DNA from: Halovulum dunhuangense | Lineage (GTDB): Bacteria; Pseudomonadota; Alphaproteobacteria; Rhodobacterales; Rhodobacteraceae | NCBI RefSeq assembly: GCF_013093415.1 | Contig: NZ_JABFBC010000001.1 | Location: 1,736,001-1,800,000 of the forward strand | DNA length: 64,000 nucleotides | Direction: 5' to 3' | Shown here: positions 1-64,000 of the stretch, in pieces | Layout: each line of letters begins with the position of its first letter | How positions within the stretch are numbered: position 1 is the first letter of the stretch | Made by a program: the position numbers and the translations under genes | Notes under the pieces: model-generated | What the model saw: the letters and a program-made list of their open reading frames with translations, nothing else | The model's database searches: none | What the model was told of the DNA's origin: nothing

Positions 1-1937
1 TTCGCCTCGGGCAGGATACCCGCGCGCACCTCGTCGATGCCGAGTTTGCCCGCGACCGCTTGCGCCGTGCGTTCGTTGTCGCCCGTCGCCATGATGACGC
101 GAAGGCCCTGGGAGTGGAGTTCCCGGATCGCCTGCGCGGTGCTGTCCTTGATCGGATCGGCAACGGCCACGATCCCCGCCAGCGCGCCATCGATGGCGAC
201 GAACATCGCCGTCTTGCCCTCGGCGCGCAGGGCGTCGGCCTTGGCGTCGGCCGCGTCCGTGTCGAGCCCCATGTCGCGCATCATCGCGGCATTGCCGAGC
301 GCCACCGCACGGCCGCCGACCTTGCCACGCACGCCCTTGCCGGTGACGGCGTCGAAATCCGCAGCCTCCTGACGCGGGGCGCCCTCGGCCTCGGCCCCCT
401 CGACGATCGCCTCTGCCAGCGGGTGCTCGGACCCGCGCTCCAGGGCCGCGGCCAGCGACAGCAGGTCGGTCCGGGTGATATCCCCGAACGCAACGGTGTC
501 CGTCAGCTTCGGCTTGCCCATGGTCAGGGTGCCGGTCTTGTCCACGATCAGCGTGTCGACGGCGGCCATGCGTTCCAGCGCCTCGGCGTCCTTGATCAGC
601 ACGCCCGCCTGCGCACCGCGCCCCGCCGCGGTGGTGATGGAGATCGGCGTCGCCAGCCCCAACGCGCAGGGGCAGGCGATGATCAGCACCGACACGGCCG
701 AGGCGATGGCGAAGACCAGCGCGGGCTCGGGGCCAAGGATCAGCCAGACCACGAAGGCGACGATCGCGATGACGACCACTGTCGGCACGAATACCGCCGA
801 GACCCGGTCGGCCAGTCCCTGGATCGGCGCGCGCGAACGGCGCGCGTTCGACACCATGGCCACGATCTGCGCCAGCACGGTATCGGATCCGACCTTGCCG
901 GCCTCGATCACCAGGCTGCCGTTCTTGTTGATCGTGGCCCCGGTCACCGCGTCGCCCGGACCCTTTTCCACCGGCATGGACTCACCGGTCAGCATGCTTT
1001 CATCCAGCGAGGACCGCCCCTCGATCACCGTTCCGTCGACCGGGACCGCATCGCCCGGGCGCACGCGCAGCCGGTCGCCTTCCATGATGTTTTCCAGCGG
1101 CGCGTCGTATTCGATGCCGTCGGGCAGGATGCGCCGCGCGGTCTTGGGTGCAAGATCCAGCAGCGCGCGGATCGCGTCCCCGGTGCGTTCGCGCGCGCGC
1201 AGTTCCAGAACCTGGCCCACGAAGACCAGCGCCACGATCACCACCGCCGCCTCGAAATAGGTGCCGACGCCGTGGCCCATCCGGTATTGTTCCGGGAACA
1301 CGCCCGGCAGGAAGGTGGCCACGATGGAATAAAGATAGGCCGCCGCCACCCCGATGCTGATCAGCGTCCACATGTTGGGGCTGCGGTTCACGATCGAATC
1401 CCGGCCGCGCCGGAAGAAGGGAAGCGCGGCCCACAGGATGATGGGCGTCGCCAGCAGGAACTCCAGATAGCTGGCCGCCTGGTGCCCGATCCAGTCGCGC
1501 ACCGGCAGGGCGACCAGTTCGCCCATCGTCAGGACGATGAGCGGCACGGCTGCCGCGGCGGAAATCCACATCCGCCGGGTGAAGTCGGTCAGCTCCTCGC
1601 TGGGCTCGTCCGAGGGGACCATCGGCTCCAGCGCCATGCCGCAGATCGGGCAGGATCCCGGCGCGTCGCGCACGATCTCGGGATGCATCGGGCAGGTGTA
1701 CTGGACATCGGCCGGGGTCGCCTTCTTCTGCCCGGCAGCGCGGCCCGAAGCGTAGAACCATGGGTCCGCCTTGAACTTGGTCTGGCACTTCTCCGAGCAG
1801 AAATGGAACGTCTCGTCCTTGAACTCGGCGCGACGTCCGTCCGGCTTGATCGCGACCGCCATCCCGCAGACAGGGTCCTTCGCGGTGTTCGCTCCTGCCG
1901 GGATGTCGGGTGCCGCGTGATGATGATCATGATCCAT
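1..1937 (-). CDS. copA: Copper-translocating P1B-type ATPase, 3' end outside window
   Basis: This inner-membrane pump exports cytoplasmic copper using ATP. About 645 residues are visible. In order, they show a His-rich N-terminus (MDHDHHH), a YHS-type Cys motif DPVCGM (residues 21-26) with a second pair FCSEKC (46-51), a YTCPMHP...CPICGMAL heavy-metal-binding domain (80-103), the actuator TGES (about 317-320), the transmembrane metal site CPC (about 422-424) and the phosphorylation motif DKTGT (about 465). The classical GMxCxxC HMA domain is absent, so the YHS and CPMHP modules probably do the N-terminal metal binding. The hinge motif GDGxND would lie beyond base 1. The ATG lies 30 bp downstream of a CueR-type promoter. 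It is the last gene read in a copper cluster on this strand. Confidence 0.95.
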
Positions 1938-1966
1938 GGTCGGCCTGCCTTTCGGTTTCGGGGTTC

Positions 1967-1997
1967 AGCTTGCGGCCTCCAGCCGCTGGAAGCTCAA
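1967..1997 (-). promoter_or_regulatory. CueR-type promoter/operator of copA
   Basis: On the minus strand a -35 TTGAGC (1992-1997) and a -10 CAAGCT (1967-1972) are separated by exactly 19 bp, the stretched spacer typical of MerR-family promoters. The spacer holds the dyad TCCAG-N3-CTGGA. It lies between the permease stop and the copA ATG. A matching site is found upstream of copZ. No cueR gene is in the window. Confidence 0.75.
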
Positions 1998-2003
1998 GCC
2001 TTT

Positions 2004-3314
2004 TCATTGGTGGTCGTGAGCGCCTTCGGGGGCAGGATTGCGCGCGAGGAACACCCCCACGAACAGGAACACCAGCGCCATGCCAATGATGGCGACCACG
2101 ACGATGAGCGGGTCGGACTGCCATTTCATCGCGGCGAAGGCGGCCAGCACCACGGCATCGAGTGCGATGGCGGTCAGCAACACCCATCCTTGTGCGCCGA
2201 TCTCCTTGCGCAGATGCCGGAACACGCCGAAGTGGATGATCATGTCCATCACCAGGTAGAAGAAGGCCCCCAGCAAGGCGATCCGGCCAAGATCGAAGAA
2301 GACCGTCAGGAACCCGGCGATCACGACCGTGTAGACGAGCGTGTGGTCCTTGATCGTGCCGGACATCCCGAAATGGCTGTGCGGGATCATCTTCATGTCG
2401 GTCAGCATCGCCAGCATGCGCGAGACCGCGAAAACGCTGGCGACAAGCCCCGACGCCGTGGCCAGCAGCGCCAGCGCCACGGTCAGGTAGAACCCCGTCT
2501 GCCCGAGGGCGGGCTGGGCGGCCTCTGCCAGCGCGTAGTCCTTGGCCGCTATGATGCGGTCGAGCGGCAGGCTGGAGCCGACCGCGAAGGCCACCAGCAT
2601 GTAGACGACGACGCAGGTGGCGATGGACAGCACAATGGCTCTGCCGACGTTGCGGTGCGGATCGGTAATCTCGGCCCCGCTGTTGGTGATGGTCGTGAAG
2701 CCCTTGAAGGCGAGGATGGACAGCGCGACGGACGCCAGGAACCCGCTGGCCCCCATGTCCCCGCCCGTCGCCTCGAACGAGATGCCGCTCGCCCAGAGGC
2801 CGGCAGCCCCGAACAGCGCGATGCCGCCCACCTTGAGCAGCGCCATGACGATGGACAACAGCCCGACAGAGCGGGCCCCCGAGGCGTTCACGAGATAGGC
2901 GAAGACGATCAGTCCGACGCCGAGGACCGGCACGAGGGCGCTGTCCGGATCGCCGCCGAATGCCCGCAGCGTGTAGGTGCCGAAGGTGCGGGCGACCAGA
3001 CTTTCGTTGATGACCATCGACAATGCCATCAGAAGGGCGGCGCCCGCAGCCACCGTCGTCGGCCCGTAGGCTTTCTTCAGGATCATCCCGATCCCGCCCG
3101 CCGAGGGAAAGGCGTTCGACATCTTGATGTAGGTGTAGGCGCTGAAGGCGGTCACGATGGCGCCCATGACGAACGAGAGCGGGAAGAGCGGCCCGGCAAG
3201 TTCGGCGATCTGCCCGGTCAAGGCGAAGATGCCCGCGCCGATCATCACGCCGGTGCCCATGGCTACCGCGCGGGGCAGGGTGATGCTGTTCTTCTCGTAA
3301 CCGCTTTTCGTCAT
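2004..3314 (-). CDS. APC-superfamily amino acid/polyamine permease
   Basis: This is a 436-residue polytopic membrane protein with roughly 12 hydrophobic segments. The N-terminal signature GTGVMIGAGIFAL (residues 21-33) is the unwound TM1 loop of APC transporters that binds the substrate backbone. The substrate cannot be read from sequence. The C-terminus ends AHDHQ, which is mildly metal-binding in look. Its ATG overlaps the upstream VTT gene stop by 4 bp, so the two are translationally coupled. It sits immediately upstream of the CueR promoter of copA. The context suggests a copper-stress role, possibly uptake of a chelating amino acid, but that is inference. Confidence 0.85.
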   Translation of the reverse strand: MTKSGYEKNSITLPRAVAMGTGVMIGAGIFALTGQIAELAGPLFPLSFVMGAIVTAFSAYTYIKMSNAFPSAGGIGMILKKAYGPTTVAAGAALLMALSMVINESLVARTFGTYTLRAFGGDPDSALVPVLGVGLIVFAYLVNASGARSVGLLSIVMALLKVGGIALFGAAGLWASGISFEATGGDMGASGFLASVALSILAFKGFTTITNSGAEITDPHRNVGRAIVLSIATCVVVYMLVAFAVGSSLPLDRIIAAKDYALAEAAQPALGQTGFYLTVALALLATASGLVASVFAVSRMLAMLTDMKMIPHSHFGMSGTIKDHTLVYTVVIAGFLTVFFDLGRIALLGAFFYLVMDMIIHFGVFRHLRKEIGAQGWVLLTAIALDAVVLAAFAAMKWQSDPLIVVVAIIGMALVFLFVGVFLARNPAPEGAHDHQ

Positions 3315-3985
3315 GGATTTTCCTTTTCAGACTTTTTCCGGACGGCCACCCAGAGCAGCGGCGCCCCGGTCACGAGCCCCAGGCCCAGCACCGCCCATGT
3401 CGCGCGGCCCGGATCGCCGCTTGCCGCCTCGCCCCCGACATGGGCAAGCAGGAAGCTTGCCGGGATGATGCCGGCCAGGGTGGCCAAGGCGAAGCGCCAG
3501 GCGTGCAGGCGGCTGAGCCCCGCGGCGTAGCTGATCATGTCGAAGGACACGAAGGGCATCAGGCGGCTGGCAAAGACCGTGGCCGTCAGCGCGGATTGAG
3601 AGCCGAGCAGCCCGGCATCGACCGAGGTGCCGAACACCCGCCGCAGGGCGTCATGCCCCAGAACCCGGGCCAGGCCGAAGGCGATCAGCGCCCCGAGTTC
3701 CGCGCCGATCACGACCTGCACCGTGCCCCAGACATGCCCGTAGGCCGCCCCTGCCGCCAGCGCGATCGGTGCGCTCGGGATCGGGCTGGCCACGACGGCG
3801 ACGGTCATCAGCGTGACGATCAGCACCGGCCCCCACAGACCCGCCCGCGCCACCAGCATTTCCAGCCGCTCGCCGTCCATCAGGCCGCGTGCCTCGGCGA
3901 ACACCGAGGGCGCGAACTGCCAGATGCCGAGCAGCCCGATCCCGAGGATCGCAAGGCCCGTCAGAAGGACGGTGCGCAGGCGCAT
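3311..3985 (-). CDS. TVP38/TMEM64 (VTT-domain) membrane protein
   Basis: This 224-residue integral membrane protein belongs to the DedA/VTT superfamily. A membrane anchor occupies residues 5-28. The VTT core shows SPIPSAPIALAAGAAYG (67-83) and the conserved R-x-x-P and Y-x-x-G block within RLMPFVSFDMISYAAG (141-156). Family members are linked to lipid scrambling and membrane homeostasis, and the exact role here is unknown. The gene overlaps the downstream permease by 4 bp and is preceded by a tiny ORF and a small membrane protein. It is therefore part of one minus-strand copper transcription unit. Confidence 0.85.
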   Translation of the reverse strand: MRLRTVLLTGLAILGIGLLGIWQFAPSVFAEARGLMDGERLEMLVARAGLWGPVLIVTLMTVAVVASPIPSAPIALAAGAAYGHVWGTVQVVIGAELGALIAFGLARVLGHDALRRVFGTSVDAGLLGSQSALTATVFASRLMPFVSFDMISYAAGLSRLHAWRFALATLAGIIPASFLLAHVGGEAASGDPGRATWAVLGLGLVTGAPLLWVAVRKKSEKENP

Positions 3986-3986
3986 C

Positions 3987-4049
3987 TCAGATCGCCTCGA
4001 CGTCGTCGATCCCTGCGCCGGCGATCTTTCGGTTGATCGTGCAGGTCAT
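3987..4049 (-). CDS. Possible 20-residue peptide in the copper operon
   Basis: This short ORF starts at an ATG with a good Shine-Dalgarno (GAAAGGAC, about 8 bp upstream). Its stop lies 1 bp before the ATG of the VTT gene. The product begins MTCTINRKIAG and ends DDVEAI. It has no recognised domain. It could be a genuine small protein, a translational-coupling leader for the VTT gene, or the remnant of a longer gene. Confidence 0.3.
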   Translation of the reverse strand: MTCTINRKIAGAGIDDVEAI

Positions 4050-4065
4050 TGCGAAGTCCTTTCCC

Positions 4066-4194
4066 CTATTTCCGAAGATACTTGATCAGCGCGGCTATGG
4101 CCAAAACCACCAGCACAAGGATCAGCAGGCCGAACAGCCAGCCAAACCCCATGCCAAACCCCATTCCGGTGCCCATCTCGTTCCAGTTCATCAT
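4066..4194 (-). CDS. Small single-span membrane protein, Gly/Met-rich N-terminus
   Basis: This is a 42-residue protein. A Met/Gly/Phe-rich stretch (GMGFGMGFG, residues 10-18) leads into one strongly hydrophobic helix (about 19-36) and a basic tail KYLRK. Small proteins of this layout are common beside bacterial copper genes. I do not recognise a defined function. The first of two adjacent Met codons is used here. It lies between the multicopper oxidase and the VTT gene on the same strand. It could anchor or present Met-coordinated copper, but that is only a guess. Confidence 0.6.
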   Translation of the reverse strand: MMNWNEMGTGMGFGMGFGWLFGLLILVLVVLAIAALIKYLRK

Positions 4195-4287
4195 TTCATC
4201 CTCGTGTTTTCAGGCTTGCGGGGTGCCCACCGGCCAGGCTCCTGCGGGACGGCCGGGAAGCCCAACGCCGCAGCGGTCGGGACATCG

Positions 4288-4312
4288 GGGCGCTCGAAGC
4301 GAACGCCCCGCC
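4288..4312 (-). terminator. Possible hairpin after multicopper oxidase
   Basis: GGGGCG and CGCCCC arms flank an 11-nt centre just past the oxidase stop. There is no T-tract on the minus strand, so it may be only a pause or RNA-stability element rather than a terminator. Confidence 0.3.
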
Positions 4313-4317
4313 TGCGG

Positions 4318-5826
4318 TCAGGCCGAAGCCGCGATGGCGAACTCGGTCATCATCCCGCTCGACAGGTGCGGCATGTGATGGCAGTGCAGCATCCAGCGCG
4401 CGGCCTCGCCCGCATCCAGCGCGACATCGACCATCGACATCGGCGGCACATGGACCGTGTCGCGCAGCGCACCGGCCACGCGCCGCCCGTTCAGGCCCAC
4501 GACCTGGAACGCATGGCCATGCAGATGCATCGGGTGGGCCATCATCGACATGTTGTGGAACGACAGCACGACGCGTTCGCCGCTGCGCGCGGTGATGGGC
4601 TGGTGCCGGCCCCAGACCGCCCCGTTGATCGTCCAGACATACGGCTGCATCGAGCCGCCCAGCATCAGCATCCGGCTGCGATCCACCGGCCGGTCCGGCA
4701 GGGCGTTCAGCGCGATCAGGCGGGCTTCCTGCGCAAGGTCCGCATCGAAGGCAGGGGCTTCGGCCTCTGCCACGGCGTCAAGGCGCCGGACCTCGGCGCC
4801 CTGTGTGGCAAGGATCAGGCCGGTGCGATCCCTCGCGCCTTCGCGCAGCGCCAGGATCGGCCAGGCGCCGCCGGCGGTCGGCAGGTCGATCTCCATGTCC
4901 AGACGCTGGCCCATCGCCAGCCCGAACCGGTTGCCGGCAAGCGGCTGCACGCCCTGGCCGTCCACCGCGACCAGACGCGCCTCGGCCGCCCCGGTATCGA
5001 TCCAGAACACCGTCGCCGCTGCGGCGTTGATGACCCGAAGACGAATGCGCCCGCCACGCTCGACCCGCACCACCTCGGGATCCGACAGCGTCCGGTCGTT
5101 GGCAAGATACGCGTCCCAGTCATGGTCGTTCAGGTCCATGGCCATGCCCATCATCCCGCCCATGCCCGGCATCCCGCCCATGGCACCGTGCGCCATGCCC
5201 TGCATCGCCCCCATGCCGCCCATGGGCATGCGCTGCGCGGCCGGCCCGGCGGGGCCTGCGCCATGGCCGGCGCCGTGTCCGCCGCCATGGCCACCGCCGA
5301 TTTCGGCCAGTACCTCCTCGGGGGACCTGAAGGAGAAGTCGTGCAGGAACATCACGACCTCCTGCCGGTCCGCGGCCAGATCCTCCTCGGAGCGCACGAT
5401 CAGCGGCGCGGCGAGCAGCTGCATCTCCTGGGTCGGCACATGGCTGTGCATCCAGTGCGTCCCCGGCCGCGCCTCGAAGTCGTAGGACCGGGTCTCGCCC
5501 GGCGAAAGCAGCGGCATCGGCATGTCCGGCACGCCGTCCTGCGCATTGGGGGGGATCTGTCCGTGCCAGTGGATGATCGTACCCGTGTCGAGGTCGTTGG
5601 TCAGATCGACCCGGAACCGTTGGCCGGGGTCGAGCACCAGTCCCTGACCGCCCGGACCGGCAAGCCCGAAGACGGTGGCCGCGCGACCGTCGATGTCGAG
5701 CGTGCGCGTTGCAGCCGAGAGGCTGATCGGCGCCACCTCCTGCGCGAGGGCAGGCCGGGGCATCTGTGCCGCGCCGATGGCGGCAGCACCTGCGGCAAGA
5801 AAGCCGCGTCTTGAAATCGTGTTCAT
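4318..5826 (-). CDS. Tat-exported multicopper oxidase (CueO/CopA-like)
   Basis: This 502-residue periplasmic laccase-like enzyme probably oxidises Cu(I) or protects against it. The N-terminus carries a twin-arginine signal (SRRGFL, residues 5-10, then a hydrophobic Ala-rich stretch and an ALA-type cleavage site near 28). Copper ligand motifs are HWHG (86-89), HSH (127-129), HPMHLHGH near the C-terminal third, and HCHHMPHLSSGMM (481-493), which holds the T1 Cys and the T1-adjacent Met. A Gly/His/Met-rich insertion (about 178-230) resembles the methionine-rich Cu(I) segment of CueO. The start has GAGGAG about 8 bp upstream. It is followed by small membrane and VTT genes and preceded by a secreted Cys/His protein. 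Confidence 0.93.
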   Translation of the reverse strand: MNTISRRGFLAAGAAAIGAAQMPRPALAQEVAPISLSAATRTLDIDGRAATVFGLAGPGGQGLVLDPGQRFRVDLTNDLDTGTIIHWHGQIPPNAQDGVPDMPMPLLSPGETRSYDFEARPGTHWMHSHVPTQEMQLLAAPLIVRSEEDLAADRQEVVMFLHDFSFRSPEEVLAEIGGGHGGGHGAGHGAGPAGPAAQRMPMGGMGAMQGMAHGAMGGMPGMGGMMGMAMDLNDHDWDAYLANDRTLSDPEVVRVERGGRIRLRVINAAAATVFWIDTGAAEARLVAVDGQGVQPLAGNRFGLAMGQRLDMEIDLPTAGGAWPILALREGARDRTGLILATQGAEVRRLDAVAEAEAPAFDADLAQEARLIALNALPDRPVDRSRMLMLGGSMQPYVWTINGAVWGRHQPITARSGERVVLSFHNMSMMAHPMHLHGHAFQVVGLNGRRVAGALRDTVHVPPMSMVDVALDAGEAARWMLHCHHMPHLSSGMMTEFAIAASA

Positions 5827-5898
5827 GGTCGTCTCCTCGGGACTTCCGTCCCGTTCATCAGAACAGATGGGACGCCACGGGCACCTGCCCGGGCGCGC

Positions 5899-6258
5899 TC
5901 AGAGGAGACAGGGCTTCGGGGGCCGCTCGTTCAGTCCTGGCGCACGGCCGACGTGGCGTGCCCTGGCAGGAAAGTCATGGTCGGCGGACCCGAACGCGTG
6001 TCGGGATTCCACGCCCGGCATCGTCAGGAATGCCGACAGGCCCGCGCAGACGAACTCGCATATTTCGGCCTCTGCCGATCCACAATGCTGTCCGCCGTCA
6101 CAGGGCGGGTGGGCGTCGGCGGATACGTCCATCATGGCGCCCGCGTGAGACGCGTGGTCCGCCTGCATTCCGCCCATCCGCGCGGCATGGGCTGCGCCGA
6201 CCGTCGTGACCACGACGATCGCGAGTATGGCAAGCAGTGCAAGGACGCGGGCGAACAT
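5899..6258 (-). CDS. Small secreted Cys/His/Met-containing protein, copper cluster
   Basis: This 119-residue protein has a clear Sec signal peptide (MFARVLALLAILAIVVV...AHA). The mature part is rich in His, Met and Cys, with CDGGQHC and CEFVC motifs and a C-terminal Cys. The layout suits a periplasmic copper-binding or copper-sensing accessory protein. I do not recognise a named family. An in-frame ATG lies 36 bp upstream (6294). I chose the inner ATG because the signal peptide then starts cleanly and because a perfect palindrome (6273-6289) would otherwise lie inside the coding region. It ends 72 bp before the multicopper oxidase. Confidence 0.65.
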   Translation of the reverse strand: MFARVLALLAILAIVVVTTVGAAHAARMGGMQADHASHAGAMMDVSADAHPPCDGGQHCGSAEAEICEFVCAGLSAFLTMPGVESRHAFGSADHDFPARARHVGRAPGLNERPPKPCLL

Positions 6259-6272
6259 GGCGCGAACATAGG

Positions 6273-6289
6273 CATTGCCCGGGGCAATG
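6273..6289. promoter_or_regulatory. 8-bp perfect inverted repeat upstream of the copper gene set
   Basis: CATTGCCC and GGGCAATG flank a single central base, giving a 17-bp palindrome 15 bp upstream of the chosen start of the secreted protein. It does not fit the CueR pattern seen at copA and copZ. It may be the operator of a different regulator or a chance GC-rich dyad. Confidence 0.35.
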
Positions 6290-6659
6290 TCCATTCCCGC
6301 AAGGGCCGCGCGCCTTGCGCAACATCGCCCCGGCGTGACCGTGTCGGGCTTCCACGGCCATCGGGGGGCGTGTCGAGCGGGTTCCCCTGGAACAAGGCCG
6401 CGCGCGGTCCGGTCGTCGGAGGCTGGATCCGCGCGGCTTTCGCCAGATTGCTAGATACCGGTGCAACAGGCCAATTCCCGGCTGCCCGCGGAAGTGATCT
6501 CGGATGCCCGGCTGACACCATCCCGACAAGGTGCCGTTCTCGCGTGCATCGAGAGCACCGGGCCCGAGCGCGCCTGATCATTGCCATGACGGGCAAGGGC
6601 CACATTGGTGTTCAGTGCCAAGCGGCGCATGTGCTTTCCAGGTGGGCCGCTGTCGTTGA

Positions 6660-6833
6660 TCTCGAGAAAGTACCAATGTTCATCCGCCCGTCGCGCGGCC
6701 CCCAAGGCGCGGCAGGGCGCGACGGATGCCGACCGTGTGCGCAGCGGAAACGAGGCCTCCCCGACATCCAGTGCTGTTGCAGGTCCTTCGGAACCCGCCG
6801 CACGAGGTGGTGAACGCCGTCTTTTGCAAGGGA
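6660..6833 (-). pseudogene. Frameshifted N-terminal relic of a tyrosine recombinase (integrase)
   Basis: On the minus strand one frame reads KDGVHHLVRRVPKDLQQHW (about 6824-6768), the basic opening typical of phage/island integrases. The neighbouring frame then continues EASFPLRTRSASVAP (about 6757-6713) and AARRADEHWYFLEI (about 6702-6661), which matches the next part of the same fold. No catalytic Arg/His/Tyr domain follows. A frameshift and loss of the C-terminal half indicate decay. It lies about 75 bp beyond the 3' end of tRNA-Thr, where integrases usually sit. The identification is by eye. The rest of 6295-6909 shows nothing else I can name. Confidence 0.55.
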
Positions 6834-6909
6834 GTGCGGTGCAGTCCTGTTCCGCGCCAGCCCCATCTCTGAATCAAGCTGGGGCTTTCCAGGTCCATGG
6901 CGGATGGCT

Positions 6910-6985
6910 TGGTGCCGGTCGAGGGACTCGAACCCCCGACCCACTGATTACAAATCAGTTGCTCTACCAGCTGAGCTAGACCGGC
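6910..6985 (-). tRNA. tRNA-Thr (anticodon TGT)
   Basis: The cloverleaf starts GCCGGTCTAGCTC and its anticodon loop is TTTGTAA (anticodon TGT, Thr). The T-loop is GGTTCGAGTCC, the acceptor pairing is GCCGGTC/GACCGGC, and the 3' CCA is encoded (6910-6912). Its 3' end faces the integrase relic. Confidence 0.97.
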
Positions 6986-7087
6986 ATGTGCCCCGACATA
7001 GCCACGGCGGGCCGTGCGGGCAAGGGGGTTTCGCGGGCCCTGGCAGGGCGCCGCAAATCCTGTCGAAAAAAGTCGGAAATTAATCTT

Positions 7088-7100
7088 GACCAAAATTGTC
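7088..7100. promoter_or_regulatory. Possible iron-responsive site upstream of fbpA
   Basis: GAC and GTC half-sites with a 7-bp AT-rich centre lie in the only AT-rich stretch before the ferric-binding gene, about 45 bp upstream of its ribosome-binding site. Rhodobacterales iron genes often carry a dyad here. I cannot match it to a defined consensus from memory. Confidence 0.25.
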
Positions 7101-7146
7101 GGATGCGACAGGTATGGCGCATCGAGACACCAAGGAGGTTTATCCG

Positions 7147-8163
7147 ATGTCGAATCCGAAGATGCTCACCCTGACCGCCCTGGCCGCGCTGATGGCGGCC
7201 CCGGCCTTCGCGCAGGGTGAGGTCAACCTGTATTCCTCGCGCCATTACGACAATGACGAGGCGCTTTACGAGGCCTTCACCGAAGCCACCGGGATCACCG
7301 TCAACCGCATCGAGGGCGAGGCGGACGAGCTGATCGCGCGCATGACCGCCGAGGGGGCCAATTCGCCCGCCGACGTGTTCCTGACCGTGGATGCGGGCCG
7401 CATCTGGCGCGCCGACCAGGCGGGGCTGCTTCAGCCGGTGACCAGCGAGTATCTCGACGCCCGGATCCCGGCGCATCTGCGCCATCCCGACGGCCACTGG
7501 TTCGGCATCTCGCAGCGCGCGCGCATCATCTTCTACGACCGCGAGGATGTGAGCGAGCCGCCGCTGACCTATGCCGACCTGGCCGATCCGCGTTTCGAGG
7601 GGCAGATCTGCATTCGCTCGGGCAGCAACATCTACAACCTGTCGCTGATGGGGTCGATCATCGCCCATGAGGGCGAGGAAGCCGCGCTCGACTGGGCGAA
7701 AGGCGTGGTCGCCAACTTCGCCCGCGCGCCCCAGGGCGGCGATACCGACCAGCTTCTGGGCATCGTCTCGGGCGAGTGCGACATCGCCGTGTCCAACACC
7801 TACTACTTCCTGCGCGGCGTCGCGGGCGGCGTGGACGGGCTGTCCGAGAACATCGACAGCATCGGCTGGGTGTTCCCGAACCAGTCCACCACCGGCGCCC
7901 ATGTGAACGTGGCGGCGGCAGGGGTCGCGGCGAACGCGCCGAACCGGGAGAACGCGATCCGCTTCCTCGAGTTCCTGGCGACGGACGAGGCGCAGGCCTA
8001 TTTCGCCAACCAGAACAACGAATACGCCGCGGTGGCGGGCGTTGGTCTTGCGGAAGTGCCGGCCACGCTGGGCCTGTTCCGTCAGGACGACCTGAACCTT
8101 TCGGCTCTGGGCGAGAACCAGACCCGCGCCCAGGAGATCTACAACGAGGCTGGCTGGAACTGA
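7147..8163 (+). CDS. fbpA: Ferric-iron ABC transporter, periplasmic binding protein
   Basis: This 338-residue Fe(3+)-binding protein is of the FbpA/FutA/AfuA type. A Sec signal (residues 1-22, ...APAFA) precedes the lobe start VNLYSSRHY. A paired tyrosine motif SNTYYF (about 217-222) corresponds to the iron-coordinating Tyr residues of the family. The start is placed at the second in-frame ATG because a strong AAGGAGG lies 9 bp upstream (7131-7137) and the signal peptide begins there. A strong terminator follows directly. The partner permease faces it across the terminator, and no ATPase gene is nearby. Confidence 0.92.
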   Translation: MSNPKMLTLTALAALMAAPAFAQGEVNLYSSRHYDNDEALYEAFTEATGITVNRIEGEADELIARMTAEGANSPADVFLTVDAGRIWRADQAGLLQPVTSEYLDARIPAHLRHPDGHWFGISQRARIIFYDREDVSEPPLTYADLADPRFEGQICIRSGSNIYNLSLMGSIIAHEGEEAALDWAKGVVANFARAPQGGDTDQLLGIVSGECDIAVSNTYYFLRGVAGGVDGLSENIDSIGWVFPNQSTTGAHVNVAAAGVAANAPNRENAIRFLEFLATDEAQAYFANQNNEYAAVAGVGLAEVPATLGLFRQDDLNLSALGENQTRAQEIYNEAGWN

Positions 8164-8189
8164 TCTCTCCCTTCCCGTTTCAGCCTTGA

Positions 8190-8220
8190 GGCGCGCCCGC
8201 CCCCCGGGCGCGCCTTTTTT
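8190..8220 (+). terminator. Rho-independent terminator of fbpA
   Basis: A perfect 9-bp stem GGCGCGCCC/GGGCGCGCC with a 7-nt loop is followed by six T residues. Confidence 0.93.
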
Positions 8221-8241
8221 CGTGCCCGGGCCCGGGCGAAT

Positions 8242-9894
8242 TCATGCCGGCTGGGGCAGGGCCATGTCGGCGCTGCGGGCGCCGTTGCGCGCGATCGCGC
8301 GGATCAGCAGGATCACCGGCAAGAGCCCGAAGGCCATGATCACCAGCGAGGGCAGCGCCGCCTCGGTCAGCCGCTCGTCCGCGGCCAGCCTGTGCGCCTG
8401 CACCGCCAGCGTGTCGAAGTTGAAGGGCCGCATGATCAGCGTCGCGGGAAGTTCCTTCATCACGTCCACGAAGACGATCAGCAGCCCGGTCAGCACCGCG
8501 GTGCGCATCAGCGGCAGGTGCACGCGGCGCATCAGCCCCGCGGGGCTTTGCCCCAGCGTGCGCGCGGCCGCGTCGATGTTGGGATTGATCGCCGTGATCC
8601 CGGTGTCGAAGGCGCTGAGCGCCGCCGCCATGAAGCGCACCATGTAGGCCATCACCAGCACCCAGATCGAGCCGGTGAACAGAAGCCCGGTCGAGATGTC
8701 GAAATTCGCCCGCATCCAGGCGTCGAGCCCGTTGTCGAGGGCTGCGAAGGGCACCATCAGACCCACCGCGATCACCCCGCCGGGCACCGCGTAGCCCAGC
8801 CCCGCGACCAGCGTCAGGCCGCGCGTCGTGCGGGTGCGGTGCAGGCGGGCGAGCGTGCCCAGCACCACCGCCGCGCCGACGGTGACGACGGCCGCCACCG
8901 CGCCCAGCGTCAGCGAGTTGCGCATGAAGGCCTGGTAGCGGGGCGAGAGCAGGGATTGCTGCGCCTCCATCGCCATTTCGGCCAGGATGACCGTGGGCAG
9001 CAGGAAGCCGAACAGCACCGGCAGCAGGCACCACAGCGCGGCCGCCCAGCCGCGCGCGCCGCGCAGCACCTGCGGGGCCATCTCGGCGCCGGTGCGCTGC
9101 GGGTAGCGCTTGGCGGCGCCGCGCTGGATCCGCTCGAGGGTGGCGAGCAGCAGCGCGACGCTGAGCAGGCAAAGCGCCAGCTGCGCGGCCGCCGCCCGGT
9201 CGCCCATGGAAAACCACGCCTGGTAGATCCCGGTCGCGAAGGTCTGCACCCCGAAATAGGACACGGTGCCGAAATCGGCGATCGTTTCCATCACCGTGAG
9301 CAGCACGCCCCCGGCGATGGCGGGCCGCGCCATCGGCAGGCTGACCCGCAGGAAGGCCTGCCATGGCCCCTTGCCCAGCACGCGGGCCGCGAGATAGCCG
9401 CCAAAGCTTTGCTGAAGAAAGGCCGCCCGCGCGAGCAGGTAGACGTAGGGGTAAAGCACCAGCGTCAGCATGGCGGCCGCCCCACCGAGTGAGCGGATTT
9501 CCGGGAACCAGTAGTCGCGCGGGCCCAGCTCGAACGTCGCGCGCAGCCAGGTCTGCACGGCGCCGGGGTGGTCCAGCAGGTCGGTATAGGCATAGGCCAG
9601 CACATAGGCCGGAAACGCCAGCGGAAGTGCCAGCATCACCTCTAGAAGGCGCGCGCCGGGAAAGCGGCAGGTGGTCACGAGCCAGGCGGTCGAGGTGCCG
9701 ATCACGAAGGTGCCCAGCGCCACCAGCGAGACAAGCTGCACCGTGGTCCAGGTGTAGCGCGGCAGCACAGTCGCGGCGAGGCTGGTCCAGATGTCGCCCG
9801 AGCCCGTCGCCGCCGCCAGCACCACGGCCAGGATCGGCAGCAGACACAGGGCCGCCACCGCATAGGCCAGGGTCCGCAGAAGCCGTTCCGCCAT
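8242..9894 (-). CDS. fbpB: Ferric-iron ABC transporter permease, two fused domains
   Basis: This 550-residue inner-membrane permease consists of two homologous halves of about six helices each, as usual for FbpB/SfuB-type iron permeases. EAA-like cytoplasmic loops that dock the ATPase are visible at about residues 169-195 (AARVLGKGPWQAFLRVSLP) and 440-470 (DAAARTLGQSPAGLMRR). The start at 9894 has GAGG about 10 bp upstream. A longer in-frame start at 9960 would add a hydrophilic extension without family precedent. It is convergent with fbpA and divergent from the sugar dehydrogenase. The ATP-binding subunit must be encoded elsewhere. Confidence 0.9.
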   Translation of the reverse strand: MAERLLRTLAYAVAALCLLPILAVVLAAATGSGDIWTSLAATVLPRYTWTTVQLVSLVALGTFVIGTSTAWLVTTCRFPGARLLEVMLALPLAFPAYVLAYAYTDLLDHPGAVQTWLRATFELGPRDYWFPEIRSLGGAAAMLTLVLYPYVYLLARAAFLQQSFGGYLAARVLGKGPWQAFLRVSLPMARPAIAGGVLLTVMETIADFGTVSYFGVQTFATGIYQAWFSMGDRAAAAQLALCLLSVALLLATLERIQRGAAKRYPQRTGAEMAPQVLRGARGWAAALWCLLPVLFGFLLPTVILAEMAMEAQQSLLSPRYQAFMRNSLTLGAVAAVVTVGAAVVLGTLARLHRTRTTRGLTLVAGLGYAVPGGVIAVGLMVPFAALDNGLDAWMRANFDISTGLLFTGSIWVLVMAYMVRFMAAALSAFDTGITAINPNIDAAARTLGQSPAGLMRRVHLPLMRTAVLTGLLIVFVDVMKELPATLIMRPFNFDTLAVQAHRLAADERLTEAALPSLVIMAFGLLPVILLIRAIARNGARSADMALPQPA

Positions 9895-9986
9895 CGCATC
9901 ATCCTCACATTCGCGTGGGACAGGCTGGCCCGTGGCCGCCGTGCCCGTATCATCAATCAAACCCTATAACGGAATGGGAGCCGGAG

Positions 9987-11105
9987 ATGAAACGCCTCTT
10001 CGCCACGCTTGCAGCCCCGATCCTCGCGGCGGCCCTGGCCGCATCTGCCCTGGCGCAGGATGTCCGGGACACAAGCGCGGGCCCGGTCCGCGTGGACCGG
10101 ATGATCGCGGGGCTGAACGAGCCCTGGGCCATCGGTTTCCTGCCCGGGGGCGGGGTGCTGGTGACGGAACGCGCCGGCCGGCTGCTGCATGTGAGGGGCG
10201 GCGACGCGGTGCCCGTCGCGGGCGTGCCGCAGGTGGCGCAGCTGGGGCAGGGCGGGCTGCTGGATGTCGTGATCGCGCGCGATTTCGCCCAGAGCCGCGA
10301 GATCTTTCTCAGCTTCGCCGAACCCGCCGGTGGCGGCGCGCGCACCGCGCTGGCGGTCGCGCGGATGTCGCAGGATGGCACCGCGCTGGAAAACCTGCGG
10401 GTCATCTTCCGCATGTCCGAGTCGTCCGGCCGGGGCCAGCATTTCGGCTCGCGCATCGTCGAGGCGCGGGACGGCACGCTGTTCCTGACCATCGGCGACC
10501 GGGGCGACGCGGACGAGGCGCAGAACCCCCGCGTGCACAACGGCAAGGTGATCCGCGTCGCCCGCGACGGGTCGATCCCGGGCGACAACCCCTTCGCCGA
10601 CGGCGCGCAGGCGCTGCCCGAGATCTGGTCGATCGGCCATCGCAACCCGCAGGGCGCCGCGCTCGATGCCGAGGGGCGGCTCTGGACGGTGGCGCATGGC
10701 GCGCGCGGCGGGGACGAGGTGAACCGCCCCGAGGCGGGGCGCAACTACGGCTGGCCGGTGATTTCCTTCGGGCGGCACTATACCGGCCTCAGGATCGGTG
10801 TGGGCAGCACCCGTGCGGGCATGGAGCAGCCGTTGTTCTACTGGGATCCCTCGATCGCGCCCTCGGGCATGATGATCTATTCCGGGCGGCTGTTTCCCGA
10901 ATGGCAGGGCGACGTGTTCGTGGGCGCGCTGCAATACGACACGGTCGTGCGCCTGGACGTGGACGGCAACCGCCTGTCCGAGGGTGAGCGGCTGTTCGCG
11001 GACGACTACATCCGCATCCGCGACGTGCGCGAGGCGCCGGACGGGGCGATCTGGTTCCTGTCCGTGGGCGACGGCGCGGCCTACAGGGTCACGCCGGCCG
11101 ACTGA
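9987..11105 (+). CDS. PQQ-dependent sugar dehydrogenase (soluble GDH/Asd family)
   Basis: This 372-residue periplasmic six-bladed beta-propeller is predicted to oxidise aldose sugars with pyrroloquinoline quinone. The signal peptide MKRLFATLAAPILAAALAASALA precedes blade 1, NEPWAIGFLPGG. Family landmarks are the catalytic-His strand GRGQHFGSRI, HNGKVIRV, SIGHRNPQG and NYGWPVIS. These are typical of the broad YliI/Asd group, whose natural substrates are often unknown. A GGGAG lies 6 bp before the ATG. It stands alone, divergent from fbpB, with the copZ gene converging on its 3' end. Confidence 0.88.
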   Translation: MKRLFATLAAPILAAALAASALAQDVRDTSAGPVRVDRMIAGLNEPWAIGFLPGGGVLVTERAGRLLHVRGGDAVPVAGVPQVAQLGQGGLLDVVIARDFAQSREIFLSFAEPAGGGARTALAVARMSQDGTALENLRVIFRMSESSGRGQHFGSRIVEARDGTLFLTIGDRGDADEAQNPRVHNGKVIRVARDGSIPGDNPFADGAQALPEIWSIGHRNPQGAALDAEGRLWTVAHGARGGDEVNRPEAGRNYGWPVISFGRHYTGLRIGVGSTRAGMEQPLFYWDPSIAPSGMMIYSGRLFPEWQGDVFVGALQYDTVVRLDVDGNRLSEGERLFADDYIRIRDVREAPDGAIWFLSVGDGAAYRVTPAD

Positions 11106-11111
11106 GGTGGC

Positions 11112-11309
11112 TCAGGCGCGGGTCGCCTCGTAGCCCGCGCCCTTGAGCGCCGCCAGGATCGACGCCTCGGTCTGGGGTGTCTCGACGCTGACGGTGCGGG
11201 CGGACAGGTCCACACGCACCGCGGCGTTCGGATCGAGCGCGTGCAGCGCCTTTTCGATCGCGGCCTTGCAATGCCCGCAGCTCATGTCGGGGACGTGGAA
11301 GGTGGTCAT
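11112..11309 (-). CDS. copZ: Copper chaperone CopZ (HMA domain)
   Basis: This 65-residue cytoplasmic ferredoxin-like protein has the metal-binding loop MSCGHC (residues 9-14, Cys11 and Cys14). It would carry Cu(I) to the P-type ATPase or to a CueR-type regulator. Its length equals one HMA domain. The gene has its own CueR-type promoter 28 bp upstream of the start, so it should be co-induced with copA although about 9 kb separate them. It converges with the sugar dehydrogenase, with 6 bp between the two stops. It may compensate for the absence of an HMA domain in this copA. Confidence 0.95.
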   Translation of the reverse strand: MTTFHVPDMSCGHCKAAIEKALHALDPNAAVRVDLSARTVSVETPQTEASILAALKGAGYEATRA

Positions 11310-11336
11310 CGGATGCTCCTGTCATGCTTCCGCACC

Positions 11337-11367
11337 CAGATGGGGCTTCCTGCTGCTGGAAGGTCAA
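11337..11367 (-). promoter_or_regulatory. CueR-type promoter/operator of copZ
   Basis: The minus strand has a -35 TTGACC (11362-11367), a 19-bp spacer and a -10 position at 11337-11342 (CATCTG). The spacer region contains the perfect dyad CTTCC-N7-GGAAG (11346-11362). This is the textbook layout for copper-responsive MerR-family activators and matches the copA site. Confidence 0.82.
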
Positions 11368-11379
11368 GCCCCCTGAGGC

Positions 11380-12150
11380 TCATTTCGGCGCCATGCGGAT
11401 CGCGCCATCGAGGCGCACCACCGCGCCGTTCATCATCGGGTTCTCGATCATGTGGCGCACCAGCGACGCGAATTCCGCCGGGTCGCCCAGCCGCGGCGGA
11501 AAGGGCACCGAGGCGCCCAGCGATTCCTGCACCTGGGGCGGCAGCCCCGCCACCATCGGCGTGCGGAACAGGCCCGGCGCGATGGAATTGACCCGGATGC
11601 CGAGCGCCGCCAGATCGCGCGCCATCGGCAGGGTCATGGCTGCGACCGCCCCTTTCGAGGCGGCATAGCCGATCTGGCCGATCTGCCCCTCGAAGGCCGC
11701 GACGGACGCGGTGGTCACGATCGCGCCGCGCTCTGCGTCCCGGCCCATGGGCGCAAGCCCGCCCATCTGCGCCGCAGCCTGGCTGACAAGATGGAAGGTG
11801 CCCATCAGGTTGACCGCGATCACCCGGTCGAACAGGGCGGGGTCGTGCGGGCTGCCATCTTTCGCCACCGTCCGCGCGCCGGGCGCGATGCCCGCGCAGG
11901 CCACCGCGATCCGCGCGGGCCCATGCACGGCCGCCGCCGCCGACAGCGCATCGGCCACGGCGGCGCTGTCGGTCACGTCGCACATCAGGAACAGCCCGCC
12001 CAGGCTTTCGGCCAGTTCCGCCCCCGTATCGGGGTTCAGGTCCAGGATCGTCACCGGCGCGCCGGCCGCGGCCAGGATGCGCGCGGTTTCCGCCCCGAGC
12101 CCCGATGCGCCGCCGCTGATGATCGCGGGGGTGTCCTCTCCGATCCGCAT
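11380..12150 (-). CDS. Short-chain dehydrogenase, 3-hydroxyacyl-CoA/17-beta-HSD10-like
   Basis: This 256-residue NAD(P)-dependent oxidoreductase has the cofactor loop SGGASGLG (residues 12-19), followed by TILDLN (acidic residue favouring NAD). Next come the VACAGIA strand, the catalytic Ser in TTASVAAFEG and the YAASK pair. The layout and C-terminal LDGAIRM ending resemble type II 3-hydroxyacyl-CoA dehydrogenases, so a fatty- or branched-acyl-CoA role is likely. The inner ATG at 12150 was chosen, since the longer reading adds residues that overlap the rhodanese gene. The two genes are only 4 bp apart and probably cotranscribed. Confidence 0.85.
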   Translation of the reverse strand: MRIGEDTPAIISGGASGLGAETARILAAAGAPVTILDLNPDTGAELAESLGGLFLMCDVTDSAAVADALSAAAAVHGPARIAVACAGIAPGARTVAKDGSPHDPALFDRVIAVNLMGTFHLVSQAAAQMGGLAPMGRDAERGAIVTTASVAAFEGQIGQIGYAASKGAVAAMTLPMARDLAALGIRVNSIAPGLFRTPMVAGLPPQVQESLGASVPFPPRLGDPAEFASLVRHMIENPMMNGAVVRLDGAIRMAPK

Positions 12151-12154
12151 GGGG

Positions 12155-12538
12155 TCAGTCCTTTGCCGCCACGGGGCCGCCGGCGGATTTCCAGCCGGAA
12201 AAGCCGTCGCGCACATGGGTCACGCCCGCAAGCCCCATCTCCTGCGCCGTCCGTGCCGCCAGCGCCGAGCGCCAGCCCGAGGCGCAGTAGAACACGAAGC
12301 GGCCGCCCGACTGGAACTGCGGCTTGGCATAGGGGCTTTCGGGGTCGATCCAGAATTCCAGCATGCCGCGCGGGCAGTGAAACGCACCCGGGATCATGCC
12401 GTCCCGCTGCAATTCGCGGATGTCGCGCAGATCGACGAAGGTGACGCCCTCGGCCCCGTGCAGCGCCATCGCCTCGGACGCGGGGATGTTGTCCACGATC
12501 CCGTTGGCTTCGGCCACCATGTCCTTCACCGTCTTCAT
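12155..12538 (-). CDS. Rhodanese-domain sulfurtransferase
   Basis: This 127-residue protein is a single rhodanese domain. The active-site loop is CASGWRS (residues 85-91), with Cys85 as the persulfide-forming residue. The upstream FVDLRDIRE and downstream VRDGFSGWKSAGGP motifs are typical. It probably handles sulfane sulfur in the cytoplasm. The ATG at 12538 has GGAG 7 bp upstream. It is the first gene of a two-gene unit with the SDR. A 10-bp inverted repeat lies in the divergent region before it. Confidence 0.9.
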   Translation of the reverse strand: MKTVKDMVAEANGIVDNIPASEAMALHGAEGVTFVDLRDIRELQRDGMIPGAFHCPRGMLEFWIDPESPYAKPQFQSGGRFVFYCASGWRSALAARTAQEMGLAGVTHVRDGFSGWKSAGGPVAAKD

Positions 12539-12633
12539 CGCGCGCTCCGTTACTGTCTCGTTGCGCAAGGAGTAGCAGAGCGATTGTCGGGGAAACAGGG
12601 GGTAGGGCGGCACGGCAATACATCACGAACAGG

Positions 12634-12665
12634 AATGGAAATGCAGATAAACATTCATTTCCATT
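12634..12665. promoter_or_regulatory. 10-bp perfect inverted repeat in rhodanese upstream region
   Basis: AATGGAAATG and CATTTCCATT are separated by 12 AT-rich bases. The element lies between the rhodanese (minus) and a small plus-strand gene, in an AT-rich island of an otherwise GC-rich region. It is a candidate operator for either or both genes. Confidence 0.5.
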
Positions 12666-12736
12666 ATGGCGCGCTGCGGCATATCTGGCTGTCATCCCGG
12701 ATCGCCCGGAACCGTCAGCCTGAAAGGACCGCCGCC

Positions 12737-12937
12737 ATGAACACCCGGACCCTGACCGAAGCGACCACGCCCGCACCGCTGAGCGGCGCGGACCGCGACG
12801 TGGTGCGAACCCTTGCCTTCGTGGCGCTGACCGTGGTCGCCGGCCACGCGCTTGCCGCCCTGATCGGCGCCGCCGGACTCGAAGCCGCGCCGGCAGTCGT
12901 TGCCGACTGGCACGGCAACGTCGCCGCCAGCCGCTGA
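12737..12937 (+). CDS. Hypothetical 66-residue protein with one hydrophobic helix
   Basis: The start has AAAGGA 8 bp upstream. Residues 1-24 are polar, and a hydrophobic helix (about 25-50, TLAFVALTVVAGHALAALIG) leads to a short C-terminal tail. I recognise no family. The good ribosome site and G/C-rich codon use support a real gene. It sits opposite the rhodanese across the inverted repeat, which hints at shared control. Confidence 0.5.
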   Translation: MNTRTLTEATTPAPLSGADRDVVRTLAFVALTVVAGHALAALIGAAGLEAAPAVVADWHGNVAASR

Positions 12938-13106
12938 TCCCGCGCCTCCCCTGCCTGCCCGCCGCCTTCGCCCGCAGGGGGATGCCTGCGGCGGGCGGTG
13001 TGGTTCCCCCGCCGGAACATCACGGGGCATCGTCGCTGGTAATGCCCGGCGCGCTTGCCTATAACGCGGCTGTTGAAAATCGGGGGACGACTCGGGAGCG
13101 AGAGCG

Positions 13107-14477
13107 ATGACTTCTGCGTGGAACAAGACCGCATGGCGCAACCATGAGCGGATCCAGATGCCGGATTATCCGGACCAGGCCGCTTTGGGCGAGGTGGAGG
13201 CAAAGCTCGCCACCTATCCGCCGCTGGTCTTTGCCGGAGAGGCGCGCCGCCTGAAGGCGGAGCTGGCGCAGGTCGTCGAGGGCAAGGCGTTCCTGCTTCA
13301 GGGCGGCGATTGCGCGGAAAGCTTCGCGGAATTCTCGGCCGACAATATCCGCGACACCTTCAAGGTGATGTTGCAGATGGCGGTGGTCCTGACCTTCGGG
13401 GCGAAGCTGCCGGTGGTCAAGATCGGCCGCATGGCCGGCCAGTTCGCCAAGCCCCGTTCCGCGCCCACGGAAGTGGTGGACGGCGTCACGCTGCCGATCT
13501 ATCGCGGCGACATCATCAACGATACCGCGCCCACGCTGGATGCGCGCATGCCCGATCCGCAGCGCATGCTTCAGGCCTATACCCAGGCGGCGGCGTCGCT
13601 GAACCTGCTGCGCGCCTTCAGCCAGGGCGGTTTCGCAGACATCGCGCGGGTGCACAGCTGGACGCTGGGCTTCACCTCGGACACGCCGGGCTACGAGAAG
13701 TATCACAAGCTGGCGAACCGCATCCATGAAAGCCTGGAATTCATGGAAGCGGCGGGCGTCAGCGGCGACACGGTGGACGCGCTGCACCGCGTCGATTTCT
13801 TCACCAGCCACGAGGCGCTGCTGCTGGAATACGAAGAGGCGCTGTGCCGGGTGGACAGCACCTCGGGCCTGCCGGTGGCGGGCTCGGGCCACATGATCTG
13901 GATCGGCGACCGCACCCGCCAGCCCGACGGCGCCCATGTCGAGTTCTGCCGCGGCGTGCAGAACCCGATCGGCCTGAAATGCGGCCCCTCGATCACCGAG
14001 GACGACCTGCTGCGCCTGATCGAGAAGCTGAACCCCGCCAACGAGGCGGGCCGGCTGACGCTGATCAACCGCTTCGGCGCCGGAAAGGTGGGCGAGCACC
14101 TTCCCAAGCTGATCCGCGCCGTCGAGCGCGAGGGCTTCAAGGTGCTGTGGTCCTGCGATCCGATGCATGGCAACACGATCAAGTCCGACTCGGGCTACAA
14201 GACCCGTCCCTTCGAGCGGGTCCTGCGCGAGGTGCGCGAGTTCTTCGCCGTGCACGAGGCCGAGGGCACCTATCCGGGCGGGGTGCATTTCGAGATGACC
14301 GGCAAGGACGTCACCGAATGCACCGGCGGCCTGCGCGCCGTGGCGGACGAGGATCTGTCGGACCGCTACCACACCGTCTGCGACCCGCGCCTGAACGCGG
14401 CGCAGTCGCTGGAGCTGGCCTTCCTGGTGGCCGAGGAGCTGCACCAGCGCCGCGAGGCGCAGCGCGCGGCGGTCTGA
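13107..14477 (+). CDS. Class II (plant-type) DAHP synthase
   Basis: This 456-residue 3-deoxy-D-arabino-heptulosonate-7-phosphate synthase catalyses the first step of the shikimate pathway (PEP plus erythrose-4-phosphate). Type II signatures are clear: [12 protein letters not shown] (about 60-71), [40 protein letters not shown] and [10 protein letters not shown]. The length matches the family. It is followed by a GC hairpin and one copy of the 33-bp repeat, then serB. No leader peptide or trp-like attenuator was seen upstream. Confidence 0.95.
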
Positions 14478-14482
14478 AGCGA

Positions 14483-14504
14483 CCCGGCCGCGGGCGCGGC
14501 CGGG
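14483..14504 (+). terminator. GC-rich hairpin after DAHP synthase
   Basis: A perfect 9-bp stem CCCGGCCGC/GCGGCCGGG with a 4-nt loop starts 5 bp past the stop. It runs directly into the 33-bp repeat instead of a T-tract, so termination efficiency is uncertain. Confidence 0.45.
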
Positions 14505-14537
14505 GCCTCCGGCGGGGATATTTGAAGAAAGTGGAAG
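14505..14537 (+). repeat. 33-bp intergenic repeat, copy A
   Basis: It begins GCCTCCGGCGGGGATATTT and ends AAAGTGGAAG. It is identical to copy B (23695-23727, minus) and differs at two positions from copy C (60476-60508). Confidence 0.85.
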
Positions 14538-14589
14538 GGCAGGGGCGTGTCGCGCGGCGCGCCCGCTGTCATTCAGGAAAGGGGCAGGC

Positions 14590-15447
14590 ATGGGCGGGCA
14601 GTTCCTGGTGGTGACGACCGAGGGTGTCGTCGGCGACGACCTGGTGGGCGAGGTGATCGCGCGGGCAGGTGCCGGCGCGGGCACGCCGCGGCGACTGGGC
14701 AAGGGCGCGGTGGAGATCCCGCTTGCCGCGATGATCGACGATCTGGCGCCGCTCCGGCAGGGGCTGGCGGCGGATGTGAACCAGGTCGCGGCTGATGCGC
14801 GGCGCAAGGCGATCCTGATCGCGGACATGGACAGCACCATCATCTCGGTCGAGTGCATCGACGAGCTGGCCGATTACGCGGGCGTCAAGGAGCATGTCGC
14901 CCGCATCACCGAGGCGGCGATGCGGGGCGAGCTGGATTTCGAGCAGGCGCTTTTCGCCCGCGTGGAACTGCTCCGCGGCCTGCCGGTGTCTGTGCTGCAA
15001 TCCTGCTACGACGAACGGGTGCGGCTGAACCCGGGGGCGGCCGCGATGGTGGGCGGCATGAACGCCGCCGGCGCGCGCACGGCACTTGTCTCGGGCGGTT
15101 TCACCTTCTTCACCGAGCGCGTGGCCGCTGCCGCGGGCTTCCAGAGCAACCAGGCCAACGTGCTGGAAGAGGCGGACGGCCGTCTGACCGGCAGCGTCCG
15201 CCTGCCGGTGCTCGGCCGGCAGGCCAAGGCCGACGCGCTGGACGCGCTGTGTGCCGAGCGGGGCGTCACGCCGCGCGACGTGGTCGCCATCGGCGATGGG
15301 GCGAACGACCTGTCGATGATCGAGAAGGCGGGGCTTGGCGTGGCCTATCGCGCGAAGCCCGCGCTCAGGGAAAAGGCGGACGCGGTTCTGGACCATTCGG
15401 ACCTGACCGCGGTGCTGGCGCTTCAGGGCCTGCCCCTGCCGTCCTGA
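14590..15447 (+). CDS. serB: Phosphoserine phosphatase
   Basis: This 285-residue HAD-superfamily enzyme removes phosphate from O-phosphoserine, the last step of serine synthesis. The catalytic motif DMDST is at residues 79-83, followed by SVECIDELA, the SGGFTFF motif II, the conserved Lys around GRQAKAD, and GDGANDLSM motif III. The first 70 residues form the ACT-like N-terminal region usual in SerB. The ATG has AAAGGGG upstream. Its 3' end overlaps the convergent PAS-domain gene by 25 bp. Confidence 0.95.
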   Translation: MGGQFLVVTTEGVVGDDLVGEVIARAGAGAGTPRRLGKGAVEIPLAAMIDDLAPLRQGLAADVNQVAADARRKAILIADMDSTIISVECIDELADYAGVKEHVARITEAAMRGELDFEQALFARVELLRGLPVSVLQSCYDERVRLNPGAAAMVGGMNAAGARTALVSGGFTFFTERVAAAAGFQSNQANVLEEADGRLTGSVRLPVLGRQAKADALDALCAERGVTPRDVVAIGDGANDLSMIEKAGLGVAYRAKPALREKADAVLDHSDLTAVLALQGLPLPS

Positions 15448-16088
15448 CCGCCCGAAAGCAGGCGCAGATGCCCCCGGCGCCGCGGCCCGCTGACCGGCTG
15501 GGGGTTTTCCAGCAGCGACAGCGGCGGCGGGGCCGGCGGCAGCCCGTAGGCCTGCGCCGGTTCGGCAAAGCCGGGCAGGGCCTGTCGCGTTGCGCCCTGG
15601 CGGTCGTCGGTCCGCACGGGCGTTGTGATCGCGGCCGAGATCGTGAACTGCACCGGCGCGCGCATCACCCCGGCAGTGGTGATGCAGCCCAGCACCCGGG
15701 TCAGGTCGCCCAGGTCGCTGCACAGCGGCAGAAGCAGCATCCTTGCGGCGATGTCCCGCCCGAACCGGTCGGGCCCGTAGAGGTCGAGTTCCACCACCGC
15801 CGGAAGCGTCAGCACCGACTTGAGATGTGCATGGATGCCGGGCCGCGCCCGGTCGTCGAACAGCGCCTCGGGCGGCATGCCGCGCACCTCGACCCCCATG
15901 AGTTCGCACAGCGAAAGGCCCGCAAGCCGGATGCGCAATTCCTCCGGGCGGATCTGTTCGAGGATGAACAGACGTTCGAGCGCATCCTCGAACCGGCGCG
16001 GATCCAGCTCGGAGCGCAGCGGCGCGAGGCGCCCCCGGCGCAGGCTTTCCCAGTAGTCGCGCAACCCTGTCAAGGCATCCGTGTTCAT
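15423..16088 (-). CDS. PAS-fold domain protein (PAS_5 type), unknown role
   Basis: This 221-residue soluble protein looks like the alphaproteobacterial PAS_5/DUF1488-era family: an N-terminal LxxYWxSLR motif (DYWESLRRGRLAP), the acidic patch LDPRRFEDALERLFILE, then a predicted alpha/beta core. The C-terminal 60 residues are Pro/Gly-rich and probably disordered. No catalytic motif is visible. Such proteins are often stand-alone sensory modules. The inner ATG (16088) was preferred to 16133 because the family motif follows it directly. The gene overlaps serB tail-to-tail. Confidence 0.65.
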   Translation of the reverse strand: MNTDALTGLRDYWESLRRGRLAPLRSELDPRRFEDALERLFILEQIRPEELRIRLAGLSLCELMGVEVRGMPPEALFDDRARPGIHAHLKSVLTLPAVVELDLYGPDRFGRDIAARMLLLPLCSDLGDLTRVLGCITTAGVMRAPVQFTISAAITTPVRTDDRQGATRQALPGFAEPAQAYGLPPAPPPLSLLENPQPVSGPRRRGHLRLLSGGQDGRGRP

Positions 16089-16266
16089 CGCTGGCCCGTC
16101 CGTCCGCCTGATGTTCGCGGCTTTCGCGGGCATGACTATCCGCGACCGCTTGCGTTCCGCATGTCCGCAAGACTAGTCAATTTTTAGATTATTGTCCCCG
16201 GCTTTGGTAACAAATGATTAACGCTACGGCGGATGGGGTCTTGCAGGGCAAAAAGGAACGCTGACG

Positions 16267-17160
16267 ATGGCACTTTCTTCGATGACCGGCTTTTCGGCGG
16301 TGACCGGTCGGTCGGGCACGCTCGAATGGCACTGGGAGGCGCGGTCGGTCAACGGGCGCGGGCTGGACCTGCGGCTGCGGCTGCCCGAGGGGCTGGAACG
16401 GCTGGAGCCGGAAATCCGGGCCGCGGCGCAGGCCCGGCTGAACCGTGGCTCGGTCCAGATCGGTCTGCGCATTGCCGGCGGCGAGGGGGCGGCCGGGCTC
16501 GAGCTGAACCGCGAGACGCTGGCGCGCGTGCTTGCCAGCGCCGCCGAGGTCGCCCGCGCGGCCGAAGCCGAGGGGCTGCGCCTGGCCCCGATCAGCGCCG
16601 GAGAGATCCTTGCCACCCGCGGCGTGGTCGAGGGGGTGCGGCTTGCCGACCGGCTGGCCGACGCGGCCGAGGCGATCGCCGCCGATATCGACCCGTTGCT
16701 GGCGTCGCTCGTGGCGCACCGCCGCAGCGAGGGGACGGCGCTGGCCCGCGTGCTGGCCGAACAGCTGGACCGGTTGGAGGGGCTGACCGCCGCGGCGGCC
16801 GAGACGGCCGAGGCCCGCGCCGCCCGTTCGGGCGAGGTGCTGCGGGCAAGGGTGGCGGCGCTTCTTGGCGCGCAGGACAGGGTGGATGCGGACCGCCTGG
16901 CGCAGGAGCTGGCGCTTCTGGCGGTCAAATCCGACGTGACCGAGGAGCTGGACCGCCTGCGCGCCCATATCGCCGCCACCCGCGCGCTGCTGGCCGAGGG
17001 CGGGCCGGTGGGGCGCAAGCTCGATTTCCTGATGCAGGAGTTCAACCGCGAGGCCAATACCCTGTGCTCCAAGGCGCAGGATCCGGCGCTGACGGCGATC
17101 GGTCTTGATCTCAAGCTCGTCATCGATCAGATGCGCGAGCAATGCCAGAACGTCGAATAG
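16267..17160 (+). CDS. YicC/YloC-family endoribonuclease
   Basis: This is a 297-residue protein. The opening [12 protein letters not shown], the motif [15 protein letters not shown] and the C-terminal [20 protein letters not shown] are diagnostic of the YicC family, which cleaves RNA and influences small-RNA stability in enterobacteria. Its stop is directly followed by the ribosome-binding site of gmk, the arrangement seen in many bacteria (yicC-gmk). The downstream carbonic-anhydrase-like gene makes a three-gene unit. Confidence 0.93.
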
Positions 17161-17173
17161 GAGCCCGCGCCCC

Positions 17174-17836
17174 GTGTCCGAGACTGCCCAGCCTGCCCGC
17201 CGTGGATTGCTGATCATCCTGTCCTCGCCCTCGGGGGCGGGGAAATCCACGCTCTCGCGCCGGCTGCGCGGCTGGGATCCGCGGATCACCTTTTCCGTCT
17301 CGGCCACCACGCGGCCCCCGCGCCCCGGAGAGATCGACGGCCAGGACTACCATTTCATGAGTGTCGAGCGCTTCCGCCAGACCGTGGCCGAGGGGCGGAT
17401 GCTGGAACATGCCGAGGTGTTCGGGAACTTCTACGGCTCGCCGCAGGAGCCGGTCGAGAAGGCCATCAATGCGGGCCATGACGTGCTGTTCGACGTGGAC
17501 TGGCAGGGCGGCCAGCAGATCCGCGAAAGCAGCCTCGGGCACCAGGTGGTGTCGATCTTCCTGCTGCCGCCCTCGATCGCGGAACTCGCCGCAAGGCTGC
17601 GCGCCCGCGGGCAGGACAGCGCCGAGGTGATCGCGGGCAGGATGCGCAAGAGCCGCGACGAGATCAGCCACTGGGCCGAGTATGATTACGTCCTGGTGAA
17701 CGAGGACCTGGCGCTCTGCGAGGAACATCTGCGCGCCATCGTCACCGCCGAGCGACTGCGTCGCACCCGCCAGCCGGGGCTGGTGGGCCACGTCAAGGCG
17801 CTGAACGAGGAATTCGAGAAGGGGGTCGGCATATGA
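17174..17836 (+). CDS. gmk: Guanylate kinase
   Basis: This 220-residue cytoplasmic enzyme converts GMP to GDP. The P-loop PSGAGKST is at residues 19-26, and the GMP-binding region [18 protein letters not shown] follows. The GTG start at 17174 is chosen because GGAG (17160-17163) overlaps the yicC stop at correct spacing, and a longer in-frame start would lie inside yicC. The gene's stop overlaps the ATG of the next gene by 4 bp (ATGA). Confidence 0.95.
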
Positions 17837-18375
17837 GCGGGCTTTACGATCTGGACGGCGTCTCGCCGCATCTGCCGGAGGATGGCGACGTCTGGGTGGC
17901 GCCGGGGGCAGCGCTGATCGGCGACGTGGTGATGGAAAGCGGCAGCTCGGTCTGGTTCAACGCCGTGCTGCGCGGCGACAACGAGCGGATCCACCTGGGG
18001 CGCGGCTCGAACATCCAGGAAAACTGCGTGCTGCACACCGATCCCGGCTATCCGCTGACCATCGGCGCGGACTGCACCATCGGCCACAAGGCGATGCTGC
18101 ATGGCTGCACCATCGGCGACGGCGCGCTGATCGGGATGGGGGCGACCATCCTGAACGGGGCGGTGATCGGGGCGGGCTGCCTGATCGGTGCGGGCGCGCT
18201 GGTGACCGAAGGCAAGCGGATCCCGCCGGGATCGCTGGTGATGGGGGCGCCGGGCAAGGTGGTGCGCGAGCTGGACGAAACCGCCCGCGCGGGGCTTGTC
18301 GCCTCGGCCGAGCGGTATCAGGCCAACATGCGCCGCTTTCGCGCGGGCCTGCGCCCGGCCATGCTGAAGGCCTGA
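17833..18375 (+). CDS. Gamma-carbonic-anhydrase-family hexapeptide protein
   Basis: This 180-residue left-handed beta-helix is built of isoleucine-rich hexapeptide turns ([44 protein letters not shown]). Three histidines in the expected positions (His68, His85, His90) could bind a divalent metal as in the gamma-CA/PaaY group. Whether it hydrates CO2 is unknown, and many relatives are thioesterases or uncharacterised. It is coupled to gmk by a 4-bp overlap. Confidence 0.9.
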
Positions 18376-18385
18376 GCCGCGCCGC

Positions 18386-18991
18386 CTAGAGGCGCCTGAG
18401 ATCGAGGCTCATCCCGTTCTCGCGCGTCGCACGGGTCGCACGCGCGCCGCGTGCCTGGAGAAGCTGGCCGAGCAGCAGGAACTGCACCTCCGCCGGACGG
18501 ACCCTGGCCTCCGCGTCCGGATGCTCGAGCAGGCGCCACAACGCCTCTGCGTCGCGCAGGCGGGGCGCGGTCGTCTCGATGCCGACCGCGCCGGCGGACA
18601 GGACCAGCCGCGTCTCGCCGCCCAGTGGCAGGCAATGCTCCTTGCACAGAAGCGCCAGCAGCGCCGCCTTTGCGGTGGTGCGCGGCAGCTCGGAACCCTC
18701 GACGGTCAGCACCAGTTTCCATCTTCCGCTGACCAGCGCACCCAGGATCGGGCGCAACTCGGCCAGCGCGACGCGGTCCTGCGGCGCGGCATCGCCGAAG
18801 GCGAGTCGGAACAGGCGCAATTTCTGCACCGTGGCGTTGACGCTGTCGGCGATCAGTTCAAGTTCGGGCGCAGCGGTGGTCCGGCCAAGGCACGAAAGCA
18901 GCTCCACGCCGTTTCCGATCGCGCCGACCGGGTTTACAAGGTCATGGCAGATGCGCGAGGAGACGAGGCCGGTCAGGTCCGGATGGGTCAA
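18386..18991 (-). CDS. chpT: Histidine phosphotransferase ChpT
   Basis: This 201-residue dimeric phosphotransferase relays phosphate from the CckA hybrid kinase to CtrA in alphaproteobacteria. The phospho-accepting His16 lies in SSRICHDLVNPVGAIGNGVE, and the C-terminal half is a degenerate kinase ATPase fold. The family is confined to alphaproteobacteria, which supports the taxonomic call. In Rhodobacterales the CckA-ChpT-CtrA relay mostly controls motility, gene transfer agents and quorum-linked traits. It is convergent with the carbonic-anhydrase-like gene (10 bp apart). Confidence 0.93.
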   Translation of the reverse strand: MTHPDLTGLVSSRICHDLVNPVGAIGNGVELLSCLGRTTAAPELELIADSVNATVQKLRLFRLAFGDAAPQDRVALAELRPILGALVSGRWKLVLTVEGSELPRTTAKAALLALLCKEHCLPLGGETRLVLSAGAVGIETTAPRLRDAEALWRLLEHPDAEARVRPAEVQFLLLGQLLQARGARATRATRENGMSLDLRRL

Positions 18992-19023
18992 GGGCGGTCT
19001 CCCGACGGGTGAAAGGAACAGGG

Positions 19024-19209
19024 ATGGCGATGAACGAGTTTCTGGAGCCCGGCTCCTTCGTGCGGCATCCCGACATGCCCGACTGGGGTCTCGGGCAGGT
19101 TCAGTCCGTGGTCGGCCACAGGATCACCGTGAACTTCGAGCATGTGGGAAAGGTGGTCATCGATGGCACCCGCATCCTTCTCGTCCCGGAATTCCTGCCT
19201 CGCCAATAG
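19024..19209 (+). CDS. DUF3553 small protein
   Basis: This 61-residue protein has the DUF3553 pattern: FVRHPDMPDWGLGQVQSV, HRITVNFEHVGKVVI and a C-terminal LVPEF. Similar short beta-barrel folds occur in the RNA-polymerase-interacting CarD/UvrD-tail group, suggesting a nucleic-acid or polymerase contact, but no function is established. The inner ATG at 19024 has AAAGGA 8 bp upstream. It lies divergent from chpT. Confidence 0.8.
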   Translation: MAMNEFLEPGSFVRHPDMPDWGLGQVQSVVGHRITVNFEHVGKVVIDGTRILLVPEFLPRQ

Positions 19210-19230
19210 TGAAATCGTCCCACATTTCAC
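19209..19230. promoter_or_regulatory. 7-bp perfect inverted repeat before olsB
   Basis: GTGAAAT and ATTTCAC are separated by 8 bp. The repeat starts at the last base of the DUF3553 stop codon and lies 134 bp upstream of olsB. It may be an operator for olsBA or a weak hairpin at the end of the previous transcript. Confidence 0.35.
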
Positions 19231-19363
19231 AACCATAAGGTGAGTCCGGCGTTCCGGGCAAGATCCTTTCCCGGAATGACCCGACGGTGCGGCACCGCGT
19301 CTCATGTTGCATGCACGGGTCCGACTTCGTAAGACCGAGCACGGCAGTCACGTTCGGGGAGCC

Positions 19364-20149
19364 ATGGAACTCGACACCAAACGCTTCGAGATCCGCATTG
19401 CAGCCAGCGACGAGGATATCGCCGCGGCCCAGCGGCTGCGCTACCGCGTCTTCGTCGAGGAGATGGGCGCGCCCGCCGCCTCTGCCGACCATGCGCGGCG
19501 GCTGGAAAAGGACGCCTTCGATCCGTTCTTCGACCACCTGATCCTGATCGACAGGGCGACACCGGTGGCCGATCCGCTGGACCGGGTGGCGGCCGTCTAC
19601 CGACTGCTGCCGGGCGACCGCGCGCGGGCGGCGGGGGGCTTCTACAGCGCCAGCGAATACGACCTGTCGCGGATCGAGGCGCTGGGCCGCAAGACAGTCG
19701 AACTTGGCCGCTCCTGCGTGGCCGCGCCCTATCGCGGCGGCATTGCCATGCATCTCATGTGGAACGCGCTGGCCGAATACGTCCTGTCGCGCGAGATCGA
19801 GATCCTGTTCGGCGTGGCCTCGTTTCACGGCACCGACCCTGACGCCATCGCGCCCGCGCTGTCCTGGCTGCATCACCACCACCTCGCGCCCGACGATCTG
19901 CGCGTGCGCGCCCGTCCCGAGGGTTTCGTGGACATGGACCTCGTGCCCGAGGACAGGCTGGATCGCGTCGAGGCGCTGGCGCAGATCCCGGCGCTGATCA
20001 AGGCCTATCTGCGGCTGGGCGGCTTCGTGGGCGAGGGGGCCTTCATCGACCGGGACTTCAACACCATCGATGTCTGCCTGCTGATGGATACGGCCCGCAT
20101 GGCCGAGAAGTATCACGCCTTCTATACGCGGAGCTTCGCGCGGAAATGA
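19364..20149 (+). CDS. olsB: Ornithine-acyl-ACP N-acyltransferase
   Basis: This 261-residue GNAT-fold enzyme adds a 3-hydroxyacyl chain from ACP to ornithine, giving lyso-ornithine lipid. Family features are RYRVFVEEMGA near the N-terminus, VELGRSCVAAPYRGG (acyl-carrier binding core), LFGVASFHGTDP and the C-terminal GGFVGEGAFIDRDFNTIDV. The start at 19364 follows GGGGAG. Its stop overlaps the olsA ATG by 4 bp. In other bacteria this lipid pathway is induced by phosphate limitation, but no clear Pho box was found here. Confidence 0.93.
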   Translation: MELDTKRFEIRIAASDEDIAAAQRLRYRVFVEEMGAPAASADHARRLEKDAFDPFFDHLILIDRATPVADPLDRVAAVYRLLPGDRARAAGGFYSASEYDLSRIEALGRKTVELGRSCVAAPYRGGIAMHLMWNALAEYVLSREIEILFGVASFHGTDPDAIAPALSWLHHHHLAPDDLRVRARPEGFVDMDLVPEDRLDRVEALAQIPALIKAYLRLGGFVGEGAFIDRDFNTIDVCLLMDTARMAEKYHAFYTRSFARK

Positions 20150-20994
20150 GCGTGACCTGGAACGGTGCAGCGCCCGAGCGGGTGCGCGCGCCCTGCGTGA
20201 CCGAGCGTCTGCGCATGGTGCTGCGCGCCCTGGCGCTGGTCCTTGTCACCTATCTCGGCATTCCTTTCGTGGTGCTGTTCAACCTGGTCGAGCGTGCGGC
20301 CCCGCTGGGCGTCGCGCACCGCATCGCGTGCCTGTGGGGGCGCATCTGCCTGTGGCTCTGCGGGGTCCGGGTGCTTGCGCGCGGCACGCCCATGCGCGGG
20401 GGGGGCGCGGTGGTCGCGAACCATGCCGGCTGGATCGACATCTTCACGCTGCTGACCGCGGACCGGGTCTATTTCGTCTCCAAGGCGGAAGTGGCGGGCT
20501 GGCCGCTGGTGGGCTGGCTGTCGCGCCAGATCGGGACCGTCTACATCGACCGAAGGCGCACGTCGTCGAAGGCGCAGGCCGCCATGCTGCACGACCGGCT
20601 TGCCCGCGGCGACCGGCTCTGCTTCTTCCCCGAAGGCACCTCCACCGACGGGCGGCGGGTGCTGCCCTTCAAGTCGACGCTGTTCGCCCCCTTTACCGCC
20701 GAGGGCCTGCGCGACGAATTGTGGGTGCAGCCGGTCAGCATCGTCTACCACCCCGCGCCGGACCTGCCGCGCAGCTTCTACGGCTGGTGGGGAGAGATGC
20801 CGCTCGGGCCGCATCTGAAGGCGGTCTTTGCCCTGTCGCGCGGCGGCGTGGCCGAAGTGATCCACCATCCGCCCCTGCGTGCCGCCGATTTCGCCGACCG
20901 AAAGGCGCTGGCCGCCGCCTGCGAGGAAGCCGTGCGCGCGGGCGTCACGGCCGCGCTGGAGGCCGCGCTAGAGACTGGCCGCGATCCTGCCTAG
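20146..20994 (+). CDS. olsA: Lyso-ornithine lipid O-acyltransferase
   Basis: This 282-residue membrane-bound PlsC-type acyltransferase completes ornithine lipid by esterifying the hydroxyl of the first acyl chain. A hydrophobic N-terminal helix (about 25-48) precedes the catalytic motif NHAGWID (HxxxxD type), VYIDRRR, and the glycerophosphate-binding-like FFPEGTSTDGRRVLPFK. Coupling with olsB fixes the assignment over a general plsC. The 3' end overlaps the convergent thiE-like gene by 27 bp. Confidence 0.92.
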   Translation: MSVTWNGAAPERVRAPCVTERLRMVLRALALVLVTYLGIPFVVLFNLVERAAPLGVAHRIACLWGRICLWLCGVRVLARGTPMRGGGAVVANHAGWIDIFTLLTADRVYFVSKAEVAGWPLVGWLSRQIGTVYIDRRRTSSKAQAAMLHDRLARGDRLCFFPEGTSTDGRRVLPFKSTLFAPFTAEGLRDELWVQPVSIVYHPAPDLPRSFYGWWGEMPLGPHLKAVFALSRGGVAEVIHHPPLRAADFADRKALAAACEEAVRAGVTAALEAALETGRDPA

Positions 20995-21594
20995 CGCCGC
21001 TGCCGGTCCATCCCCTGCGGCCCAGATCTCGTCCGACAGGCAGATGAAATCGGTATAGGGCAGCAAGCCCGCGAGCGCCGCGCCGGCCAGCCCGCCCTCG
21101 GCCACGACCGGGATCTCGATCATTTCGGACCACCACTGGAAGAGTTCCGGCTCTGCCACGGTCCCGTCGCCCAGAAGCGTGTCGGCACTGACGGGTCCGA
21201 AGGCGATGTAGTCCGCGCCCAGCTCTCCGGCGGTCATCCCGGCATGGCGCGAGGTGCCGCAGAACGCGCCCAGGATGGCCTCCTTGCCCAGCAGCTTGCG
21301 CACCTCCTTCACGCGGCGCGCGCCGTCGGTCAGGTGCACGCCATCGAGTCCCAGCCGCTCCACCAGCCGGAAGTGGTCGTCGATCACCAGCGGAATGTCG
21401 CGGGCATGGGCGATCTCGCGCAGCATGTCGGCGGCGCGGGACAGGTCGTCCTCGTCCCGGGTCGCCAGCGACAGGCGCAGGCAGGCGACCGGCGCCGCGT
21501 CGAGCGCCGCTTTCAGGGGCGTCTCGAAGCCCGACAACTCGAAGGCGGGCGGCGTGGCAAGATAGATCTTCGGCGGCTCACGGTCTTCGGTCAT
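20968..21594 (-). CDS. ThiE/TenI-family thiamine-phosphate synthase-like protein
   Basis: This 208-residue TIM barrel has LRLSLATRDEDDL at the position of the ThiE first strand, then IPLVIDDHFRLVERLGLDGVHL (LVIDDHFRLA-like), AFCGTSRHAGMTAGELGADYIAFGPV and PVVAEGGL. The motifs equivalent to substrate-binding Lys and phosphate loops are partly changed (SRHAGMTA for the usual S-x-H-x-x-x-E-A). A divergent ThiE or a TenI-like regulator is possible. No other thiamine genes are adjacent. Confidence 0.78.
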   Translation of the reverse strand: MTEDREPPKIYLATPPAFELSGFETPLKAALDAAPVACLRLSLATRDEDDLSRAADMLREIAHARDIPLVIDDHFRLVERLGLDGVHLTDGARRVKEVRKLLGKEAILGAFCGTSRHAGMTAGELGADYIAFGPVSADTLLGDGTVAEPELFQWWSEMIEIPVVAEGGLAGAALAGLLPYTDFICLSDEIWAAGDGPAAALGRIAASL

Positions 21595-21690
21595 CGGGGC
21601 ACCCCTCGGTTTCGCGCGCTTCTATCGCGGGGCAGGGCGCGGGTCCAGCACGGGCTTGCGCGGGTCGGCGTGGTGCAGCACTCTCGGGCC

Positions 21691-22305
21691 ATGGACAGTC
21701 GCATCGGATATCGCGGGCCCGGCATGATGGGCCACAATGACGGCCCGCCGCTCGATGCGGGGGCAAGCTGGCGCCGCTTTGCCTGGAAGAAGGCGCGCGC
21801 GGAACTCCTGGGGCCGCGGCTGCCCGTGGAAGTGATCCGCCGCAGGGTCGTCCGCGCAAGGGAGTTGGGTCTTGCCTACCCCGATTATGCCGCGATCCTG
21901 CTCGGCTCGGGGCGGGACATCACGGCCTTTCTCTTCACCTGCGAGGCGATCGGCCTGCGCCTGGCCCGGCGACTGGACCTGCCCGAGCCGTCGCGCGCAA
22001 GGCTTGCATCGCTCATCCGCTGCGAGCGCGCGATCCTTGCGCCCGAAGGCGAGGCGCCGGGCGATTTCGCCGCCGAGTTGCAGGAAGTGTCCGGCCTGAC
22101 CTTCGTTGCCGGCGCGGCGCCCGCGCCCGCGGCAAGCTGGGGCGAAAGCCGGGCGGCGCTGCTGGACCTGCTCGGGTCGGCCGGCCTGCCCGCGAACGCG
22201 GTGGTCATGGTCGGCACGCGCCCCCTTGAGTCGCGCTGGGCCGAGGCGGCGGCGCTTGCGCGCTTCCTGCCGGCCGAGAAGTGGCAGGGCGCGGCGGCGG
22301 TCTGA
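21691..22305 (+). CDS. Conserved alphaproteobacterial protein, unknown function
   Basis: This 204-residue soluble protein has an N-terminal MMGHNDGPPLDAG motif that I have seen at the start of many short alphaproteobacterial proteins. It is followed by a basic WRRFAWKKARAELLGPRLP helix and a predominantly helical body. No catalytic or membrane motif is evident. Either ATG 21691 or the pair at 21724/21727 could be the start. No ribosome site is convincing. It is divergent from the thiE-like gene and converges on eno. Confidence 0.6.
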   Translation: MDSRIGYRGPGMMGHNDGPPLDAGASWRRFAWKKARAELLGPRLPVEVIRRRVVRARELGLAYPDYAAILLGSGRDITAFLFTCEAIGLRLARRLDLPEPSRARLASLIRCERAILAPEGEAPGDFAAELQEVSGLTFVAGAAPAPAASWGESRAALLDLLGSAGLPANAVVMVGTRPLESRWAEAAALARFLPAEKWQGAAAV

Positions 22306-22326
22306 TCCGCCACGCCCCGGGGGCAT

Positions 22327-23727
<1,401 letters not shown>

Positions 23728-23774
23728 ATCCGGCGCCGCAACTTCCGCGCCGTCCGGGCAGGCGCGCCGGCGTC

Positions 23775-24593
23775 TCAGCCGCGCTCGCGCGCCTTGGCCG
23801 CATGCCAGAGCGCGTCCATCTCGGCAAGGCTCGCATCGGACGGCGTGCGCCCCTCGGCTTCAAGCGCCGCCTCGATCGCGGCGAAGCGGCGGGTGAACTT
23901 CGCGTTGGTCCGCCTCAGCGCCGCCTCGGGGTCGACACCCAGGTGCCGGCCCAGGTTCACCATCACGAACAGCAGGTCGCCGAACTCGTCCTCGATCCGG
24001 TCGGGGTCGGTGCCCTCGCTGACCTCGGCCAGTTCGTGCGCCTCCTCGACGATCTTGGCAAGCACGTCGCGGCGGTCGGTCCAGTCGAAGCCCACCCGCG
24101 CCGCGCGCTTCTGCAGCTTGAGCGCGCGCAGCAGCGCAGGCAGCCCCAGCGCCACCCCGTCCAGCACGCCCGCCGGCCCCGCGCCGGCGCGCTCGGCCGC
24201 CTTTATCTTCTCCCAGTCCTGCACCTGCTGCTCGGCCGACTTGTCGCGGCTCTCGTCGCCGAAGACATGGGGATGGCGGCGGATCATCTTCTCGGCCACG
24301 TCCCCCGCCACGGCGTCGAAATCGAACAGCCCGTCCTCTTCGGCCATGCGGGCGTGATAGACCACCTGCAACAGCAGGTCGCCCAGCTCGCCCCGCAATT
24401 CGCCGAAGGCGCTGCGTTCGATCGCGTCGGCCACCTCGTAGGCCTCCTCGATCGTGTAGGGCGCGATGCTCGCATAGGTCTGCTCGATGTCCCAGGGGCA
24501 GCCCCCCTCGGGGTCGCGCAGCCGCGCCATGATCGCCACCAGCCGCGCCATCGGCGCGCGGGGCAGTCCGTGTTCGTCGATGTCCTTGTTCAT
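23775..24593 (-). CDS. mazG: Nucleoside triphosphate pyrophosphohydrolase MazG
   Basis: This 272-residue cytoplasmic enzyme hydrolyses (d)NTPs, including damaged nucleotides, to monophosphates. The tandem MazG repeats are visible: GGCPWDIEQTYASIAPYTIEEAYEV with ELGDLLLQVVYHARMAEE in the first half, and VEEAHELAEV with EFGDLLFVMVNLGRHLGVDPE in the second, both carrying the ExxE/ExxD metal motifs. The length agrees with E. coli MazG. It is followed by repeat copy B and divergent from the M20 peptidase. Confidence 0.95.
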   Translation of the reverse strand: MNKDIDEHGLPRAPMARLVAIMARLRDPEGGCPWDIEQTYASIAPYTIEEAYEVADAIERSAFGELRGELGDLLLQVVYHARMAEEDGLFDFDAVAGDVAEKMIRRHPHVFGDESRDKSAEQQVQDWEKIKAAERAGAGPAGVLDGVALGLPALLRALKLQKRAARVGFDWTDRRDVLAKIVEEAHELAEVSEGTDPDRIEDEFGDLLFVMVNLGRHLGVDPEAALRRTNAKFTRRFAAIEAALEAEGRTPSDASLAEMDALWHAAKARERG

Positions 24594-24691
24594 GCCGCTC
24601 CCTTACGCGCAGCCGCGGAGCGGTGCAATTCCCGGTTGCCCCGGTCCCGTGCGGCGCGTCATAACGGTGTGACGCCAGAGAAAGGAAGATC

Positions 24692-25858
24692 ATGCCCGTT
24701 CTGAACCGCATCGCCCAGTTCCAGGAAGAGATGACGGCGTGGCGCCAGCATATCCACGCCAATCCCGAGCTTCTGTTCGACACGGTCGAGACTGCCGCCT
24801 TCGTGGCCGCGCGGCTGCGCGAGTTCGGCGTGGACGAGGTGCATACCGGCATCGCGCGGAACGGCGTGGTGGGCATCCTGCGCGGCCAGGGCGAGGGGCC
24901 GGTGATCGGCCTGCGCGCCGACATGGACGCGCTTCCCATCGAAGAGGCGCGCGACCTGCCCTACCGGTCGCAGACCCCTGGCAAGATGCATGCCTGCGGC
25001 CATGACGGGCACACGACCATGCTTCTCGGGGCTGCGAAATACCTGGCCGAGACGCGGAATTTCAGCGGGTCCGTGGCGCTGATCTTCCAGCCCGCCGAAG
25101 AAGGCGGTGGCGGGGCGCGGGTCATGCTCGAGGAGGGGCTTCTCGAGCGTTTCGGCATCTCGCAGGTCTATGGCATGCACAACTGGCCCGGCCTGCCCGT
25201 GGGCCGGATCGAGATGAACCGTGGCGCGACGATGGCCGCGGCCGACCAGTTCGACATCCGCATCCGCGTGAACGGCGCCCATGCCGCCTGGCCGCACCTG
25301 TCGGCCGATCCCATCGTGACGGGGGCCGCGATCGTCCAGTCGCTGCAATCGGTCGTGGCGCGCAGCGTCGATCCGCACCAGCCGGTGGTGGTGTCCGTGA
25401 CCCAGTTCCAGGCCGGCAACACCCACAACGTGATCCCGGCCTCGGCGCATCTGAAGGGCACCGTGCGCACCATGGACGAGAGCGTGCGCAAGGACGTGGC
25501 CGCCCGCATCCGCCGCATCGCCGAAAGCGTGGCCGAGGCCCATGGCGCCGAGGTCGAGGTGGATTACCGCTGGGGCTATCCCGCCACCGTCAACGACGAC
25601 CGGGCTGTGAGCTTCGCGCTCGATGTCGCGGGCGAGGTGGTCGGAGCCGGGAACGCCTCCGAGGGGCATTCCCCGCAAATGGGGGCCGAGGATTTCGGCT
25701 ACATGCTTCAGAAGCGCCCTGGCGCCTATGTCTTCATCGGCAATGGCGACAGCGCGGGGCTGCACCATCCCGAATACGACTTCAACGACGCGGTCTCGCC
25801 GGTGGGCGCGTCCTTCCTTGCAAGGCTGGTCGAGCGCGCGCAGCCGGTCGCGCGCTAG
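24692..25858 (+). CDS. M20-family amidohydrolase (hippurate hydrolase-like)
   Basis: This 388-residue di-metal hydrolase is of the N-acyl-amino-acid/aminobenzoyl-glutamate type. Landmarks are RQHIHANPELLFD, GLRADMDALPI, the metal motif HACGHDGHTTMLLGAAKYLAE, QPAEEGGGGARVMLEEG, the dimerisation strand MNRGATMAAADQFDIRI and the C-terminal GAEDFGYMLQ. The likely role is release of amino acids from N-acyl conjugates, but the substrate is not determinable. The stop lies within the first copy of a tandem repeat shared with the convergent P450. Confidence 0.92.
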   Translation: MPVLNRIAQFQEEMTAWRQHIHANPELLFDTVETAAFVAARLREFGVDEVHTGIARNGVVGILRGQGEGPVIGLRADMDALPIEEARDLPYRSQTPGKMHACGHDGHTTMLLGAAKYLAETRNFSGSVALIFQPAEEGGGGARVMLEEGLLERFGISQVYGMHNWPGLPVGRIEMNRGATMAAADQFDIRIRVNGAHAAWPHLSADPIVTGAAIVQSLQSVVARSVDPHQPVVVSVTQFQAGNTHNVIPASAHLKGTVRTMDESVRKDVAARIRRIAESVAEAHGAEVEVDYRWGYPATVNDDRAVSFALDVAGEVVGAGNASEGHSPQMGAEDFGYMLQKRPGAYVFIGNGDSAGLHHPEYDFNDAVSPVGASFLARLVERAQPVAR

Positions 25859-25899
25859 GCGCGCGCCGGAAGCAGTCGCGCGCTAAGGCGCGCGCCGGA
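25847..25899. repeat. Tandem 24/25-bp repeat holding both convergent stop codons
   Basis: Two copies beginning GTCGCGCGCTA and ending GGCGCGCGCCGGA lie 28 bp apart (25847-25870 and 25875-25899) and differ by one inserted A. Copy 1 supplies the TAG of the peptidase. Copy 2, read on the minus strand, supplies the TAG of the P450. Each contains the self-complementary GGCGCGCGCC. Confidence 0.8.
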
Positions 25900-27067
25900 C
25901 CCGCAGCGCGGTCAGCCCGTGGAAATGGTAGCGGTCCGCATAGCGCGGGCCGCCCTCCAGGGAAAGGCGCGGCAGGCGCTGGAACAGGATCGGCAGCGCG
26001 ATCTCGATCTCGGCGCGGGCCAATGGCGCGCCCACGCAGAAATGGATGCCGGCGCCCAGCGACGTGTGCGGCCCTGCGGGCCGGGTGGGATCGAAGCGCG
26101 ATGGCTCGGGAAAGGCAGCCGCGTCGCGGTTGGCGGCGGCCAGCAGCAGCCCCACCTCGTCGCCGGGGGCGAAGCGGTGGCCGGCGATCTCGGCCTCCTC
26201 GGTGCAGAAGCGGGTGAACAGGTGCAGCGGCGGGTCGAAGCGCAGCACCTCCTCGCACAGGCGCGCGGGATCGCAGGACCGTGCATCCAGCCCCGCCTCC
26301 AGAAGCGCCTTCACGCCGTTGGCGATGCTGTGCACCGTCGCCTCGTGGCCCGCGTTCAACAGCAGGACCAGCGTCGCGATCATCTCGTCCTCGGTCAGCC
26401 GGTCGCCCGCGTCGCGCGCGGCGATCAGATCCGAGATCAGGTCGTCCCGTGGCGCAAGGCGCCGCGCGGCGATCACCTCGGCCAGGCAGTCCGAGAATTC
26501 GGCGGCCGCCGTGCCCGCCGCCCGCTCGACCGCGCCGTCGCGCCGCGCCTGGTACATCGCGACCATCGCGTGCGACCAGTCCAGAAGCTGCGGCGCCATT
26601 TCCTCGGGCACGCCGATCAGCCGGGCGATGACGCGCACCGGCAGGGGTTCCGCAAAGCCGGTCAACAGGTCGAAGGTCTCGCCCTCGATCCGGTCGATCA
26701 ACTCGTGCGCCAGCGTAGCGATCCCATCGCGCTGGGCCGCCACCGCGCGCGAGGTGAAGGCCGACAGCACCAGCTTGCGCAGCCGCGTATGCGCGGGTGG
26801 TTCCAGCGACAGAAGCGAGCGGTCCTCGAGCCGCTGGAACGGCTCCAGGTGCGGCGGCACCGGCTTGCGCCGCGCGGGCGGCACCTCGCGCCCGAAGCGG
26901 CGGTCGCGCAGAAGGCTTGAGACCAGCGCATGATCCCCCGTGACCGGAAAGCCGTACTCCTCCCAGACGGCAAGCGGGCCCAGGGCGCGCAGCCGCTCGT
27001 AGAACGGATAGGGGTCCTGGACGAACCCGTCCTCCCGCGGCGATTGCAGGATGCGGGGCAGGCTCAC
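25883..27067 (-). CDS. Cytochrome P450
   Basis: This 394-residue soluble bacterial P450 is a heme monooxygenase. The I-helix is LLLNAGHEATVHS, the K-helix ExxR is EEVLR, the meander region is FDPTRPAGPHTSLGAG, and the heme-thiolate loop is HFCVGAPLARAE. The GTG start at 27067 overlaps the TGA of the PLP-enzyme gene (GTGA), so translation is coupled. No ferredoxin or reductase is adjacent, so redox partners must be shared. The substrate is unknown. Coupling to a sulfur-amino-acid-type enzyme suggests oxidation of an amino-acid-derived product. Confidence 0.93.
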   Translation of the reverse strand: MSLPRILQSPREDGFVQDPYPFYERLRALGPLAVWEEYGFPVTGDHALVSSLLRDRRFGREVPPARRKPVPPHLEPFQRLEDRSLLSLEPPAHTRLRKLVLSAFTSRAVAAQRDGIATLAHELIDRIEGETFDLLTGFAEPLPVRVIARLIGVPEEMAPQLLDWSHAMVAMYQARRDGAVERAAGTAAAEFSDCLAEVIAARRLAPRDDLISDLIAARDAGDRLTEDEMIATLVLLLNAGHEATVHSIANGVKALLEAGLDARSCDPARLCEEVLRFDPPLHLFTRFCTEEAEIAGHRFAPGDEVGLLLAAANRDAAAFPEPSRFDPTRPAGPHTSLGAGIHFCVGAPLARAEIEIALPILFQRLPRLSLEGGPRYADRYHFHGLTALRVRRAP

Positions 27068-28224
27068 CCGGCGCGCTCCAGCGCCTGCGTCAGGTCCGCG
27101 ATCAGGTCGGCCGCATCCTCGATCCCCACCGACAGGCGCAGAAGCTGCGGCGGCACGATGGAATAGGGGCCCTCGACGGCCTTGCGGTGCTCGATCAGGC
27201 TCTCCACGCCGCCGAGCGAGGTCGCCGGGATGAACACCTCGGTGAAACGGGCGACGTCCCGCGCGATGCTGCCATCGCCCGTCACCATCAGCGACAGCAT
27301 GCCGCCGAAGCCGCCCTGCATCTGCGCCCGCGCGATGGCGTGGCCGGGATGGTCGGGCAGGCCGGGATAGAGCACCTGCGCCACGTTGGGGTGGCCCACC
27401 ATCGCATGGGCGATGGCCATGGCGTTCGACGACGCCTTTTCCCAGCGCAGGAACAGCGTGCGCAGGCCGCGGATCAGCAGCCACGCCTCGAAGGCGGCGA
27501 TCACGCTGCCCATCAGGCTGCGGACCTGGCGCAACTCGGCCGCCAGATCCCCGTCCACGGCCAGCGACAGCGCGCCCGCGGTCAGGTCGGAATGGCCGCC
27601 CATGTATTTCGTCGCCGAGTGAAACGCGACATCCGCGCCCAGCCGCAGCGCCTGCAGCGTGCAGGGCGGGGCGGCGGTGCAGTCGGCAAAGAGCAGCGCG
27701 CCGGCGTCATGGGCGGCCTTCGCCGCCGCCTCGATATCGACGATGTCCCAGTTCGGGTTTGCCGGCGTCTCGATCCACAGGATCCTGCTCTGGCCCGCGC
27801 GCAGCGCGGCCTTTGGCCCCTCGGGGTCGGCCTGGTCGTAGAAGGTGACCTCGATTCCGCGCCGTTCGGCCACCCGGTGCAGCCAGGTCTGGCCGCCGTG
27901 ATACATCACCCTGGGTGCCGCGACGTGATCGCCCGCGCGCAGCGTCTCGAGCATCGCCGCGATGGCCGCCATGCCCGAGGCGAACAGCAGCGTGCGCGCC
28001 GCACCGTCCAGGTCGGCGATGACCGCCTCGGCATGTTCGACCGTCGGGCCGCCGTCGCGGCCGTAGATGTAGCGCTGCCGGGGCGCGTAGTCCGCATCGC
28101 GCGCAAAGGTCGACGACAGGTCGATCGCCGGCGTCACCGATCCCGTCACCGGGTCGATGTGGCGCAGCGCCTGGGCGGCGCGGGTGGCGGGGGAAAGGGG
28201 GGCGTTGCGGCGGCTCTGGGTCAT
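27064..28224 (-). CDS. Cystathionine gamma-synthase/beta-lyase-family PLP enzyme
   Basis: This 386-residue fold-type I enzyme is of the trans-sulfuration (MetB/MetC/MetY) family. Visible motifs are YIYGRDGGPTVEHAEAVIADLDGA, FASGMAAIAA, the cofactor-ring region WIETPANPNWDIVDI, and the PLP lysine in FHSATKYMGGHSDL. SLGGVESLIEH is the C-terminal substrate loop. MetC-type beta-elimination (cystathionine to homocysteine) is the commonest activity of close look-alikes, but specificity cannot be decided by eye. The ATG at 28224 has AGGAAAG upstream. It is coupled to the P450. Confidence 0.88.
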   Translation of the reverse strand: MTQSRRNAPLSPATRAAQALRHIDPVTGSVTPAIDLSSTFARDADYAPRQRYIYGRDGGPTVEHAEAVIADLDGAARTLLFASGMAAIAAMLETLRAGDHVAAPRVMYHGGQTWLHRVAERRGIEVTFYDQADPEGPKAALRAGQSRILWIETPANPNWDIVDIEAAAKAAHDAGALLFADCTAAPPCTLQALRLGADVAFHSATKYMGGHSDLTAGALSLAVDGDLAAELRQVRSLMGSVIAAFEAWLLIRGLRTLFLRWEKASSNAMAIAHAMVGHPNVAQVLYPGLPDHPGHAIARAQMQGGFGGMLSLMVTGDGSIARDVARFTEVFIPATSLGGVESLIEHRKAVEGPYSIVPPQLLRLSVGIEDAADLIADLTQALERAG

Positions 28225-28330
28225 CTGGGGTCTTTCCTGTCTCGTGCCGCGCGACACTGCCGTGCCGCCTTGCGCTTGACAAGCGGGGCGGTCCGCGCAC
28301 CCTCTGGATCCCGGGGAGGATCGCCGCAGG

Positions 28331-30151
28331 ATGAAGACCGGACGCATCGCCGTGCTGGCGGGAATGCTGGCTCTCGTGGCCGGCCTGTCGGTGCTGGCGG
28401 GCTGGCTCGGCCACCGTGCCGAGGTGATGCGCATGGAGCGCACCGGCAGCGCCACGCTGGAGCAGGCGGCCGACTGGCTGTCGGGGCAGGTGGACCGCTA
28501 CCGCTACCTGCCGCCCCTGATCGCGCGCCACCCGCAGGTGCTGGCGGCGTTGCAGGGCGGGGCGCCCGCGCGGGAAGAGGCGAACCGCATGCTCGAGACG
28601 GCCGCCGACGTGTCCGGCGCGCTGGACATCTACGTCATGGACGGCTCGGGCCTGACCATCGCCGCGTCCAACTGGCTGCTCGATCGCAGCTTCATCGGTC
28701 AGAACTTCGTCTGGCGGCCCTATTTCCAGCGCGCGATGACGGGGGTGCTGGGCTATTACCACGCGGTCGGCACGACGTCGAACCAGCGCGGCTTCTACTT
28801 CGCCCATCCGGTTCGCGATCCCGCGGGCGCCATCATCGGTGCGGTCGCGGTCAAGATCGACCTTGGCCGGATCGAGGATGGCTGGCGGGTGGACCGTGAC
28901 ACGCTGTTCTTCAGCGACGCGCGCGAGGTGATCTTTCTCTCCAGCCGGGCCGAACTGGTGCTGCGCGCCCTGCGCCCGGATGGGCCGGGGCCGATCCCGC
29001 CCGGGGCGGATGCGGCGCAATATGCCGGCGTGAACCCGGTGCCGCTCGGCGGGCTCGATCCGGGCGAGGTGCATGGCCGCAGGCTGTGGCAGATGTCGGG
29101 GCTGGCGGCGCTTCCCGCGCGGGCCTTGTGGCTGGAACAGCCGATCCCCACGCTGGGCCTGACCGGGAACATCCTGCTCGACATGGCGCCCGCGGAACGC
29201 CAGGCGCTGCTCTGGGCGTCACTCACGGCGGCCTGCGCCGCGCTGGTGATCCTTGGGGCAACGGTCGCGCTTGAGCGGCGCGCGGCGCTCAGGCGGCAGC
29301 TTTCGACCGAGGAAAGGGCCAAGGCCCGGCTCGAGGCAGAGGTGCGGGCGCGCACGGCGGCGCTTTCGGCGGCGGTGGCCCGGCTCGAGAACGAGGTGTC
29401 GGAACGGATCGCGACCGAGGCGCGGCTGCGCACCGTCCAGGACCAGCTGGTGCAGGCGGAAAAGCTGCGCGCGCTGGGCGCCTTGTCGGCGGGGATCAGC
29501 CATGAGCTGAACCAGCCGCTGACGGCGATCCAGACCCTGGCCGAGAACGGCGGCCTGTTGCTCGAACGCGGCGAGCAGGCGCGCGCGGCGACCAACCTGG
29601 GCCGCATCGCGGAACTTGCGCAGCGCGGCGGGCGCATCATCCGCAACCTGCGCGCCTTTGCCCGCAACGAGGCGGAACCCGCGACGGAAGTCGATCTCGT
29701 GGCCGTGGTCGGCGACGCGCTCGACATTCTCGAGCAGAGGCTCGCGCAGGCCGGGGTAGAGGTGGAGTGGGACGCGCCGCGCGCGCCGGTCATGGTGATC
29801 GGTGGCCGGGTACGCTTGCAGCAGGTGGTGGTGAACCTTCTGGGCAACGCCAGCGACGCGATGGAGGGGCAGCCGGCCCCGCGCCGCGTGGTGCTGTCGC
29901 TCGAGCGGGGGGCGGGACGCGTGCGGCTCAGGCTGCGCGATACCGGGCCGGGGCTGGCCGATCCGGGGCGGCTGTTCGATCCCTTCTACACCACGAAGCC
30001 CGTGGGCACCGGGCTGGGGCTGGGCCTGTCGATTTCCTACGGGATCGTCCAGAGCTTCGGCGGCGAGATCCGCGGCGAGAATGCCAGCGACGGCGGCGCG
30101 GTCTTTACCGTCGAACTGCCCGCCGTGGGCGGCGCGTCGGTGGCGGCATGA
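28331..30151 (+). CDS. C4-dicarboxylate-type sensor histidine kinase (DctB/DctS)
   Basis: This is a 606-residue membrane kinase. TM1 (about 7-27) and TM2 (about 291-312) frame a large periplasmic sensor domain of the double-PDC type (LDIYVMDGSGLTIAASNW and RGFYFAHPVRDP are typical DctB segments). A coiled coil follows (about 320-375), then the H-box ISHELNQPLTAIQT (His391), N-box VVVNLLGNASDAM, and G-boxes DTGPGLAD and GTGLGLGLSIS. It should sense C4-dicarboxylates or similar acids and phosphorylate the coupled regulator. The ATG overlap with that gene is 4 bp, and dctPQM follows. Confidence 0.92.
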   Translation: MKTGRIAVLAGMLALVAGLSVLAGWLGHRAEVMRMERTGSATLEQAADWLSGQVDRYRYLPPLIARHPQVLAALQGGAPAREEANRMLETAADVSGALDIYVMDGSGLTIAASNWLLDRSFIGQNFVWRPYFQRAMTGVLGYYHAVGTTSNQRGFYFAHPVRDPAGAIIGAVAVKIDLGRIEDGWRVDRDTLFFSDAREVIFLSSRAELVLRALRPDGPGPIPPGADAAQYAGVNPVPLGGLDPGEVHGRRLWQMSGLAALPARALWLEQPIPTLGLTGNILLDMAPAERQALLWASLTAACAALVILGATVALERRAALRRQLSTEERAKARLEAEVRARTAALSAAVARLENEVSERIATEARLRTVQDQLVQAEKLRALGALSAGISHELNQPLTAIQTLAENGGLLLERGEQARAATNLGRIAELAQRGGRIIRNLRAFARNEAEPATEVDLVAVVGDALDILEQRLAQAGVEVEWDAPRAPVMVIGGRVRLQQVVVNLLGNASDAMEGQPAPRRVVLSLERGAGRVRLRLRDTGPGLADPGRLFDPFYTTKPVGTGLGLGLSISYGIVQSFGGEIRGENASDGGAVFTVELPAVGGASVAA

Positions 30152-30774
30152 GCGGCGGGGCGGGACGCGTGATCCTGGTCGATGACGACCGCGACGTGCG
30201 CGAGGCGCTGGGCGAGGCGCTGGAACTGGCGGATTACGCCGTGACCACCTGCAAGTCCTTCATCGAGGCGACCGATCATGTCCGGCGGAATTTTCCCGGC
30301 ATCGTGGTCACGGATGTGCGGATGCCCGGCAAGGACGGGCTCGACCTGCTGGAGCGGGTGCGCAGCATCGACCCGGAACTGCCGGTGATCGTGCTGACCG
30401 GCGAGGGCGACGTGCCCATGGCGGTGCGGGCGATGGCCGGCGGGGCCGACGATTTCCTGGAAAAGCCCTGTCCGACCGCGCGCCTGCTGGAGGCGGTGGA
30501 GCGGGCGCTGGCGCGGCGGCGGCGCACGCTCGAGCGGCGCAGGCGGGGCGCCTCGCGGATGTTGCGCAGCGCGCTGGACGGGGTGGCGGGCGCGCAGGGG
30601 CTGGCCGCGCAGATGGACGTGGTCGAGAAGTACCTGATCGAACGCGCGCTCCGCGTCCAGGGCGGGCGGGTCGCCGCCGTGGCCGAGGCGTTGGGCCTGC
30701 CGCGCAAGACGCTTTACGACAAGCTCAAGCGCCACGGGATCGATCCCTCGGCCTTCCGCGACGGAAGCGGATGA
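30148..30774 (+). CDS. DctR-like response regulator: receiver plus Fis-type HTH, no AAA+
   Basis: This is a 208-residue regulator. The receiver domain has the acidic pocket DDD (12-14), phospho-Asp56 in VVTDVRMPG, Thr84 and Lys107. After a short basic linker, a Fis/NtrC-type helix-turn-helix (about 174-197, RVAAVAEALGLPRKTLYDKL) ends the protein. The central sigma54-activating AAA+ domain found in rhizobial DctD is missing entirely, so control must be sigma54-independent. Its size fits the short DctR reported from Rhodobacter capsulatus (recalled, not checked). The nearby inverted repeat is its likely target. Confidence 0.9.
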   Translation: MSGGAGRVILVDDDRDVREALGEALELADYAVTTCKSFIEATDHVRRNFPGIVVTDVRMPGKDGLDLLERVRSIDPELPVIVLTGEGDVPMAVRAMAGGADDFLEKPCPTARLLEAVERALARRRRTLERRRRGASRMLRSALDGVAGAQGLAAQMDVVEKYLIERALRVQGGRVAAVAEALGLPRKTLYDKLKRHGIDPSAFRDGSG

Positions 30775-30814
30775 TTCGAGCGGCTGCCGTCGGGGCAACC
30801 TTGAAACACGATTT

Positions 30815-30832
30815 TGTGCGATTTTTCGCACA
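30815..30832. promoter_or_regulatory. Candidate DctR operator upstream of dctP
   Basis: TGTGCGA and TCGCACA flank a TTTT centre, a perfect 7-bp dyad. A third related half-site (CGTGCG, 30836-30841) follows. The element lies 40 bp after the regulator stop and 176 bp before dctP, in an AT-rich pocket. A weak terminator for the regulator gene is the alternative reading. Confidence 0.5.
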
Positions 30833-31007
30833 GTTCGTGCGTCGTCCCGGATGCGGGCGACCGTCGCGACCCGCGTAAGTATTTGAAATTCTGTTGAAAC
30901 GCCTCGCACATTACCCGGGGGTCAATCGGGGGTTCGCGACAGGCGCGCTCGGCGGCTATCGTGTGGCGGTCACCGGAAACCGGGACCCAAGTCTAGGGAG
31001 AGCAACC

Positions 31008-32009
31008 ATGAAGAAACTGTTGGGCGCCGTAGCGCTTTCGGCACTGATGCTTGGCGGGACGCAGGCGATGGCCGCCTGCGATCCGGGCGAGATGATCATC
31101 AAGTTCAGCCATGTGACGAACAGCGACAACCATCCCAAGGGCATTGCCGCCAACCTGTTCGCGCAGCGCGTGAACGACGAGATGAACGGCACCGCCTGCA
31201 TGGAGGTCTATCCGAACTCCACCCTCTACACCGACGAGCAGGTGATCGAGGCGATGCTGCGCGGCGACGTGCAGTTCGGCGCGCCCTCGCTGTCGCTGTT
31301 CGAATCGATCACCAAGCAGTTCCGCATCTTCGACCTGCCCTTCATGTTCAAGAACCTCGAGGCGGTGGACGCGTTCCAGGCCTCGGAAGTGGGCACGCAG
31401 ATCAAGGAAGGCATGGTGCGCCGCGGCGTGCTGGGCCTCGAGTTCTGGCACAACGGCATGAAGCAGATCTCGGCCAACAAGCCGCTGCTGATGCCCGAGG
31501 ACGCGTCGGGGCTGAAGTTCCGCGTGCAGCCCTCGGACGTGCTGGTCGCGCAGATGGAGGCGCTGAACGCCTCGGCCCAGCCGATGGCCTTTGCCGAGGT
31601 CTATGGCGCGCTGCAGACCGGCGTCGTGGACGGGCAGGAGAATTCCTGGGCCAACATCTACGGCCAGAAGTTCTTCGAGGTGCAGGACGGCATCACCGAG
31701 ACCAACCACGGGATCATCGACTACCTGGTGATCACCTCGGTCGACTGGTGGGAAGGTCTGGACGCGCCGGTGCGTGACCAGCTGCGCACGATCCTGGCCG
31801 AAGTCACCGACGCCCGCAACGCCGAGGTGGCCGCGGTCGACGCCAATGCACGCCAGCTGATCCTGGATGCCGGCGGCACTATCCGCGAGCTGACCGACGA
31901 GCAGCGCGCGGCCTGGGTCGCGGCGATGAAGCCGGTCTGGACGCAGTTCGAAGAGGAAGTGGGCGCCGAGAACATCGCCGCCGCACAGGCCATCAACGAA
32001 CAGTTCTGA
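31008..32009 (+). CDS. dctP: TRAP transporter binding protein DctP
   Basis: This 333-residue periplasmic solute receptor begins with the signal peptide MKKLLGAVALSALMLGGTQAMA. Mature features include IIKFSHVTNSDNHPKGIAA, the LKFRVQPSDVLVAQMEALNA segment with the carboxylate-binding Arg, and QTGVVDGQENSWANIY. These match C4-dicarboxylate receptors. The ATG has AGGGAGAG 6-13 bp upstream. It is the first gene of dctPQM and lies directly downstream of the sensor/regulator pair. Confidence 0.94.
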   Translation: MKKLLGAVALSALMLGGTQAMAACDPGEMIIKFSHVTNSDNHPKGIAANLFAQRVNDEMNGTACMEVYPNSTLYTDEQVIEAMLRGDVQFGAPSLSLFESITKQFRIFDLPFMFKNLEAVDAFQASEVGTQIKEGMVRRGVLGLEFWHNGMKQISANKPLLMPEDASGLKFRVQPSDVLVAQMEALNASAQPMAFAEVYGALQTGVVDGQENSWANIYGQKFFEVQDGITETNHGIIDYLVITSVDWWEGLDAPVRDQLRTILAEVTDARNAEVAAVDANARQLILDAGGTIRELTDEQRAAWVAAMKPVWTQFEEEVGAENIAAAQAINEQF

Positions 32010-32111
32010 TCCCCGCCATGGCAGATCGGGCGGCCCGAGGACAGATGTCCCGGGCCGCCTTTTGACACGCAGCACCGAATTGCAGCACCGAGTTTCAGGG
32101 GAGGCCTCGAG

Positions 32112-32798
32112 ATGAGCGCCAGCGGCGCCTATGAACCCCGGACCGCGCTGGGGCGGTTCGTCCACAGCTTCGAGGAGACGGCCATTGCCGTGATGCTCGG
32201 GCTGATGACCCTCATCACATTCGTCAACGTCGTCCTGCGCTACGGCTTCAACTCCAGCCTGATCTGGGGCCTGGAGGTGGTGCTGATCCTGTTCGCCTGG
32301 CTGGTGCTTCTGGGCATGAGCTACGCGGTCAAGGTGTCGGCGCATCTGGGCGTGGACGCGGTGACGGCACTTCTGCCGCCCGATGCGCGCCGCGCGGTGG
32401 CGCTTCTGGCGGCGGTGGCCTGCCTTGCCTATGCGGGGCTGCTGCTGAAAGGGGCCTGGGACTACTGGGCGCCCTTCGCGGCCCTGCCCGAGACGACGGG
32501 CCGCTGGTTCCCCACCGGCCTGAACGAGAACACCCGCATCCGGTCCTTCTTCGAGACGGACCAGGTGCCGATGCCGGGCTTCCTGCGCTTTCTCGAGGAT
32601 GCCATCAACGAGGGCGACCGCTACAGCAAGCTGCCGCGCGTCGTGCCCTATACCATGCTGCCCATCGCGGCGGCGCTGCTGCTCTACCGCCTCGTCGAGG
32701 CGACCATCGACATCTGGAACGGCCGGCGCAACAGCCTGATCGTCAGCCACGAGGTCGGGGACGCGCTTGACGAGCTTGCCAGACAGGACGGGAGATAA
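32112..32798 (+). CDS. dctQ: TRAP transporter small permease DctQ
   Basis: This 228-residue membrane protein has four predicted helices. The typical NVVLRYGFNSSLIWGLEVVLILFAWLVLLGMSYAVK region covers helices 1-2. A hydrophilic loop of about 60 residues between helices 3 and 4 (PFAALPETTGRWFPTG...) is longer than in many DctQ proteins. That matches dicarboxylate systems in Rhodobacterales as I recall them. It is followed after 5 bp by dctM. Confidence 0.92.
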   Translation: MSASGAYEPRTALGRFVHSFEETAIAVMLGLMTLITFVNVVLRYGFNSSLIWGLEVVLILFAWLVLLGMSYAVKVSAHLGVDAVTALLPPDARRAVALLAAVACLAYAGLLLKGAWDYWAPFAALPETTGRWFPTGLNENTRIRSFFETDQVPMPGFLRFLEDAINEGDRYSKLPRVVPYTMLPIAAALLLYRLVEATIDIWNGRRNSLIVSHEVGDALDELARQDGR

Positions 32799-32803
32799 GG
32801 CCG

Positions 32804-34189
32804 ATGGAAGTTGTCGTTCTCTTCCTGATGGTCATCGGCTTCCTGGTGATCGGCGTGCCCATCGCCATCGCGCTTGGCCTGTCGTCGATGGTCTTCCTGC
32901 TGGTGCTGTCGAACACGTCGCTGGGCGCCATCGCGCAGTCGCTCTACCAGGGCATGGCCGGGCATTACACGCTGCTGGCGATCCCGTTCTTCATCCTCGC
33001 CTCCAGCTTCATGTCCACGGGCGGCGTGGCGCGGCGGATCATCGACTTCTCGATCGCCTGCGTGGGCCATTTCCCCGGTGGCCTTGCGATCGCGGGCGTC
33101 TTTGCCTGCATGATGTTCGCGGCCCTTTCGGGATCGTCGCCGGCCACGGTCGTGGCCATCGGGTCCATCGTGATCGCGGGCATGCAGAAAGTGGGCTACC
33201 GCAAGGAGTTCGCCGCCGGCGTGATCTGCAACGCGGGCACCCTGGGCATCCTGATCCCGCCCTCGATCGTCATGGTGGTCTATGCCGCCGCGACCGACGT
33301 GTCGGTGGGCCGGATGTTCCTTGCGGGCGTCATTCCGGGCCTGCTGGCGGGCGGCATGCTGATGACGGCCATCTACATCTATGCCCGGGTCAAGGATCTG
33401 CCGCGTGGCGAGTGGAAGGGCTTTGGCGAGGTGCTGGAGACCGGCGCAAAGGCGGGCTGGGGCCTGTTCCTGATCGTCATCATCCTGGGTGGCATCTATG
33501 GCGGGATCTTTACCCCGACCGAGGCTGCGGCCGTCGCCGCCGTCTATGCCTTTCTTGTCGCGAACTTCATCTATCGCGACATGGGGCCGCTCAAGGCGCA
33601 TGAGGACGATCCGACCCGGACGCCGCTGCCGCTTTACCGCAAGCCCTATGCGCTGGTGACGGCGTTCTTCCACGACGACACGAGGCGCACGCTGTTCGAA
33701 TCGGGCAAGCTGACGGTCACGCTGATGTTCATCATCGCCAACGCGCTGATCCTGAAGCATGTGCTGACCGACGAGCAGATCCCGCAGCAGATCGCCGCCG
33801 CCATGCTGGATGCGGGTTTCGGCCCGGTGATGTTCCTCGTGATGGTCAACGTGATCCTGCTGATCGGCGGGCAGTTCATGGAACCCTCGGGCCTGATCGT
33901 GATCGTGGCGCCGCTGGTCTTTCCCATCGCCATCGAGCTGGGCATCGACCCGATCCACCTGGGCATCATCATGGTGGTCAACATGGAGATCGGCATGATC
34001 ACCCCGCCGGTGGGCCTGAACCTGTTCGTGACCTCGGGCGTGGCGGGCATGTCGCTGATGGGCGTGGTGCGCGCGGCGCTGCCCTGGATGGGCGTGCTTT
34101 TCGTGTTCCTCATCATGGTCACCTATATCCCGGCGTTGTCGACATGGTTGCCGACCACGATGATGGGGCCGGAAATCATCATACGCTGA
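32804..34189 (+). CDS. dctM: TRAP transporter large permease DctM
   Basis: This 461-residue ion-transporter-superfamily membrane protein forms the sodium-coupled channel of the TRAP system. Hallmarks are AIPFFILASSFMSTGGVARRIIDF, FAALSGSSPATVVAIG, GTLGILIPPSIVMVVY and the mirrored C-terminal MITPPVGLNLFVTSG. A hydrophilic insertion of about 45 residues (HEDDPTRTPLPLYRKPYALV) sits mid-protein. A strong bidirectional terminator follows 25 bp later. Confidence 0.94.
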   Translation: MEVVVLFLMVIGFLVIGVPIAIALGLSSMVFLLVLSNTSLGAIAQSLYQGMAGHYTLLAIPFFILASSFMSTGGVARRIIDFSIACVGHFPGGLAIAGVFACMMFAALSGSSPATVVAIGSIVIAGMQKVGYRKEFAAGVICNAGTLGILIPPSIVMVVYAAATDVSVGRMFLAGVIPGLLAGGMLMTAIYIYARVKDLPRGEWKGFGEVLETGAKAGWGLFLIVIILGGIYGGIFTPTEAAAVAAVYAFLVANFIYRDMGPLKAHEDDPTRTPLPLYRKPYALVTAFFHDDTRRTLFESGKLTVTLMFIIANALILKHVLTDEQIPQQIAAAMLDAGFGPVMFLVMVNVILLIGGQFMEPSGLIVIVAPLVFPIAIELGIDPIHLGIIMVVNMEIGMITPPVGLNLFVTSGVAGMSLMGVVRAALPWMGVLFVFLIMVTYIPALSTWLPTTMMGPEIIIR

Positions 34190-34213
34190 CGGGGACGATC
34201 CCCCGAAACGAAG

Positions 34214-34243
34214 AAAGCCCGCGGTTCCGGCCGCGGGCTTTTT
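34214..34243. terminator. Bidirectional terminator between dctM and gpt
   Basis: A perfect 9-bp stem AGCCCGCGG/CCGCGGGCT is flanked by T residues on the plus strand and by A residues that give T residues on the minus strand. It serves the convergent dctM and gpt genes. Confidence 0.9.
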
Positions 34244-34264
34244 CGTGTGGGGCAGGGGCGGCGC

Positions 34265-34771
34265 TCAGTCCTTGCCGCGATAGGGCTCGACGTATTGCAG
34301 CGCCATGTCCCAGGGGAAGAAGATCCAGGTGTCCTGGCTGACCTCGGTGATGTAGGTGTCCACCATCGGCTTGCCCTTGGGCTTGGCATAGACGGTGGCG
34401 AAATGCGCCTTGGGATAGATCCTGCGGATCAGTTCCAGCGTCTTGCCGCTGTCCACCAGGTCGTCGACGATCAGGATGCCGGTGCCGTCGCCCATCAGGG
34501 CGGCATCGGGCGCCTTCAGCACCACGGCGTCCGACTGCTTCTGGTGGTCGTAGGATTTCACGCTGATCGTGTCCACGGTGCGGATGTCGAGTTCGCGCGC
34601 CACGATCATCGCCGGGGCCATGCCCCCGCGGGTGACGGCCACGACCGCCTTCCAGTCGCCGGCCTCTCCCGGTCCCATCTTTTCTAGCCGCCACGCAAGT
34701 GCGCGGCTGTCGCGATGGATCTGGTCCCAGGAGATGTGAAAGCCCTTCTCGTGTGGCAGCCTGTCGGTCAT
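34265..34771 (-). CDS. gpt: Xanthine(-guanine) phosphoribosyltransferase
   Basis: This 168-residue salvage enzyme converts xanthine or guanine plus PRPP to the nucleotide. The PRPP loop is [15 protein letters not shown]. The N-terminal [17 protein letters not shown] and [21 protein letters not shown] are characteristic of Gpt rather than Hpt. The ATG at 34771 gives the usual [11 protein letters not shown] start. It follows lysE on the minus strand after 11 bp. Confidence 0.94.
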
Positions 34772-34782
34772 GGCGTGTTCTT

Positions 34783-35403
34783 TCAGCTGATGGCGAGGCG
34801 AAGCCCGAGAAGCCCCAGAACGCCGCCGCAGGCGCGGTCGATCCAGGCTTTCAGGCGCAGGTAGCGGGCGCGGATCTGCGGCACCGCGAAAAAGGTGGAA
34901 ACGGCCAGGTACCAGGCGGTTTCCACGATGAAGATGAGGGCGAGGAGCACCGCGAGGAACGCAACCGATGCGTCGGGCGGGACCAGTGTCACGAAGACCG
35001 AGCCGAAGAAGATGGACACCTTCGGGTTGGCGATCTGCACCAGAAGCCCGTGGCGGACATCCCCCGTGCGGCTCAGCCCGTCCTGTCCCGCAAGCGTCAT
35101 GTCGAGCGGCTCGGGCGCATGCCGCCAGAGCTGGTAGCCCAGCCACAGCAGGAAGCCCGCGCCGGCCACCTTCATCGCGAGATAGGTCCAGGGGGCGATC
35201 TCGAACAGAAGCGTCAGGCCGAACAGGGCCGCGGCGGCCCAGAGCATCGCGCCCAGGCCAAGCCCGACGGACATCCGCATCGCCGCGGCGCGGGTGCGGG
35301 CGGCTGACGTGCGCGCGATCAGCACGAAGCTGGGTCCGGGCGAGACGGCGGCGGCGAAATGCGCCAGCACAAGCGGCAACAGGATCAGCGCCGCGTCGCG
35401 CAT
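34783..35403 (-). CDS. LysE/RhtB-family amino acid exporter
   Basis: This 206-residue membrane protein has about six helices. The family motif [38 protein letters not shown] lies near the N-terminus, and [16 protein letters not shown] lies mid-protein. The ATG at 35403 has GGAAG 9 bp upstream. A TTG 18 bp earlier would overlap the fabI stop and is less likely. The exported substrate is unknown. It follows fabI after 4 bp. Confidence 0.92.
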
Positions 35404-35407
35404 GATG

Positions 35408-36226
35408 TCACTTCCGGCCAACGACCACGTCGATATCGGGCGCGTCCTCGGCCTTCATGCCGATGACGTGATAGCCCGCGTCGACGTGATGCGTCTCGCC
35501 GGTCACGCCGGAGGACAGGTCCGACAGCAGGTAGAGCGCGGATTTGCCGACCTCGATCTGGTCCACGTTGCGCCGCAGCGGCGAGTTCAGCTCGTTCCAT
35601 TTCAGGATGTAGCGGAAATCGCCGATGCCGCTGGCGGCCAGCGTCTTGATCGGACCGGCCGACAGCGCGTTGACCCGGATGTTCTTGGGGCCCAGGTCCA
35701 TCGCCATGTACTTGACCGACGCCTCCAGCCCGGCCTTGGCGACGCCCATCACGTTGTAGTGCGGCATCACCTTTTCGGCGCCGTAATAGGTCAGCGTCAG
35801 CATCGAGCCGCCCTGGTCCATCATCTTTTCCGCGCGCTGCGCGACGGCGGTGAAGGAATAGATCGAGACGTTCATCGTCAGTTGGAAATTGGCGAAGGTC
35901 GTGTCGACATAGCGGCCGCGCAGCTCGTTCTTGTCCGAGAACGCGATGGCATGGACGAGAAAGTCGAGCCGGCCCCATTTTTCCTGCAACGTCGCGAAGG
36001 TCGCGTCGATCGAGGCGTCGTCGGTCACGTCGCAGGGCAGCACGATCTCGGAGCCGAGTTCCGCCGCCAGCGGCTGCACGCGCTTGCCCATCATCTCGCC
36101 CTGGTAGGTGAAGGCCAGCTCGGCGCCCTGCTCGTGGCAGACCCGCGCGATTCCCCAGGCGATGGACTTGTCGTTCGCCAGACCCATGATCAGGCCGCGT
36201 TTGCCCTGCATCAGCCCCTGCGCCAT
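35408..36226 (-). CDS. fabI: Enoyl-ACP reductase (NADH)
   Basis: This 272-residue SDR-fold enzyme reduces enoyl-ACP in fatty-acid elongation. FabI-specific features are [13 protein letters not shown] (instead of the SDR Gly-rich loop), the [15 protein letters not shown] region, and the catalytic pair in [24 protein letters not shown]. Those are followed by [12 protein letters not shown] in the substrate loop. It is probably cotranscribed with lysE and gpt, and divergent from pdxH. Confidence 0.96.
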
Positions 36227-36329
36227 GAGAATTCTCCGAAAATTGCCAATCCCTTTGCAATTCGGTCTATGGGAATATTATCACCCCCGCAAGGCTGGAG
36301 CATGGAAAGCAGGACAGGGCGGCGAAGCG

Positions 36330-36929
36330 ATGGACAGGCACGGAATATTCGCAGGCGACAATCCCTTCGACATCGCGCGGCGCTGGCTGGACGAGGCGTG
36401 GGATGCCGAGATCAACGATGCGAACGCGATCGCGCTGTCCACGGTGGATGCGCATGGCATGCCGAATGTGCGCATGGTGCTGGTGAAGGAGATCGAGCAA
36501 GACGCCTTCGTCTTCTACACCAACTACGGATCAGTGAAGGCGGGAGAGCTGGACGGCGCGGGCAAGGCCGCGTTCCTCTTCCACTGGAAGTCGCTGCGCC
36601 GCCAGATCCGCGTGCGCGGCACCGTCACCCGCGAGGATGGGCCGCAGGCGGATGCCTATTACAATTCCCGCGGACTGGGGTCGCGGCTTGGCGCCTGGGC
36701 GTCGCAGCAGAGCAGCGTGATCGCCAACCGCGCCGAGCTGGAGGCGCGGTTGCGCGCGGTGCAGGCCGAACATGGCGAGAACCCGCCGCGGCCGCCTTTC
36801 TGGGGGGGCTTCCGGGTCAAGCCCGTCAGCTTCGAGTTCTGGGCCGATGGCGAGCATCGCCTGCACGACCGGTTCCGCTGGCTGTCGGACGGGCAGGGGG
36901 GCTGGACCATCGACCGGCTGTCGCCGTGA
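36330..36929 (+). CDS. pdxH: Pyridoxamine 5'-phosphate oxidase
   Basis: This 199-residue FMN enzyme makes pyridoxal phosphate. Motifs are [50 protein letters not shown] (PLP/FMN-binding Arg and Lys), [14 protein letters not shown] and the C-terminal [17 protein letters not shown]. The length is slightly shorter than E. coli PdxH at the N-terminus. The start at 36330 is the only ATG that gives a family-like opening. An SDR gene follows after 15 bp. Confidence 0.95.
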
Positions 36930-36944
36930 GCGGGGGCCGCACCA

Positions 36945-37682
36945 ATGGCCGATGATCGCAAGACGCTGCTTCTGACCGGGGCAAGCCGGGGCATCGGCCA
37001 CGCGACCGTGCGGCGCTTTTCCGAGGCCGGCTGGCGGGTGCTGACCTGCTCGCGCCACCCCTTCCCGGAAAACTGCCCCTGGGACGCGGGCGAGGAGGAT
37101 CATGTCCAGATCGACCTGTCGGACCCGAAGAACACGATAGCCGCCATCGACGACATCCGCCGCCGGCTGAAGTCCGGCCGGCTGGAGGCGCTGGTGAACA
37201 ATGCCGGCATCTCTCCCAAGGGGCCTGACGGGGCGCGGCTCGACACGCTCAGCACCGATCTGCGGACCTGGGGGCATGTGTTCCACGTCAACTTCTTCGC
37301 CTCGGTGATCCTTGCGCGGGGGCTGGTGGCGGAGCTTGCCGCGGCGCGGGGCGCGATCGTCAACGTGACCTCGATCGCGGGCTACCAGGTGCATCCCTAT
37401 GCCGGGGCGGCCTATGCGACCTCCAAGGCGGCGCTTGCGGCGCTGACCCGCGAGATGGCCCATGATCTGGGCCCGCGCGGCATCCGCGTGAACGCCATCG
37501 CTCCGGGAGAGATCGAGACCGACATCCTGTCGCCGGGGACCGAGAAGCTGGCAGAGCGCATTCCCCTGCGCCGACTGGGCCAGCCGCGCGAGGTGGCCGA
37601 CACGATATTCTTCCTGTGTTCGGACGCCTCGTCGTACATTTCGGGGACGGAAGTGGAAATCAACGGCGGCCAGCACATCTAA
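36945..37682 (+). CDS. Short-chain dehydrogenase/reductase
   Basis: This 245-residue classical SDR has the cofactor loop TGASRGIGHA (residues 11-20) and an Arg after the second strand (CSRHPFP, favouring NADP). NNAGISPKG, the catalytic Ser in NVTSIAGY and YATSK follow, then the C-terminal SGTEVEINGGQHI. The nearest look-alikes are 3-oxoacyl-ACP-reductase-type enzymes of unknown substrate. It probably shares a transcript with pdxH. Confidence 0.88.
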   Translation: MADDRKTLLLTGASRGIGHATVRRFSEAGWRVLTCSRHPFPENCPWDAGEEDHVQIDLSDPKNTIAAIDDIRRRLKSGRLEALVNNAGISPKGPDGARLDTLSTDLRTWGHVFHVNFFASVILARGLVAELAAARGAIVNVTSIAGYQVHPYAGAAYATSKAALAALTREMAHDLGPRGIRVNAIAPGEIETDILSPGTEKLAERIPLRRLGQPREVADTIFFLCSDASSYISGTEVEINGGQHI

Positions 37683-37700
37683 TGATGGAAGTATCGAAAT

Positions 37701-37838
37701 ATGATACAACCTGAGATTGATAGGATCCAACGCCTGTGTCGCGATGGCAAAACATCGGCGGAAAAATGTGAATTTTTGGGCGTCTGGGATGCATACTTCT
37801 ATCGAACCGTGCTAGCGTATCACGGTGTTGTTAACTGA
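37701..37838 (+). CDS. Possible AT-rich 45-residue HTH-like protein
   Basis: An ATG with GGAAG 10 bp upstream opens 45 codons of about 46% G+C, far below the neighbours. The product (start MIQPEIDRIQRLCRDGKTSA) has the spacing of a short helix-turn-helix: a first helix DRIQRLC, then KTSAEKCEFLGV. I recognise no family. It could be a transferred regulator fragment, a decayed gene, or chance. It is the only coding candidate in 37683-38010. The rest of that gap probably holds the long 5' untranslated region expected for the cold-shock gene. Confidence 0.35.
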   Translation: MIQPEIDRIQRLCRDGKTSAEKCEFLGVWDAYFYRTVLAYHGVVN

Positions 37839-38010
37839 CGGCGGTGCAGCTTTGCGCAGTCGGCAGGTTTTGGGGGCGGCTCGCCCGTGTATCTGGACGG
37901 GCCGATGTGGTGCAGGGGTCGTTGCCTTGGCCGGTGTCCGCGGGGACGCGGGTCCGGGCGCGCACTACGCTTTGAGTGATCCAGACCAAGGGCTGACGCA
38001 GGGCTGAAGA

Positions 38011-38523
38011 ATGATAAAAGGTCACGTGAAGTGGTTCGACTCCACTAAGGGCTATGGGTTCGTCGTGGTGGACGACAACCTTGGCGACGTGTTGCTGCAC
38101 GCGAATGTCCTGAGGAATTTCGGTCGCAGCTCGGTTGCCGAGGGTGTCGAGATTACTATGGACGTGCAGGGCACCGAACGCGGCCGGCAGGCCGTGGAAA
38201 TCCACAGGATCGAGGCGCCGGAGCCGGGCGCGGAGCTTGAAGAGCCAGCCGCCGCCGAGACGGATGCCGAGCTTCCGGAACTGCTGCCCGCGCGGGTCAA
38301 GTGGTTCGACAAGGCCAAGGGCTTCGGCTTCGTCAACGCCTTCGGCGATCCCGACGACATCTTCGTCCACATGGAGATCCTGCGCCTGAACGGCCTTGCG
38401 GATCTGCAACCGGGCGAGGCGGTCTGCGTGCGCACCAAGATGGGCCCGCGTGGCAAGACCGCCTACGAGGTCCGGACCTGGGATCACGCCAATCTCGTGA
38501 TGCGGCGGGCGCGCCAGGCGTGA
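38011..38523 (+). CDS. Double cold-shock-domain protein
   Basis: This 170-residue RNA/ssDNA-binding protein has two CSDs. The first is GHVKWFDSTKGYGFV...DVLLHANVL (residues 3-30), and the second is ARVKWFDKAKGFGFVNAFGDPDDIFVHMEIL (about 93-123). An acidic Ala/Glu linker (about 70-90) joins them. Both RNP-like aromatic motifs are intact in domain 2. Domain 1 has GYGFV/DVLLH. Tandem-CSD proteins are typical of alphaproteobacteria. It is translationally coupled to the DUF192 gene. Confidence 0.92.
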   Translation: MIKGHVKWFDSTKGYGFVVVDDNLGDVLLHANVLRNFGRSSVAEGVEITMDVQGTERGRQAVEIHRIEAPEPGAELEEPAAAETDAELPELLPARVKWFDKAKGFGFVNAFGDPDDIFVHMEILRLNGLADLQPGEAVCVRTKMGPRGKTAYEVRTWDHANLVMRRARQA

Positions 38524-38999
38524 GGGCCGTTGCCGCACTGACGGCCGCCCTGATCCTCGGGGCGATGCCGCTTGCCGCGCAGGAGGTCTGCGCGCCCGAT
38601 GTCGTGGACCTGCGCTCGGGCGATGTGACGGCGCGCTTCACGGTCGAGGTGGCGGATACCCCGGAAAGCCGGGCGCTGGGGCTGATGAACCGCCCCGAGA
38701 TGCCGCAATTCGCGGGCATGCTGTTCGTCTACGAGGCGCCGACGCGGGCAAGTTTCTGGATGAAGAACACGCTGATCTCGCTCGACATGCTGTTCGCCGA
38801 CGAGACCGGGACCGTGACGCGCATCCACCGCGACGCCACGCCGCTTTCCACCGATCCGATCCCGGGCGGGGACGACATTCTCTATGTGCTGGAGATCAAC
38901 GGCGGCATGAGCGATCTTCTGGGCCTCGCCGAGGGCACGCAGCTGCGCCATCCCGCGATGGACCCCGCGATCGCCGCCTGGCCCTGCCCGCAGGGCTGA
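38520..38999 (+). CDS. Exported DUF192 protein
   Basis: This 159-residue protein starts at a GTG overlapping the cold-shock stop (GTGA). Residues 1-20 form a signal peptide (VRAVAALTAALILGAMPLAAQ). The DUF192 core carries RALGLMNRPEMPQFAGMLFVY, SFWMKNTLISLDMLF and VLEINGG. The family is structurally known, but its function is unresolved. The coupling cold-shock gene to DUF192 may reflect shared stress expression. Confidence 0.88.
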   Translation: MRAVAALTAALILGAMPLAAQEVCAPDVVDLRSGDVTARFTVEVADTPESRALGLMNRPEMPQFAGMLFVYEAPTRASFWMKNTLISLDMLFADETGTVTRIHRDATPLSTDPIPGGDDILYVLEINGGMSDLLGLAEGTQLRHPAMDPAIAAWPCPQG

Positions 39000-39068
39000 C
39001 GGCGCGCGGCATTTCCGTTTCAGGATTTCGCTTTCCAGTCCGGGCCGGGTCGGCTATGTCCCGCCCAT

Positions 39069-39145
39069 CGGGGCGTGGCGCAGCCTGGTAGCGCGACGGT
39101 TTTGGGTACCGTAGGTCGTAGGTTCGAATCCTATCGCCCCGACCA
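39069..39145 (+). tRNA. tRNA-Pro (anticodon TGG)
   Basis: The cloverleaf starts CGGGGCGTGGCGCAG. The anticodon stem ACGGT/ACCGT holds the loop TTTGGGT (anticodon TGG). The T-arm GGTTCGAATCC and acceptor CGGGGCG/CGCCCCG are intact, and ACCA is encoded at the 3' end. The last 15 bases overlap the DoxX gene on the other strand. Confidence 0.97.
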
Positions 39146-39496
39146 CCATCTGCCGGGGGCAGGGCGGCTGGCCAGGACCATCAGCCCGCCGGCTATGGCC
39201 CAGTTCTTCACGAAGATCGTCATCTGCCACGGGTCCTCGGGGATCAGGTGGAAAAAGCTCGTGATCCCGCAATAGGCGGCCCCCAGCAGCGCCCAGGGCT
39301 TCGGGTCGCGCGCGATCACCAGCATCGCAGCAAGGCCCGCGTTCAGCGCGGCGGCGGGCCAGACCAGCAGGCCGGGCAGGCCCCATCCTGCCAGAAGCAG
39401 GCGCACCGGGTCGGGGTCGGACAGCTTCTGCGCGGCGCCGCCCAGGAACAGGGCCGCGATCAGGATGCGGCCGACGAGGTCGATAGCCCGGTCCAT
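39131..39496 (-). CDS. DoxX-family membrane protein
   Basis: This 121-residue protein has four predicted helices. The DoxX-like opening AIDLVGRILIAALFLGGAAQKL and the WPAAALNAGLAAMLVIA segment fit the family, whose members are often linked to quinone or sulfur redox and stress. The stop codon (39131-39133) lies inside the tRNA-Pro T-arm on the opposite strand, so its last codons are encoded by the complement of the tRNA 3' end. It follows gntR on the minus strand, 16 bp downstream. Confidence 0.82.
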   Translation of the reverse strand: MDRAIDLVGRILIAALFLGGAAQKLSDPDPVRLLLAGWGLPGLLVWPAAALNAGLAAMLVIARDPKPWALLGAAYCGITSFFHLIPEDPWQMTIFVKNWAIAGGLMVLASRPAPGRWWSGR

Positions 39497-39512
39497 GGGT
39501 CCGGTCCTTTCG

Positions 39513-40223
39513 TCAGTTCAGCGCCACCTGGTAGTGCTGGAAGCTAGTCTCGAACCAGCTCTGCCGCAACTCCACCGCCGTCCCGCGCAGGTCGCGCGCC
39601 ACCCTGTGCGCGCGCAGAAGCGGCGCGCCGGGCGCGATGCCCAGCTGCGCCGCCTGATCCGGGGCCGCCGCGACGGCCGAAAGCGAATCCTCGGCCCGCG
39701 CCACGGTCACGCCCGCCGCCGACTGGTAGTAGCCGTACAGCGCGTTTGGCAGCGCCGTGTCGGGGCCCAGGCCCGGAAAGCGCTGCGGGTCGAGGTAGAT
39801 ATGTTCGATGATGGCAGGCCGGCCGCCCACGGCGCGCAGGCGCTGGATGCGCCAGACCTGCCGCCGGCCGGTGTCGAGGGTGCGGGCCACATCGGCGGGG
39901 GCCTGGATCCTCTCGATCGCGTGGCGCAGGGTGGTGGGCACCACCGGCGCGCCGGCTGCGTCCTGCATGCGGAAGAAGTGGAAGAGCGAACGCGCCTCGG
40001 TCTGTTCGGGCACGAATGTGCCGCGGCCCTGGCGGCGTTCCAGCAGGTTGTCGGCCGCCATCGCGTCCAGCGCCTTGCGCACGGTGCCCTGGCTTACGCC
40101 CATCTGGGCCGCCAGCGCGAATTCCGAGGGCAGCGCTTCGCCGGCCTTCCACTCGCCATCGGCGATGCGGGCGGTCAGGGCTTCGCGCACCTGGAGGTAG
40201 AGGGGTCTGGCGACGGCTTCCAT
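39513..40223 (-). CDS. GntR/HutC-family transcriptional regulator
   Basis: This 236-residue repressor-type protein has an N-terminal winged helix (residues 1-75) with LYLQVREALTARIADGEWKAGEALPSE, MGVSQGTVRKALDAMAADNLLERRQGRGTFV. A UTRA ligand domain follows (about 90-236), as in HutC-type regulators that sense small acids or sugar acids. The ATG at 40223 was chosen because the family opening follows it. It is divergent from the UxaA-family operon, with a perfect palindrome between them, so it most likely represses that operon and itself. Confidence 0.93.
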   Translation of the reverse strand: MEAVARPLYLQVREALTARIADGEWKAGEALPSEFALAAQMGVSQGTVRKALDAMAADNLLERRQGRGTFVPEQTEARSLFHFFRMQDAAGAPVVPTTLRHAIERIQAPADVARTLDTGRRQVWRIQRLRAVGGRPAIIEHIYLDPQRFPGLGPDTALPNALYGYYQSAAGVTVARAEDSLSAVAAAPDQAAQLGIAPGAPLLRAHRVARDLRGTAVELRQSWFETSFQHYQVALN

Positions 40224-40267
40224 GGGATGAGAAATAGCAGCCTTGTCCCGGCAAGGGAAGTGTGTTG

Positions 40268-40287
40268 TAAGATGTCTTATATAAGAC
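40268..40287. promoter_or_regulatory. GntR operator palindrome
   Basis: The perfect 14-bp palindrome GTCTTATATAAGAC (40274-40287) overlaps a second dyad TAAGA-TG-TCTTA (40268-40279). It is AT-rich, 44 bp upstream of gntR and 28 bp upstream of the small-subunit gene, where it would block both promoters. Confidence 0.85.
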
Positions 40288-40315
40288 TGAAGGCCCGAGT
40301 CGTAAGGAGGACCCA

Positions 40316-40603
40316 ATGGCACATCCGCACCTGCTGGTGCATGACAAGAAGGACAATGTTGGCGTGGTGGTGGTCGAGGGACTGACCGCCGGAACCGACA
40401 TGCTTTGCGTCGTGACCGAGGACAACAGCGATTTCCGTCTGACCGCCAAGGCGGATATCCCGATCGGCCACAAGGTGGCGCTGGTCGAGCTGAAGGAAGG
40501 CGACACGATCATCAAGTACGGCGAGGATATCGGCCGCATGATCGGTTCCGCCGAGAAGGGTGGCCATGTGCACACCCACAACCTGAAAACCAAGCGCTGG
40601 TAA
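40316..40603 (+). CDS. UxaA-family lyase small subunit (SAF domain; SuyA-like)
   Basis: This 95-residue protein equals the N-terminal SAF domain of altronate/galactarate dehydratases and the alpha subunit of (R)-sulfolactate sulfo-lyase. It shows [17 protein letters not shown], the conserved [19 protein letters not shown] and the terminal [12 protein letters not shown] with metal-type histidines. A strong AAGGAGG (40303-40309) precedes the ATG. It is paired with the large subunit 10 bp downstream. Whether the substrate is a sugar acid or sulfolactate is discussed under the operon finding. Confidence 0.88.
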
Positions 40604-40613
40604 GGGGGCATTC

Positions 40614-41795
40614 ATGGCTTACGATGCAAGCAATCTGACCGTCAGCGCCTGGCGGCGCGAGAACGGCCGTGTCGGCGTGCGCAACCACGTCGTCATCCTG
40701 CCGGTGGACGACATCTCGAACGCCGCCTGCGAGGCGGTGGCCAACAACGTGAAGGGCACGCTCGCGATCCCGCACGCCTACGGCCGGCTTCAGTTCGGCG
40801 AGGATCTGGAACTCCATTTCCGCACCATGATCGGCACCGGCGCCAACCCCAACGTGGCCGCCGTGGTCGTCATCGGGATCGAGCCGGAATGGACCAAGGT
40901 CATCGCCGACGGCATTCGCGCGACCGGCAAGCCTGTGGCCGAGTTCTCGATCGAGCAGAAGGGCGATTTCGAGACGATCCGCGCGGCAAGCTGGGCGGCC
41001 AAGGAATTCGTCCACTGGGCGACCGAGCTTCAGAAGGAAGAGTGCCCGATCGCCGATCTGTGGGTCTCGACCAAGTGCGGCGAGAGCGACACCACCACCG
41101 GCCTGTCGTCCTGCCCGACCGTGGGCAACATGTATGACAAGCTGATCCCGAACGGGCTTTACGGCGTGTTCGGCGAGACATCCGAGATCACCGGCGCCGA
41201 GCATATCTGCGAGAAGCGCGCGGCCAACCCGGAGGCGGCGGCGAAGTTCCGCAAGACCTGGCAGGCCTATCAGGACGACGTGATCGAGGCGCACAAGACC
41301 AACGACCTGTCCGACAGCCAGCCCACCAAGGGCAACATCCTGGGCGGTCTGTCGACCATCGAGGAAAAGGCGCTGGGCAACCTCGAGAAGATCGGCCGCG
41401 AGTGCACCTATATCGACGTGCTCGAGCCGGCAGAGGCGCCGGCCAAAGGTGCGGGCCTGTACTTCATGGACACCTCGTCTGCGGCGGCGGAATGCGTCAC
41501 GCTGATGGCGGCGGCGGGCTATGTCATCCACACCTTCCCCACCGGGCAGGGCAACGTGGTCGGCAACCCGATCGTTCCCGTCATCAAGATCTCGGGCAAC
41601 CCGCGCACCCTGCGCACCATGTCCGAGCATATCGACGTGGACGTGACCGGCGTGCTGACCCGCGAGATGACCATCGACCAGGCCGGCGACGCGCTGATCG
41701 ACATGATCCGCCGCACCGCCAACGGCCGCCATACCGCGGCCGAGGCGCTGGGCCATCGCGAGTTCTCGATGACCAAGCTTTACCGCTCGGCCTGA
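40614..41795 (+). CDS. UxaA-family lyase large subunit (SuyB-like)
   Basis: This is a 393-residue catalytic subunit. The opening [20 protein letters not shown], the HAYGRLQF strand, [20 protein letters not shown] with likely metal/cluster Cys residues, [34 protein letters not shown] and [13 protein letters not shown] are the family landmarks. From memory the sequence is closest to SuyB of (R)-sulfolactate sulfo-lyases, which release sulfite and pyruvate. Two-subunit altronate-type dehydratases are very similar, so the reaction is left open. Confidence 0.85.
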
Positions 41796-41866
41796 TCCGT
41801 GCAGTCTGGCGACCGGCGGATCCAACCGCCGGCGCCATATACAAATACCAAAAGGGAGGACGCCCA

Positions 41867-42823
41867 ATGAAAATCCGGAACGCATTGACCGCCGCAACGG
41901 TCCTGACGCTTGCCACCTTCGGGGCCGCGCAGGCGCAGGACTGGCCCTCGGGCAACGTGGATTACATCATCCCGTTCGGCCCGGGCGGCGAAAGCGACAT
42001 CACCGCGCGGCTGCAACAGCCCTATTTCGCCGAGAAGTTCGGCCAGCAGCTTGTGGTGTCCTACCAGCCGGGCGGCGGCGGTGCCGTCGGCTGGTCGCAG
42101 CTGAACGGCATGGCGGCCGACGGTTCGGTCATCATGGGGGTGAACCTGCCCCATATCGCGCTTCAGCCGCAGCAGGGCGATGTCGGCTACCAGACCGATG
42201 ACATCGCGGTGGTGCACATGTTCCACTACACGCCCGACGCGATCCTCGTGTCCGCCGACAGCGAGTTCCAGACCCTCGAGGATCTGATCGCCCATGCGAA
42301 GGAGAACCCGCGCCGCGTGATCTTCTCGGGGTCGGGCAAGGGCACCGCCAACCATCTGGCGCAGGTTGCGCTCGACAAGCTGGCCGGGATCGAGACGACC
42401 TATGTGCCCTTCCAGGGCACCGGCGCCTCGGTGACGGCGCTTCTGGGCAACCAGGTCACGGCGCAGTGGGGCTACACAACCGTGGCAGCCCAGCAGGGCG
42501 AGGCGGTTCGCATGCTGGCCGTCGCCATGGAAGAGCGGCACGCGGCTTTCCCGGATGTGCCCACCTTCCGTGAACTCGGGTACGACCTGGTGGGCGGCGC
42601 CTATCGCGGCGTTGCCGTGCCGAAGGACGCCTCCGAAGAGGTCAAGCAGGCCGTGGCCGACGCCATCGCCGCGATCAATGCCGATCCGGACTTCCAGAAG
42701 CAGATGAGCGATGGCGGCTTCGCCCTGTCGAACATCGCCTATGGCCCGGACATGGACGCCTTCATGGCCGACCGCGTTGCCGCCTATACCGAAGCGGCCA
42801 AGTCCGCCGGCGTGATCGAGTGA
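41867..42823 (+). CDS. TTT-family substrate-binding protein (TctC/Bug)
   Basis: This 318-residue periplasmic receptor has a signal peptide at residues 1-23 (...FGAAQAQ). The Bug-type core VDYIIPFGPGGESDITARLQQPYFAEKFGQ, QPGGGGAVGW, the backbone carboxylate loop GSGKGTANHLAQ and YVPFQGTGASVTALLGNQV are clear. Such proteins bind di- or tricarboxylates and related acids. It has a GGGAGGA 8 bp before the ATG and is the receptor for the following fused permease. Confidence 0.92.
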   Translation: MKIRNALTAATVLTLATFGAAQAQDWPSGNVDYIIPFGPGGESDITARLQQPYFAEKFGQQLVVSYQPGGGGAVGWSQLNGMAADGSVIMGVNLPHIALQPQQGDVGYQTDDIAVVHMFHYTPDAILVSADSEFQTLEDLIAHAKENPRRVIFSGSGKGTANHLAQVALDKLAGIETTYVPFQGTGASVTALLGNQVTAQWGYTTVAAQQGEAVRMLAVAMEERHAAFPDVPTFRELGYDLVGGAYRGVAVPKDASEEVKQAVADAIAAINADPDFQKQMSDGGFALSNIAYGPDMDAFMADRVAAYTEAAKSAGVIE

Positions 42824-42878
42824 CCCACAGGGTCCGGGCGCCCATCGGTGCCCGGACCGACCTGACAGGCGGCCCACG

Positions 42879-44843
42879 ATGCTGGAACATCTGATCGCGG
42901 CGCTGACGCCGCTCAACCTCGCCTTGGCGCTTGGCGGTGTCGCGGCCGGTACGATCATCGGATCGATTCCGGGCCTTACGGCGACGATGGCGGTGGCGGT
43001 GCTGGTGCCCGTCACCTTTGCCATGACCCCCGACAGCGCGCTGATCCTTCTGGGGGCGATCTATACCGGGGCGATCTATGGCGGGGCCTATTCGGCGATC
43101 CTGCTGCGCACGCCGGGAACCCCCTCGGCCATCGCCACCACCTTCGACGGCTACCCGATGGCCAAACGCGGCGACGGCGATCTGGCGATCACGCTTGCCT
43201 GTCTTGCCAGCGTCGGCGGCGGTCTGGTGGGCGCGCTGGCGCTGCTGTTCCTGGCGCCACCGCTGGCGGACGCGGCGCTGGCCTTCGGCCCGGTCGAATA
43301 TTTCTGGCTGGCCATGCTGGGCCTGAGCCTGATCTCGGCGCTGTCCGAGGGCGATTTCATCAAGGGCCTGCTTGGCGCCACGCTGGGGCTGATGCTGGCC
43401 ATGATCGGCCTGTCGGAAACCAGCGGCGAGGTGCGCTACACCTTCGGGTCGCAGACGCTTCTGGGCGGGATCGAGGTCGTCTCGGCGCTGATCGGGCTTT
43501 ACTGCATCCCGGTGCTGATCGACCTGGCCGCACGACCCGACCGCCACCTCGAGGAGGTGGGCACGCCCCGCGGCTTCCGCCTGGCCGAGGCGACGGCGGT
43601 GCTGATGCGCGAGAAATGGAACCTGATGCGTTCCTCCTCGATCGGTACCATCGTCGGCGCGCTGCCCGGCGCCGGCGGCTCCATCGCCGGGCTGATCGCG
43701 TACTCCGAAGCCAAGCGCACCGCCCGCAAGGGAGAGACGGCCTATGGCGAGGGCGCGCCGGGCGGGATCGTCGCGACCGAATCCTCGAACAACGCAACCG
43801 TCGGCGGCGGCTTCATCCCGACGCTCGTGCTGGGCATTCCCGGCACGCCGCCCGACGCGGTGATCCTGGGCGCGCTGCTGGTGCAGGGGGTCCGCACCGG
43901 CCCGGCGCTCTTCAACGATGGCGGCGCCACGGTCTATACCTTCATCTTCGGGCTGCTGATCGCCACCGTCCTGATGCTGCCCGTGGGGCTGCTGATCGGG
44001 CGCTTCGCGTTCCGCGCCATCGTCAAGGCGCCCACGGCGGCGCTGGTCGCCTCGGTCGCCTTCATGACGATCATCGGGTCCTACGCGATCCGCAACAACA
44101 TCTCGGACGTCTACATGATGGTGCTGCTGGGCGCGCTGGGCTGGGTGCTGTCGAAGCGGGGCTTCGCCGTCTCGCCCATCGTGCTGGGGCTGATCCTGGG
44201 CCAGATCGCCGAACGCGGCTTCGTGCAGAGCTGGACCATCGGCACCGCCTTGGAGGATCTGCCGGGGCAGTTCTTCGGGCGCCCCATCTCGATGGTCATC
44301 ATCGCGATGATGCTGCTGACCTTCCTCTATCCGTTCATGCCGCTCCTGAAGGCGCGGCTCAGGGGCGAGCGGGCGCCGCTGGGGCCCCGCGCGCCGTGGG
44401 CCGCCGTGCGCAACGATACCATCTCCTTCGGGCTGTTCGCGGCGCTGGCCATCGGCGCGCTGGTCCTGGCCGAGGCGCTGAACCCCGAGGCGGCGGTCTT
44501 TCCCCAGACCATCGCCTGGGCGATGCTGGTCTTTGCCGTGATCGGGCTTGCGCGCCTGTTCCTGACCCGCCGGGTGATCGCCTCGCAGGTCACGGGTTCT
44601 GTCCCGCGCATGATCCTCGTGCCGGTGGTGATGATGGTGGCGGTGGTCGCGGTTCCCGTTCTGGGTTTCGGCGCGGCGGGGCTGGTGCTGAGCCTTGCGC
44701 TCGTGGTCGTGGCAGGGCATGGCTCACCGGGGGTCGGGGTGGTGGCCGTTCGGCTGGCCGCCGTGGCGGCGGTCGCCGTGCTGGTGACGCTCGGCTTCCG
44801 CGAGATCCTGTCCGTGCCGCTGCCGCGCGGAATGCTGTTCTGA
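42879..44843 (+). CDS. TTT transporter permease, TctA fused to TctB
   Basis: This 654-residue membrane protein begins with about 500 residues matching TctA (GTIIGSIPGLTATMAVAVLVPVTFAM, IYGGAYSAILLRTPGTPSAIATTFDGYPMAKRG and ATESSNNATVGGGFIPTLVLGIPGT). Residues about 505-654 are a four-helix TctB-like domain (AVRNDTISFGLFAALAIGALVL...SLPR-type end VPLPRGMLF). TctA and TctB are usually separate proteins, and no separate tctB is present. It imports the operon's acidic substrate together with the preceding receptor. Confidence 0.9.
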   Translation: MLEHLIAALTPLNLALALGGVAAGTIIGSIPGLTATMAVAVLVPVTFAMTPDSALILLGAIYTGAIYGGAYSAILLRTPGTPSAIATTFDGYPMAKRGDGDLAITLACLASVGGGLVGALALLFLAPPLADAALAFGPVEYFWLAMLGLSLISALSEGDFIKGLLGATLGLMLAMIGLSETSGEVRYTFGSQTLLGGIEVVSALIGLYCIPVLIDLAARPDRHLEEVGTPRGFRLAEATAVLMREKWNLMRSSSIGTIVGALPGAGGSIAGLIAYSEAKRTARKGETAYGEGAPGGIVATESSNNATVGGGFIPTLVLGIPGTPPDAVILGALLVQGVRTGPALFNDGGATVYTFIFGLLIATVLMLPVGLLIGRFAFRAIVKAPTAALVASVAFMTIIGSYAIRNNISDVYMMVLLGALGWVLSKRGFAVSPIVLGLILGQIAERGFVQSWTIGTALEDLPGQFFGRPISMVIIAMMLLTFLYPFMPLLKARLRGERAPLGPRAPWAAVRNDTISFGLFAALAIGALVLAEALNPEAAVFPQTIAWAMLVFAVIGLARLFLTRRVIASQVTGSVPRMILVPVVMMVAVVAVPVLGFGAAGLVLSLALVVVAGHGSPGVGVVAVRLAAVAAVAVLVTLGFREILSVPLPRGMLF

Positions 44844-44860
44844 TACAACCGGAGTGATCC

Positions 44861-45868
44861 ATGACTGACGAGGTGCTGAGCCTTGAGGATGCCCGCGCGC
44901 TGGTGCGCGCGGCCCTGATCGCGTCGAACACGTCGCCCGAGAACGCCGCCCCCACCGCCGAGGCGCTGGTCCGGGCCGAGGCGGACGGGCAGGGCGGCCA
45001 CGGGCTGAGCCGGGTGCCGTCCTATGCGGGCCAGGCCGCAACCGGCAAGGTGCAGGGCCATGCGGTCCCCAGGCTGGTCGAACTCAGCCCCGCCGCGATC
45101 CGGGTCGATGCCGGCCACGGCTTTGCCTATCCCGCCTTCGGGCTGGCGCTGCCGGAGGTGGTGGCGCGGGCCAGAAAGCTTGGGATCGCCGCCGCGACGG
45201 TCCACCGCTCGCATCATTTCGGCGTGGCGGGCCATCACTGCGAGACGCTGGCCGAACAGGGGCTGATCGCCTTCGTCTATGGCAACGCGCCCAAGGCGCT
45301 GGCGCCCTGGGGGGCGCGCGAGGCGGTGCTGGGCACGAACCCCATCGCCTTTGCCGCCCCCATCGCGGGGGCCGCGCCCCTGGTGATCGACATGGCGGTG
45401 ACGACGGTCGCGCGCGGCAAGATCAACGCCGCCGCCCAGGCCGGAGAGCCGATCCCCGAGGGCTGGGCGCTGGATCCCGAGGGGCGGCCCACGACCGATG
45501 CGGCCCTGGCGCTCAAGGGCACGATGGCGCCCATCGGCGGGGCCAAGGGTGCAGCACTCGCGCTGATGGTCGAGGTGATGTCCGCCTGCCTAGCCGGGGC
45601 GGCACTCGGCTCCGAGGCGTCGAGCCTTTTCGACGCCGAAGGCGCGCCCCCCGACCTGGGCCAGAGCATCATCGCGCTTGACCCCGAGCTGCTGTCGGGC
45701 GGCAGTTTCGCCGCGCGGATGGCGACGCTGGTGGGCAAATATGACAGCCTTGACGGGGCGCGGCTGCCGGGGATGCGCCGGCTCGACGCCCGCGCCCGCG
45801 CAGCAGCCGAAGGGCTGCGCGTGAAACCGGCGCTTCTGGCGCAGATCCGGGGGATCGCCGGCCAATGA
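44861..45868 (+). CDS. Ldh2/MDH2-family NAD(P) dehydrogenase (ComC/YiaK-like)
   Basis: This 335-residue dehydrogenase is of the non-Rossmann malate/L-lactate/sulfolactate family. Signatures are EADGQGGHGLSRVPSYA, the catalytic His in AATVHRSHHFGVAGHHCETLAEQGL, GTNPIAFAAPI, DMAVTTVARGKINAAAQAGEPIPEGWALD and GGAKGAALALMVEVMSACL. The family includes ComC (sulfolactate) and YiaK (2,3-diketogulonate). Its stop overlaps the next ATG by 4 bp. Confidence 0.9.
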   Translation: MTDEVLSLEDARALVRAALIASNTSPENAAPTAEALVRAEADGQGGHGLSRVPSYAGQAATGKVQGHAVPRLVELSPAAIRVDAGHGFAYPAFGLALPEVVARARKLGIAAATVHRSHHFGVAGHHCETLAEQGLIAFVYGNAPKALAPWGAREAVLGTNPIAFAAPIAGAAPLVIDMAVTTVARGKINAAAQAGEPIPEGWALDPEGRPTTDAALALKGTMAPIGGAKGAALALMVEVMSACLAGAALGSEASSLFDAEGAPPDLGQSIIALDPELLSGGSFAARMATLVGKYDSLDGARLPGMRRLDARARAAAEGLRVKPALLAQIRGIAGQ

Positions 45869-46872
45869 CCCGCATCCGCAGCATCGGCGCACACGAGGGC
45901 GCGAGCGTGGAGGAGGCCGTGCTCGATTCAGGGCAGGCCCGTATCGCGATCATGAATTACGGCTGCGTCATCCGCGACTGGCGGGTAGAGGCCGGGGGCA
46001 GGGCGGTGCCCTGCGTGCTGGGCTTCGAGAAATTCGCCCCATACCCCGAACATTCCAAGTCCTTCGGCATCATCGCGGGCCGCGTGGCGAACCGCACTGC
46101 CGCCGGGCGCTTCAGCCTCGACGGGCGGACCTACCAGTTGCCTGTCAACAACGGGCCGAACCACCTGCATGGCGGCCCCGTGGGGCTTGGCAAGCGGATC
46201 TGGGAAATGGCCAGCGACGGGCCGGACGCGGTGATCCTCCACTACCACAGCCCCGACGGCGAGATGGGCTATCCCGGCGCCGTCGATTTCGAGGTGCGTT
46301 TTTCGCTGAAAGGCGCGCGGCTCACCTGCGAGATGACGGGCCATCCCGACCGGCCCACGCCGATCAACCTGGCCCAGCACAACTACTACAACCTGAACGG
46401 CGCGGGCGACATCCTGCGGCATCGTTTGCAGATCGCGGCCAGCCGCTACACGCCGGTGGACGCGACCCTGATCCCGACGGGAGAGATCGCGCCGGTCGCG
46501 GGCACGCAGCTCGACTTCCGCCAGATGGCCGAGGTGGGGGCGGTGGATCCCGGCCGGATCGGCGCGGACCACAACCTGGTGCTGGATGAGGGTCGCGACC
46601 CGAAGGCGCCGGCGGCGGTGCTCGAATCGGACCTCACCGGTCTGCGCCTGCGGGTCTGGACCGAAGAGCCGGGGATCCAGCTTTTCACCGCGCAGCCCAT
46701 GCAGATCGCGGTGCCGGGCCATGATGGCGTGATCTATGGCCCCTTCGGCGGCCTCTGCCTCGAGGCGCAGCATTTCCCCGACAGCCTGAACCATCCCGAA
46801 TGGCCCTCGATGATCGCCACGCCCGACCGGCCCTACCGGCAGCGGCTGGAGCTGGAGATCGCGCCGCTCTGA
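45865..46872 (+). CDS. Aldose 1-epimerase-family protein
   Basis: This 335-residue beta-sandwich protein is of the GalM family. The opening ARIAIMNYGCVIRDWRV, GRVANRTAAGRF, the catalytic region LPVNNGPNHLHGGP with its His, YHSPDGEMGYPG, LAQHNYYNLNG and GADHNLVL are typical. The catalytic Glu near the C-terminus corresponds to CLEAQHFPDS. It would interconvert anomers of a sugar substrate. Its tight coupling to the Ldh2 gene supports a sugar-derived substrate for this operon. Confidence 0.9.
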   Translation: MTRIRSIGAHEGASVEEAVLDSGQARIAIMNYGCVIRDWRVEAGGRAVPCVLGFEKFAPYPEHSKSFGIIAGRVANRTAAGRFSLDGRTYQLPVNNGPNHLHGGPVGLGKRIWEMASDGPDAVILHYHSPDGEMGYPGAVDFEVRFSLKGARLTCEMTGHPDRPTPINLAQHNYYNLNGAGDILRHRLQIAASRYTPVDATLIPTGEIAPVAGTQLDFRQMAEVGAVDPGRIGADHNLVLDEGRDPKAPAAVLESDLTGLRLRVWTEEPGIQLFTAQPMQIAVPGHDGVIYGPFGGLCLEAQHFPDSLNHPEWPSMIATPDRPYRQRLELEIAPL

Positions 46873-46895
46873 GGTGTCTTTGAGGGCACATTCTG

Positions 46896-46927
46896 TGGCC
46901 CGTCCGAATCTGGGCGGGCCATGTTTT
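46896..46927 (+). terminator. Terminator of the UxaA/TTT operon
   Basis: A near-perfect 9-bp stem GGCCCGTCC/GGGCGGGCC with a 6-nt loop is followed by ATGTTTT, 24 bp past the last gene of the operon. Confidence 0.72.
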
Positions 46928-46954
46928 CCACCGACCCCAGGCCCGAAGCGGCGC

Positions 46955-47088
46955 TTACCCACAGGCGCGCCGGGGTTTGTGACGGCGCTGTGACGCGTCG
47001 CGCCAAGCCTTTGAGCCACAAGCGAAAAGCCGCGCTGCATCAATGCGCGTCGGTGCCCCGCTTGCGCCGCTTATCCCCATGATCCACA
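46955..47088. promoter_or_regulatory. Cluster of DnaA-box-like 9-mers upstream of nrdJ
   Basis: TTACCCACA (46955-46963), TTATCCCCA (47071-47079) and TGATCCACA (47080-47088) each differ by one base from the DnaA consensus TTATCCACA. All are on the plus strand and the last two abut. The 469-bp gap 46873-47341 has no convincing gene. Confidence 0.5.
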
Positions 47089-47129
47089 GCGCGACCCCAC
47101 CTATGGGGGGTAAAACTCCGTCAACTACA

Positions 47130-47145
47130 TTTTCTAGTGTTTCGG
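47130..47145. promoter_or_regulatory. Possible NrdR-box-like element
   Basis: The AT-rich stretch CATTTTCTAGTGTTT includes the TAGTGT half-site of the NrdR consensus, with a degraded partner to its left (ACTACA). Only one candidate box is visible, whereas NrdR normally needs two. Confidence 0.25.
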
Positions 47146-47341
47146 GCAAAAATACTGCTTGATAAGCGGGCCTCTCTGAACGACCTTGTGTGAACCAGAG
47201 CGGCGAACCACCAGATGTAGCGTTGGCAGGCTCTTCCGAAACATCAGACATCGGCACGGCATAGCATGCCGCGCCCCCGGTCGGCGGTCCATCCGTTCGG
47301 CTGACGAAATAACAATGCGTCTAACTCAGGGGCAGACGACA

Positions 47342-50300
47342 ATGAAGATTGAGCGCAAGTACACGACCGACGACACCGGGGCCTATGGGGCGATCGCCTG
47401 GAAGCAGACCGCTTCCGAGATCCGCAATCCCGATGGCTCTGTCGTCTTCTCCCTGACCGGCATCTCGGTGCCGGAGAAGTGGTCGCAGGTCGCGGCCGAC
47501 GTGCTGGCCCAGAAATATTTCCGCAAGGCGGGCGTGCCGGCCGTCACCAAGCGCGTAAAGGAAAAGGGCGTCCCCGCCTTCCTCCAGCGCTCGGTCCCGG
47601 ACGAGGCGGCGCTGGAGCAACTGCCCGAGGACCAGCGCTACGGCGGCGAAGTCGACGCGCGCCAGGTCTTCGACCGGCTGGCAGGCGCCTGGGCCTATTG
47701 GGGCTGGAAGGGCGGCTACTTCTCGACCGAGTCCGACGCCCGCGCCTATTACGACGAGATGCGCTACATGCTGGCCACCCAGATGGCCGCGCCGAACAGC
47801 CCGCAGTGGTTCAACACCGGGCTTCATTGGGCCTATGGCATCGACGGCCCGAGCCAGGGCCATTTCTACGTCGATTACCAGACCGGCAAGCTGACCAAGT
47901 CGACCTCGGCCTACGAGCATCCGCAGCCGCATGCCTGCTTCATCCAGTCCGTCAGCGACGACCTGGTGAATGACGGCGGCATCATGGACCTGTGGACCCG
48001 CGAGGCGCGGCTTTTCAAGTACGGCTCGGGCACCGGCACCAACTTCTCGTCGCTGCGCGGCGAGGGCGAGCGGCTGGGCGGCGGCGGCAAGTCGTCGGGG
48101 CTGATGAGCTTCCTGAAGATAGGCGATCGCGCCGCTGGCGCGATCAAATCAGGCGGGACAACCCGTCGGGCAGCGAAGATGGTGATCTGCGACATGGATC
48201 ACCCGGATATCGAGGAGTTCATCAACTGGAAGGTGATCGAGGAGCAGAAGGTCGCCTCCCTCGTCGCCGGCTCGAAACTCCACGAAGCGCGGCTCAACGA
48301 CATCTTCGGGGCGATCCGCTCCTGGGATGGCGCAGAGACCGATGCCTTTGATCCCAAAAAGAATCCCGGGCTGAAGGCGGCGATCAAGGCTGCCAAGAAA
48401 TCGATGATCCCGGATACCTATGTGAAGCGTATCCTCCAGTACGCAGAGCAGGGCTATACCTCGATCGAGTTCCCGACCTACGACACCGACTGGGACTCGG
48501 ATGCCTACCTGACGGTCTCCGGGCAGAATTCGAACAATTCTGTCCGGGTGACCGACGCCTTCCTGCGCGCCGTGCGCGAGGACGCCGACTGGGAACTGAT
48601 CCGCCGCACCGACGGCAAGGTCGCACGCACCGTGAAGGCCCGCGAGTTGTGGGACCAGATCGGCCATGCCGCCTGGGCCTGCGCCGATCCCGGCATCCAG
48701 TTCCACGATACCATCAACTCCTGGCACACCTGCCCGGCGGATGGCCCGATCCGGGGCTCGAACCCCTGCTCGGAATACATGTTCCTTGACGACACGGCCT
48801 GCAACCTGGCCTCGATGAACCTGCTGACCTTCCTCCGGGACGGCCAGTTCGACGTCGAGGGCTATGTCCACGCCACCCGGCTGTGGATGGTCACGCTGGA
48901 AATCTCGGTCCTGATGGCGCAGTTCCCGAGCCCGGCCATTGCCGAACTCAGCTACCGCTTCCGTACCACCGGCCTTGGCTACGCCAATATCGGCGGGCTC
49001 TTGATGAACATGGGCTACGGCTACGACTCGGACGAGGGGCGCGCGCTTTGCGGGGCGCTGACCGCGATCATGACCGGCGTCTGCTACGCCACCTCGGCCG
49101 AGATGGCCAAGGAGCTTGGGCCGTTCCCGGGCTACGCCAAGAACGCCGAGCACATGCTGCGGGTCATGCGCAACCACCGCCGCGCCGCCTATGGCGAAAC
49201 CTCCGGCTACGAGGGGCTGGCGGTGCTGCCGGTCGCGCTCGACCATGACAACTGCCCCGACGGGCGGCTTCTGAACCTGGCCCACGCGGTCTGGGACGAG
49301 GCGCTGAGCCTTGGTGAGGCGCATGGCTATCGCAACGCGCAGGCCACCGTGATCGCGCCCACCGGCACGATCGGGCTGGTGATGGATTGCGACACCACCG
49401 GGATCGAACCCGACTTCGCGCTGGTGAAGTTCAAGAAGCTGGCGGGCGGCGGCTACTTCAAGATCATCAACCACTCGGTGCCCGGCGCGTTGACCAAGCT
49501 TGGCTACAGCTCGGCGCAGGTCGAGGAGATCGTGGCCTATGCCGTGGGTCACGGCACGCTGGGCAATGCGCCCGACATCAACCCGACCTCGCTGATCGGG
49601 CACGGCTTCGGGGCCGAGGAAATCGCCAAGATCGAGGCGGCGCTGCCCACGGCCTTCGACATCCGCTTCGTGTTCAACCAGTGGACCCTGGGCGAGAAGT
49701 TCTGCACGCAGGTGCTTGGCATCCCGTCGGAAAAACTGAACGACCCAAGCTTCGACCTGCTGCGGCACCTGGGCTACAGCAAGGCGCAGATCGATGCCGC
49801 CAACGCCCATGTCTGCGGGACCATGACGCTGGAGGGCGCGCCGCATCTCAAGCCCGAGCACTACTCGGTCTTCGACTGCGCCAACCCCTGCGGCAAGCTG
49901 GGCAAGCGCTACCTGAGCGTGGAAAGCCACATCCACATGATGGCGGCGGCGCAGAGCTTCATCTCGGGCGCCATCTCCAAGACGATCAACATGCCCAACG
50001 ACGCCACAGTCGAGGACTGCAAGGCCGCCTACGAGCTCAGCTGGTCGCTGGGCACCAAGGCGAACGCGCTCTACCGCGACGGCTCCAAGCTGAGCCAGCC
50101 GCTGTCGGCCGCGCTGATCGACGAGGAGGAAGACGAGGATCTGGAAGAGGCGCTGGTCGCGGCCCCGCAGGCCGAGCGGGCGCAGGTCCTGGCCGAGAAG
50201 ATCATCGAGAAGATCATCGTCAAGGAGGTGCACCGCTCCAGCCGCCAGAAGCTGCCCGAGCGCCGCAAGGGCTATACCCAGAAGGCGATCGTCGGCGGGC

Positions 50301-50995
50301 ACAAGGTCTATCTGCGGACCGGCGAATATGCCGATGGCAAGCTGGGCGAGATCTTCATCGACATGCACAAGGAAGGCGCCGCCTTCCGCGCGATGATGAA
50401 CAACTTCGCCATCGCGGTGTCGGTGGGCCTGCAATATGGCGTGCCGCTCGAGGAGTTCGTCGAGGCCTTCACCTTCACCCGGTTCGAACCGGCCGGGATG
50501 GTGCAGGGCAACGACTCGATCAAGAACGCGACCTCGATCCTGGACTACATCTTCCGCGAACTGGCGGTCAGCTATCTCGACCGCACGGATCTGGCCCATG
50601 TCGCCCCGCAGGGCACCGGCTTTGACGAGCTGGGCCGCGGCGAGGAAGAGGGCAAGTCCAACATCGGCAAGGTGGAACAGGACGTGGCCCAGGCCTCGAT
50701 CGACATGATCCGCCATGTCTCCTCGACGGGGTATCTGCGCAAGCGCCTGCCGCAGGAACTGCTGGTGCTCCAGGGCGGGGCGACCGCGGCGCTGACCACC
50801 GGGCTTCAGACGGACGCCTCGGCCTCGGTCACAACCATCGAGGCGATGAGCGCCACGGTGATGGACCAGCGGACCAAGGCCCGGATGCAGGGCTACGAGG
50901 GCGATCCCTGCGGCGAGTGCGGCAACTTCACCCTGGTGCGCAACGGCACCTGCATGAAGTGCAACACCTGTGGCGGGACGTCGGGGTGTAGCTAA
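47342..50995 (+). CDS. nrdJ: Class II (adenosylcobalamin-dependent) ribonucleotide reductase
   Basis: This 1,217-residue single-chain enzyme makes dNTPs with or without oxygen, using B12. Catalytic motifs include [32 protein letters not shown] (redox Cys), [37 protein letters not shown] (thiyl-radical Cys and partner) and [20 protein letters not shown]. An acidic stretch ([10 protein letters not shown], about residue 926) precedes an RNR-specific insertion. The C-terminus carries a CGECG...CMKCNTCGG zinc-ribbon-like tail. The ATG at 47342 has AGGGG upstream. It lies downstream of clustered DnaA-box-like sites. Confidence 0.96.
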
Positions 50996-51004
50996 GCGAA
51001 CTAC

Positions 51005-51031
51005 CCTCCGCGCGCCTGCCTGCGGGCGGAG
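51005..51031 (+). other. GC-rich hairpin following nrdJ
   Basis: CTCCGCGCGC and GCGGGCGGAG arms (one mismatch) flank CTGCCT shortly after the stop. There is no T-tract, so it is probably an mRNA 3'-protecting structure ahead of the real terminator. Confidence 0.4.
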
Positions 51032-51094
51032 GGGCAGCGTTCAGGCCGCAGGCAAGATACCGAGCGGGAATGAAGAGAGCCTGAAATGCGAAAC

Positions 51095-51125
51095 TGGGGG
51101 ACGGTCCGCCGTCCCCCATTTTTCT
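51095..51125 (+). terminator. Rho-independent terminator of nrdJ
   Basis: A perfect 10-bp stem TGGGGGACGG/CCGTCCCCCA with a 4-nt loop is followed by TTTTT, about 100 bp past the nrdJ stop. Confidence 0.9.
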
Positions 51126-51189
51126 TGCGGTTAACCGCTCGCTAACCGGCCCGCCGCTACCGAGGGATCACCTGCCGGAGCGCCCCCGA

Positions 51190-52008
51190 GTGACCCACCC
51201 CAACCGCCTGCCGGATTTCATCGTCATCGGCGCGATGAAGGCCGGAACCACCGCCCTGCATCACCGCCTGGCCGCCCATCCCGGCATCGGCATGGCGCGG
51301 CTGAAGGAGACGGAGTTCTTCCTGCCCGCGAAGGCGCGGGGGCGGGGCCTCGACTGGTATGCGCGCCAGTTCCCGCCCGGGGACCTCAAGCGCGGCGAGG
51401 TGTCGCCCAACTACGCCAAGCGCCTGGTCTTTCCCGGCACGCCCGAACGCATCGCCGCGCTGCTGCCCGATGTGCGCCTGATCTACATACTGCGCGACCC
51501 GGTGGCCCGCGCCCTGTCCGAATACCGCCACCTGCGCGCGATGGGGCGGCTTGCCCCCGGTCCCCTGCCGCCGGACGCATTCGCCCGGCTGGTCGATGCC
51601 AGTCTCTATGCCCGCCAGCTTGAGGCGTATCTGGCGGTGTTCCCGATATCGGCGCTGCATCTCGCCACGCTGGAGGCCGACCCGCGCGGCATGCTGACCG
51701 CGCTTGCAGGGTTTCTGGGCGTCGCCGACGACTGGCCCGAGGCGCGGGCCGCCCATGGGAACCGCGCGGCGTCTGTGGCAGCGATGCCGGGCTGGTTCTG
51801 GTCCATGCGGGATGGAAAGGCGGGCCAAGCGTTGCGGCGGCATCTGCCGGAAGGGGTGAAGACCGGTCTCAGGCGGGCAATCGCGCAACCTGCACCCGCG
51901 GCGGCAATCCCGCCTGATCTTGCCGCCCGCATCCGCGACGCGGTGGCTGGCGACACGGGCCGCCTGCGCGGCCTGACCGGGGGGCGCTTCGCGGAATGGT
52001 CGGTCTGA
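51190..52008 (+). CDS. Sulfotransferase-domain protein
   Basis: This 272-residue P-loop enzyme is of the PAPS-dependent sulfotransferase type. The 5'-phosphosulfate loop is DFIVIGAMKAGTTALHHRL (residues 9-27). The 3'-phosphate-binding segment is LIYILRDPVARALSEYRH. KETEFF and EVSPNYA are also as in heparan-sulfate-like bacterial sulfotransferases. A GTG start at 51190 with GGAG about 9 bp upstream opens it. The acceptor is unknown. It is convergent with ilvN, only 6 bp apart. Confidence 0.88.
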   Translation: MTHPNRLPDFIVIGAMKAGTTALHHRLAAHPGIGMARLKETEFFLPAKARGRGLDWYARQFPPGDLKRGEVSPNYAKRLVFPGTPERIAALLPDVRLIYILRDPVARALSEYRHLRAMGRLAPGPLPPDAFARLVDASLYARQLEAYLAVFPISALHLATLEADPRGMLTALAGFLGVADDWPEARAAHGNRAASVAAMPGWFWSMRDGKAGQALRRHLPEGVKTGLRRAIAQPAPAAAIPPDLAARIRDAVAGDTGRLRGLTGGRFAEWSV

Positions 52009-52014
52009 AAGCGG

Positions 52015-52581
52015 TCAGCCCTTCGGGCCGCGCGCCAGCGCCGCAACCCCGGTGCGCCCCACCTCGACCAGCCCCAGCGGGCGCATCAGGTCGATGAAGG
52101 CTTCGATCTTCTCGGGGGTGCCGGTCAGCTCGAAGATGAAGCTTTCCAGCGTCGAGTCGACCACGCTGGCGCGGAACACGTCCGACAGGCGCAGCGCCTC
52201 GACCCGGTGCTCGCCCACGCCCGCCACCTTGATCAGCGCAAGCTCCCGGCCCACGAAGGCGCCTTCGACGGTCAGGTCGTGGACGTTGTGCACGGGCACC
52301 ATGCGTTCCAGCTGCGCCTTGATCTGTTCGATCACCGCGGGCGTGCCGGTGGTGACGATGGTGATGCGCGAGCGGTGGCCGGCATGGTCCACCTCGGCGA
52401 CGGTCAGGCTGTCGATGTTGTAGCCGCGCCCCGAGAACAACCCGATCACCCGGGCAAGGACACCGGATTCGTTGTCCACGAGGATCGAAAGCGTATGCGT
52501 CTCTTCCCGCTCGTCCAGCGGGCTGCGCAGGTTGTAGGCGCTCTTCTTGTTCGAGCCCTTCTTGATGGCGAGTGCGTTCAT
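52015..52581 (-). CDS. ilvN: Acetolactate synthase, regulatory small subunit
   Basis: This 188-residue protein activates the large subunit and gives valine feedback sensitivity. An N-terminal tail of about 28 residues precedes the ACT domain THTLSILVDNESGVLARVIGLFSGRGYNIDSLTV. The C-terminal regulatory half includes LIKVAGVGEHRVEAL, FRASVVDSTLESFIFELTGTPEKIEAFIDLMRP. It normally follows ilvB directly. Here an 800-bp sulfotransferase-like gene lies between them on the same strand. Confidence 0.96.
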   Translation of the reverse strand: MNALAIKKGSNKKSAYNLRSPLDEREETHTLSILVDNESGVLARVIGLFSGRGYNIDSLTVAEVDHAGHRSRITIVTTGTPAVIEQIKAQLERMVPVHNVHDLTVEGAFVGRELALIKVAGVGEHRVEALRLSDVFRASVVDSTLESFIFELTGTPEKIEAFIDLMRPLGLVEVGRTGVAALARGPKG

Positions 52582-52611
52582 CGGTCTGCCTGTGCTTTGC
52601 GTGTCTTGGGA

Positions 52612-53370
52612 TTACGTCTGGCGCGCCGGAATGTCCACCGGCGCATGAAGGGGGGCTGAGCGGGGGGGATCGGTGCTTTCCGCCAGAAGCGCGAGGAAAG
52701 CTGCGTAACGTGCTGCAAGGGAAGCACTTGTCGCCGCGTCCATCTCTTCCAGATGTCGATCCCGCACGCCCTTGTTGAACTGGGTGAAGCAGGACTCCAG
52801 CACCTCGGTCGCGATTGTGCGCGGGTCGCCCGCAAGCCCCAGGTGGTCCAGGATATCGGCCGCCGCTGCACCTGTGTCGAAGGCGAGGCGGTCATAGGTC
52901 AGCCGCCTGACTCCCGGCAACGCCATCCAGGCGGCGGCGGTGACGAGCTGGTTGTCGATCCCCGCCACCGCATCCGCGAGGGTGCCTATCTCGGAAAAGG
53001 CGGGCTTTCCGTTTGCCCGCGAGCGTCGGCCATGATCGAGCATCGACAGGGCCACGTCGCGCGGATCGCGCAGGATCGCGTGGGCGCGGGCGTGACCGGC
53101 TTCGATCAGCCGCGCGACCGCGGGATCGGGGCGGGTATGCGTCTTGAGCACCACCGGATGCCCGAGCCTGCGCACGGCATCCAGCAGCGCCTCGGCCTGC
53201 GCCTCGCTCACATGCTCGATCGCGTTGATGCTGCGCGAGACGACCAGCCCCGGGACCACCGGCACCGGTTGGGGAAAGCCGGCCCGTTCCAATGCGGCGC
53301 GGGCCAGCTGAAAGGCGAGGGTGGAGCCGCTCTTTGTCAGGCCATAGCTGAAAAAGATGAACGGCTCCAT
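52612..53370 (-). CDS. Sulfotransferase-like protein inserted in the ilv operon
   Basis: This 252-residue P-loop protein has FFSYGLTKSGSTLAFQLARAAL (residues 6-27) as the nucleotide loop and AHAILRDPRDVALSMLDHGRR as the 3'-phosphate segment. The core VLKTHTRPD is the acceptor-side strand. It differs strongly from the 51190 protein. It lies between ilvB (17 bp downstream of that stop) and ilvN (30 bp before its start) on the same strand, so it should share their transcript and attenuation. The acceptor is unknown. Confidence 0.82.
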   Translation of the reverse strand: MEPFIFFSYGLTKSGSTLAFQLARAALERAGFPQPVPVVPGLVVSRSINAIEHVSEAQAEALLDAVRRLGHPVVLKTHTRPDPAVARLIEAGHARAHAILRDPRDVALSMLDHGRRSRANGKPAFSEIGTLADAVAGIDNQLVTAAAWMALPGVRRLTYDRLAFDTGAAAADILDHLGLAGDPRTIATEVLESCFTQFNKGVRDRHLEEMDAATSASLAARYAAFLALLAESTDPPRSAPLHAPVDIPARQT

Positions 53371-53387
53371 TCTATTGCGATCCGATC

Positions 53388-55142
53388 TTAAACCAGGACC
53401 GCGCCGCCGGCGTCGATTGCATCCTCGGTCGAGGCATCGCCCAGCAGCATCTCGTTATGGGCCTTGCCCGACGGGATCATCGGGAAGCAGTTCTCGTGCT
53501 TCTCGACCAGGCAATCGAAGATCACCGGCCCGTCATATTCCAGCATCTCCATGATCGCGTCATCGAGCTTGGCCGGATCCGAGCAGATGATGCCCTTGCA
53601 GCCGAAGGCCTCCGCCAGCTTGACGAAATCGGGCAGCGATTCCGACCAGCTGTGGGAATAGCGCTCGCCATGCAGAAGCTGCTGCCACTGGCGCACCATG
53701 CCCAGGCGTTCGTTGTTCAGGATGAACTGCTTGACCGGCGCGCGGTACTGCACGGCGGTGCCCATCTCCTGCATGTTCATCAGCCAGGACGCCTCGCCCG
53801 CGACGTTGATCACCAGCGCGTCCGGGTGCGCGATCTGCACGCCGACCGATGCCGGCAGGCCGTAGCCCATGGTGCCGAGGCCACCGGAAGTCATCCAGCG
53901 GTTCGGTTCGTCGAAACCCAGGAACTGCGCGGCCCACATCTGGTGCTGGCCCACTTCGGTGGTGATGTAGCGGTCGCGGCCCTTGGTCAGCGCCTCCAAC
54001 CGTTCCAGCGCGTATTGCGGCTTGATGGTGGTCTTGGAGTTCTTGTAGCTGAGCGACTTCACCGCGCGCCACTTCTCGATCTGTTCCCACCACTTCGCCA
54101 CGGCGGCCGAGTTGGTCTTGCGCCCGCGCGCCTTCCAGATCTTGAGCATGTCCTCGAGGACATGACCCACATCCCCCACGATGGGGATGTCCACATGGAT
54201 GTTCTTGTTGATCGACGAGGGGTCGATGTCGATATGCACCTTGAACGAGCGGGGGCTGAAGGCGTCCGTGCGCCCGGTGATCCGGTCGTCGAAGCGCGCG
54301 CCGATGCAGAGCATGAAATCGCAGTCATGCATCGTCCAGTTCGCCTCGTAGGTGCCGTGCATCCCCAGCATCCCCAGCCAGTTCTGCCCCGAGGCGGGGT
54401 ATGCGCCCAGCCCCATCAGGGTCGAGGTGACGGGGAAGTTCGTCTCCTTCGCCAGTTCGCGCAGCAGCTGGCTGGCGCCCGGGCCCGAATTGATGACGCC
54501 GCCCCCGGTATAGAGGATCGGGCGCTCGGCCCGCTCCAGCGCCTCGACGGCCAGGGTGATGCGGTCGATGTCGCCCTTGACCTGCGGCTGGTAGTGGTTC
54601 GTGCGCGCCTTGGCCGGCGGGGTATAGGTGCCGGTCGCGAACTGCACGTCCTTGGGAATGTCGATCAGCACGGGGCCGGGCCGGCCCGAGGTCGCCACAT
54701 GAAACGCCTGGTGGATCGTCTCGGACAGGCGGTCGGTGTCCTTCACCAGCCAGTTGTGCTTGGTGCAGGGGCGCGTGATGCCCACCGTGTCCGCCTCCTG
54801 GAAGGCGTCGTTGCCGATCATGAAGGTGGGAACCTGGCCGGTCAGCACCACCATCGGGATCGAATCCATCAGCGCGTCGGTCATCCCCGTGACGGCGTTG
54901 GTCGCGCCGGGGCCCGATGTCACCAGCACGACGCCCGGCTTGCCGGTCGCCCGCGCATAGCCTTCGGCCGCGTGGGTCGCGCCCTGTTCGTGGCGCACAA
55001 GGACGTGGCGGATATCGTTCTGCTGGAAGATCTCGTCATAGATCGGAAGGACGGCGCCGCCGGGATATCCGAATACGGTGTCCACGCCCTGATCCTTCAG
55101 GGCCTGAACCACCATCTGCGCGCCGGTCATCTGCCGTGCCAT
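53388..55142 (-). CDS. ilvB: Acetolactate synthase, catalytic large subunit
   Basis: This 584-residue ThDP/FAD enzyme is the first committed step of valine/leucine/isoleucine synthesis. Landmarks are QMTGAQMVVQALKDQGVDTVFGYPGGAVLPIYD, the catalytic Glu in HEQGATHAAEGYA, SGPGATNAVTGMTDALMDSIPMVVLTGQV, the FAD-binding GLGAYP and LGMLGMHGTYEAN, and GLGTMGYGLPASVG. The ThDP metal motif reads VAGEASW with Glu450 where most members have GDG/GDA. The ATG at 55142 follows GAGAAGG. It is preceded by a leader-peptide attenuator. Confidence 0.95.
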   Translation of the reverse strand: MARQMTGAQMVVQALKDQGVDTVFGYPGGAVLPIYDEIFQQNDIRHVLVRHEQGATHAAEGYARATGKPGVVLVTSGPGATNAVTGMTDALMDSIPMVVLTGQVPTFMIGNDAFQEADTVGITRPCTKHNWLVKDTDRLSETIHQAFHVATSGRPGPVLIDIPKDVQFATGTYTPPAKARTNHYQPQVKGDIDRITLAVEALERAERPILYTGGGVINSGPGASQLLRELAKETNFPVTSTLMGLGAYPASGQNWLGMLGMHGTYEANWTMHDCDFMLCIGARFDDRITGRTDAFSPRSFKVHIDIDPSSINKNIHVDIPIVGDVGHVLEDMLKIWKARGRKTNSAAVAKWWEQIEKWRAVKSLSYKNSKTTIKPQYALERLEALTKGRDRYITTEVGQHQMWAAQFLGFDEPNRWMTSGGLGTMGYGLPASVGVQIAHPDALVINVAGEASWLMNMQEMGTAVQYRAPVKQFILNNERLGMVRQWQQLLHGERYSHSWSESLPDFVKLAEAFGCKGIICSDPAKLDDAIMEMLEYDGPVIFDCLVEKHENCFPMIPSGKAHNEMLLGDASTEDAIDAGGAVLV

Positions 55143-55199
55143 GCCTTCTCTCCGTCTCTGCTGGGGGAATTCCCCCGGTTGATGCGCCCATCCGGGCAT

Positions 55200-55223
55200 A
55201 AAAAAAGCCCCGGTGGAGGGGCC
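55200..55223 (-). terminator. Attenuator terminator before ilvB
   Basis: Read on the minus strand, GGCCCC and GGGGCT arms with a 6-nt loop are followed by seven T residues. It lies 27 bp after the leader-peptide stop and 58 bp before ilvB. The 3' arm CCGGGG can alternatively pair with CCCCGG inside the leader ORF. Confidence 0.85.
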
Positions 55224-55249
55224 TGTGCGCGGGAAGTGCCGGGTGAGGT

Positions 55250-55300
55250 TCACCTCATCCGGGGCCCGCGCGTTCCGATAAGTACGACGATCATGTCCAT
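55250..55300 (-). CDS. ilv leader peptide
   Basis: This 16-codon ORF encodes MDMIVVLIGTRGPRMR. Codons 4-8 read Ile-Val-Val-Leu-Ile, the three branched-chain amino acids controlled by the operon. Stalling on these codons would favour an antiterminator over the T7 terminator downstream. The ORF is far too short for a standard gene caller. No strong Shine-Dalgarno precedes it (only AAGACG). Confidence 0.82.
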   Translation of the reverse strand: MDMIVVLIGTRGPRMR

Positions 55301-55431
55301 GCGTCTTGTTTAGGCGCGGCGATCGCCGGGGTCAACAGGCTATGCCGGGTTTTTATGTCTCGGAAGGGCGATGTAAAGCCATAAAATTACAAAAGCTGGC
55401 GGGGCGGCGCAGTTTTCGGCAGGGCGCCGCC

Positions 55432-55758
55432 TCAACCGGGATGCTCCGGGTCGTTTTCCAGCAGGATCGGCCGCCCATGCGGGGTGGCATGCGCCGCCCG
55501 GACCCAAGCGGCGGCGGTGCGGGCCACCTCGGCAGGTAGGGCGGCGCCGCGTTCGGCCAGCAGCGCCTCGAGATTGGCGAGCCAGTGGTCGTAATAGTCG
55601 CTGCCATCCGACGCCGCATCGGGCCCGTTCAGGCGCACCGAAAGTCCGGCGGTCCATTCCGCCCAGCTGAAAAGCCCGCGTTCCTCGAGCGCGACGGCCA
55701 GCGCGAAGGCCTGCGCCTGCCAGGGCGCGTCGAAGGCGGGGGTGTCAGGCCGGTTCAA
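55432..55758 (-). CDS. Nitrile hydratase activator/accessory protein
   Basis: This 108-residue protein resembles the P14K/NhlE-type activators, which are themselves beta-subunit-like. It shows APWQAQAFALAVALEERGLFSWAEWTAGL and the paired motif DYYDHWLANLEALLAERG. Such proteins help load cobalt and oxidise the active-site cysteines. It overlaps the beta-subunit gene by 14 bp and is the last gene of the nthA-nthB-activator set. No amidase gene follows. Confidence 0.88.
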   Translation of the reverse strand: MNRPDTPAFDAPWQAQAFALAVALEERGLFSWAEWTAGLSVRLNGPDAASDGSDYYDHWLANLEALLAERGAALPAEVARTAAAWVRAAHATPHGRPILLENDPEHPG

Positions 55759-56404
55759 GATAGGGCTCCCATGCGTCGATCGAGACGGTCAGGCCCGGGG
55801 CCGCCGCATCCCCCCACAGCGTGCGGCCGTCGAAGGCCACGGTATAAAGCCAGTGCGGATCCTCGCCGCGGCCATGGGCGTGGCTGTCGGGATAGACATG
55901 CACGCCGCGCACCGCCTCGATCACGCCGGTCTTTTCACGCGCATAGCCGGGCAGGCGGGTGTGGCCCCGGGGCTGGTGGTTGCGGGTGCGCACGGTATCG
56001 CCGGGGGCAAAGCGGGCAGGGGTCCGGACGGGGCGATCCACCGGACCGCCCCGCGCCATCACGGGGGCCACCTGCGCCGCCTGAAGCCGCCGCTCGGGGC
56101 GCAGCCCTGCGCGCAGCATGTGGCCCGCGGCCAGTTCGTCGGCGCCGACCTCGCCGTGGCGCTGGAGCAGGATTTCCAGCGCGCGGATCCAGATCTCGTA
56201 ATAGCTCGACCCGTAATAGGTCAGCGGCGGCAGGCTCTCGCGGGCATGGCGGGATTCGTCGAGGGTCCAGTGCCCCAGCGCGCCGGCGGCCAGTGTCAGC
56301 GCCAGCGCGCGCTTCTCCCAGTCGGCATGGAACAGCGGCTCGCGCGTCTCGGGCGACACGGGCCCGAAGCCGTCGCGCCCGCCCAGATCCTGCGGGCCGT
56401 TCAT
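55745..56404 (-). CDS. nthB: Nitrile hydratase beta subunit
   Basis: This 219-residue protein shows the beta-subunit pattern [16 protein letters not shown], the helix region [31 protein letters not shown], and the C-terminal SH3-like barrel ([44 protein letters not shown]) that covers the metal site. Active-site Arg residues are in the conserved stretches. The ATG overlaps the alpha-subunit stop. Confidence 0.94.
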
Positions 56405-57030
56405 GTGCCGGGTCCCTGGGCAAGGCCGCAGCCGATCATGCTGTCGCGGGTGACAAGCTCCGCCAGCGCCTCGGCGTCCATGCCGTCGGTGCCTGCGGGC
56501 CGTTGCGGCACCACGATATAGCGCAACTCGGCCGTACTGTCCCAGACGCGGATGCGGGTGGTGTCGGGCAGGATCACGCCGAACTCGGCCAGCACGCCGC
56601 GCGGATCGCGCACCGCACGCGCGCGGTAGGGGGGTGACTTGTACCACACGGGGGGCAGGCCCAGCACCAGCCACGGGTAGCAGGAACAGAGCGTGCAGAC
56701 GACCAGGTTGTGCTCGTCATCCGAGTTGAACACCGCCTGCAGATGCTCGCCCTGCCGCCCGCCATAGCCCATCTCGGCCACCGCCGAGGTCGCGTCGTCC
56801 CGCAGCCGCGCGGCGAAGTCGGGATCGGTCCAGGCGCGGGCGACCACGCGGGCGCCGTTGCGGGGCCCGATCCTCGTCTCCACCGTCTCGATGATCGCAT
56901 CCAGTGCTGCCGGGTCCACAAGCCCCTTCTGCGTCAGGATCGTCTCGAGCGCGCGCACCCGCGCGGTCATCGGGTCCATGTGGTTGTCGTGGTCGTCGTC
57001 GCCATGGTCGTGGTGGTGGTGATCGTGCAT
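56401..57030 (-). CDS. nthA: Nitrile hydratase alpha subunit, cobalt type
   Basis: This 209-residue metal subunit hydrates nitriles to amides. The metal loop VCTLCSC (residues 111-117, Cys112, Cys115, Cys117) has Thr at the position that marks cobalt enzymes; iron enzymes have Ser. The N-terminus is His/Asp-rich ([20 protein letters not shown], residues 1-20) and could scavenge cobalt. [22 protein letters not shown] is the usual helix. The ATG at 57030 follows GGAGAGCGGG. It is divergent from a TRAP binding-protein gene. Confidence 0.95.
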
Positions 57031-57203
57031 CCCGCTCTCCTTCGCGCGGACCACGATAGCTGTGCCGGCCGCGCGGGCGCAATCGCCAAGCGGGCCGCCA
57101 CGAGATCCGCGAACAGGTGTTTGCAACCCCAGATCAGGTCGCTAGTCTGTCGGCGCATCGCCGACGGGAAACCTGGGCGGGAACAACAAATCGGGAGTGA
57201 AAC

Positions 57204-58295
57204 ATGGATCGCCGATCCTTCTTGCGGGCCTCGGCCCTTGGTACCACCGCAGCCGCCACGGGGCTTGCCGCGCCCGCAATCGCGCAGGGCAACATCACCT
57301 GGCGCATGGTCACCACCTGGCCGCGCAACTTCCCCGGCCTCGGCGTCGGCGCGCAGCGACTGGCAGACAAGATCACGGCCGCGACCGATGGCCAGCTGAC
57401 CGTGCAGGTCTTTTCGGCGGGCGAGATGGTGCCGCCGCTCCAGGCGCTGGATGCCGTGATCGACGGCTCGGCCGAGATGAGCCACGGCGCCGCGTATTAC
57501 TGGCAGAACAAGTCCGTGGGCCTGTCCTTCTTCACCGGCGTGCCCTTCGGCATGACCAGCCGCGAGCATGCCGCCTGGGTGCGCTACATGGGCGGGCAGG
57601 AACTGTGGGACGAGATCTATGACCAGTTCGGCCTGCAGGGCTTCCTGTCGGGCGACACCGGCACCCAGGCCGGCGGCTGGTTCAAGAACGAGATCACCGG
57701 CATCGCCGACGTGCAGGGCCTGCGCTTCCGCACGCCGGGGCTGGGCGGGCAGGTCTGGCAGCGCATCGGCGCAAGCGTCACGAACCTTGCCGCGGGCGAG
57801 ATCTTCCAGGCGTTGCAGACCGGCGCGCTGGACGCGGCCGAATTCGTCGGCCCCTACAACGACCTGGCGCTCGGCTTCTACCAGGTTTGCAAGCATTACT
57901 ACACCTCGTCCTTCGCCGAGCCGGGGCTTGCGACCGAACTGGTGGTGGACAAGGCGAAGTACCAGGAACTGCCGACCAACATCCAGGCGATCATCCGCGA
58001 TGTCTGCCAGGCGGAATACGACCAGGTCGCGTCGGACTTCGCCGCCAACGACCCGCGCGCGCTGGCGACGCTGGTGAACCAGCACGAGGTCATCACCCAC
58101 GCCTCGTTCCCGGACGACATCGTCGAAGCGGGCGCGAACGCCGCGAACGAGATCATGCAGGAACTGCTGGCCAGCGATGACGACCTGACCCGCCGCACGG
58201 CGCAAAACTGGGTCGGTGCGCTGAATGTCCTGCGTTCCAAGACCGAGAGCGCGGATCTGGGCTACATCCTGGCCCGCCAGCGTTTCGTTCCCTGA
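57204..58295 (+). CDS. TRAP binding protein, TakP-like (alpha-keto acid/related)
   Basis: This 363-residue periplasmic receptor begins with a twin-arginine-like signal (MDRRSFLRASALG...APAIA). Mature features follow the DctP subfamily of R. sphaeroides TakP: VFSAGEMVPPLQALDAV, GDTGTQAGGWFKNEI, LRFRTPGLGGQVWQRIGASV and EFVGPYNDLALGFYQV. Likely ligands are 2-oxo acids or larger carboxylates. It ends at a terminator and faces its permeases, which are on the other strand. Confidence 0.9.
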   Translation: MDRRSFLRASALGTTAAATGLAAPAIAQGNITWRMVTTWPRNFPGLGVGAQRLADKITAATDGQLTVQVFSAGEMVPPLQALDAVIDGSAEMSHGAAYYWQNKSVGLSFFTGVPFGMTSREHAAWVRYMGGQELWDEIYDQFGLQGFLSGDTGTQAGGWFKNEITGIADVQGLRFRTPGLGGQVWQRIGASVTNLAAGEIFQALQTGALDAAEFVGPYNDLALGFYQVCKHYYTSSFAEPGLATELVVDKAKYQELPTNIQAIIRDVCQAEYDQVASDFAANDPRALATLVNQHEVITHASFPDDIVEAGANAANEIMQELLASDDDLTRRTAQNWVGALNVLRSKTESADLGYILARQRFVP

Positions 58296-58303
58296 GACGC
58301 GCA

Positions 58304-58336
58304 GGGCCCGGCGTACAGCGCCGGGCCCTTTCCTTT
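58304..58336 (+). terminator. Terminator between convergent TRAP genes
   Basis: A perfect 10-bp stem GGGCCCGGCG/CGCCGGGCCC with a 5-nt loop is followed by TTTCCTTTT. It separates the binding-protein gene from the large-permease gene read towards it. Confidence 0.87.
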
Positions 58337-58352
58337 TCTGGCCTGTCCTGAC

Positions 58353-59741
58353 CTAGCGCAGCACGCCGGGCAGCCAGGTGACGATGCCGGGAAAGACGAA
58401 CAGGATCGCGATCGCCAGGATCTGCAGAGCCACGAAGGGGATCGCCCCCTTGTAGATCATGCCGGTCGTGACCGCATCCGGTGCAACACCCCGCAGGTAG
58501 AACAGCGCAAAGCCGAAGGGCGGGGTCAGGAAGCTGGTCTGAAGGTTCACGCCCACCATCACGCCGACCCAGATCGGATCGAGCCCCAGCGCCAGCAGCA
58601 CGGGCGCGGTGATCGGGATCACGATGAAGATGATCTCGAAGGTGTCGAGGATGAAGCCCAGCACGAACATGATCAGCATGACCACGATCATCGCGCCGAT
58701 CGCCCCCCCGGGCAGGCCGGACAGGAACTCGTGCACCAGGTTGTCGCCGCCCATCTGCCGGAACACGATGGAAAAGACCGACGCGCCGAAGAGGATGATG
58801 AACACCATCGAGGTGATGATCGCGGTCTGCCTGACCACCTCGCGCAGCACCGTGAAGGACAGCCGCCAGCGCAGCGCCGCCAGCAGGGTCGCGCCCACGG
58901 CGCCCACGGACGCCGCCTCGGTCGCGGTGGCGATGCCGCTCAGGATCGAACCCAGCACGGTGACGATCAGCAGAAGCGGCGGCACCAGGGCGGTGATGAC
59001 CTCTTTCCACAGGTGCCGGCGCTCGTCTGCCGGCACCGGCGTCGCCGGGCAGGTCTCGGGGTGGACGATGGCCTTGAACACCATGAACAGGACATAGATC
59101 GCGACCAGCATCAGCCCCGGCAGGAAGGCGCCCGCGAAGAGATCCCCGACAGAGACCGGGGTGGGCGCGAAATTGCCCTTGGCCATCTGCACCTGCGCGT
59201 TGATGCCGGCCAGCATGTCGCCCATGAAGATCAGCACCGTCGAGGGCGGGATGATCTGGCCCAGCGTGCCGCTGGCGCAGATCACGCCGGTGGCAAGCTT
59301 CGGGTCATAGCCCGCGCGCAGCATCGCGGGCAGCGAGATCAGGCCCATGGTCACCACCGTCGCGCCGACCACGCCCGTGGAGGCGGCGAGCAGTGCGCCC
59401 ACCAGGATGACCGAGATGCCAAGCCCGCCGCGCAGATCGCCGAACAGCTTGCCCATGGTGGCGAGCAGCTGCTCGGCGATGCGCGAGCGTTCCAGCATCA
59501 CGCCCATGAAGATGAAGAGCGGCACCGCGACCAGCACCTCGTTGGTCATGAAGCCGGTGTAGCGGCCAGCGAGCGCCGCCAGGTTCGAGGGGTCGAACAC
59601 GTCCAGCCAGATGCCGAGAAGCGCGAACAGAAGCGAGGTGCCGGCCAGGGTGAAGGCGACCGGATAGCCCAGCATGAGCATGCCGATCACGCCGAAGAAC
59701 ATGGCGCCGGCGAGGATCTCGCCGATCAGGACAGGATCCAT
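58353..59741 (-). CDS. TRAP transporter large permease (DctM family)
   Basis: This 462-residue membrane protein has the DctM repeat marks AVPLFIFMGVMLERSRIAEQLL, GLGISVILVGALLAASTGVVGATVVTMGLISLPAMLRAGYD, ASGTLGQIIPPSTVLIFMGD and the mirrored LTPPFGFALFYLRGV. The gene for the small permease lies 6 bp upstream. It probably transports the acid bound by the TakP-like protein encoded convergently. Confidence 0.94.
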   Translation of the reverse strand: MDPVLIGEILAGAMFFGVIGMLMLGYPVAFTLAGTSLLFALLGIWLDVFDPSNLAALAGRYTGFMTNEVLVAVPLFIFMGVMLERSRIAEQLLATMGKLFGDLRGGLGISVILVGALLAASTGVVGATVVTMGLISLPAMLRAGYDPKLATGVICASGTLGQIIPPSTVLIFMGDMLAGINAQVQMAKGNFAPTPVSVGDLFAGAFLPGLMLVAIYVLFMVFKAIVHPETCPATPVPADERRHLWKEVITALVPPLLLIVTVLGSILSGIATATEAASVGAVGATLLAALRWRLSFTVLREVVRQTAIITSMVFIILFGASVFSIVFRQMGGDNLVHEFLSGLPGGAIGAMIVVMLIMFVLGFILDTFEIIFIVIPITAPVLLALGLDPIWVGVMVGVNLQTSFLTPPFGFALFYLRGVAPDAVTTGMIYKGAIPFVALQILAIAILFVFPGIVTWLPGVLR

Positions 59742-59747
59742 GGCGGG

Positions 59748-60302
59748 CTACTCCGTGCCGGTGTTGTAGCGGTAGGTGTCGGGCACCAGATCCTCGCGTC
59801 CCCGCAGGATCAGCACCGAACGCGCCAGCATCGCCACGCCCTGGAGCGCGATCAGCACGGCAAAGACGAGGATGAAGCTCTTGAGGATGTAGAGCCCCGG
59901 CATGCCGCCGATATTGGCCGAACCCTCGGAGAGCCGCCAGGAGCGCTCGACGAAGGGCAGGCAGTAGACGAAGACGATCACCGCGAAGGGCAGCAGGAAC
60001 ACGAGCGTTCCGACCAGGTCGGCAAGGGCCTTCTTCCGCACGGAGGCGGAGCGGTAGAAGATATCCACCCGCACATGGCTGTCATGGAAGAGCGCGTAGC
60101 CCGCCACGGCGGTGAACATCGCGCCGTTCAGCCAGACATAGAGATCCTGCATCCAGAGCCGGGTGTTGCCGAACAGGTAGCGCTCGACCACGACCCAGAA
60201 GCACACCACCACGATGCCGAGCGACAGCCAGGCGAAGACGCCCCCGACAAGCCGGTTCACCGCGATGATGGCGCGCGTCAGCTGCGAAAGACCTGCGAGC
60301 AC
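59748..60302 (-). CDS. TRAP transporter small permease (DctQ family)
   Basis: This 184-residue membrane protein has four predicted helices. The segment ERYLFGNTRLWMQDLYVWLNGAMFTAVAGYALFHDSHVRVDIFY is the signature between helices 2 and 3. The N-terminal ATG is followed by a hydrophobic opening. It starts the QM pair on the minus strand. The upstream 233-bp gap holds repeat copy C and nothing else recognised. Confidence 0.92.
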   Translation of the reverse strand: MLAGLSQLTRAIIAVNRLVGGVFAWLSLGIVVVCFWVVVERYLFGNTRLWMQDLYVWLNGAMFTAVAGYALFHDSHVRVDIFYRSASVRKKALADLVGTLVFLLPFAVIVFVYCLPFVERSWRLSEGSANIGGMPGLYILKSFILVFAVLIALQGVAMLARSVLILRGREDLVPDTYRYNTGTE

Positions 60303-60475
60303 TGCTCCCCCAAATCGCGCGGCGGCCGGTTGCGAGGATGCCGTTCGCGTCTGTCCTGCCCCGGGCTCGCGCGGGCCGCGCGGGGGCGCTTTCGATATCT
60401 GCGGTGGTATGCACTTTCGCGCCCCGAGGGGTCAACGCCTAACTCGCGGGCCGCGCGGCTGTGGCAGGGGCGGAT

Positions 60476-60508
60476 GCCTCCGGCGGGGATATTTGGCGAA
60501 AGTGGAAG
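60476..60508 (+). repeat. 33-bp intergenic repeat, copy C
   Basis: It begins GCCTCCGGCGGGGATATTT and ends AAAGTGGAAG, with GC where copies A and B have AA at positions 21-22 of the element. Unlike the other copies it points against the flanking minus-strand genes. Confidence 0.82.
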
Positions 60509-60536
60509 ATGGGGGTGCCGCGCGTTCCCCCGGGGG

Positions 60537-61352
60537 TCACTCGGCGTCGGGCAGGTAGATCGCGGCGACCTGTTCGGCGATGGGGTCGTTGCCCAGCGGG
60601 TGGGTGTTGAGGCGCAGTTCCGTGTCGCTGTCGAGGCGCTGCCAGTGGCCGGCGCGGTAGATCTCGAGCGGCTTGAAGCGCGCCTTGTAGTCCATCTTGC
60701 GCGAGCCCGGCACCCAGTAGCCGAGATAGACATGCTCGAGCCCCGCCTCCAGTGCGATTCGGATATGGTCGAGGATGACATAGGTGCCGAGCGAGCGGTC
60801 GGCGAGGTCGGGGTCGAAGAAGGAATAGACCATCGAGAGCCCGTCCGACAGCACGTCGGTCAGGCAGACCGCGGTCAGGATGCGCCCCTCGGGGCCGGGG
60901 CGGTAGTATTCGACGACCCGGCTTCGCACCGGGGTTTCCTCGACCATGGCGGCGTATTCGTAGACGTCCATGTCGGCCATGCCGCCGTCGGAGTGACGGC
61001 TGCCGAGATAGCGGCGGAACAGCGCGAACTGTTCCTCGCTGGCCCAGGGGGTCGTCGCCTCGCGGTGGAGATCGGCGTTGCGCCTGAGGATCCTGCGCAT
61101 CGAGCGGCCCGGGGTGAAGTCGCGGACCACGATCCGCGCCGAAAGGCAGGCCGCGCAATCGGCGCAGGAGGGGCGGTAGAGCACGTTCTGCGAACGGCGG
61201 AAGCCCTGGTGCGAGAGCACGTCGTTCAGCGAGTCGGCATTGCTGCCCTGAAGCGCCGTGAACAGCTTTCGTTCGACCCGCCCGTCCAGATACGGGCAGG
61301 GCTGCGGTGCAGTGACATAGAACTGCGGTGACTGCGGAAGACTGTGACGCAT
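60537..61352 (-). CDS. bpt: Aspartate/glutamate leucyltransferase
   Basis: This 271-residue aminoacyl-tRNA-protein transferase adds leucine to proteins with N-terminal Asp or Glu for ClpAP degradation. The conserved N-terminal Cys motif [24 protein letters not shown] is present with the Bpt pattern, and the C-terminal [36 protein letters not shown] carries the Tyr and Lys of the GNAT-like fold. The length matches. Confidence 0.95.
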
Positions 61353-61413
61353 CGTACCTGCAAACCCGTACTCCGGAAAAAAGCTAGCAGCGGGTCCGGG
61401 TCTTGTCCAACGC

Positions 61414-61887
61414 TCAATCGAGCGGGCGATTGATTGCCGTGGTGCCCAGCAAAAGGTCGGGAACGCCCTGGTTGTAGCGCGTCAGCAGCATCGCCGCGAC
61501 GGTTGCGATCCAGCCTATGACGCTGGCCATCAGGAACAGGAAGAGGCCCGTGTGCAGCGCCGCCGTCACCAGGTCGAGCCGGTGGCCGCGGCGGTCGCGG
61601 AACTCGATCCCCATCAGCATCATGCCCCATGTGGCCGACGACGCGGCGATGGTGAGGGTGCGGTAGAGAAAGCTCGCGCCGAACAGGATGAAGGGGAACA
61701 GCATCAGCCCGAAGCCCAGCGTCAGCACGCCGAAGACCAGGGTGACGGCGGCGGCCGCGACCAGGATCACGAGCGCGTCGATCACCCAGGCGGCGGCGCG
61801 CTTCGCGGGCACGCCGGCGTAGAACTGGCGGTCATGCTCGGGATGGGGAAGGTCGGTCCAGCTGTCCATGGGGGAGAGTGTGGGCAT
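61414..61887 (-). CDS. RDD-family membrane protein
   Basis: This 157-residue protein has three predicted helices. The RDD arrangement is visible: [25 protein letters not shown] (Arg-Asp), then [23 protein letters not shown], and [15 protein letters not shown]. Functions in the family vary (ion or solute transport). The ATG 18 bp downstream is an alternative start. It follows the DUF2852 gene on the same strand. Confidence 0.88.
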
Positions 61888-61952
61888 GGGGCGGATCTTT
61901 CTCAAGGGGAAGGGCGCCCCCGCGACGGGCGGAGGCGCGGATTTCGTCCGCG

Positions 61953-62336
61953 TCAGGCGGGGCTTTCCTCGGGCCGGCCTTCGCCGCGGCGCTTGGCGTC
62001 GTCCATGAACTGGTCGAACTCGGCCTGGTCCTTGGCCCGGCGCAGCCGCTCCAGGAAGGACTGGAAGGCGTTCTGCTCGTCCTCGAGACGCTTCAGCGTG
62101 TCGTCGCGATAGGCGTCGAAGGCGGAGTTGCCGGAGCTGCGAAAGCGGGCGCCGGTATGGGACCATCTGCGGGCTGAACAGGTCATGCGGTTGCTCCAGA
62201 ACATGTAGGCGAGAAGGGCGAGGCCGATCGGCCAGAAGGCGATGAAGGCGATCACCATGGCGGCGATCCAGGCTCCCTTGCCGCGCGCGTCGAGCCACGC
62301 CTCGGCGTCCGAGAACCAGCGGGTAATCCTGTGCAT
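61953..62336 (-). CDS. DUF2852 membrane-anchored protein
   Basis: This 127-residue protein has one membrane helix (GAWIAAMVIAFIAFWPIGLALLAYMFWSNRM, about residues 21-51), then the alphaproteobacterial DUF2852 pattern: NSAFDAYRDDTLKRLEDEQNAFQSFLERLRRAKDQAEFDQFMDDAKRR. The C-terminal half is a predicted coiled coil. The function is unknown. The ATG 62336 lies in an AT-rich promoter segment (TTACATTTACATAG at about 62365). Confidence 0.9.
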   Translation of the reverse strand: MHRITRWFSDAEAWLDARGKGAWIAAMVIAFIAFWPIGLALLAYMFWSNRMTCSARRWSHTGARFRSSGNSAFDAYRDDTLKRLEDEQNAFQSFLERLRRAKDQAEFDQFMDDAKRRGEGRPEESPA

Positions 62337-62421
62337 GTCCGGTCCTTTCGATGTGAATGTGAATTACATTTACATAGATGGAAAGCCGAGGGCGTGGCGC
62401 AAGAGGGGGCGGGCGATTTTT

Positions 62422-63063
62422 TCACCGCGCCGCGTCGGGGGGGATCAGGCCGAGCCCGCGCAGGTAGATGCCGATGCCGCTTTCCAGCAGTTCCTCCGCC
62501 TCGAAGGGCGAGGTGCGGCCGGGGGTGCCGCGGGCGAACAGTTCGACCACGCCATGGGCCAGCGCCCAGATGTGATGGCTGACCATGGTCGCGGGCGGGC
62601 GGCGGTCGCGGGGCAGGCTTGCGATCAGCGCCTCGGCCGCGCGGGTCAGCACGGCAAACGCGCGGTCGGCGGCGATCTTGAGCTCGGGGTTCGCGGCCGG
62701 CGACAGCCCGCTTTCGAACATCGTTATGTAATGGCCCGGATGGCTGCGGGCGAAGGCGAGATAGGCGCGGCCGGCCGCCTCGATCCCCTTCAGGGGCGAG
62801 GGCGCGGCGCGGGCGACGGCGCGGCCCAGGCTGTCGGCGAAGATCTCGAAGCCCTGGCGGGCGGCTTCCTCGATCAGCTCCTCGCGGCCGCGCACATGGC
62901 GATAGGGCGCGCCGGGGCTGACGCCTGCGCGGCGCGCCGCCTCGGTGATGGTGAAGCCGAGGGGGCCTTTCTCCACCACAAGCTCCAGCGTGGCCTCGAC
63001 CAGCGCCTGGCGCAGGTTTCCGTGGTGATAGCCGCGTCGAGGGGAGGCGTTGTCGTCGCCCAT
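62422..63063 (-). CDS. TetR-family transcriptional regulator
   Basis: This 213-residue regulator has an N-terminal HTH (residues 11-60: GNLRQALVEATLELVVEKGPLGFTITEAARRAGVSPGAPYRHVRGREELIE). Its C-terminal domain resembles TetR_C_13/WHG-type ligand folds (AYLAFARSHPGHYITMFESG). The ATG at 63063 follows the polyphosphate kinase gene after 7 bp, so the regulator is read from the ppk2 promoter. No dyad operator was resolved. Confidence 0.92.
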   Translation of the reverse strand: MGDDNASPRRGYHHGNLRQALVEATLELVVEKGPLGFTITEAARRAGVSPGAPYRHVRGREELIEEAARQGFEIFADSLGRAVARAAPSPLKGIEAAGRAYLAFARSHPGHYITMFESGLSPAANPELKIAADRAFAVLTRAAEALIASLPRDRRPPATMVSHHIWALAHGVVELFARGTPGRTSPFEAEELLESGIGIYLRGLGLIPPDAAR

Positions 63064-63070
63064 GTCGGCC

Positions 63071-63949
63071 TCAGGCAAGCCCCATGGCGCGGGGGCTGCC
63101 GCAGATGGCGCTGTCGGGCGCCTCGACCTCGAGGCCGGGGATCGCAAGTTGGCGCAGCACCAGCCGGATCGCGGCCAGCCGTGCGCGTTTCTTGTCGTCC
63201 GAGCGGATCACCGTCCAGGGCGCGTGGTCGGAATGGCTGCGCTCGTAAGTCTCGCGGATGGCGGCGGTATAGGCGTCCCAGCGCGACAGCCCGTCGATGT
63301 CGATGCGGCTGAGCTTCCACTGCTTCACCGGGTCGCTCTCGCGCGCAAGGAACCGGCGAAGCTGTTCGGCGCGGCCCACGTTGAGCCAGATCTTGATGAG
63401 GGTCACGCCGTCGTCGACCAGCATCTGCTCGAAACCGTTGACCTGCCCGAAGAAGCGTTCGCGCTCTTCGTCGGTGCAGAAGCCGAACACATGCTCGACG
63501 ACGCCGCGGTTGTACCAGGAGCGGTCGAAGAACACCATCTGGCCGGCGGCGGGCATGTGGGCGACGTAGCGCTGGAAATACCATTGCGTCGCCTCGACAT
63601 CCGAGGGTTTGGACAGGGCGACCACATGGGCCGAGCGGGGGTTCAGGTTCTCGCGGAAGCGCTTGATGACGCCGCCCTTGCCGGCGGCGTCGCGCCCCTC
63701 GAAGACGATGGCGATGCGGGCGCCGGTGTCGTTGATCCAGCGCTGCGCGCGGGCCAGCCCGACCTGGAGCGCGTCCATCTCGGCGTCATAGACCTTGCCA
63801 TCCATTTCCCGCCGGTAGGGATAGGTCGGTTCGAGGATGTCGTCCTTGTCCGCGCCCCGCAGGGCCGTGCGCACGTCTTCGGGTGCGCCGCTCCGGGCAA
63901 AGGCGCTGATCGCGCCGTCAAAGGGTTTCGCGAATAGCTGGCTGTCCAT
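63071..63949 (-). CDS. ppk2: Polyphosphate kinase 2
   Basis: This 292-residue PPK2 enzyme transfers phosphate between polyphosphate and nucleotides. Walker A is [16 protein letters not shown] (residues 83-98). The lid region is [30 protein letters not shown], and Walker B is [21 protein letters not shown]. The C-terminal [22 protein letters not shown] is typical of class I (one-domain) members, which mostly make ATP or GTP from ADP or GDP. The start is the first ATG, and its promoter region approaches the window end. Confidence 0.95.
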
Positions 63950-64000
63950 GAGGCCCCCCCTGGGTGGTTGGGGGACTATGGGCCGCGGGTGGGGAAAGGG

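Follow-up and report, generated by a model that had tools for sequence, protein, structure and literature searches.

In this study, the window (the whole analysed stretch of 64,000 nucleotides) was found to carry a coupled pair of genes on the minus strand. The first gene of the pair (27064..28224, minus strand; ATG at 28224, TGA at 27066-27064) encodes a PLP-dependent Cys/Met-metabolism enzyme of 386 aa (P0002), which matched Cys_Met_Meta_PP in Pfam (PF01053; 335.7 bits against a cut-off of 27), and the second (25883..27067, minus strand; GTG at 27067, end at 25883) encodes a CYP107-like cytochrome P450 of 394 aa, which matched p450 (PF00067; 80.7 bits against a cut-off of 22.8). The TGA stop of the former and the GTG start of the latter share the four nucleotides GTGA (27064..27067, minus strand), as the first-pass annotation had read from the letters alone, and its coordinates and both of its gene annotations proved right. 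Scans of the pair for a promoter and for a terminator showed no sign of either. Both enzymes come from known families, and the coupling of a CYP107-like P450 to a non-canonical clade of gamma-lyase type is, as far as we found, undescribed; a literature search for a joint pathway returned none, in agreement with the earlier statement that no described pathway joins the two families.

Divergent from the PLP gene lies a DctB-type sensor histidine kinase (28331..30151, plus strand) with dCache_1, HisKA and HATPase_c domains, a separate TRAP regulatory unit that continues into a regulator and then a TRAP transporter; the kinase with dctPQM is the conserved divergent neighbour in most loci. On the other side, an M20 amidohydrolase gene (24692..25858, plus strand; TIGR01891, 371.6 against a cut-off of 153.75) is a conserved neighbour within an M20-mazG-eno block, with its synteny kept in L042, L096, L117, L159 and L161. 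This gene was considered as a third member of the pathway and was not accepted, because it is convergent with the P450 and the block persists where the P450 is missing (L169). Neither a ferredoxin nor a ferredoxin reductase adjoins the pair, in line with the earlier remark that no redox partner is adjacent, and a small free-standing 2Fe-2S ferredoxin frame of 113 aa lies elsewhere in the genome (G000:C1:1509906).

The survey of genomes for adjacency that the first-pass annotation had proposed, for which extra loci were drawn from further genome contigs, disclosed adjacent P450 and PLP genes at 17 distinct Rhodobacteraceae loci, so that an adjacency unique to this strain, which would have told against its reading, is excluded. 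At 16 of these 17 loci the genes overlap by four nucleotides (ATGA, GTGA or TTGA, the TTG start of L089 being read from the sequence), while the remaining pair, L073, has an overlap of 13 nt; in L117, which is additional to the 17, a 1.7-kb insert parts the two genes. Since the NTGA overlap recurs across so many distinct pairs, whose P450s are 53-65% identical, it is not due to chance. We also observed that the pair stays intact with both flanks changed in at least six neighbourhoods, namely fabI-gpt/mazG-eno, dctMQP-RR-HK, GntR-cyclase-Dpp, alr-Dpp, a cytochrome-c/peptidase region in Amaricoccus and a sugar-ABC region. Outside the Rhodobacteraceae no pair was detected in a limited sample of 385 genomes of the class (P450 at E <= 1e-70).

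The two genes are very unequally distributed. Among the 296 family genomes sampled for presence, P450 matches were found in 240 at E <= 1e-40 and in about 211 at E <= 1e-90 (counted from the match table), and the PLP gene in 16 at E <= 1e-100, 15 of which fall in the clade of the window; of these 15 genes, eight adjoin the P450, three occur in genomes where both genes are present and unlinked, and four in genomes with no P450 match. The resulting co-occurrence table (11 genomes with both, 4 with the PLP gene only, 200 with the P450 only and 81 with neither; Fisher p = 1.0) indicates that the presence of one gene is independent of the presence of the other: linkage is conserved and dependence is not. 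This random co-occurrence is evidence against one obligate pathway. The earlier reading of the pair as one pathway is partly supported, in that the coupling is real and conserved; a single obligate pathway is not borne out, the P450 being far commoner, co-occurrence being at the level of chance and either gene occurring without the other, and the proposed sulfur- or gamma-substituted amino acid keeps the rank of a suggestion.

In loci lacking the PLP gene, the P450 stands alone or overlaps a gene for an EamA transporter instead, the latter preceding the P450 in the Tabrizicola/Rhodobacter group, most often with a 4-nt overlap, so the operon partner of the P450 differs between lineages. The individual overlaps of EamA with the P450 start in PLP-lacking genomes of the Tabrizicola/Rhodobacter type measure 1-4 nt (L058, L065, L067, L071, L099, L100, L107, L115 and L116). 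In a genome of the same genus as the window, G074, the P450 match lies in two pieces (L158:97-1310), so that a frameshift or an assembly error is suspected. A P450 with 46% identity was noticed in Sinorhizobium meliloti (L198:7959-11617), two genes from an O-acetylhomoserine aminocarboxypropyltransferase and on the opposite strand.

With reference to the gene trees, the coupled P450s are placed among the early branches, and 63 solo ones form one weakly supported group (82/29); the tree requires no fewer than four changes between the coupled and the solo state. The family clade of the PLP tree is supported at 100/98, and sub-clades of the P450 tree recur in it, for example (L163,(L162,L051)) and the window with L042, from which it follows that the two genes were inherited together. 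The recurrent arrangement fabI-gpt-PLP-P450-mazG-eno looks old, and in two genomes (L169 and L172) the PLP gene occupies that position with no P450. Most simply read, the pair is old and its PLP gene was lost repeatedly. A rival explanation of the pair is co-regulation without a shared metabolite, whereby two independent stress or scavenging enzymes would sit on an old promoter and the overlap would be kept since breaking it lowers expression of the P450. The random co-occurrence, the frequent loss of one partner, the equal conservation of the P450 without the PLP gene and the exchange of that partner for EamA all agree with this explanation; however, a pair that remains intact across at least six changed neighbourhoods exceeds what shared expression usually gives, and we regard co-regulation as a serious but rather unlikely account.

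The PLP enzyme has the fold-type I domain of PF01053 together with its catalytic Lys and its active-site Tyr, Asp and Arg, the corresponding positions (K206, Y108, D181 and R363) being invariant, and it carries Gly110, two residues past Tyr108, at what is presumably the site of the Cys of methionine gamma-lyase (MGL). Its signature is A334-T-S-L-G-G...E345-H-R347 (ATSLGG...EHRxxxEG across the clade); compared with canonical members, AESLGG has become ATSLGG, HRxxxEG stands in place of the MTHAS loop, and DNT reads DCT. The enzyme scored below every NCBIfam equivalog cut-off shown, including those for cystathionine gamma-synthase (PRK07811, 354.2 vs 513, its best score; TIGR02080, 270.6 vs 504.55) and methionine gamma-lyase (TIGR01328, 280.5 vs 549.7). 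The same genome harbors a separate MetZ (TIGR01325, 566.7 > 510.05) and a separate MetY (TIGR01326, 591.8 > 495.1), and in the larger tree the PLP enzyme lies apart from the tested canonical CGS, CGL, MetZ and MetY enzymes with support of 100/99. It is thus neither MetZ nor MetY and belongs to a non-canonical clade; its sequence does not tell a gamma-lyase from a gamma-synthase.

These data bear directly on the view that a housekeeping trans-sulfuration enzyme, a cystathionine synthase or lyase, precedes the P450 by happenstance. That the best NCBIfam score is for cystathionine gamma-synthase, at 354 bits, and that the genome has three full-length PF01053 genes only would speak for it, but the failed equivalog cut-offs, the missing MTHAS loop, the separate position in the tree and the absence of the PLP clade from some 95% of the family genomes sampled, with MetZ and MetY present, make it highly improbable. 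As a housekeeping methionine enzyme in particular, the candidate was rejected on the separate MetZ and MetY and the failed cut-offs, and the doubt that the first-pass annotation had raised against itself on this point is removed by those two genes and the different clade.

The PLP subfamily seems to comprise enzymes of gamma-lyase or gamma-exchange type that differ in substrate. Canavanine-gamma-lyase converts canavanine to homoserine and hydroxyguanidine. The side of the larger tree that includes the PLP enzyme also includes L237, a Sphingomonas protein whose gene adjoins one for a B3/4-domain protein, with an oxidoreductase gene coming after it. In the published canavanine-degradation operon a B3/4 gene lies directly in front (PMC10018355), and because L237 has the same kind of neighbour, the wider clade probably includes canavanine-gamma-lyase, a placement made from gene context. 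Beside the window pair and the inspected coupled loci, whose neighbours were partly scanned for the B3/4 domain, no B3/4 tRNA-editing gene was recognised.

Various other contexts were noticed in the clade of the PLP enzyme and in the wider clade. In four genomes of one genus, dmdA (DMSP demethylase; NF009133, 553.6 > 410) lies about 24-31 bp 5' of a PLP gene of the same clade (L170:7202-9517, also L208, L209 and L210, the PLP gene of L210 being broken, with two frames and an in-frame stop), and at L168:1-1566 the PLP gene lies 37 bp 3' of a DMSP-lyase-type cupin gene (PF16867, 53.1 > 27) that is cut by the contig end. GST genes flank the PLP genes of L175, L180, L187, L215 and L219, the flanking gene at L175 having a GSH-dependent disulfide-bond oxidoreductase as its best family match, and other relatives adjoin a methionine ABC transporter or Dpp transporters. 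On a Streptomyces nigrescens plasmid (L204:2014-7134) a relative lies 3' of genes resembling those for sbnA/sbnB diaminopropionate synthesis, perhaps within a natural-product cluster. The ATSLGG...EHRxxxEG clade is widespread in Alphaproteobacteria, where annotations mostly give its members no more than the generic name of PLP-dependent enzyme; several undescribed gamma-lyases are probably among them.

Organosulfur scavenging could be read from some of these contexts. Here the PLP enzyme would act on a thiol or sulfonium compound (it might attach methanethiol to an activated homoserine, or split an S-substituted homocysteine), with the P450 oxidising or dealkylating a sulfur compound. The same-clade genes just 3' of dmdA and of the cupin, the relatives beside the methionine ABC transporter and GST genes, and the position of the P450 next to cysG-cysI-cysH at 55 of 80 loci are consistent with it. 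Against this, the DMSP-linked PLP genes are not linked to the P450, the window genome yielded no dmdA orthologue but only a 25% GcvT-like match, which leaves a DMSP pathway unsupported there, and at the loci inspected a convergent Lrp gene intervenes between the P450 and cysG, because of which the P450 was rejected as a member of the sulfate-assimilation operon. The sulfur link of the pair is one of gene context only, and we consider organosulfur scavenging improbable.

The P450 is confidently predicted to take the P450 fold (pLDDT 91.6), and its nearest solved structure is 8yhn, CYP107P2 of Streptomyces avermitilis (44% identity, TM 0.91); that identity exceeds the 40% to a member by which CYP107 is delimited, and the formal name rests with the nomenclature committee. 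The heme-ligand motif GAGIHFCVG and the ExxR motif are retained, C344, the heme ligand in the FxxGxxxCxG region, is invariant, and at least 95% of 89 orthologues share C344, E273, R276 and G338/G340/H342. The Thr of the acid-alcohol pair in the I helix is usual in P450s and is not required for membership; here A243 takes its place. Together with N238, H282 and H381, A243 is invariant in the 89 orthologues, and these residues, placed in the pocket by sequence alignment, stand in for the customary hydrophobic residue, for Thr or for other residues, N238 of the I helix being hydrophobic in CYP164A2 and BioI. Among the same orthologues no residues distinguish solo from coupled P450s, so the reaction of the P450 seems to be independent of the lyase, and its substrate may be polar, conserved and common to both forms. 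The P450 is conserved across about 70% of the genera sampled from this family, which is ecologically important, and no function was found for it; the partners to which it is coupled, whether the non-canonical gamma-lyase or the EamA transporter, direct the search towards a small polar metabolite.

Taken together, our tentative preference, which we hold at a little short of an even chance, is for an ancient two-gene operon of the Rhodobacteraceae in which a single small polar gamma-hetero-substituted amino-acid-type metabolite would be the target of both enzymes, the P450 being constant and the lyase often lost. The conserved overlap at 16 of 17 loci, the varied flanks, the congruent sub-clades, the PLP enzyme being other than MetZ or MetY, its wider clade with L237 beside a B3/4 gene, the invariant N238, A243, H282 and H381 of the P450 and the EamA overlaps support it. 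The random co-occurrence, with four genomes having the PLP gene without a P450 match and three having both unlinked, counts against it, as does the lack of residues that set solo and coupled P450s apart. The operon itself, its conservation, the invariant active-site positions and the change of operon partner between lineages are established, whereas the common metabolite, the order of steps, the gamma-cleavage and the polar substrate we infer. The metabolite would bear a hetero-atom (S or O-N) at its gamma carbon and would be oxidised by the P450, supplied by a ferredoxin whose gene lies elsewhere. The PLP enzyme, as gamma-lyase or gamma-exchange enzyme, would cut the gamma bond, either in the substrate or in what the P450 makes of it, and the carbon skeleton would be regained as a product of homoserine or 2-oxobutyrate type. 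The constant step would be the P450, and the lyase an ancestral partner lost in most lineages; in one lineage the EamA transporter takes its place in the operon and would move the compound without cleaving it, and lyase-less lineages would have transport or nothing in its stead. It is conceivable, though we think it rather doubtful, that this P450, present in most of the family and joined in older lineages to a gamma-lyase, marks an unrecognised route for breaking down or detoxifying an environmental gamma-hetero-substituted amino acid, with a transporter having replaced the lyase in some lineages.

Comparatively, the P450 resembles CYP107P2 (8yhn) and the CYP107 group in the NAGHEAT motif of the I helix, and P450eryF likewise has Ala at the Thr place (A245; from PDB titles), whereas CYP107P2 lacks the H282 and H381 of the window P450. 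To our knowledge, CYP107P2 has no known PLP partner and its natural substrate is not established. The canavanine-gamma-lyase operons are alike through L237, which belongs to the same wider PLP clade with the same ATSLGG...EHRxxxEGP signature and would be a canavanine enzyme by its gene context; unlike those operons, the locus here has a P450 in place of the nitronate-monooxygenase-type enzyme, and at about 42% identity the window PLP enzyme has Glu at residue 341 where the B3/4-linked L237 has His. Cystathionine gamma-synthase and gamma-lyase, MetZ and MetY share the PF01053 fold and the catalytic Lys, Tyr and Arg, with the Thermobifida cystathionine gamma-lyase 8sf4 at 44% identity, but the PLP enzyme differs from them in its HRxxxEG, ATS and DCT (not the MTHAS loop, AES and DNT) and in its sub-equivalog scores.
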